34,631 nucleotides of DNA, from the NCBI GenBank assembly GCA_903842425.1, contig CAIMLY010000040.1:1-34631 (forward strand), given 5' to 3'. The stretch comes from an uncultured Alphaproteobacteria bacterium. Lineage in GTDB: Bacteria; Pseudomonadota; Alphaproteobacteria; Caulobacterales; Caulobacteraceae. The notes beneath the pieces are model-generated. The model was given only the letters and a program-made list of their open reading frames with translations, did no database searches and was not told the DNA's origin. The translations under genes were made by a program, and so were the position numbers. Of the stretch, positions 1 to 34,631 are shown piece by piece; position 1 is the stretch's first letter, and each line of letters opens with the position of its first letter.

Positions 1-381
1 CGGGACGCCGGGCCCCGGAGCGAACCCGCCGCTGGGGTCCCGGTCTCCGCGGCTGAGGTCACCGGATCCGAGTCCCGGGTCCCCGATAGCCAAAGCCCCG
101 AGATCCAGGGCCCCGAGGTCCAGGCCCCCCCGGTCCAAGCCCCCGAGACCCGGCGCTCCGGGCCCCGGCGGTCCGAGCCCCGGGCGTCTGAACCCCGGGC
201 GCCCGAGCCGGATCCCGCGCCGCGCGCGCCCCGGCGGGAACGCCCGGAACGCCCGGCCCGTGGCGCCAGCCGCGACCCCGGATCATCCGATGAAGGGCCA
301 AGGGGCGAAAAGCCGGTGGTGGGTTTCGGGTCAGAACTGCCCGCCTTCCTCTCACGACCCACAACCCCAGGCCGAAAATAG
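1..381 (+). CDS. 3' end of a CDS entering from the left edge; Pro/Arg/Glu-rich low-complexity tail ending ...KPVVGFGSELPAFLSRPTTPGRK*; possibly the C-terminal tail of a DEAD-box RNA helicase
   Basis: Frame 1 is open from base 1 to TAG at 379-381 (not in the ORF track because no start lies in the window). The terminal VVGFGxxxPAFLxRP motif resembles tails I associate with alphaproteobacterial DEAD-box helicases; that identity is uncertain. Confidence 0.55.
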   Translation, partial: RDAGPRSEPAAGVPVSAAEVTGSESRVPDSQSPEIQGPEVQAPPVQAPETRRSGPRRSEPRASEPRAPEPDPAPRAPRRERPERPARGASRDPGSSDEGPRGEKPVVGFGSELPAFLSRPTTPGRK

Positions 382-494
382 GGCGAGAACGCCTCTGCGC
401 TTGACTCGGGGGCGCTGGGGCGAAAGGGAGACGGGGACGGGCGCTGTCGCCTGTCCAGGAATGTCACCGGGCTGGGGGGCCAGGAAAGAAAGGG

Positions 495-1538
495 ATGGCG
501 GAGGATCTCGACTCCAAGTTCAGGTCGCCGGAGGCCTACGAGCTCGCCCGCCTGGCGCTGGAGCGGTTGGAGACCCACAGGGTCTGGCCGACGCCGGTCA
601 ACTATGAACTCTGGTCCCAGGTGATCGCCGAGCCCAATGGCCCCCTCGCCCGGGAACTCGAGCGGATCATGGTCAGCGGAGAGCCGATCACCGACGACCT
701 GACCGAGCAGCTCGCTTCGACCTTCCTGCCCAAGGCGCGCCTCAGCGAGCAGATCCGCGACACCGGGCAGGCGCTGTCCCGTGAACTCGCGACAGCGGAG
801 CAGGCGATCCGTTCAGCGCAGGAGACCAGCGAGACCTTCTCCAACCGCCTGGAGGAGACCTCGCGAACCCTGGAGGCAGACCCCAGCGGCTCGGCCCTGC
901 AGGAGGTGGTCGCCGACCTGTCCGAAGCCACCAAGGCGATGCAGGCGCAAAACGCCTCTGTCGAGCGCGCCCTGGCCGCTTCGACTTCAGAGGTCGCCAT
1001 GCTCCGCGAGCAGCTCGAGGAAGTCCGGAAGGAAGCCGCGACAGACCCCCTCACCCGCCTGGCCAATCGCCGTGCGTTCGACGACCGGATCGAGCTGGCC
1101 CGGGAAGAAGCGGAGGCCAAGGGCGACTACTTCTGCCTCGTCCTCCTCGACATCGACCACTTCAAGAAGTTCAACGACACCTGGGGACACCAGACCGGCG
1201 ACCAGGTCCTTCGGTATGTGGCCAGCGTCATCCGCAAGCGCGTCCTGCCGCCCCGCTTCGCCGCACGGTTCGGAGGCGAGGAGTTCGCCATCATCCTTCC
1301 GGGTGAGAGCCTGTTCGAGGCGTCCCCGCTGGTGAACACGATCCTCAAGGACGTCTCTGCGGCCAGCATCCGCCGGCGTTCCACCAACGACAACCTGGGG
1401 ATCATCACCCTTTCTGCGGGCATTGCCGGCTATCGTGCCGGGGATACGATCCACGAACTGATCGAACGCGCCGACTCCAGCCTCTACAAGGCCAAGCGCC
1501 GCGGCCGTAACCGCCTGGTAGTCGAAGGCGACGGCTGA
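495..1538 (+). CDS. GGDEF-domain diguanylate cyclase with N-terminal coiled-coil region
   Basis: DPLTRLANRRAFD, LDIDHFKKFNDTWGHQTGDQVLR and RFGGEEFAIILP motifs; RBS-like ggaaagaaaggg before ATG. Confidence 0.93.
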   Translation: MAEDLDSKFRSPEAYELARLALERLETHRVWPTPVNYELWSQVIAEPNGPLARELERIMVSGEPITDDLTEQLASTFLPKARLSEQIRDTGQALSRELATAEQAIRSAQETSETFSNRLEETSRTLEADPSGSALQEVVADLSEATKAMQAQNASVERALAASTSEVAMLREQLEEVRKEAATDPLTRLANRRAFDDRIELAREEAEAKGDYFCLVLLDIDHFKKFNDTWGHQTGDQVLRYVASVIRKRVLPPRFAARFGGEEFAIILPGESLFEASPLVNTILKDVSAASIRRRSTNDNLGIITLSAGIAGYRAGDTIHELIERADSSLYKAKRRGRNRLVVEGDG

Positions 1539-1607
1539 TCAATGGGTCTGGCCTGACGCAGGGTCAGCCGGGCTTTCCTGACTCCAAGACCAAATCCGGA
1601 GGGACGA

Positions 1608-2414
1608 ATGGCCTACGAGAAGATCAAGATTTCGCTGAATGACGGCATCGCCGTCATCTCCATCGCCGATCCGGCCACCATGAACGCCGCAGGGCTGGAC
1701 ACCATGGCCGAGCTGCGCGCCGCCTTTGCGGCCTACGCCCGGCCCGACTCCGGCGCACGCTGCGTGATCCTGACGGGCGAGGGACGCGGCTTCTGCTCCG
1801 GGGCGAACCTCTCCGGAGGCGGAAGCGCCGGCCAGGCGTCGAACCCGGACCCGGAAGGCCCCGACTCCGGGTCCGCCCTGGAGACCGTCTACAACCCCTT
1901 CATGACCTCGCTTCGGGACTATCCGATCCCGATCGTCACGGCGATCAACGGCGCCGCGGCGGGCGTGGGCTGCTCCATCGCCCTGATGGGCGACATCATC
2001 GTCGCCGGCGAGAGCGCCTACTTCCTGCAGGCCTTCCGCCGCATCGGCCTGGTGCCGGACGGGGGCTCGACCTATCTCCTGCCCCGCCTCATCGGCAAGG
2101 CGCGGGCCCTCGAGATGGCCCTGCTGGGCGAGAAGATCCCGGCCAAGACCGCCCTCGACTGGGGCCTCGTGAACCGGGTGGTGCCGGACGACCAGCTGAT
2201 GGCGACCGCCCACGAGATCGCCCGCTCCCTGGCCGACGGCCCCTGGGCGCTGGGGTCGATCCGCAAGCTCATCTGGGACAGCCTCGACAATCACTGGCTG
2301 CAGCAGCTCCACGCTGAGCGGGTGGCCCAACGCACCGCCGGGCGGACGTCGGACTTCAAGGAAGGCGTGATGGCCTTTCTTCAGAAGCGCGTGGCTGTCT
2401 TCAACCGCAAGTAG
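1608..2414 (+). CDS. enoyl-CoA hydratase/isomerase family protein
   Basis: Crotonase-fold motifs: CVILTGEGRGFCSGANL, PIVTAINGAAAGVGCSIALMGDI, RRIGLVPDGGSTYLLPRLIG. Confidence 0.92.
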   Translation: MAYEKIKISLNDGIAVISIADPATMNAAGLDTMAELRAAFAAYARPDSGARCVILTGEGRGFCSGANLSGGGSAGQASNPDPEGPDSGSALETVYNPFMTSLRDYPIPIVTAINGAAAGVGCSIALMGDIIVAGESAYFLQAFRRIGLVPDGGSTYLLPRLIGKARALEMALLGEKIPAKTALDWGLVNRVVPDDQLMATAHEIARSLADGPWALGSIRKLIWDSLDNHWLQQLHAERVAQRTAGRTSDFKEGVMAFLQKRVAVFNRK

Positions 2415-2420
2415 CCCGGA

Positions 2421-2822
2421 TCAGGCGTCAGGCGCTGCGGCGGGCTGGATGGTGACGCTCTCGCCGCAGCCGCAGGCGTCGGTCTGGTTGGGATTGCGGA
2501 ACACGAACTTGGACGACAGGCGGGTGACCTCGTAGTCGACCACGGTTCCGAGCAGGAAGAGGACGGCGGAGGGCTCCACCAGGATGGTGACGCCCTGGTC
2601 CGTCACCACCTCGTCCAGGGGATCAATCGCCTGTGCGTATTCCAGGACATACTCCTGTCCGGCGCAGCCACCGTTCTTGACGCCCACGCGCAGGCCGGCG
2701 AGGGGTGTCTCGGACCGGGCGATGATCTCACGGACGCGCTCCGCCGCCGCAGGGGTCAGGGAGACCACCTGGGGGCGGGGGCGACGGGGACGCGGCGTGG
2801 CGGAGAGCGTTTCCAGGGTCAT
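2421..2822 (-). CDS. sufA: A-type Fe-S carrier (HesB/IscA/SufA family)
   Basis: VGVKNGGCAGQEYVLEYA and C-terminal CGCGES cysteine motif; last gene of the suf operon. Confidence 0.88.
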   Translation of the reverse strand: MTLETLSATPRPRRPRPQVVSLTPAAAERVREIIARSETPLAGLRVGVKNGGCAGQEYVLEYAQAIDPLDEVVTDQGVTILVEPSAVLFLLGTVVDYEVTRLSSKFVFRNPNQTDACGCGESVTIQPAAAPDA

Positions 2823-2837
2823 GGGCCTAATATGGGC

Positions 2838-3206
2838 TCAGAACATGTTCAATTGAAGCTTGGCCTCGTCGGACATCCGCGAGGGATCCCAGGGCGGATC
2901 GAAGACCAGGTCGACCTTGACGTTCCGCACGTCGGGAATGGCGCGGACGGCGTCCTCGACCCAGCCGGGCATCTCTCCCGCCACAGGGCACCCCGGCGCC
3001 GTCAGGGTCATGTCCACGGCGACATCCCGGTCGTCGGAGACATCGACCTTGTAGATCAGGCCCAGCTCGTAGATGTCGACCGGGATTTCCGGGTCGAAGA
3101 CGGTCTTGAAGGCCTCGATCAGCCGGTCGGTCAGGCGGTCGAGTTCGCCCTGGCTCAGGGCGCCGGAAGCCCCCTCGGGGCTGGCGTCAGGGGGGGTGGC
3201 GGTCAT
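2838..3206 (-). CDS. sufT: DUF59/MIP18-family Fe-S assembly protein (SufT-like)
   Basis: FDPEIPVDIYELGLIYKVDV, MTLTAPGCPVAGEMPGWVEDAV; 4-nt overlap with sufS. Confidence 0.85.
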   Translation of the reverse strand: MTATPPDASPEGASGALSQGELDRLTDRLIEAFKTVFDPEIPVDIYELGLIYKVDVSDDRDVAVDMTLTAPGCPVAGEMPGWVEDAVRAIPDVRNVKVDLVFDPPWDPSRMSDEAKLQLNMF

Positions 3207-4417
3207 GTGAAAAAGGTCCGGGTTCGGTCAAGGGCGTCGAGGAAGGCGTCCACTTCCTGGGCTGTGTTGTAGAGGGCGAAGGAGGCGCGGACACTGGAGC
3301 TGACCCCCAGCCGCCGCATGAGGGGCTCGGCGCAGTGGGTCCCCGCCCGGACGGCCACGCCGTAGCGGTCCAGCAGTTGGGCGATGTCGTGGGCGTGGGC
3401 GCCTTCCAGGGTGAAGCTGAGCACGGCCCCCTTCCCCTTCGCCTGGCCAAGGATCCGCAGGCCGTTGATGGCCGCCACGCCCGCCGCCGCGCGTTCGTAG
3501 AGCGCAGCCTCGTGAGCGTGGATTGCGTCCCGGTCCAGGGCCGACAGCCAGTCCACCGCTGCGCCCAGTCCGACCGCCTCGACGATGGGCGGCGTCCCCG
3601 CCTCGAAGCGGAGGGGGGGATCGGCATAGGTGACCCTGTCGAAATCCACCCGGTCGATCATCTCGCCGCCACCCTGCCAGGGCGGAAGGGCGGCCAGCCG
3701 GTCCGCCCGGCCCCACAGCACGCCGATCCCCGTCGGGCCATAGAGCTTGTGCCCGGAGAAGGCGACGAAGTCTGCGTCGAGCTCGCCGACATCCAGGGCG
3801 GTGTGAACGACGGACTGGCAGGCGTCGACGACCATCACGGCGCCCGCCGCCCGGGCGAGGGCGGAGATCCGGCGAACGGGGTTCACGGTCCCCAGCACGT
3901 TGGACATGTGGACCACCGACACCACCCGTGTGCGTGGGGTGATCAGTCCCTCCAGGGCCTCCATGTCCAGGGCCCCGTCCGGCAGGAGGGGCGCGAAGCG
4001 CAGGACCACGCCCTTCCGCTCGCGCAGGAGGTGCCAGGGCACGATGTTGGCGTGGTGCTCCATCTCGGTCAGGAGCACCTCATCCCCCTCCGAGAGGGAC
4101 TGCCCGAGGCCTGCGGCCACGAGGTTGAGGGCCTCTGTCGCCCCACGGGTAAAGACAATCTCGGAGTCCGGAGCGCCTATGAAGGCGGCGACTTTTCTCC
4201 GTGCGTTTTCATAGAGTTCCGTCGTCTCGTTCGCCAGGGTGTGCAGGCCGCGGTGTACGTTGGCGTAGTGGTGACGCATGAGATCGGTCATGGCCCCAAT
4301 CACCGCCTCGGGCTTCTGGGCCGAGGCGGCGCTGTCCAGGTAGACGAGCGGCCGGTCGCCGATCCTCCGCGAGAGGATCGGGAACTCGCCGCGCACCCTG
4401 TCCGGATCGAAGGTCAT
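3203..4417 (-). CDS. sufS: cysteine desulfurase SufS (group II)
   Basis: YLDSAASAQKPEAVI, FSGHKLYGPTGIGVLWGR (PLP lysine), RAGTHCAEPLM (catalytic Cys). Confidence 0.95.
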   Translation of the reverse strand: MTFDPDRVRGEFPILSRRIGDRPLVYLDSAASAQKPEAVIGAMTDLMRHHYANVHRGLHTLANETTELYENARRKVAAFIGAPDSEIVFTRGATEALNLVAAGLGQSLSEGDEVLLTEMEHHANIVPWHLLRERKGVVLRFAPLLPDGALDMEALEGLITPRTRVVSVVHMSNVLGTVNPVRRISALARAAGAVMVVDACQSVVHTALDVGELDADFVAFSGHKLYGPTGIGVLWGRADRLAALPPWQGGGEMIDRVDFDRVTYADPPLRFEAGTPPIVEAVGLGAAVDWLSALDRDAIHAHEAALYERAAAGVAAINGLRILGQAKGKGAVLSFTLEGAHAHDIAQLLDRYGVAVRAGTHCAEPLMRRLGVSSSVRASFALYNTAQEVDAFLDALDRTRTFFT

Positions 4418-5447
4418 CAGGACGCCGCCCCAATCTGCGCCAGGAGCCAGGACCGCAGTCGGTCCGCCGCCGCAGGGGCCTCCACCCGGTCGATCACACC
4501 GCCCAGGAAGGAGGTCACCAGAAGGGTCCGCGCCTCGCGTTCCGGCAGGCCGCGCTGGCGCATGTAGAACAGCACCTCCTCGTCCAGGGCGCCGACGGTG
4601 GCCCCATGGGCGCAGGCGACATCATCGGCAAAGATCTCCAGCTCGGGCCGGGCGTCGACCTCCGCGCGGTCCGAGAGGATGAGGGCGTTGTGCGCCATGC
4701 GGGCGTCGGCGCCGTCAGCCCCCTCCAGGACGGTGATCCGGCCCTGGAAGACCGCCCGGGCCTGGTCGTCCACCATCCCGCGCGCCAGCTGGTCCGTTCG
4801 CCCGTCGGGGCCCTCGTGCCGAACGCTGCTGGTCAGGTCGGCGTGACGGCGCTCCCTGAGCACATAGGCTCCGTCGAGCCGGACCTCCGCTCCCTGTCCT
4901 GGATGCCGGACCCGGGTCTCGAACCTCTGGCGGCGAGCGCCGGACGTCAGGACGGTCTGGCCGAGGCGGGCGCCGGGCTCCAGCTCCGCCTCCAGTTCGA
5001 CCACGGCGACGGCCTCGGCGTCCAGGTCGGACAGGACGAGGCGCTCGCAGGCGGCGCCGGTCCCGAGGCGCATGTCGATTCCCAGCAGGGACAGGCCGGA
5101 CCCACCCCCCTCGTGGGACTCCAGCAGGGTCAGGCGGGCGGCGGGTCCAACCTCGATCCGCAGACGCGAGGCGTGGGCGCCGTCCCCGCGGGACACATGC
5201 CGCAGGATCACCGTGCGGACCTCCCCCCCGGCAACCCGGATTTCCTCAGGCCCGGAGCCATTGGCGATGGACACCCCATCGCCGGGAAGGCCGTCAAAGG
5301 GCCCGGGGCCGATGTCGCCGGGCTCAAGCGGCCGGGACGGCTCGGGGATCGCCCGCAGGAGGCCGCGAAGGTCCGTCCAGCGCCAGTCCTCATCCCGCCG
5401 GGAGGGAAGGCGCGCTGGGTCCCGGAGCCGTATGGCCTCCTCGAGGT

Positions 5448-5451
<4 letters not shown>
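4417..5451 (-). CDS. sufD: Fe-S cluster assembly protein SufD
   Basis: SufBD-type C-terminus (ADDVACAHGATVGALDEEVLFYMRQRGLPEREARTLLVTSFLGGVID), between sufC and sufS. Confidence 0.93.
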
Positions 5452-6187
<736 letters not shown>

Positions 6188-6194
<7 letters not shown>

Positions 6195-6591
6195 GAGGGG
6201 GCCTCGTCGGCAAGGTACTGGGCGAGGATCTCGAGGGCCTCGGACATGGACGTCGCGACCGCCTGCTTGCGGGGCGCTGCGGTGGGCGTTGAGGCGGTCC
6301 GCTTGTCGGCGGAGCTGACGCTGACCTCTCCGGCCTCGAAATAGGCGCGCAGGCGGAAGGCCGCATGGTCGAGGGCCACCGCGTACCGGGTCCGCTCGAG
6401 CTTGAGGCCCCGGTCGCGCAGGAACCCGGGATCCGAGTCCAGGATGTCGTAGAGGGCCGTGGCGGCGGCGTGGTCGGTCTCCTGCTGGGCGCGCTCTCTC
6501 TCTTCCCGGGCCAGGCGCTCATCCTCGCGCCGATGGATCTCCAGATCGAAGGCCTGCCTCAGGGACAGCCTCCCGGTGACGGTCGTTCGGG

Positions 6592-6595
<4 letters not shown>
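6188..6595 (-). CDS. uncharacterised 135-aa protein encoded inside the suf operon
   Basis: Overlaps sufB by 4 nt and sufC by 7 nt on the same strand; charged helical N-terminus ([29 protein letters not shown]); no family recognised. Confidence 0.8.
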
Positions 6596-8061
<1,466 letters not shown>

Positions 8062-8072
8062 CTGTCTGCTCC

Positions 8073-9212
8073 TCAGGCCGCAGCCGGATGCCGGCGGGAA
8101 TCCCGCCGGGTCTTCAGCTCGATCCAGGCCTCGGCCGCGATCCGCCAGTCCTCGGGCCGGGTCGACCAGCCGCCGCTGAGGCGGATGGCGCAGCCGGCCA
8201 GGTCGCCCAGTCCCATGGCCTCCAGGACCCGGCTGGGCCGGACCTTGCCGCTGGAACAGGCGGCGCCCGCGCTGACCCGGACTCCGGCGAGGTCCAGGCC
8301 CATGACCTGGATTTCCGAGGGCAGGTCGGGGGCCGCGATGCACAGCACATCGGCCAGACGCGGTGCGCCGGCGCCGATCACCGTGGCCCCCGCCTTGGCC
8401 ATGGCGTGCGCAGCTGCATCCCGGGCCCTCGGGTCGACGCCGAAGGACGACAGCACGGCCGAGGCCGCGGCGCCGAAGCCGGCGGCCCCGATCAGGTTCT
8501 GGGTCCCGGCCCGGCGGCCGTGCTCCTGCCCGCCGCCCGGGAGGTCCCGGGTGATGCGGGTGCGCGGTCCGGCGACCAGGGCGCCAATGCCCTGGGGACC
8601 GCCGAGCTTGTGGGCCGAGAGCGCGAGACTGTCGGCGCCCAGGGCCTCGAGCCCGGCGGGAATCCGGCCGGCGACCTGGACAGCGTCCACGTGCAGCCAG
8701 CCGCCTGCGGCGCGGACCCGCTCACCCGCCGCCCGGGTCGGCTGGATCACGCCGGTTTCGTTGTTGGCGGCCATGAGGGCGAGGAAGGCGCGCCCGGACT
8801 CCGGCGCCTGGCTGTCCAGGGCCGCCTGGAGGACCTCCAGGTCAATCTCCCCGCTGGGCAGGACCGCGACCTCGACCACCTCCGCACCACTGGCGAGGGC
8901 CGCCTCGCGGACGCAGTCGTGCTCGATGGCGGAGACCAGCAACCGGCGGGAGCCGGCGGCGACCGCGCTGCGGATCGCCAGGACATTCGCCTCGGTGCCG
9001 CCGCTGGTAAAGGTCACGGCGGAAGGCGGCGCCTCCGCCAGGGCGGCCACCCGGGCGCGGGCCTCCTCCAGGAGGGCGCGGGCGGCGCGGCCATCGGCGT
9101 GCACTGAACTGGGGTTGCCTGTCACCTCGAAGGCGGCGGACATGGCCTCGCGCGCCTCAGGCCGCAGGAGGGACGTGGCGCAGTGGTCCAGATAGACCCC
9201 GGCGGCGCTCAT
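8073..9212 (-). CDS. NifS/IscS-like cysteine desulfurase (group I)
   Basis: [20 protein letters not shown] start at 9212; [28 protein letters not shown] (PLP Lys), [21 protein letters not shown] (catalytic Cys loop). Track start 9347 is too long. Confidence 0.92.
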
Positions 9213-9649
9213 GCGGCCCTCCGCCCGGCGCCGACGCGACCCGCGACGACATCCTCCAGTGAGACGGAGGCCAGCCAGGCCTCGATCTGCCGCCCCGTTT
9301 CCTCCCAGAGGTCGTGGGTCAGGCAGCGTTCGCCATTCATCATGCACCCGGGGGACTTGGCGCCGCAGCGGGTGGCGCGCAGGGGCTCGTCCACCGCCAG
9401 GACAATCTCGGCGATGCTGGTGGCCGCCGCGGCCCGGGCCAGGCGATAGCCGCCGCCGGGGCCCCGGTGGCTCTGCACCAGGCCCTGGCGGCGCAGCCGG
9501 GCGAACAGTTGCTCGAGGTAGGACAGCGAGATTTCCTGGCGGGCGGCGATGTCCGACAGGGCCACGGCACGCTCGACCGACTCGGCCTCGCGCCGGGCCA
9601 GGTCGGCCATGGCCATGACGGCGTATCGTCCCTTCGTGCTCAATCGCAT
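9209..9649 (-). CDS. iscR: Rrf2-family Fe-S regulator IscR
   Basis: MRLSTKGRYAVMAMADLA, ISLSYLEQLFARLRRQGLVQSHRGPGGGYRLAR, cysteine motif RCGAKSPGCMMNGERCLTHDLW; first gene of the suf operon. Confidence 0.95.
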   Translation of the reverse strand: MRLSTKGRYAVMAMADLARREAESVERAVALSDIAARQEISLSYLEQLFARLRRQGLVQSHRGPGGGYRLARAAAATSIAEIVLAVDEPLRATRCGAKSPGCMMNGERCLTHDLWEETGRQIEAWLASVSLEDVVAGRVGAGRRAA

Positions 9650-9771
9650 GTCCCGGACCCTAGAAGGTTGGCGTTTTTTCGAGCCTTGCCGCCGGGCCCT
9701 GTGCTAAAGCCGCCGCTTCTCGCGGGGACCGCTCCAGGGCCGGCGCCTGCGATCTAGGAAGACCAAGCACG

Positions 9772-9783
9772 ATAGTCAACTAT
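9772..9783. promoter_or_regulatory. possible IscR half-site / 12-bp inverted repeat ATAGTCAACTAT
   Basis: ATAGT/ACTAT arms. Minus strand reads ATAGTTGACT, matching one half of the E. coli type-1 IscR consensus as I recall it (ATASYYGACT); the second half-site is not convincing. Confidence 0.35.
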
Positions 9784-9808
9784 TCGGGCTCCATCTTAAG
9801 GAAGCGAT

Positions 9809-10456
9809 ATGCCAGAGGTGGTTCTGACCGGCGCGGCCGGCCGCATCGAGGGGCGCTACACGGCGGGCAAGGTCGCGAATGCGCCGATCGCCCTGATCCT
9901 CCACCCGCACCCCCGGGCTGGCGGCCAGATGAACCATCCGGTCGCCGTCCAGCTCTTCCATCTGTTCATGAAGCGGGGCTTCTCTGTCCTGCGCTTCAAT
10001 TTCCGGGGCGTGGGCCGCAGCCAGGGCGAGTTCGACTCCGGCATCGGCGAACTGGCGGACGCCGCCACCGCCCTCGACTGGCTGCAGGCCACCAACCCGG
10101 CCGCCGCCCAGTGCTGGGTCGCCGGCTTTGACTTCGGGGCCTGGATCGGCATGCAGCTGCTCATGCGCCGGCCCGAGACCGATGGATTCATCTCCGTCTC
10201 GCCGCCGACCAACATGTACGACTTCAGCTTCCTGGCGCCCTGCCCGGCCTCGGGCCTGATGCTGCACGGCGGCGCGGACACGGTGACCCCCCCGCAGGAG
10301 GTCGAGAAGGTGGTCTCCAAGCTGCGCACCCAGAAGGGCATCGTGATCGACTACGACGTCGTGGACGGCGCCAGCCATTTCTGGACCGAGCACCTGCCGG
10401 AGGTGGAGTCCCGGGTCGGGGCCTACCTCGACCGTCGCCTCGCCGAGGGCGACTAG
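9809..10456 (+). CDS. alpha/beta hydrolase
   Basis: ALILHPHPRAGGQMNHPV, GFSVLRFNFRGVGRSQGEFDSG, LMLHGGADTVTPP motifs. Confidence 0.88.
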   Translation: MPEVVLTGAAGRIEGRYTAGKVANAPIALILHPHPRAGGQMNHPVAVQLFHLFMKRGFSVLRFNFRGVGRSQGEFDSGIGELADAATALDWLQATNPAAAQCWVAGFDFGAWIGMQLLMRRPETDGFISVSPPTNMYDFSFLAPCPASGLMLHGGADTVTPPQEVEKVVSKLRTQKGIVIDYDVVDGASHFWTEHLPEVESRVGAYLDRRLAEGD

Positions 10457-11574
10457 GCCGGAGGCTGGCCGGGGCGGGCTATCCGTCCGCCGGTCATCGG
10501 CGCCGGCGCCCCCGTCGTGCCCGGCCAGGAGATGGGCAGGCCCCGAAGGCAGCGCGCGGCCAGGAAGGCGAAGGCCTCGGCCTCCAGAGCATCACCCCGC
10601 CAGCCGACGGACTCGGCGGTGACGACCTCGCAGCCCAGCCGGCCTGAAAGCGCCGCCATGAGGACAGGGTTGCGCCGTCCGCCGCCAGTGACGATCAGGC
10701 CCGAGGGCCGGACGCCCGCCAGCTGGAAGCCGCTCGCCACCGCCTCGGCCGTAAAGGCGGTCAGGGTGGCGACGGCGTCCTCGAGCGAGAGCCCGTCCGT
10801 GGGGGCGGGGGAAAAATCGTACCGGTCCAGGGACTTGGGAGCGGGCTCAAGGAACCAGGGATGGTCCATCAGCCTCGCAAGGACAGGGCCCGAGACCGCG
10901 CCCGCCGCGGCCAGCCGGCCATCGACGTCGAACCGCCCCGCCCCGCGCGCCGCCACCACCTGGTCGATCAGGCCATTTCCGGGCCCGGTGTCGAAGGCGA
11001 CGACCCGGTCGCCTCCGGCCCAGCAGGTCAGGTTGGCCACGCCGCCGATGTTCAGCACCGCCAGCGGGGCGGAGAGGCCCGAGGCCGCCGCCCGGGCCAG
11101 GTGATAGACGGGCGCCAGGGGCGCGCCCTCCCCGCCTGCCGCAACGTCCGCCGTCCGGAAGTCGAAGGCCACGGGAACGCCCGTGGCGCGGGCCAGCCAG
11201 GCGCCGTCGCCCAGCTGCAGGGTCCGTCCCTTTCGCCCGCCGGCGGGACGCTCATGCAGGACGGTCTGGCCGTGCATGCCGACCAGGTCGAGGTCGGACC
11301 AGTCCAGGCCGTTCGACCTCAGGAAGGCGGTCCCCGCCGACAGGTGGACCTCGGCGACGGCGCGGGCCGCCTCGGCGAAGACGGGTGGATCAGGGGCCTC
11401 GCGGGGGTGGTCCAGTGCGGCCCGGATGGCGTCCCGCAGGAGGGTCCGCAGGGGGTCCGACAGGGGCTCCTCGCCCGCCGGCCCGAAGGCGGTGATCACC
11501 TCGCCATCCGTCTCCAGGATCGCCATGTCGACGGCGTCCAGCGAGGTGCCGGTCATGAAGCCCAGGATGTGCAT
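10453..11574 (-). CDS. anmK: anhydro-N-acetylmuramic acid kinase
   Basis: MTGTSLDAVDMAILETDG, GMHGQTVLHERP, LNIGGVANLT, FDTGPGNGLID, VTGGGRRNPVLM. Confidence 0.95.
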   Translation of the reverse strand: MHILGFMTGTSLDAVDMAILETDGEVITAFGPAGEEPLSDPLRTLLRDAIRAALDHPREAPDPPVFAEAARAVAEVHLSAGTAFLRSNGLDWSDLDLVGMHGQTVLHERPAGGRKGRTLQLGDGAWLARATGVPVAFDFRTADVAAGGEGAPLAPVYHLARAAASGLSAPLAVLNIGGVANLTCWAGGDRVVAFDTGPGNGLIDQVVAARGAGRFDVDGRLAAAGAVSGPVLARLMDHPWFLEPAPKSLDRYDFSPAPTDGLSLEDAVATLTAFTAEAVASGFQLAGVRPSGLIVTGGGRRNPVLMAALSGRLGCEVVTAESVGWRGDALEAEAFAFLAARCLRGLPISWPGTTGAPAPMTGGRIARPGQPPA

Positions 11575-11749
11575 GGCGCTTGACTGCCATGGCCGCCGGG
11601 CCTAGGCCAGCGCCATGTTTGCGCCCCTCGCCGCCGACCAGACCTATTACCGCCGCCCCTGACGACGGCGTGAGACCTTTCGCGCCGCCCTCCCCGGCCG
11701 GCGCGCTCTGGAAACGGCGCCGGCCCGACCGAGCCCTCCGGAGCCGACC

Positions 11750-12997
11750 ATGACCCCCCAAGCCGAGTTCAAGTCCGACCTGCTGCGAACCCTGCAGGCG
11801 CGCGGCTACGTCCACCAGATCACGCATCCGGAGGAACTCGACGCCGCCGCCGGGGCCGGGCGCGTGGTGGGATACATCGGCTTTGACGCCACCGCCTCGT
11901 CCCTGCACGTGGGCAGCCTCCTGCAGATCATGATGCTGCGCCGGCTGCAGGAGGCGGGCCACAAGCCCATCGTCCTGATGGGCGGCGGCACCACCAAGGT
12001 GGGCGACCCCACCGACAAGGACCAGTCGCGCCCCCTCCTGACCGAGGCCCAGATCCAGGCCAACATCGACAGCATCAAGACGGTGTTCGCCCGCTTCCTG
12101 GCCTTTGGGGACGGACCGACCGACGCCGTCATGGTCAACAACGCCGACTGGCTGGACAAGCTGGGTTACGTCGAGTTCCTGAGGAACTTCGGCGTGCACT
12201 TCACCATCAACCGGATGCTGACCTTCGACTCGGTCCGGCTTCGCCTCGAGCGCGAACAGCCCATGACCTTCCTCGAGTTCAACTACATGCTGATGCAGGC
12301 CACCGACTTCCTGGAGCTGGAGCGCAACTACGGCTGCCAGCTGCAGATGGGCGGCTCGGACCAGTGGGGCAACATCCTGAACGGGGTGGAGCTGATCCGG
12401 CGGGTGGACCACAAGCAGGCCTTCGGGCTGACCAGTCCCCTGCTCGCCACGGCGTCGGGCCAGAAGATGGGCAAGACGGTCTCAGGCGCCGTCTGGCTGA
12501 ACGCCGACCTGCTGGCGCCCTACGACTACTGGCAGTTCTGGCGCAACACCGAGGATGCCGACGTGGGCCGCTTCCTCAAGCTGTTCACCGACCTGCCCCT
12601 CGAGGAAATCGCCCGCCTGGAGGCCCTTGCCGGCGCCGGGATCAACGACGCCAAGAAGGTGCTGGCCACCGAGGCCACCCGGCTTCTGCACGGCCCGGAG
12701 GCGGCGGCCGCGGCGGAGGAGGCGGCGCGGGTGGCCTTCGAGGCCGGCGGCCTGTCGGCGGACATGCCCACCCTGGCCTTGAAAGCCTCGGACCTCGCCG
12801 CCACATCCAACGTCGCGCTGATGGTGGCGGCGGGCTTTGCGGCCTCCAACTCCGAGGCGCGAAAGCAGATCGCCAACGGCGGCTTCCGGATCAATGGCGA
12901 GAAGGTCGTCGATCCGCAGGCCAGCGTCGCCCTCGGCGGCGCCGAGGCGGAGCTGAGGTCCGGCAAGCGCCGGGTCCGGCTTGTGATCGAACCCTGA
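11750..12997 (+). CDS. tyrS: tyrosine--tRNA ligase
   Basis: [16 protein letters not shown] (HIGH-like), [36 protein letters not shown] (KMSKS-like), C-terminal S4 domain. Confidence 0.97.
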
Positions 12998-13007
12998 GGA
13001 GCGGAAG

Positions 13008-13472
13008 ATGGCGGAACTGGATGCCGGCGCGAAGGCGCCCGACTTCGAAATGGACGGCGCGGACGGTCCGGTCCGGCTCTCGGACTTCGCAGGCAAGGCC
13101 CTCGTCCTCTACTTCTACCCCAAGGACGACACCTCCGGCTGCACCCGGGAAGCCCAGGAGTTCTCGGCCCTGGCCGCCGATTTCGCCGCGGCGGGCGCCG
13201 TGGTGCTGGGCGTCTCCAAGGATTCTGTCGCCAGCCATGGCAAGTTCACCGCCAAGTACGGACTGGCCGTCCCCCTGGGGTCCGATCCCGAGGGCGCGAC
13301 GGTCGAGGCCTACGGCGCCTGGGTCGAGAAGAGCATGTATGGACGCAAGTACATGGGCATCGACCGCTCCACCTTCCTGGTCGACGGCGCCGGCGTCATC
13401 CGTCGGGCCTGGCGCAAGGTGAAGGCGCCCGGCCACGCCGCCGAGGTGCTGAAGGTCGTCCAGGCCCTCTGA
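13008..13472 (+). CDS. bcp: Bcp/PrxQ-type peroxiredoxin
   Basis: YFYPKDDTSGCTREAQEFSAL, VLGVSKDSVASHGKF, RSTFLVDGAGVIRRAWRKVK. Confidence 0.9.
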   Translation: MAELDAGAKAPDFEMDGADGPVRLSDFAGKALVLYFYPKDDTSGCTREAQEFSALAADFAAAGAVVLGVSKDSVASHGKFTAKYGLAVPLGSDPEGATVEAYGAWVEKSMYGRKYMGIDRSTFLVDGAGVIRRAWRKVKAPGHAAEVLKVVQAL

Positions 13473-13569
13473 CACCTTCTCTGCAACCCCGGCGGGAGCC
13501 TGCGAATCAGCGGGTTGCCAGCCAAGGGCTTAACGGACAATAACTGCGTCCCCATCGGTTGACCGCACG

Positions 13570-14736
13570 GTGAGCATGTCGCGTCTCGCGCAACTCCGGG
13601 GCCTGATCCTGGCCCTCTTCCCCGAACGGCACCTCTACCTCCGGTCCGGGGGAGAGATGAAGGGCGTGGTCCTGACCCCGGCCCGGCAGATGATCTTCGC
13701 CGCCTTCGCCCTCGGCCTCGCCGTCTGGGTCGCGACCTCGTTCGTCGCCATCCTGGTCGGCGCCCTGACCCAGTCGCGCAGCGATCGTGAACTCGCCCAG
13801 ATGCAGGCAAGGTCCGAGCGCTGGGTCGCCGACCGCGAGGCCCGCCTGAACAGTGCGGTCGCCCAGCTGAACGCCTCGGGCGCCTCCATCGGAGGCCTGG
13901 CCGAGTCCATCGAGAAGCGTCACGCCGCCCTTGCCCTGCTTCTGACCGACCTGCGGGGCGAGCCTGGCGCCATGGCCGCCCTGGCGCCGGCCCTCCGGGG
14001 TTCCCCTGACGCGGACGCCGAGCCGATCGCGCGGATCGCCGCCGTCCAGGCCAACCAGGAGCGGCTGGTCGACGCGGCGGAGGACTTCGCCCGGGGACGG
14101 GCGGACCGGCTGCGACTCGCCTTCCGCCTGGCCGGGCTGGCCCCGTCCAGTTACGCCTCCTCCGCCGCCTCCGGGGGACCGCTCCTGGAGTCCCCGGACC
14201 CCCGGGCCCTGGCTGCGGTCCTGGACGTGGACGAGCGCTTCGCCTCCCGGATCCAGAAGGCGGCCGAGAACCTCTCGGCGGCCAGCGCCCTGTCAGAGAG
14301 CGCCCAGCGGCTGCCCTTTGCCCAGCCTTCCCAGAACGCCCGCCGGACCAGCAGCTTCGGGGTTCGCTTCGATCCCTTCACAGGCCGGCCCGCCTTCCAT
14401 TCCGGGCTGGACTTCGTCTCAGGGTTCGGTTCCCCGGTCCTCACCACCGCGCCCGGCGTGGTGTCCTTCGCCGGGGTCCGGTCCGGCTATGGCAAGACCG
14501 TCGAGGTGGACCATGGCCGGGGCTTCAAGACCCGCTACGCGCACCTGTCCGCCCTGTCTGTGTCGCCGGGCCAGAGGGTGGCGGTCGGCCAGAGGGTCGG
14601 CGCCCTTGGGAATACCGGCCGCTCCACGGGCCCGCATCTTCACTACGAGATCTGGCTCAACGGCCGGGCCGTGAATCCCTATCGCTTCATCCGCGCAGGT
14701 GAACATGTTCAGCAAGCCCGCTCCCAGGCCGGATAA
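13570..14736 (+). CDS. M23 family metallopeptidase
   Basis: FHSGLDFVSGFGSPV, VVSFAGVRSGYGKTVEVDHGRGFKTRYAHL, GNTGRSTGPHLHYEIWLNGRAVNPYRFI; N-terminal TM and coiled coil; GTG start. Confidence 0.93.
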   Translation: MSMSRLAQLRGLILALFPERHLYLRSGGEMKGVVLTPARQMIFAAFALGLAVWVATSFVAILVGALTQSRSDRELAQMQARSERWVADREARLNSAVAQLNASGASIGGLAESIEKRHAALALLLTDLRGEPGAMAALAPALRGSPDADAEPIARIAAVQANQERLVDAAEDFARGRADRLRLAFRLAGLAPSSYASSAASGGPLLESPDPRALAAVLDVDERFASRIQKAAENLSAASALSESAQRLPFAQPSQNARRTSSFGVRFDPFTGRPAFHSGLDFVSGFGSPVLTTAPGVVSFAGVRSGYGKTVEVDHGRGFKTRYAHLSALSVSPGQRVAVGQRVGALGNTGRSTGPHLHYEIWLNGRAVNPYRFIRAGEHVQQARSQAG

Positions 14737-15175
14737 CCGGCCCGCCTCCCCCCTTGCGGAGCTCCCGTCGACCCCGCCCCCTGCGGGAGAGGGCACCGCC
14801 CGGGGTCGTCCGCGTCCGGCCTCGCTGCTGGCGCAGAACCTGGTCCTCGAAGGCTCAATCCAGAGCGACAGCGAGGTGCAGGTCGATGGCCTCGTGCGGG
14901 GTGACGTCCGCGTCGAGAAGCTGACGATCGGCGAGACCGGCCGGATCGAGGGACAGGTCGCGGCCGAGACCGCTGAGGTCCGCGGCCGGGTGGTCGGCGC
15001 CATCGTCGCCAAGCAGGTGCGGCTCTACAGTTCCGCCAGCGTCGAGGGCGATATCACGGCCGAGCAACTGGCGATCGAGCCCGGCGCTTCCTTCGAAGGC
15101 CGGAGCATCAAGCTCCAGCGCCCGAAACAGCCCGCCCCGGCGCCAGCGGCCCCGGCGGCGGCCGCCCAGGGCTGA
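14705..15175 (+). CDS. bactofilin (polymerising cytoskeletal protein)
   Basis: Bactofilin beta-helix pattern: VLEGSIQSDSEVQVDGLVRGDVRVEKLTIGETGRIEGQVAAETAEVRGRVVGAIVAKQVRLYSSASVEGDI. ATG at 14705, or upstream in-frame GTG at 14699. Confidence 0.92.
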   Translation: MFSKPAPRPDNRPASPLAELPSTPPPAGEGTARGRPRPASLLAQNLVLEGSIQSDSEVQVDGLVRGDVRVEKLTIGETGRIEGQVAAETAEVRGRVVGAIVAKQVRLYSSASVEGDITAEQLAIEPGASFEGRSIKLQRPKQPAPAPAAPAAAAQG

Positions 15176-15185
15176 CCGCCCGGGC

Positions 15186-16299
15186 TCAGGTCTCGCGGGT
15201 GACACCCACCCGCTGGGCCAGGCTGGCGCCCATGAAATCGTCGAGGTCGCCGTCCAGCACCCCCTGCGTATCCGAGGTCTCCACCTGGGTGCGAAGGTCC
15301 TTGACCATCTGGTAGGGCTGCAGGACGTAGGACCGGATCTGGTGCCCCCATCCGATGTCCGTCTTCTGGTCCTGGAGCGCCTGGGCCTCGGCCTCCCGCT
15401 TCTGGAGCTCGACCTCGTAGAGGCGAGCCCGGAGCATGCGCCAGGCCTCATCCCGGTTCTGGTGCTGTGACCGGCCGGTCTGGCAGGCGACAACCACCCC
15501 GGTTGGAATGTGGGTCAGGCGGACGGCGGAGTCGGTCTTGTTGATGTGCTGGCCCCCGGCGCCCGAGGCCCGGTAGGTGTCCGTGCGGACGTCCGACGGA
15601 TTGATGTCGATGACGATGGTGTCGTCGACCACGGGATACACCCAAACCGAGGCGAAACTGGTGTGCCGCTTGGTCGCCGCATCAAAGGGCGAAATGCGCA
15701 CCAGGCGATGGACGCCGGCCTCGGTCTTGAGCCATCCGTAGGCGTTGGGACCCTTGATCTGGATGGTCGCGGACTTGATCCCGACCTGTTCCCCGGGGGT
15801 CTCCTCGAGGACGTCGACGCTCATGCCGTGGGCATGGGCCCAGCGGGTGTACATGCGCAGAAGCATCCCGGCCCAGTCACAGGACTCCGTCCCGCCGGCG
15901 CCGGAGTTCACCTCCAGGAAGGCCTCGTTGCCGTCGGCCTCGCCCGAGAGTAGCGCCTCGAGCTCCGCCCGGGCGGCCCTCTCACGGATCGCCTTGAGCT
16001 GGGCCCGGGCGTCCTCGAGGGTGGCTTCGTCGTCTTCCTCGTCGGCCAGCTCGGCATAGCCGATCGCGTCGGCGAGGTCGCGCTCGAGCCCGGTGACGGC
16101 CTCGACCGAAGCGGCCAGACGAGAGCGCTCCCGGCTCAGGGCCTGGGCTTCGGCGGGGCGGTCCCACAGGGTGGGATCCTCGACCCGGGCGTTCAGTTCA
16201 TGCAGTTTGCGGAGTGCGACATCCCAGTCAAAGTCGCCTCCTGAGCAGCGCGATCGACTGCTCGATGTCGGCTTTTGCAGCCTCGACATCCGCTCTCAT
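15186..16299 (-). CDS. prfB: peptide chain release factor 2, expressed through a programmed +1 frameshift
   Basis: RF2 motifs ([25 protein letters not shown] with [26 protein letters not shown]). True start ATG at 16299: [23 protein letters not shown] then TGA; +1 shift gives [24 protein letters not shown]. The track ORF start at 16289 is out of frame with the native start. Confidence 0.95.
16228..16242 (-). promoter_or_regulatory. prfB programmed +1 frameshift signal: AGGAGG CGA CTT TGA
   Basis: Minus strand reads CTC AGG AGG CGA CTT TGA C: SD-like AGGAGG, 3-nt spacer, CTT-TGA-C slippery stop, as in classical RF2 recoding. Confidence 0.93.
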
Positions 16300-16346
16300 G
16301 GGGTCACTCCTGGAACTCGGCGGGCGGAAGTAGCGCGGACCCGCCC

Positions 16347-18749
16347 CTAATACAATCCGCTCATGTCGTCCGGACGACGGGCCGGCTGGCCGGCGCCCTC
16401 CCCCGCCGGACGGCCCAGCTGGTCGTAAGGCAGGGGCCGTGCCGGCAGGCCCTCGGAAGTCAGGTCCAAGGGGCGCGCGACGATCTTCGGTTCCGTTCCG
16501 GGCCGGAAGGCCTCACGGATCCCGTTGATGGTGGCGAACTTGGCGTTCTGCGGCGCCTTGAAGTCAGACTTCGGCAGGTTCCGTGAGGCGCCCCGCATGA
16601 AATCAATGAAGATGGGCACAGCCGCCTGGGTGCCGCTTTCGCCCTGGCCGAGGCTGCGGTTGTCGTCGAAACCGACAAAGACCCCCACCACCATCTGGGG
16701 CGTGTAGCCAATGAACCAGGCCGATCTGTAGTCGTTGGTCGTCCCGGTCTTGCCCGCGATGGGCAGGCCAAGGGACGAGACCGAGGCTGCCGTCCCCCTC
16801 TGCACCACGCCCTGGAGCATGGAGGTGATCTGGTAGGCGGTGATGGGATCCAGGACCTGTTCGCCACCCTGCGGGATCCGGGGGCTCTCTGCGCCGGTGA
16901 AGGCGGCGGTGCAGCGGGGACAGTCGCGGCGGTCGGCCTTCAGGATCGTCTCGCCCTTCGGGTCCTGGACAAGCTCGATCAGGTGGGGCTCCACGCGGCG
17001 GCCACCATTGGCGAAGGCGGCGTAGGCCCCGGTGATCCGCAGGGGTGTAGTCTCGCCAGCCCCAAGGGCCATGGCGAGGACAGGCTCCATGCCTGAGACG
17101 ACGCCCATGCGGACGGCCGTGTCACGGACCTTCTTCATGCCCACGCCCTGGGCGAGCCGGACGGTCATCGTGTTCCGGGACAGCTCAAGTCCCCGGCGCA
17201 GCTGCATGGCCCCGAAATAGGAACGGCTGTAGTTCTCGGGCGACCAGGCCTCCCCGGCGCGACCCGACAGGGTAATGGCCGAGTCGAGGACCGTACTCGC
17301 AGGGGTGTAGCCGTTCTCAAGGGCGGTGGCGTAGACGAACGGCTTGAAGGTCGAACCTGGCTGCCGCTTGGCCTGGGTCGCCCGGTTGAAACTGGACAGG
17401 GAGAAGGAGTACCCGCCCACCAGGGCCAGGACACGCCCGGTATTCGGCTCCACCACCACCAGGGCGCCATTGACCGCCGGAACCTGGCGCAAACGGAAGT
17501 TTCCGGACCCGGCCGGTTCGACGAACACCAGGTCTCCGGCGCTGAGCCCCCGGCCGGCCCGCGCCCAGGCGACGTCAGAGGGCGCCAGCCAGCCCCGGTC
17601 GCCATCCTTGCGGGTTTCGACGCGGACGCCGCGCCCCGTCGCCTCGGCGACGATCGCCACACGCCAGTCCCGACGCTCGGACGGGGCGCGGAAACGCGCC
17701 GCCGCCGTTTTCCAGCCCGGCCCATAGGTCGTCCGGGCGAAGGCCCCCCGCCAGCCGTGCCGCCGGTCATAGGTCTCAAGGCCGTTCATCAGCGCCCGGA
17801 GGGCATGGGACTGCAGCGCAGGATCAAGGGTCGTGCGGACGTAGAGCCCCCCCGCGTCCAGCTTGTCGCCCAGGGCGGCGCGGCCCTGCCGCCGGACTTC
17901 CTCGACGAAATAGTCCGCATCCCGATAGCGGGTCCGGGTCGGGGCCGCCTGGACCACCAGGTCCTCGGCCTTCGCCCGGGCCGCATCCGCGGCGGTGATC
18001 CAATGCAGCTCGGCCATCTGGTCCAGCACCCAGTTTCGCCGCGCAATGGCCTGGGCCTTCCGGCGGGTCGGATGGTAGTTGTCCGGCCCCTTCGGCAGGG
18101 CGGCAAGGTAGGCCGCCTCGGACAGGCTCAGCTCGTTTATGGACTTGCCGAAGTAATTGTAGGCCGCGGCCCCGACGCCGAAGGACCGGTAACCCAGCCA
18201 GATCTCGTTCAGGTAGAGTTCGAGGATCTGCTGCTTGGTGAGGGTCTCCTCGAGCCTCCGGGCGATCAGGGCCTCCTTGAACTTCCGCCCCAGGGTCGCG
18301 TCATTGGTCAGCAGGACATTCTTGGCCACCTGCTGGGTGATGGTGGAGCCGCCCTGCAGGCGACGCCCCTGGATCAGGCTGGGGACCGCCCGGCCCAGGG
18401 CCCGGGCCAGGCCGGCGGGATCGACGCCCTTGTGCCGGAAGAACGAGCGGTCCTCGGCCGCAAGGAAGGCCAGGGCCAGGTGCGAGGGAATGCTGTCATA
18501 CGGAACGAAGATGCGCCGTTCACGGCTGAACTCCCCGATCAGGGTGCCGTCCCAGGCGTAGGCCCGGGTCGAGGTCGGCGGCCGGTAGTCCGCGAGGTCG
18601 CGGGCGTCGGGCATGTCGTGGAAGAGCCATGCGGTGTAGACGGCGATGGCGAGCCCCCCGACCGCCACCAGGCTGAGCAGGGTTACCCCAGCAATGGCCA
18701 GCCATCTTTTAGGGGACTGCACGTCAGACACGCCTCCGCGCCCGCCCAC
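16347..18749 (-). CDS. mrcA: penicillin-binding protein 1A (transglycosylase/transpeptidase); start may be GTG at 18731
   Basis: FLAAEDRSFFRHKGVDPAGLARA, LQGGSTITQQVAKNVLL, KRQPGSTFKPFVYATALENGY (SxxK), GKTGTTNDYRSAWFIGYTP (KTG). Confidence 0.95.
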   Translation of the reverse strand: MGGRGGVSDVQSPKRWLAIAGVTLLSLVAVGGLAIAVYTAWLFHDMPDARDLADYRPPTSTRAYAWDGTLIGEFSRERRIFVPYDSIPSHLALAFLAAEDRSFFRHKGVDPAGLARALGRAVPSLIQGRRLQGGSTITQQVAKNVLLTNDATLGRKFKEALIARRLEETLTKQQILELYLNEIWLGYRSFGVGAAAYNYFGKSINELSLSEAAYLAALPKGPDNYHPTRRKAQAIARRNWVLDQMAELHWITAADAARAKAEDLVVQAAPTRTRYRDADYFVEEVRRQGRAALGDKLDAGGLYVRTTLDPALQSHALRALMNGLETYDRRHGWRGAFARTTYGPGWKTAAARFRAPSERRDWRVAIVAEATGRGVRVETRKDGDRGWLAPSDVAWARAGRGLSAGDLVFVEPAGSGNFRLRQVPAVNGALVVVEPNTGRVLALVGGYSFSLSSFNRATQAKRQPGSTFKPFVYATALENGYTPASTVLDSAITLSGRAGEAWSPENYSRSYFGAMQLRRGLELSRNTMTVRLAQGVGMKKVRDTAVRMGVVSGMEPVLAMALGAGETTPLRITGAYAAFANGGRRVEPHLIELVQDPKGETILKADRRDCPRCTAAFTGAESPRIPQGGEQVLDPITAYQITSMLQGVVQRGTAASVSSLGLPIAGKTGTTNDYRSAWFIGYTPQMVVGVFVGFDDNRSLGQGESGTQAAVPIFIDFMRGASRNLPKSDFKAPQNAKFATINGIREAFRPGTEPKIVARPLDLTSEGLPARPLPYDQLGRPAGEGAGQPARRPDDMSGLY

Positions 18750-18818
18750 GCGGCCGCTTGAGTTCTCGTCTAGGGCGCGTTTCCGAAAAGGGGAAGCCGG
18801 ATTCTGGCCCGCCCCGGC

Positions 18819-20033
18819 CTATCGGGAGGCGACCCTGAGGTCATTCCGGAAGTAGGTCTCGATGGCGGAGGCCACCGCCGCCACGAGGCGGTTACGGGAG
18901 GCGGGATCGGCCAGGAAGACCTGGTCATCAGGGTTGGTGATGAAGCCCATCTCGAGGAGGACGGCCGGCACGTCGGGGGCCAGCAGGACAGCAAGGCCGG
19001 CTTCCCGGTGGCTTCGCCGCAGCAGGGCCTGCTCGTCCCCGACCTCGTCGAGGAGAATCTGCGCGAAGGTGGCCGAACGGTTCTTGGTCGCCCTCTGGGT
19101 CAGGTCGAACAGGATTCCCGAGACGCTCTGGTCGGAGTGATAGCCAGCCTTCATGAACCAGTCGTCCCGGGTCACAAGCCGTGCGGAACGGCCGACCGCG
19201 CGGTCCGCCAGGGTGTAGACGCTGGCGCCGCGGACCGACTCATCGGGTCCGGAGTCCGCATGCAGCGAGATGAAGAGGTCGGCGTTGGCCTTGCGGGCGA
19301 TCTGGACCCGGGCGTCGAGGCCCACGTAGACGTCCCGGTCGCGGGTGAGCACCACCCTGTAGCGCCCGGTCCGCTCAAGCCGGTCCCTGAGAGCCAGGGC
19401 GGCGGCCAGGGTCAGGTCCTTTTCCTGGCGATCCCCGCCAAGGGCGCCGGGATCCTTGCCCCCGTGCCCGGCGTCGATCACCACGATCCGGCGCGAGTCC
19501 GCCCGGGCCTTCGCGCCCTTGCGGGAGGCTGCCGGCGGGGGTGACTTGAGTGAGGTCAGCTGGGCGCCCGGAACGGCGGCCTTGGCCGCCCGTGTGGCCG
19601 CCGGGGCGAGGTCGACCACATAGCGGTAGCCAGGAGCGCCGTCCCCGGGGGGCAAAAGGAACCGGCGCCGGACCTGGACGCCCTCAGCCACTTCTATGGT
19701 CAGGCGGGCCCCGCCGGCCTGGGGCGCGACACTCCAGCCCCGGACAAGCCCCTGCCCCCTGCCGCGCATGGGGGCTGCGAGTTCCGCGCCGGACAGGGCG
19801 ACGACCACCTTGCCGCCGGTCTCGGAGACCAGGCGGCCCGCAGCTTCGCCGGACAGGTCTATGACGAGACGGGTGGAGGTGTTGTCGCCCCCGAGGCGGA
19901 CCGCGTTCAGTTCTCCCGCCCGCGCCGGCCCCGCGGCCAGGATGAGCCAGAGGGCCCACCCGGCCAGGATCGGGAGGATCAGGTCGCTCCACCGCCGCCT
20001 GAAAGACATCCGCACCACGAAGACTTCGTCCAT
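18819..20033 (-). CDS. amiC: N-acetylmuramoyl-L-alanine amidase (AMIN + amidase_3)
   Basis: IVVIDAGHGGKDPGALG, DLFISLHADSGPDESVRGASVYTL, VPAVLLEMGFITNPDDQ; signal/TM segment near the start. Track start 20540 extends into the rne leader and is not credible; ATG at 20033 or 20009. Confidence 0.92.
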   Translation of the reverse strand: MDEVFVVRMSFRRRWSDLILPILAGWALWLILAAGPARAGELNAVRLGGDNTSTRLVIDLSGEAAGRLVSETGGKVVVALSGAELAAPMRGRGQGLVRGWSVAPQAGGARLTIEVAEGVQVRRRFLLPPGDGAPGYRYVVDLAPAATRAAKAAVPGAQLTSLKSPPPAASRKGAKARADSRRIVVIDAGHGGKDPGALGGDRQEKDLTLAAALALRDRLERTGRYRVVLTRDRDVYVGLDARVQIARKANADLFISLHADSGPDESVRGASVYTLADRAVGRSARLVTRDDWFMKAGYHSDQSVSGILFDLTQRATKNRSATFAQILLDEVGDEQALLRRSHREAGLAVLLAPDVPAVLLEMGFITNPDDQVFLADPASRNRLVAAVASAIETYFRNDLRVASR

Positions 20034-20418
20034 TTCCCCCGCCTGCTGCGGGTTTTGGTGAGGATAACGCAAGTGCGTAGTGAAATCGTTAAGGCCGCCA
20101 GCCCGGGGGCTCCGCCCCATCTTTTGCTGGCGCCCGACGTGATTTTGCTGCATCTGAGGCCATTCGGTCGTGCTGCGGTGCGATCGGGACAGGGGCCTTT
20201 GACGGCCTGCCCGTGGCCCTGCGCCCGGCAGACGCGAGGCTCCCGCTGCGGACGGCGAGCGTCCGCAACTTGGAAACACGCCATGGGCTGCGCAGCTCGA
20301 GCCAATTCCCGGCCGGTCGACACCCGCGTTACAGACGCGCGGTTCGGCCTCCTGCGCGGTCCTCGCCACAATCGGCGCAGCCCGGGTCACGACCCTGCGG
20401 CGCGCCACGGAGAACTGC
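20034..20418 (+). promoter_or_regulatory. 385-nt divergent intergenic region containing the probable rne promoter and long 5' leader
   Basis: No credible CDS; lies between divergent amiC and rne. Contains hairpin TGCGGACG-GCGAG-CGTCCGCA at 20247-20267. Confidence 0.5.
20247..20267 (+). other. predicted RNA hairpin in the rne leader (8-bp stem, 5-nt loop)
   Basis: TGCGGACG gcgag CGTCCGCA, perfect inverted repeat. Confidence 0.55.
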
Positions 20419-23067
20419 ATGTCAAAGAAGATGCTTATCGACGCCGCCCACGCCGAAGAGACGCGCGTGGCGGTGATCGACGGAAATCGGGTTGAAGAGT
20501 TCGATTTCGAGAGCCAGAGCCACAAGCAGCTCAGGGGCAATATCTACCTCGCCAAGGTGACCCGGGTCGAACCCTCGCTCCAGGCGGCCTTCATCGAGTA
20601 CGGCGGCAACCGCCACGGCTTCCTCGCCTTCAACGAGATCCACCCCGACTACTACCAGATCCCCGTCGCCGACCGCGAGGCCCTGATGGCCGAAGAGGCC
20701 GCGGACGAGGAGGATGACGAGGTCGAGGCCCCCCGGGACCGCGACTCCGACGAAGACGGCGAGGACGCCGCCGAGACCCTGTCCGGCGATGACGACGACG
20801 TCATGGAGCAGGAACTCGCCCGTCGCCGCCGACGCCTGATGCGCCGCTACAAGATCCAGGAGGTGATCCGCCGCCGGCAGATCATGCTGGTGCAGGTCGT
20901 CAAGGAAGAGCGCGGCAACAAGGGCGCCGCCCTGACCACCTACCTGTCCCTCGCCGGCCGCTACTGCGTGCTGATGCCGAACACCGCCCGCGGCGGCGGG
21001 ATTTCGCGCAAGATCACCTCTGCGACGGACCGCAAGCGCCTGAAGTCCGTGGTCCAGGGCCTGGACGTGCCGGAGGGCATGGGCCTGATCGTCCGCACCG
21101 CCGGCGCCAAGCGCACCAAGGCCGAGATCAAGCGCGACTACGACTACCTGCTGCGCCTGTGGGAGAACATCCGCGAGACGACGCTCCACTCGGTGGCCCC
21201 TTCCCTCATCTACGAGGAAGAGGACCTGGTGAAGCGGACCATCCGCGACCTGTACGACAAGGACATCGACGAGGTGCTGGTCGAGGGCGAGGCCGGCTTC
21301 CGCGAGGCCCGCGACTTCATGCGGATGCTGATGCCGTCCCAGGCCCGCAAGGTCCAGGCCTACCGGGACCCCACCCCGCTGTTCGTGAAGCACAGGGTCG
21401 AGGATCACCTGGCCCAGATCTACTCGCCCGTGGTGCCGCTCAAGTCGGGCGGATACCTGGTGATCAACCAGACCGAGGCCCTCGTGGCCATCGACGTCAA
21501 CTCCGGCCGCGCGACCCGTGAGCGGAACGTCGAGGCGACCGCCCTGCGGACCAACATGGAGGCGGCCGAAGAGGCCGCCCGCCAGCTCCGCCTCCGCGAC
21601 CTGGCCGGACTGGTCGTCATCGACTTCATCGACATGGATGAGTCGAAGAACAACCGGGCGGTCGAGAAGAAGCTCAAGGACGCGCTCAAGGATGACCGCG
21701 CGCGCATCCAGGTTGGGCGGATCTCGAGCTTCGGCCTGATGGAGATGTCGCGCCAGCGCCGGCGCTCCAGCCTCCTGGAAGGCACGACCCACGTCTGCGA
21801 GCACTGCGCCGGAACCGGAAGGGTCCGGTCCGTGGAGTCCAGCGCCCTGGGCGCCCTGCGCGCCGTGGAGATGGAAGCCCTGAAGGGCGCCGGTGAGATC
21901 ACCCTGCGCGCTCCGCGTGCGGTGGCCCTCTACATCCTGAACGAGAAGCGCGGTCACATGGCCCGCCTGCACGCTGACCAGGGCGTCTTCGTGGCGGTCG
22001 TCGTCGATGAGACCCTGCCGCACGCGGAGTTCGTGATCGAACGCACCTCTGACCAGGCGCGCCCGGCCGACATTCCCTCCCCGCGCAAGTCCCTGGAGCC
22101 CTACACCCCCGAAGACGAGGACCTCGAAGCCTTCGACGACGAGGAAGAGGACGAGGACGACGCCGAGATCATCGACTCCGATGAGGAGGACGAGGACTTC
22201 GCCTCCGGATCGGGCGACCGCGAAGATGGCGAGGGTGGACGCGAGGACCGGGGTGACCGCCGGGGCCGTCGCCGCCGCCGGAGGGGTCGCCGGGACGGTG
22301 AGCCCAGGGCCGCCGCCCCTGCGCCGGCTGGAGAGGAGGACCGGGACAGCCGGTCTGACGACGAGGACGATGGCCAGGGCGGACGCCGCAGGCGGCGCGG
22401 ACGCCGAGGCGGTCGACGGTCACGGGACGACGGACGGCCGCAGGACGCCTATGCCTGGACCCGTCCCTGGGTTCCCTACGAGGACGACCCCTTCATCTGG
22501 TTCGATCCCTCCCAGGATACCCGCCGGCCGGCGGAGCCCCTTCCGTCCGGCACGGCTCCGGCCGACGCTCCGCCCCGGGCGGCGCCCGAGGATCCGACGG
22601 CCGACATCTGGGTGGAACTGCCCGAGGCCGAGCCCGAGAAGCCCCGCCGGGCCCGCCGCCCCCGTGGACGCGGACGCCGCGAGGACGCCGCGGAGGCGAC
22701 GCCTGAGGCCGTGACCCCGGCCGCCGAGGCTGAGGCTCCCGGGTCTGAACCCGCCGCTGAGGCCTTCACTCCTGTCGAGACCCCAGCCGCGACCGAGCCC
22801 GAGGCGACGGCCGAAGCCGAAGCCCCGGCCAAGCCCGCGAGGGCGAGGCGCAGTCGCGCCCGGACCGCCGACACCGCACCGGAGGCCACTCCTGAGGCCA
22901 CTCCCCCGGAGTCTGCGCCCAAAGAGACCGAGGCGGTCGTCGCCCCGGCCCCGGTGGACGCGCCGGTCGCCGAGACCCCCGAGCCGCAGTCTGTCCGGGA
23001 GCCCGATCCTGCGGAGATCACCGCGCCGCCGCCGCAGCCCCGCAAGGGCTGGTGGCGCCGGGGCTGA
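20419..23067 (+). CDS. rne: ribonuclease E with acidic S1-domain insertion and long charged C-terminal tail
   Basis: MSKKMLIDAAHAEETRVAV, NIYLAKVTRVEPSLQAAFIEYGGNRHGFLAFNEIHPDYYQ, VAIDVNSGRATRERNVEATALRTNMEAAEEAARQLRLRDLAGLVVIDFIDM, Zn-link CEHCAGTGRVRS; C-terminus ...RKGWWRRG. Confidence 0.97.
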   Translation: MSKKMLIDAAHAEETRVAVIDGNRVEEFDFESQSHKQLRGNIYLAKVTRVEPSLQAAFIEYGGNRHGFLAFNEIHPDYYQIPVADREALMAEEAADEEDDEVEAPRDRDSDEDGEDAAETLSGDDDDVMEQELARRRRRLMRRYKIQEVIRRRQIMLVQVVKEERGNKGAALTTYLSLAGRYCVLMPNTARGGGISRKITSATDRKRLKSVVQGLDVPEGMGLIVRTAGAKRTKAEIKRDYDYLLRLWENIRETTLHSVAPSLIYEEEDLVKRTIRDLYDKDIDEVLVEGEAGFREARDFMRMLMPSQARKVQAYRDPTPLFVKHRVEDHLAQIYSPVVPLKSGGYLVINQTEALVAIDVNSGRATRERNVEATALRTNMEAAEEAARQLRLRDLAGLVVIDFIDMDESKNNRAVEKKLKDALKDDRARIQVGRISSFGLMEMSRQRRRSSLLEGTTHVCEHCAGTGRVRSVESSALGALRAVEMEALKGAGEITLRAPRAVALYILNEKRGHMARLHADQGVFVAVVVDETLPHAEFVIERTSDQARPADIPSPRKSLEPYTPEDEDLEAFDDEEEDEDDAEIIDSDEEDEDFASGSGDREDGEGGREDRGDRRGRRRRRRGRRDGEPRAAAPAPAGEEDRDSRSDDEDDGQGGRRRRRGRRGGRRSRDDGRPQDAYAWTRPWVPYEDDPFIWFDPSQDTRRPAEPLPSGTAPADAPPRAAPEDPTADIWVELPEAEPEKPRRARRPRGRGRREDAAEATPEAVTPAAEAEAPGSEPAAEAFTPVETPAATEPEATAEAEAPAKPARARRSRARTADTAPEATPEATPPESAPKETEAVVAPAPVDAPVAETPEPQSVREPDPAEITAPPPQPRKGWWRRG

Positions 23068-23115
23068 CCGGCTAGCTTCAGCGGGGAGCGGGGGCGCAAG
23101 ACCAGGAGACACGCC

Positions 23116-24507
23116 ATGGGCGGCCGCCGCCTCGCGCACCTCAGGAAGGGACTGGCGACCGGGCTCTGCCTGCTCGCCGCCCTGGCCCCCGTCCTCTCTC
23201 CTGCGCCCGCCAGGGCCCAGGGCGAGCCCCTGACCCTGATCCGGGACACCGAGATCGAGGAAACCCTCCGGCTGTACTCCGAGCCCCTTTTCGAGGCCGC
23301 CGGGGTGGAGTCGAAGTCGATCCGGATCCTGCTGATCGGCTCTCGGGACCTGAACGCCTTTGCCGGGCCGGGGGTGATGGCGGTCTTCACAGGCCTCATC
23401 CTCGAGGCCAAGACGCCGAACGAGATCCAGGGCGTGATCGCCCACGAGGTGGCGCACCTGGCGGGGGGACACTCCGCCCGTTCCGGAGAGATGTCACAGG
23501 CTGGACTGAAGCCCTTCCTGCTGACCATGGGCCTGGGCGTGCTGGCCGCCCTGTCCGGCAATGTCGAGGCCGGCGCCGTCCTCGCCTCCAACGCCAGCTT
23601 CTTCGGCGCCCTGGGCGCCATGGGCTACAGCCGCGAGCAGGAAAGCCGCGCCGACCAGGCGGGGGCCTCCTACCTTGAGACCGCAGGCCTTTCAGGCCGC
23701 GGCCTCGTGACCTTCTTCGACAACTTCCGCTACCAGGAGGTGTTCGCCGAGGCCCGGCGTTTCTCCTACTTCCGGAGCCACCCCCTGAGCTCGAGCCGGA
23801 TCGAGGCGCTGCGGTCGCGGGTGGAGCGGATGGAGCACCTGAACACCCCCGACGATCCCGAGAGCGTCCGGCGGCACGCCATCATGCAGGCCAAGCTGCA
23901 GGGGTTCATCAATCCGGGCCTGGCGGTGGTGAAGTGCGCCGAGCCCAAGGCCGACTATCCGACCCGCTATGCCTGCGCCATCGCCCAGTACCAGCTGAAG
24001 GAGCCGGACCGGGCCCTCAAGCTGATCGACTCCCTTCTCCTGGAGCAGCCCGAGAACCCCTACCTCTGGGAACTCAAGGGCCAGATCCTGTTCGAGTTCG
24101 GACGGACGGCCGAGGCCGAAGCGCCCCAGAGGCGCTCCGTCGCCCTGAAACCCGACGCCCCGCTCCTCAGGGTCAACCTGGGTCAGACCCTGATCGCCCT
24201 TCCGGATCAGGCCCGGGTCGATGAGGGCATCCGGGAGCTGAAGGCCGCCCTGGACCAGGATGACCAGAACTCGGTCGCCTGGCGGCTGCTCTCCCAGGCC
24301 TACGACTCCCGCCAGAGGGACGGCCTCGCCCGCTACGCCACCGCCGAGTACAACTACATCGAAGGCGACAAGCGACAGGCCCTGATCTTCGCCCTGCGGG
24401 CGCGTGACCTGCTGGAGCGCAACACGCCGGAATGGCGACGCGCCAACGACATCGTCCTGGCGACCGAGAACGACCCCCAGGTCCTCAGGGCCCGGCGCGG
24501 CGGATAG
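23116..24507 (+). CDS. M48-family metalloprotease with TPR-like C-terminal region (BepA-like)
   Basis: GVIAHEVAHLAGGHSARSGEMS (HExxH), signal peptide, TPR-like repeats after ~aa 280. Confidence 0.92.
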   Translation: MGGRRLAHLRKGLATGLCLLAALAPVLSPAPARAQGEPLTLIRDTEIEETLRLYSEPLFEAAGVESKSIRILLIGSRDLNAFAGPGVMAVFTGLILEAKTPNEIQGVIAHEVAHLAGGHSARSGEMSQAGLKPFLLTMGLGVLAALSGNVEAGAVLASNASFFGALGAMGYSREQESRADQAGASYLETAGLSGRGLVTFFDNFRYQEVFAEARRFSYFRSHPLSSSRIEALRSRVERMEHLNTPDDPESVRRHAIMQAKLQGFINPGLAVVKCAEPKADYPTRYACAIAQYQLKEPDRALKLIDSLLLEQPENPYLWELKGQILFEFGRTAEAEAPQRRSVALKPDAPLLRVNLGQTLIALPDQARVDEGIRELKAALDQDDQNSVAWRLLSQAYDSRQRDGLARYATAEYNYIEGDKRQALIFALRARDLLERNTPEWRRANDIVLATENDPQVLRARRGG

Positions 24508-24551
24508 CGCCGGGGCTTCACACGGCGTCCATCCCCCCTATATTGCGTGCC

Positions 24552-25277
24552 ATGAAAACACTTCCGCTAGCGGCCCTCCTGTCCTGCGCCCTCCTCCTGG
24601 GAGGTTGCCAGAAGGCCTTCGACGCCGTGATGGGCGACCAGGTCCGCGGCTACCTGCTTGAACACCCCGAAATCCTCGAGGAAATGGCGGCCAAGCTCCA
24701 GGAGAAGACCCTGGCGCGACAGTCGGACGAGGCCCGCAAGGCGATCCTGACGAACCGGGCGGCGCTGGAGCGCGACCCCCGCGACGTGGTCATCAACCCT
24801 GGCGGCAAGATCACGGTGGTCGAGTTCTTCGACTACCGCTGCGGCTACTGCAAGACCATCGCCCCCGAGCTTGCAGCCCTGGTGCGGGAGAACGGCGACA
24901 TCCGCCTGGTCCTCAAGGAGTTCCCGATCTTCGGCGGCGCCTCGGACCTGGCCGCACGGGCCGCCCTGACTCCCGCCGGCCGCGCCGGCGGGCTGGGCTT
25001 CCACCAGGCCCTGATGGAAGAAAAGACCCTGAACGAAACCGCCATCATGCGGCTGGCCGCCGCGGCGGGGATCCGTTCCGAGACCCTCTCTGCGGCGCTT
25101 GGGGACGAAGCCATCACCCGGCAACTGGCCGACACCCGCCAGCTCGCCCAGACCCTCCGCATCGAGGGGACGCCCGCCTTCGTTGTCGGTGACCGCCTGA
25201 TCCCCGGGGCCGACCTGGACGCCCTCAAGGCCGCCATCGAAGACGCCCGGCGCGGCCCCCTGAAAAGGCCTGAATGA
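24552..25277 (+). CDS. DsbA-family thiol-disulfide oxidoreductase, predicted lipoprotein
   Basis: MKTLPLAALLSCALLLGGCQK (lipobox), VVEFFDYRCGYCKTIAPEL (CxxC), RIEGTPAFVVGDRLIPGA. Confidence 0.92.
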   Translation: MKTLPLAALLSCALLLGGCQKAFDAVMGDQVRGYLLEHPEILEEMAAKLQEKTLARQSDEARKAILTNRAALERDPRDVVINPGGKITVVEFFDYRCGYCKTIAPELAALVRENGDIRLVLKEFPIFGGASDLAARAALTPAGRAGGLGFHQALMEEKTLNETAIMRLAAAAGIRSETLSAALGDEAITRQLADTRQLAQTLRIEGTPAFVVGDRLIPGADLDALKAAIEDARRGPLKRPE

Positions 25278-25278
25278 C

Positions 25279-26766
25279 ATGACCGAGACCGTCGCCGTCA
25301 TCGGAGCCGGCATGGCCGGCCTCTGGACCGCCCTGGCCCTGGCGCCCACAGGCCGCCGGGTCACCCTGCTGGACCGGGATCCGCCTCCGCCTCCGGGTGA
25401 CGCCGACGAGGCCTTCAACGACTGGGCGCACCGCGGGGTCACCCACCTGCGACACAGCCACGCCTTCCTGGCCCGCCTGCGCGGCATCATCCGGGACGAG
25501 CACCCGGCCCTTCTGGAAGCCCTGAACGTCGCGGGCTGCCGTGAGCTCGGCCTCGACGGGATGTTGACGGACCGCCACCGCAGGCGATGGACCCCCAGGC
25601 CCGAAGACTCCGAGCTGGTGGTGCTGACAAGCCGCCGGACCACCCTGGAGCTGGTCATTCGGCGCTATGTCGAGGCCATGCCCAATGTCAGCATCCGCAG
25701 CGAGGCCTTTGTCGAAGGGCTGGCGACCACCGGGACCGCGCCCATCCAGGTCACCGGGGTGCGCCTGCGCGGCGGCGAGACGGTGGAGGCCGACCTTGTC
25801 GTCGACGCCGGGGGGCGGACCTCATCGGCCTTCGAGCAGCTGGCGGACCTGGGCGCCCCGGTCGGCGAGACCGCCGAGGACGCCGGCATCCTCTACTTCA
25901 CCCGCCACTACAGGCTCCGGCCCGGGCAGGCCGAGCCCCCCCGGGGCGGCGCGCCGGCGACGGGCGACCTGGGCTTCATCAAGTTCGGCGTGTTTCCCGC
26001 GGACAATGGGTGCTTCTCCATCACCCTTTGCGTGCCCGAGATCGAGCTCGAGATTCGCAAGACCATCGTCGATCCCGCCATCTTCGACGGCATCTGCCGC
26101 GAGATCCCCGGAATGCGCCCCTGGCTGGAGCCCGAGCGGACGGAGGCAGTGAGCAAGGTCTACGGCATGGGCGACCTGAAGAGCCGCTGGAGAACCCTGG
26201 TCTCGGACGGCAAGGCCGCCGTGCTTGGCTTTTTCGCCGTCGGAGACAGCCTGATCCGGACCAATCCGCTCTACGGCCGCGGCTGCGCCTTCGCCGCGGT
26301 CAGCTCCACCCTCCTGAGGGATGCCCTCGAAGCCGGGCAGGATCCTGCGGCAAGGCTGTTCGCATACGAGGCCGGCCTGAAGCGGGAGATCCTGCCCTTC
26401 TTCGAGACGATGCAGAAGGACGACCGGGCGGCCGTCCGGCGGGCCCGGCAGGCGCTTGACCCAAGCCATCGCCCCAGCCTCCGCAGCCGAGTCCTGAAGA
26501 GCTTCGCGGAGGACGGGGTGGCCATCGCCATCCGCTCCGACCCAGACCTCCTGCGGGCGGCCCTGCGCGGCTTCCACATGCTGGAGCACCCTTCAGACTG
26601 GCTGAAGCGGCCGGGAAACCTCGGCAAGGTCCTCCTGCACTGGATGGCGCCGCGGCCGGCGAAGTCCGATGTCTATCCGCCCAAGGCGGGACCCGGGCGT
26701 TCCGAACTCCTGAGCGCCGTGGGCCTCGATCCCGAACTCGACATCGCCCGGGTCGCCGCCGGCTGA
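25279..26766 (+). CDS. FAD-dependent oxidoreductase/monooxygenase-like protein
   Basis: VAVIGAGMAGLWTALALAPTGRRVTLLDRD (Rossmann GxGxxG), VDAGGRTS, GDSLIRTNPLYGRGCAFA. Confidence 0.85.
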   Translation: MTETVAVIGAGMAGLWTALALAPTGRRVTLLDRDPPPPPGDADEAFNDWAHRGVTHLRHSHAFLARLRGIIRDEHPALLEALNVAGCRELGLDGMLTDRHRRRWTPRPEDSELVVLTSRRTTLELVIRRYVEAMPNVSIRSEAFVEGLATTGTAPIQVTGVRLRGGETVEADLVVDAGGRTSSAFEQLADLGAPVGETAEDAGILYFTRHYRLRPGQAEPPRGGAPATGDLGFIKFGVFPADNGCFSITLCVPEIELEIRKTIVDPAIFDGICREIPGMRPWLEPERTEAVSKVYGMGDLKSRWRTLVSDGKAAVLGFFAVGDSLIRTNPLYGRGCAFAAVSSTLLRDALEAGQDPAARLFAYEAGLKREILPFFETMQKDDRAAVRRARQALDPSHRPSLRSRVLKSFAEDGVAIAIRSDPDLLRAALRGFHMLEHPSDWLKRPGNLGKVLLHWMAPRPAKSDVYPPKAGPGRSELLSAVGLDPELDIARVAAG

Positions 26767-26769
26767 CCC

Positions 26770-27036
26770 TCAGTCCTCGCCCCAGCGCCAGCGCAGGGGT
26801 CGGGACCGGTCCATCTTGAGCCAGACCACGACCAGAAGCAGGGCCGTGCATCCCAGGAGGGCGGCCAGGACACCCAGCGCCTCCGCGCCCCTGACCTCCC
26901 GCCCCATCAGGGTCGGGATCGAGGCCATGGCCAGGACATAGATTCCCACGCAGGCCCAGCCCTGCCCGGTCGTGGGAGAGACCCCGTAGCCGAAACGCCT
27001 GGGCCCGAACCAGGGCTTGCCGAGGGGGAGCCTCAT
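26770..27036 (-). CDS. uncharacterised 88-aa protein with predicted TM segments
   Basis: Hydrophobic WACVGIYVLAMASIPTL and ALGVLAALLGCTALLLVVVWL; 4-nt overlap with the upstream SDR gene. Confidence 0.7.
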   Translation of the reverse strand: MRLPLGKPWFGPRRFGYGVSPTTGQGWACVGIYVLAMASIPTLMGREVRGAEALGVLAALLGCTALLLVVVWLKMDRSRPLRWRWGED

Positions 27037-27815
27037 GGCGCCCGGTTCGCAATGATGCGGTTGCGCGCCGCCACCGGATCGGTGGTGATCTCGACGTCGT
27101 AGGGGAAGAGCTCCTCAGGGACGTACCAGTGAACCCGGTCCTCGGTGTAGGCGCGCCAGACCACCCGGGCGACCTCCACCGGCGGGACGAGACGCCACAT
27201 GCCTTCCTGAGGAGCGTTCTCGGCCCACTCCCGGGGGATCAATGGCGTGTCGATGACGCCCGGAAGCGCGTCCGCCACACGCACGCCCAGGGGAGCAAAC
27301 TCGACCGACAGGGCCTCGGTCAGCCCCTTCACCGCGTGCTTGGTCGCCGAGTAGACCGCGATGTTCGCCGCCCCGAAGATCGCCGAAGAGAAGGACGTCG
27401 AGAAGCACAGCGAACCCGGCGTAGCCTTGAGAAGGTCGATCGCCAGGCGGATGCCGTTCAGCACCCCGACCAGGTTGACGTTCACCACGGCCAGGATGTC
27501 GTCGAAATCCTGCTCGGCGAAGGGGCCGCCCCGACCGATGCCGGCATTGTTGAAGAGGATGTCGAGGCGACCGTCCGTCGCCTGGCTGAAGCGGTCCAGG
27601 GCGGCCGCATAGCCTTGCCGGTTCGTGACGTCGAGCACCTCGAAGATCCCGTTGCCGGGCCCAAGCTCGGCGGCCAGGGCGTCGAGCCCGGGACCATTGA
27701 CGTCATAGCCGCCGACGAACCAGCCCTCTGCGGCGAAGAGGCGGGCGGTCTCCAGCCCCATGCCCGACGCCGCGCCGGTGATGAAGATGCTCTTTCGTCC
27801 GGATGCCAGGCTCAT
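27033..27815 (-). CDS. SDR-family oxidoreductase
   Basis: IFITGAASGMGLETARLFAAEG (TGxxxGxG), LFNNAGIGRGG, YSATKHAVKG (YxxxK). Confidence 0.92.
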   Translation of the reverse strand: MSLASGRKSIFITGAASGMGLETARLFAAEGWFVGGYDVNGPGLDALAAELGPGNGIFEVLDVTNRQGYAAALDRFSQATDGRLDILFNNAGIGRGGPFAEQDFDDILAVVNVNLVGVLNGIRLAIDLLKATPGSLCFSTSFSSAIFGAANIAVYSATKHAVKGLTEALSVEFAPLGVRVADALPGVIDTPLIPREWAENAPQEGMWRLVPPVEVARVVWRAYTEDRVHWYVPEELFPYDVEITTDPVAARNRIIANRAP

Positions 27816-27851
27816 TCGCCCTCCAACGTCGCTGGGACGATCAGACTCTGA

Positions 27852-28652
27852 TCAGATGCGCCCGGCAAGGGGCGAGGACGCATCACCATACCGCCGCTGC
27901 GCCATCCGCCCGGCCAGGAAGGCCTGCCGGCCGGCGATCACCGCGTGCTTCATGGCGTCGGCCATGCGGATCGGATCCTTCGCCTCGGCGATGGCGGTGT
28001 TCATGAGGACGGCGTCACAGCCCATCTCCATGGCGATCACCGCGTCGGAGGCCGTGCCAACCCCGGCGTCGACCAGGACCGGGACCTTCGACTGCTCGAG
28101 GATCAGACCGAGGTTGAGGGCGTTCTGGATCCCCCGTCCGGAGCCGATGGGCGCGGCCGCCGGCATGATGGCCGCGGCGCCGGCCTCCTCGAGCTTGCGG
28201 GCGTAGACCGGATCATCGCTGCAGTAGACCATCACCTGGAAGCCCTCGGCGACCAGCATCTTCAGCGCCCGCAGGGTCTCTTCCATGTCCGGCAGGAGGT
28301 GCGGGGTGTCGGACAGCACCTCCAGTTTCACGAGGTCCCAGCCTCCCGCCTCACGGGCCAGCCGCAGGGTGCGTACGGCGTCCTCGCCCGTGTAGCAGCC
28401 CGCCGTATTGGGGAGGTAGGTGAAGCGGTCCGGCTTCAGGAAGTCCGCCAGCATGGGCCTGGCGGGATCGGACAGGTTCACGCGGCGAAGGGCGACCGTC
28501 ACGATCTCGGCGCCTGCGGCCTCCGCGGCGGCGGCGTTCTGGGCGTAGTCGGCGTACTTGCCGGTCCCTATGATCAGCCGCGACCGGAAGGTCCGGCCCG
28601 CCACGGTCCAGGTCTCCTGCGCCCCCCCGGAGGAGGTCTCTTCCCCAGCCAT
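27852..28652 (-). CDS. thiG: thiazole synthase
   Basis: [88 protein letters not shown]. True start ATG 28652. Confidence 0.96.
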
Positions 28653-28653
28653 G

Positions 28654-28860
28654 TCAGCCTCCGCCAATGAAGTGGACGATCTCGATCCGGTCCCCGTCGG
28701 CCAGCTCGGCGCCCGCATAGGCGGAGCGCGGCACAATCTCGAGATTGCGCTCCACGGCCACCTTCCGCGCATCGAGGCCCAGGGCGGCGACCAGATCGGC
28801 GACCGTGCGGACCGCCTCCATGACGCGGCTCTCGCCGTTCAGGACCAGGGTCAGACTCAT
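28654..28860 (-). CDS. thiS: sulfur carrier protein ThiS
   Basis: 68 aa, beta-grasp pattern, C-terminal ...IVHFIGGG, directly upstream of thiG. Confidence 0.93.
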
Positions 28861-29083
28861 GCCCCTGCTTGTGACCCCAGCCGCCCGCCGTTACAAGACG
28901 GCGAATCCAGTTTCGGCGAGTCCACGCCGGCTGGACGGTCGTCGGCGGGATCCGGCCCTTGGCTTCACGCCGATGTGTCCGGAACGGGGCTCCGCCCCAT
29001 GTTCGCGCCGGCTCCGGTTCGATAGAAGTTCCAGGACGCCCGCCCCTCGCGGTCGACACGCCGCCGAAGCACAGGATCCCCAC

Positions 29084-29545
29084 ATGCCGTCCAGTCCGAA
29101 GGCTCCCGCCGAACAGATCGATGCACGTCTCGTCCGCCGCCTCGCCGGCATCCTGAACGACACGGGCCTCTCCGAGATCGAGGTGGAGCACGATGGCCTG
29201 AGGATCCGGGTCGCACGGACCCTGACCGCTGCGGCGCCGGTTGCGGTCGCGGCGCCCGTCCCCGTCCCGGTCGCCGTCGAGGCCGCCGCCCCGCCCCCCG
29301 TCGCCGTGGAGGGGGACGTCGTGAAGTCGCCCATGGTCGGAACGGTCTACCTCCAGCCGCAGCCGGATGCGCCGTCCTTCGTCAAGGTCGGGGACACGGT
29401 CGCCGAGGGCCAGACCCTGATGATCGTCGAGGCCATGAAGACCATGAACCCGATCCCGGCGCCGCGGGCCGGCCGCATCCTCGAAATCATCGTGGCCAAC
29501 GGCCAGCCGGTCGAGTTCGGCGAGCCCCTGGCGATCATCGGTTAG
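29084..29545 (+). CDS. accB: acetyl-CoA carboxylase biotin carboxyl carrier protein
   Basis: VVKSPMVGTVYLQP, GQTLMIVEAMKTMNPI (biotinylation site), Pro/Ala/Val hinge; start MPSSPKAPAEQIDA at 29084. Confidence 0.95.
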   Translation: MPSSPKAPAEQIDARLVRRLAGILNDTGLSEIEVEHDGLRIRVARTLTAAAPVAVAAPVPVPVAVEAAAPPPVAVEGDVVKSPMVGTVYLQPQPDAPSFVKVGDTVAEGQTLMIVEAMKTMNPIPAPRAGRILEIIVANGQPVEFGEPLAIIG

Positions 29546-29548
29546 GCC

Positions 29549-30901
29549 ATGTTCGACAAGATCCTGATCGCCAACCGGGGCGAGATCGCCCTGCGGGTGC
29601 ACCGCGCCTGCAAGGAAATGGGCATCGCCACGGTCGCGGTCCACTCCGAGGCTGACGCCGGCGCCATGTGGGTGCGCCTCGCGGACGAGAGCGTCTGCAT
29701 CGGGCCCGCCTCCGCCGCCAAGAGCTACCTGAACATCCCCGCCATCATCGCCGCCGCCGAGATCACCGGCGCCCAGGCGATCCACCCCGGATACGGCTTC
29801 CTGTCCGAGAACGCCCGGTTCGCGCAGATCGTGAACGCCCACGGCTTCACCTTCATCGGCCCCCTGCCCGAGCACATCACCATGATGGGCGACAAGATCA
29901 CCGCCAAGCAGGCGGTGCGGGAGGCCGGAATCCCGGTGGTGCCGGGGTCGGACGGTGCGGTCACGACCGAGGAAGAGGCCTTCGCCGCCGCCCGGGAGAT
30001 CGGGTTCCCGGTCCTGATCAAGGCCGCCGCCGGCGGCGGGGGTCGCGGCATGAAGGTGGCCCGGACCGAAGAGGACCTGGCCGAGGCGGTCTCGACTGCC
30101 CGCGCCGAGGCCAAGGCCGCCTTCGGCGATGACGCCGTCTACATGGAACGGTACCTCCAGGGGCCGAGGCACATCGAGCTCCAAGTCATCGCCGACCGGT
30201 TCGGCAATGTCTGCCACCTGGGCGAGCGGGACTGTTCGCTGCAACGCCGCCACCAGAAGGTGCTTGAGGAGGCGCCCTCCCCGGTCATCGACGCCGCCGC
30301 CAGGAAGAAGATCGGAAACGTGGTCGTCGAGGCCGTGCGCCGGATCGGGTACCTGGGCGTCGGCACCATCGAGTTCCTTTACGAGAACGGCGAGTTCTTC
30401 TTCATCGAGATGAACACCCGTCTCCAGGTCGAGCACCCGGTGACGGAGGCCATCACCGGCATCGACCTGGTGCGCGAGCAGATCCGGATCGCCGCCGGCC
30501 TGCCCCTCTCCTTCTCGCAGAAGGACATCGTCTTCGAGGGTCACGCCATCGAGTGCCGGATCAACGCCGAGAACCCCCGGACCTTCACGCCCTCTCCGGG
30601 TGTGGTGACGGACTTCCACGCCCCGGGCGGCCTGGGCGTCCGCCTCGATAGCGCCATCTACGCCGGCTACGCCATCCCGCCCTACTACGACAGCCTGATC
30701 GGCAAGCTGATCGTCCATGGACGTGACCGCGAAGAGTGCATCGCCCGCCTGAGCCGCTGCCTTGGCGAGATGGTGGTGAGCGGCGTCGAGACCACCATTC
30801 CGCTCTTCCAGGACCTCCTGCTGCAGCCGGACTTCGTGATGGGGGACTACACCATCCACTGGCTGGAGCGCTGGCTGAAGGATCAGTCGGAGGCCGGGTG
30901 A
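29549..30901 (+). CDS. accC: acetyl-CoA carboxylase biotin carboxylase subunit
   Basis: [61 protein letters not shown]. Confidence 0.98.
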
Positions 30902-31542
30902 CGCCCCGGGTCCGCCGCCATCCTGCGCTGGAATTCTACGCCCGGGGCGTATTCCCGATGGCGCAGTCGCCGACCGATCCGTCGGTCTTCCTGGTCGAAC
31001 CGGACTTCCGGGGCGTGTTCCCCCTGGCGGGCCTCAGGCTGCCCCGGCGCCTCCAGAGAACCCTGCGTCAGGACCGCTTCGAGGTCCGGGTGAACACGGC
31101 CTTCGAGGCGGTGCTCGGCGCCTGCGCCGATGCCGACCGGCCCGGCGCCTGGATCAATCCGGCCCTGATGCGGATGTACCGGACGCTGCATGCCGAGGGC
31201 GCCGCGCACTCGGTGGAGGCCTGGCGGGACGGGCGACTGGCCGGCGGCCTCTTCGGGGTCAGCCTCAGGGGGGCCTTCTTTGGCGAGAGCATGTTCTCGG
31301 TGGAGACCGACGCCTCCAAGGTCGCCCTGGCGCACATGGCGGCCCGGCTCATCCTCGGCGGCTTCCGGCTGCTCGACGCCCAGTTCATGACCGACCATCT
31401 GGCCAGCCTGGGCGCCGAGGAAATCCCCCGGGCGGACTATCTCGAGCGGCTGGAGGTCGCCCTCGCCGCCGAAGGCGTGTTCGGTCCTCCCGCCGCCCTC
31501 AGCGGGGTCGAGGTCCTGCAGGTGATCAGCCAGGTGTCATAG
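30898..31542 (+). CDS. aat: leucyl/phenylalanyl-tRNA--protein transferase
   Basis: [83 protein letters not shown] start overlapping the accC stop by 4 nt. Confidence 0.95.
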
Positions 31543-32114
31543 ACCGGATGCTCCGGGCCATTGAGGCCGGGCGAAGACGCGTAGATCCAGCCCCGGAACA
31601 CCTGCCGCCCGCCTGGCGCTGGCCGACCAGCCTGTGGCTTGGGCTGGGAGTCCACGGTGAGATAGGCCACGGAGTCCTCGGCCGGTTCGTCCGCGGCCGT
31701 GCGCTCGCAGGCCCTGACCGTCAGGATCAGGGACTTGTACCTCACAGGCTGGCCAATGGGCGCCTCGAAGCGAATGGTCTCGGCCGTCACCTTGTCCACG
31801 GCCTGCATCACCGCGACGTTGAAGCGCTCCCGTTGCTTCACGCTTTCCACCGGGCGCTCCGCAACCCGGCGCTCCGGCGGCTCAGCCGGGGCCACCTGGG
31901 AGGCCGGGACCGGAGGGGCGACTGCCGGAGGCGGCGCCTCGACCACCGCAGGGGGGGCCTCCTCCTCAACTGCGGGCGGCGCCTCGACAGGCGCCTCGGG
32001 TGCAGGGGGCGTCTCTGCGGCCTGCTGCGCCGGGGCGAACTGGGCGGAGGCGAGAAGGCCCAGGGCGGCGAACGCCGCGGCGGCGAGGGCTCGACTCTGG
32101 GGACGGCGCGGCAT
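31437..32114 (-). CDS. DUF2155 domain-containing periplasmic protein
   Basis: Signal peptide, Pro/Ala/Glu-rich linker, DUF2155-like core (APIGQPVRYKSLILTVRACERT ... [33 protein letters not shown]). Confidence 0.85.
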   Translation of the reverse strand: MPRRPQSRALAAAAFAALGLLASAQFAPAQQAAETPPAPEAPVEAPPAVEEEAPPAVVEAPPPAVAPPVPASQVAPAEPPERRVAERPVESVKQRERFNVAVMQAVDKVTAETIRFEAPIGQPVRYKSLILTVRACERTAADEPAEDSVAYLTVDSQPKPQAGRPAPGGRQVFRGWIYASSPGLNGPEHPVYDTWLITCRTSTPLRAAGGPNTPSAARATSSRSR

Positions 32115-32115
32115 C

Positions 32116-32523
32116 CTATTCGGGCCGCCAGGCCTCGTAGTCGCCGGCGGCTCGGGCGCGCTCGCCGCCCCGGGTGATCGATCCCTTCGGGCGCCAGGCG
32201 TGGACCGTACCGGTCAGGTTGGGCTGGTGATCCTTCTCCCAGGACCTGCGGGTGAGAGGCGCCACGGTCGGCGGCTCGTCAAAGGTGTAGTGCAGCCAGC
32301 CATGCCACTCCGCCGGCACCTTTGAGGCGTCCGGATAGCCCTTGTAGATCACCCAGCGCCGGCGGCGCCCGTCGTAGGAATCCCTAGCGTCGCGGGCCTC
32401 GAAATAGCGGTTGCCATAGTCGTCCTGCCCGACCGGAACGCCACGGCGCTTGATATGAAAACCCGCGCCGATCGTGGCGCCGTTCCACCAGGTGAAGATC
32501 GCTTTCAGCACGCCCGTACACAC
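32116..32523 (-). CDS. NADH:ubiquinone oxidoreductase NDUFA12/B17.2-family protein
   Basis: FTWWNGATIGAGFHIKRRGVPVGQDDYGNRYFEAR, RRWVIYKGYPDASKVPAEWHGWLHYTFDEPP. Confidence 0.92.
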   Translation of the reverse strand: MCTGVLKAIFTWWNGATIGAGFHIKRRGVPVGQDDYGNRYFEARDARDSYDGRRRRWVIYKGYPDASKVPAEWHGWLHYTFDEPPTVAPLTRRSWEKDHQPNLTGTVHAWRPKGSITRGGERARAAGDYEAWRPE

Positions 32524-32587
32524 CCGCTCAGGTTCATTGCGGGCGGACTATAGGTTGCGCGGCCCCCAGCGTCCAGCGACGAGACCA

Positions 32588-32603
32588 CCGCAAGATCTTG
32601 TGG
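32588..32603. promoter_or_regulatory. NrdR-box-like palindrome 1: CCGCAAGATCTTGTGG
   Basis: Matches the conserved core of the NrdR consensus acaCwAtATaTwGtgt (C-A-A-n-A-T-n-T-T-G-T-G). Confidence 0.6.
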
Positions 32604-32619
32604 ATGCCTCCACCCCAGA

Positions 32620-32635
32620 CCGCAACATCTGTTGC
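32620..32635. promoter_or_regulatory. NrdR-box-like palindrome 2: CCGCAACATCTGTTGC
   Basis: Same left half as box 1 and exactly 32 bp downstream (16-bp gap), the spacing expected of tandem NrdR boxes; weaker right half. Confidence 0.5.
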
Positions 32636-32682
32636 CCGACCCCTATGAGCGCCCTAACCTCCCGCGACTGGAGGCCTTATCG

Positions 32683-34631
32683 ATGTACACCCCGCCCGTT
32701 CTCGAGCCCCGGCAGGTCGAACTGCGGGACCGGTGTGTCGAGGTGATCGCGCCCGTGGGCTGGACAGACGCCCAGGTCGAGGCCTGGATGGACGTCCTCG
32801 GCGGCGCGGCGGACCTCGGCGCCGCGATTGCAGACCTGTCATCGGGGATCGCCAAAGCGGCCCGGGGACGAGACCGGTCGGCTGGGCGGGTTCCCGAGCG
32901 CGCCCTTGCTGACCGGCTGACGGGGCTGATGCTGAACGGCGCCGCGGCGATCGGCGCGGACCCGGGGCCCGGGCCCGCCCTGGCCCAGGCCGGGGACCCG
33001 GCGCTTGCCGGGCGGCTGGCGTCCCTCTCCGCCACGCTCCGGGGCGAGACGCTGGCCCAGGCGGCGGCCGAGGCCGCGGCGGGCCCGCTCCAGTCCGTCC
33101 TCGACGCCATCGGCCGCTGCGAGGGATCCGCCGAGGCCTGCGCCTCGCCGCAGGACAATCCGGGCTTGGCCCGAGCCATCGAACGCGCCCGGGCCGCCGG
33201 TGCGCCGGACGACCTGATCGCCGAGGCGATCGACCTGGCCCTCGCCGGCGAGACCGCCTGGACGATGGTCTCGCCGCCAGGTCCCGACGACCGGCTGAGG
33301 CTGCTCGTGACGTCCCCGGGGATAGACCGCGGCCTGATGCGATTCCTGACCGGCGCGGTTGGCCTGGCCGACAGTCCGGCGACCGCGACCGCCCTGGCCG
33401 GCGCGCCGGAGCGGGTCCGGGGCGCAGTGAGCCTCTGCGCCTTCGGTCTGGGCGAAGATTTCGACACGGCCGGGTTCGAGCAGGCCATGGGGGATCTCGC
33501 CCTGGCCCTGGCGGCCTCCGGGCGGCCGGGCCTGGTCGGCCTGGCCGGACTGGGCGACTGGCTCCTGGCCCGTGGCCTCGCCTATGGCTCGGAGGCGGCG
33601 CAGAAGGCTGCGCGGGGCCTCTACAAGCGAGCCCGACGCGCGATCCCGGAAGGCCTGGATGTCGGAATGGCGATCTTCGCGGATCCGGACCTGACCCTCA
33701 GGCTCGGGGGCGCCGATCCCTGCGCCGGTCCGTCCGGCGGCCCGGTCCTCGAGGTGGAGACCACAGACGGCGTCCTGATGCGAACCCTGACAGGACCGGC
33801 CCTTCGCGCCCTTCACCTGCTGGGCCTCGACCCCGGGGACGCCCGTCTCCATGCCCTGGGCGCCCGGGACCTTTCAGGCCTTCCGGGTGTCGACCGCGCG
33901 GCGCTCGAGGCGCGGGGGTTCACCGACCACGAGATCGCGGCGGTGGAGTCCGCCCTGCCCTTCGCCCGGCGCCTTTCCGATGTCCTGTCGCCGACAGTCA
34001 TCGACCCTGGCTTCCTCGTCGACGTGTTGGGCGTGGCCGAGGCGGACCTGGCCGATCCCGGCCTGGACCTGCCGGCACGGATGGGGTTCACCGTGGAACA
34101 GGTGGCCCAGGCCGAGGCGGCGATCGCCGGCGCCGGGCGGCTGTCGAACCTGCCGGGCCTGACCGGGGACCAGGCTGCAGTGTTGACCCTGGGCGGTGAC
34201 GTCGGGGCGGAGGCGCGCCTCGCCATGGCCGCAGCCCTGGCGCCGCAACTGGCCACACCGCCGGTCCTCGACGTCGAGGCCCAGACAGCCGGCGACCTCG
34301 AAGCCCTCCTGGCGTCGATTCCGGCGGCGGCGGGCGTCGTCCTGCGGCCGCGGATCCGGCGGGCGCCCCTGGGGCTCGCTTCCGCCCGGATCCCGGTGCG
34401 GGCAGAGACCGCCGCACAGGCAGAGCCCCAGGAAGCCCCCCCGCCGGAAGAGCGGATCATCGAACGCCGCATCGAGGTCGAGCGACCTCCGACCCGGCGC
34501 AAGCTTCCGGACCGGCGGAAGGGGTACATCCAGAAGGCCTCGGTGGGCGGCCACAAGGTCTATCTTCATACCGGTGAATATGACGACGGCGAGCTCGGTG
34601 AAATCTTCATCGACATGCACAAGGAGGGTGC
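32683..34631 (+). CDS. truncated at right edge: class II ribonucleotide reductase (NrdJ)-derived, TSCPD-domain protein apparently lacking the RNR catalytic barrel
   Basis: ATG at 32683, open for ~649 codons to the window end (absent from the ORF track because no stop lies in the window). C-terminus [46 protein letters not shown] is the NrdJ TSCPD region; internal blocks also resemble NrdJ. Confidence 0.85.

Follow-up and report, generated by a model that had tools for sequence, protein, structure and literature searches.

A predicted NrdR operator is conserved upstream of a non-catalytic NrdJ descendant in Caulobacteraceae

Analysis of a 34,631-nucleotide contig from an uncultured member of the Caulobacteraceae (the window, taken at its full length) revealed a pair of NrdR-like boxes spanning 95–48 bp before the ATG of a gene of the ribonucleotide reductase (RNR) family and overlapping a conserved −35 element. 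Comparison with related genomes makes it very probable that the pair is a genuine NrdR operator, inherited from canonical nrdJ and now controlling a Caulobacteraceae pseudoenzyme kept under selection. The operator is of a known kind; what is new is the gene that it would control, a catalytically dead RNR retained under selection and predicted to answer to the same repressor as nrdAB. The elements of this arrangement are as follows:

32588..32603, plus strand: predicted NrdR box 1, CCGCAAGATCTTGTGG, a near-perfect 16-bp palindrome of the form CCNCAANATNTTGNGG
32604..32619, plus strand: inter-box spacer of 16 bp, unconserved except for the bases adjoining box 1
32620..32635, plus strand: predicted NrdR box 2, CCGCAACATCTGTTGC, with a canonical left half and a right half that overlaps the −35
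32683..34631, plus strand: NrdJ-derived gene, truncated at the contig end, for a class II ribonucleotide reductase pseudoenzyme

The initial annotation had placed two NrdR-like boxes at 32588 and 32620, their starts 32 bp apart; these coordinates are exact, leaving a spacer of 16 bp, and the boxes begin 95 and 63 bp, respectively, ahead of ATG 32683. The likeness to NrdR sites holds fully for box 1, which follows the CWANATNTWG-type 16-bp palindrome throughout, but needs correction for box 2, which follows it in the left half CCGCAACAT only; the best palindrome within box 2 is GCAACATCTGTTGC (32622–32635), whose centre lies 33 bp from that of box 1. NrdR proteins bind well in vitro with spacers of 14–17 bp (PMC12051234), and the distance observed here falls inside this tolerance whether it is taken as the 16-bp spacer or as 33 bp from centre to centre; with spacers of 16 bp here and 15–16 bp in relatives, the centres lie about three helical turns apart. 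In this layout, with 16-bp palindromic boxes paired at roughly three turns ahead of a gene of the RNR family and NrdR encoded in the same genome, the site resembles the NrdR operators of E. coli nrdAB, nrdHIEF and nrdDG and of S. coelicolor nrdRJ; what sets it apart is that the gene is a non-catalytic RNR descendant and that box 2 is half-degenerate at its overlap with the −35.

A symmetric motif was trained only on nrdA and nrdB box pairs from the same genome and its relatives, with the window gene excluded; the training sites had been chosen using the general NrdR consensus, which calls for caution. Along the window's given strand (~34,600 positions), box 1 ranked first by this motif (17.3 bits; next, 11.2), box 2 alone ranked fifth, and the pair 32588/32620 came first by far (26.1 bits versus 9.2 for the next). 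A chance resemblance without function might be argued from the 0.74 single-box matches, with up to two mismatches, expected in a sequence of window size. This explanation was rejected, and its probability is negligible: the two-box pattern occurred in none of 100 dinucleotide shuffles of the window, the pair held the top motif rank, the exact form of box 1 has a single occurrence in the 2.57-Mb assembly (89% complete), and the conservation of the pair in all 30 promoters read from the genus refutes it. The only sites that a looser pair pattern picked out in this fragmented assembly were that of the window and another pair in the nrdA-nrdB gap.

Genome-level evidence for the motif comes from pattern searches in 60 genomes, which belong to Phenylobacterium according to their named records. 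The strict two-box pattern gave one match per genome in 48 of the 60 and none with a reversed-pattern control; the looser pattern matched 58 of the 60, with 14 control matches in total. Both boxes are kept in 30/30 Phenylobacterium promoters, mostly 32 bp and in a few cases 31 bp apart, and box pairs also precede the orthologues in Caulobacter and Brevundimonas, in keeping with the conservation among close relatives that the initial reading entailed. Across 29 aligned promoters, from genomes related to each other and with the spacer as internal control, the mean information per column is 1.53 bits for box 1 and 1.39 bits for box 2 versus 0.41 bits for the spacer (offsets 18–29), which makes the boxes ~3.5 times more conserved than the sequence between them; in box 1, none of the eight core columns varies. 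Upstream of canonical full-length nrdJ in other alphaproteobacterial orders, a pair scores above all 100 shuffles in most of 30 loci, and a box 2 with the same ATCTATTGC ending precedes canonical nrdJ in three loci of other orders (L105, L120 and L125). Because the pair also precedes canonical nrdJ in these orders, the operator was probably inherited from the canonical alphaproteobacterial gene.

NrdR itself is encoded in the genome, as the operator reading presupposes (TIGR00244, 172.7 bits; cut-off, 124.65), with its zinc ribbon and ATP-cone (PF22811, PF03477) and in the gene order glyA-nrdR-ribD, the neighbours being named by eye from sequence. The RNR genes nrdA and nrdB of the same genome bear the same paired motif on contig C240: the nrdA promoter carries CATGATGTTG and CTAGATGTAG, 31 bp apart, and nrdB has a pair of its own in addition to the one before nrdA:

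G000:C240:257-295 (own genome, contig C240), minus strand: NrdR-like box pair of nrdB in the nrdA-nrdB gap, CAACATGTTG and CTAGATATCG, 31 bp apart

The proposal that the boxes form an NrdR operator is upheld, as a sequence-based prediction, by their conservation, by the encoded NrdR and by the motif common to nrdA and nrdB, and NrdR repression common to nrdA, nrdB and the NrdJ-derived gene is predicted as the most likely arrangement. Against it can be set the imperfect right half of box 2 beside the more regular box 1, with single-box binding conceivable; another regulator with the same half-site is also conceivable, but it would have to act at the nrdA and nrdB sites too. Predictions of NrdR regulons span the Proteobacteria (PMC5343134); therefore, the window operator may already be listed in regulon databases. 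A separate NrdR-like pair of boxes occurs within rsmG (gidB), at its 3′ end and ~130 bp upstream of parA (L155:2018; also L157 and L158; gene names by eye), in roughly a quarter of the 60 Phenylobacterium genomes; it coincides with codons for a QDVAxELxEA-like motif, and the pair-pattern search did not find it in the genome of the window.

The boxes sit between two divergent promoters, the elements of which were assigned as follows:

32632..32637, plus strand: probable −35 element TTGCCC of the NrdJ-like gene, its TTG columns kept in 26–29 of 29 promoters
32653..32660, plus strand: probable −10 element CCTAACCT, a conserved block (offsets 65–72) downstream of box 2
32670..32674, plus strand: putative ribosome-binding site GGAGG of the NrdJ-like gene, conserved at offsets 82–85, 8 bp before ATG 32683
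32547..32575, minus strand: predicted divergent NDUFA12 promoter TGGACG-17-TATAGT, a scan match with 0.0 expected by shuffles, both hexamers conserved
32116..32523, minus strand: NDUFA12, a complex I accessory subunit and divergent neighbour (NF006040, 192 bits; PF05071)

The −35 assignment draws on conservation and on the spacing of 16 to the −10; in the 29 promoters, the conserved TTGC block is the right end of box 2. Since box 2 overlaps the conserved −35, its occupancy would occlude this element, and repression by occlusion is likely. With plentiful dATP, an NrdR tetramer would occupy both boxes, one dimer on each and three helical turns apart; covering the −35, the bound protein would repress the gene together with nrdA and nrdB, and a fall in dNTPs would release it. 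The location between divergent promoters, together with the imperfection of box 2 as an NrdR palindrome, might instead suit a regulator other than NrdR, one that binds CAANAT half-sites in the service of the divergent gene NDUFA12. We consider this very unlikely, as nrdA and nrdB have operators with this same motif, the pair also stands before canonical nrdJ in other orders, and it is the −35 of the NrdJ-like gene that box 2 overlaps, with the NDUFA12 promoter outside the boxes (its −35 ends 12 bp short of box 1). As for direct control of NDUFA12, the boxes do not overlap its promoter; the earlier suggestion that this gene could also be affected gained no specific support, its conserved promoter lying outside the boxes, and a direct effect is possible.

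The gene behind this predicted NrdR operator ends at the contig end, and the C-terminus of its product was read in relatives only; complete close relatives are about 800–830 aa long. The window ORF matches the NrdJ model NF005736 at positions 733–850 and 944–1013, and the profile of its family matches Rhodobacter sphaeroides NrdJ (PDB 7b9p) with an E-value of 8e-48. A predicted model of a full-length orthologue, in which the N-terminal 560 residues are well predicted and the C-terminal part poorly, has 7b9p as its best fold match (E 3.9e-16), with a TM-score of only 0.43. The truncated window ORF has no Pfam match; in a full-length relative, Pfam recognises TSCPD. By alignment, the gene is co-linear with nrdJ and descends from it; in the predicted model, its product has an RNR-like fold. 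In other alphaproteobacteria, short ORFs of 282 and 530 aa match only the TSCPD part of NrdJ (G140:C4:44791-45462 and G158:C1:1004124-1004471) and are possible stand-alone C-terminal modules.

Canonical alphaproteobacterial nrdJ (NF005736/PRK07562) encodes a class II, B12-dependent RNR with a C-terminal CRD, with which the window gene shares co-linearity, a near-identical TSCPD region, the zinc cysteines and the same kind of operator. The TSCPD region aligns almost unchanged, but nothing corresponds to the N-terminus of NrdJ or to the stretch that bears the catalytic NPCSE loop; the window gene family is without about 170 N-terminal residues, the loop and other core segments. The NPCSE loop and a six-cysteine tail are found in 29 of 30 canonical NrdJ loci, whereas NPCSE is absent and the tail cysteines number exactly four in 63/63 Caulobacteraceae orthologues with a readable tail; Euryhalocaulis, the one exception in the Caulobacteraceae orthologue set, has a canonical NrdJ. 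In S. nassauensis NrdJd, four zinc-type cysteines have been distinguished experimentally, albeit incompletely, from two proposed redox cysteines (PMC5704485); by alignment with these roles, the Caulobacteraceae have lost the proposed redox pair and kept the four zinc-type residues. Without the catalytic loop and the redox cysteines, the product should not be an active NrdJ; it is best read as a maintained pseudoenzyme, neither a working RNR nor random debris. An operator of a true nrdJ was rejected as a description of the site, the window gene being without the catalytic loop. The literature searched for TSCPD and RNR pseudoenzymes contained no description of the Caulobacteraceae protein.

The sole RNR catalytic subunit in the genome is the class I NrdA, and no class II catalytic partner was found there. 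Eighteen of the 60 Phenylobacterium genomes (L032–L049) have an additional compact class II NrdJ-like gene of about 770 aa with a six-cysteine tail; in these 18 relatives, the NrdR box pair is absent from the 260-bp region upstream of the compact gene. Both findings likewise spoke against a true nrdJ operator.

The NrdJ-derived gene is under purifying selection. Every one of the 60 genomes from the genus has it with an open frame, and dN/dS for the protein body is 0.13–0.26 in five of six pairs and 0.53 in the sixth, the most divergent, with lower values, at most 0.28, for the TSCPD/zinc C-terminal part. These figures bear on the possibility that the operator is a leftover to which NrdR still binds, standing before a slowly decaying, functionless nrdJ remnant. 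Such decay would fit the disappearance of the catalytic loop, the redox cysteines and the N-terminal region, the quick evolution of the body (41–46% identity between more distant genus lineages) and the family-level matches in only 72 of 81 genomes, some members having no detectable copy. It is nevertheless unlikely given the intact frames, the low dN/dS in both parts of the protein, and the conservation of operator and promoter among species that have randomised spacers. The initial annotation had taken the boxes to mark an active member of the dNTP-synthesis regulon rather than debris; the presence in all 60 genomes and the low dN/dS argue for a maintained gene, but the ORF, its loop and redox cysteines gone, is no active NrdJ. 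The preferred reading is therefore amended to one in which the operator of canonical alphaproteobacterial nrdJ would have been passed on, while the gene behind it became a pseudoenzyme in Caulobacteraceae, with the RNR-like scaffold, the TSCPD domain and the four-cysteine zinc site retained under selection.

What such a protein may do can be considered in the light of other class II enzymes. The CRD of class II RNR drives dATP- and dGTP-induced oligomers (PMC5704485), and it can act as a separate polypeptide: Pseudomonas aeruginosa NrdJb, part of a split class II RNR (PMC4520616), likewise has a CRD on a polypeptide without the catalytic core and offers a precedent for action in trans, although NrdJb mediates dithiol exchange and the two proposed redox-pair cysteines are lost here. 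Exactly one ATP-cone was found in 78 of 81 Caulobacteraceae genomes, mostly in a frame of 150–200 residues that fits NrdR; the exceptions are one genome with an extra fragment and two incomplete genomes with none. Because the sole ATP-cone of nearly all 81 genomes sits in an NrdR-sized frame, the RNRs of this family appear to be without an activity-site cone. Since the CRD oligomerises and can act separately and these RNRs apparently have no such cone, a regulatory subunit is a reasonable guess: tentatively, the dead NrdJ might be a dNTP-regulated control subunit, under NrdR control together with NrdAB, whose action in trans would target the class I enzyme or dNTP sensing. If true, this would supply an overall activity control that is otherwise absent in these bacteria.

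The family includes the cell-cycle model Caulobacter crescentus, in which CCNA_01966 has been treated as NrdJ, a B12-dependent RNR (PMC6538847, PMC5869019). Because the matches to the NrdJ model NF005736 in two C. vibrioides genomes are only NrdA and the pseudoenzyme, CCNA_01966 is probably the orthologue of the window pseudoenzyme, with the identity of the locus tag inferred; its published name implies an activity that the pseudoenzyme sequence disallows, and 'B12-dependent NrdJ' is probably the wrong name for it in models of Caulobacter B12 and dNTPs (PMC6538847). The retention of sites and gene alike throughout a bacterial family suggests that a 'dead' enzyme still has a job in the control of DNA precursors, and a non-catalytic role for an RNR relative would be directly testable in a genetically easy organism.
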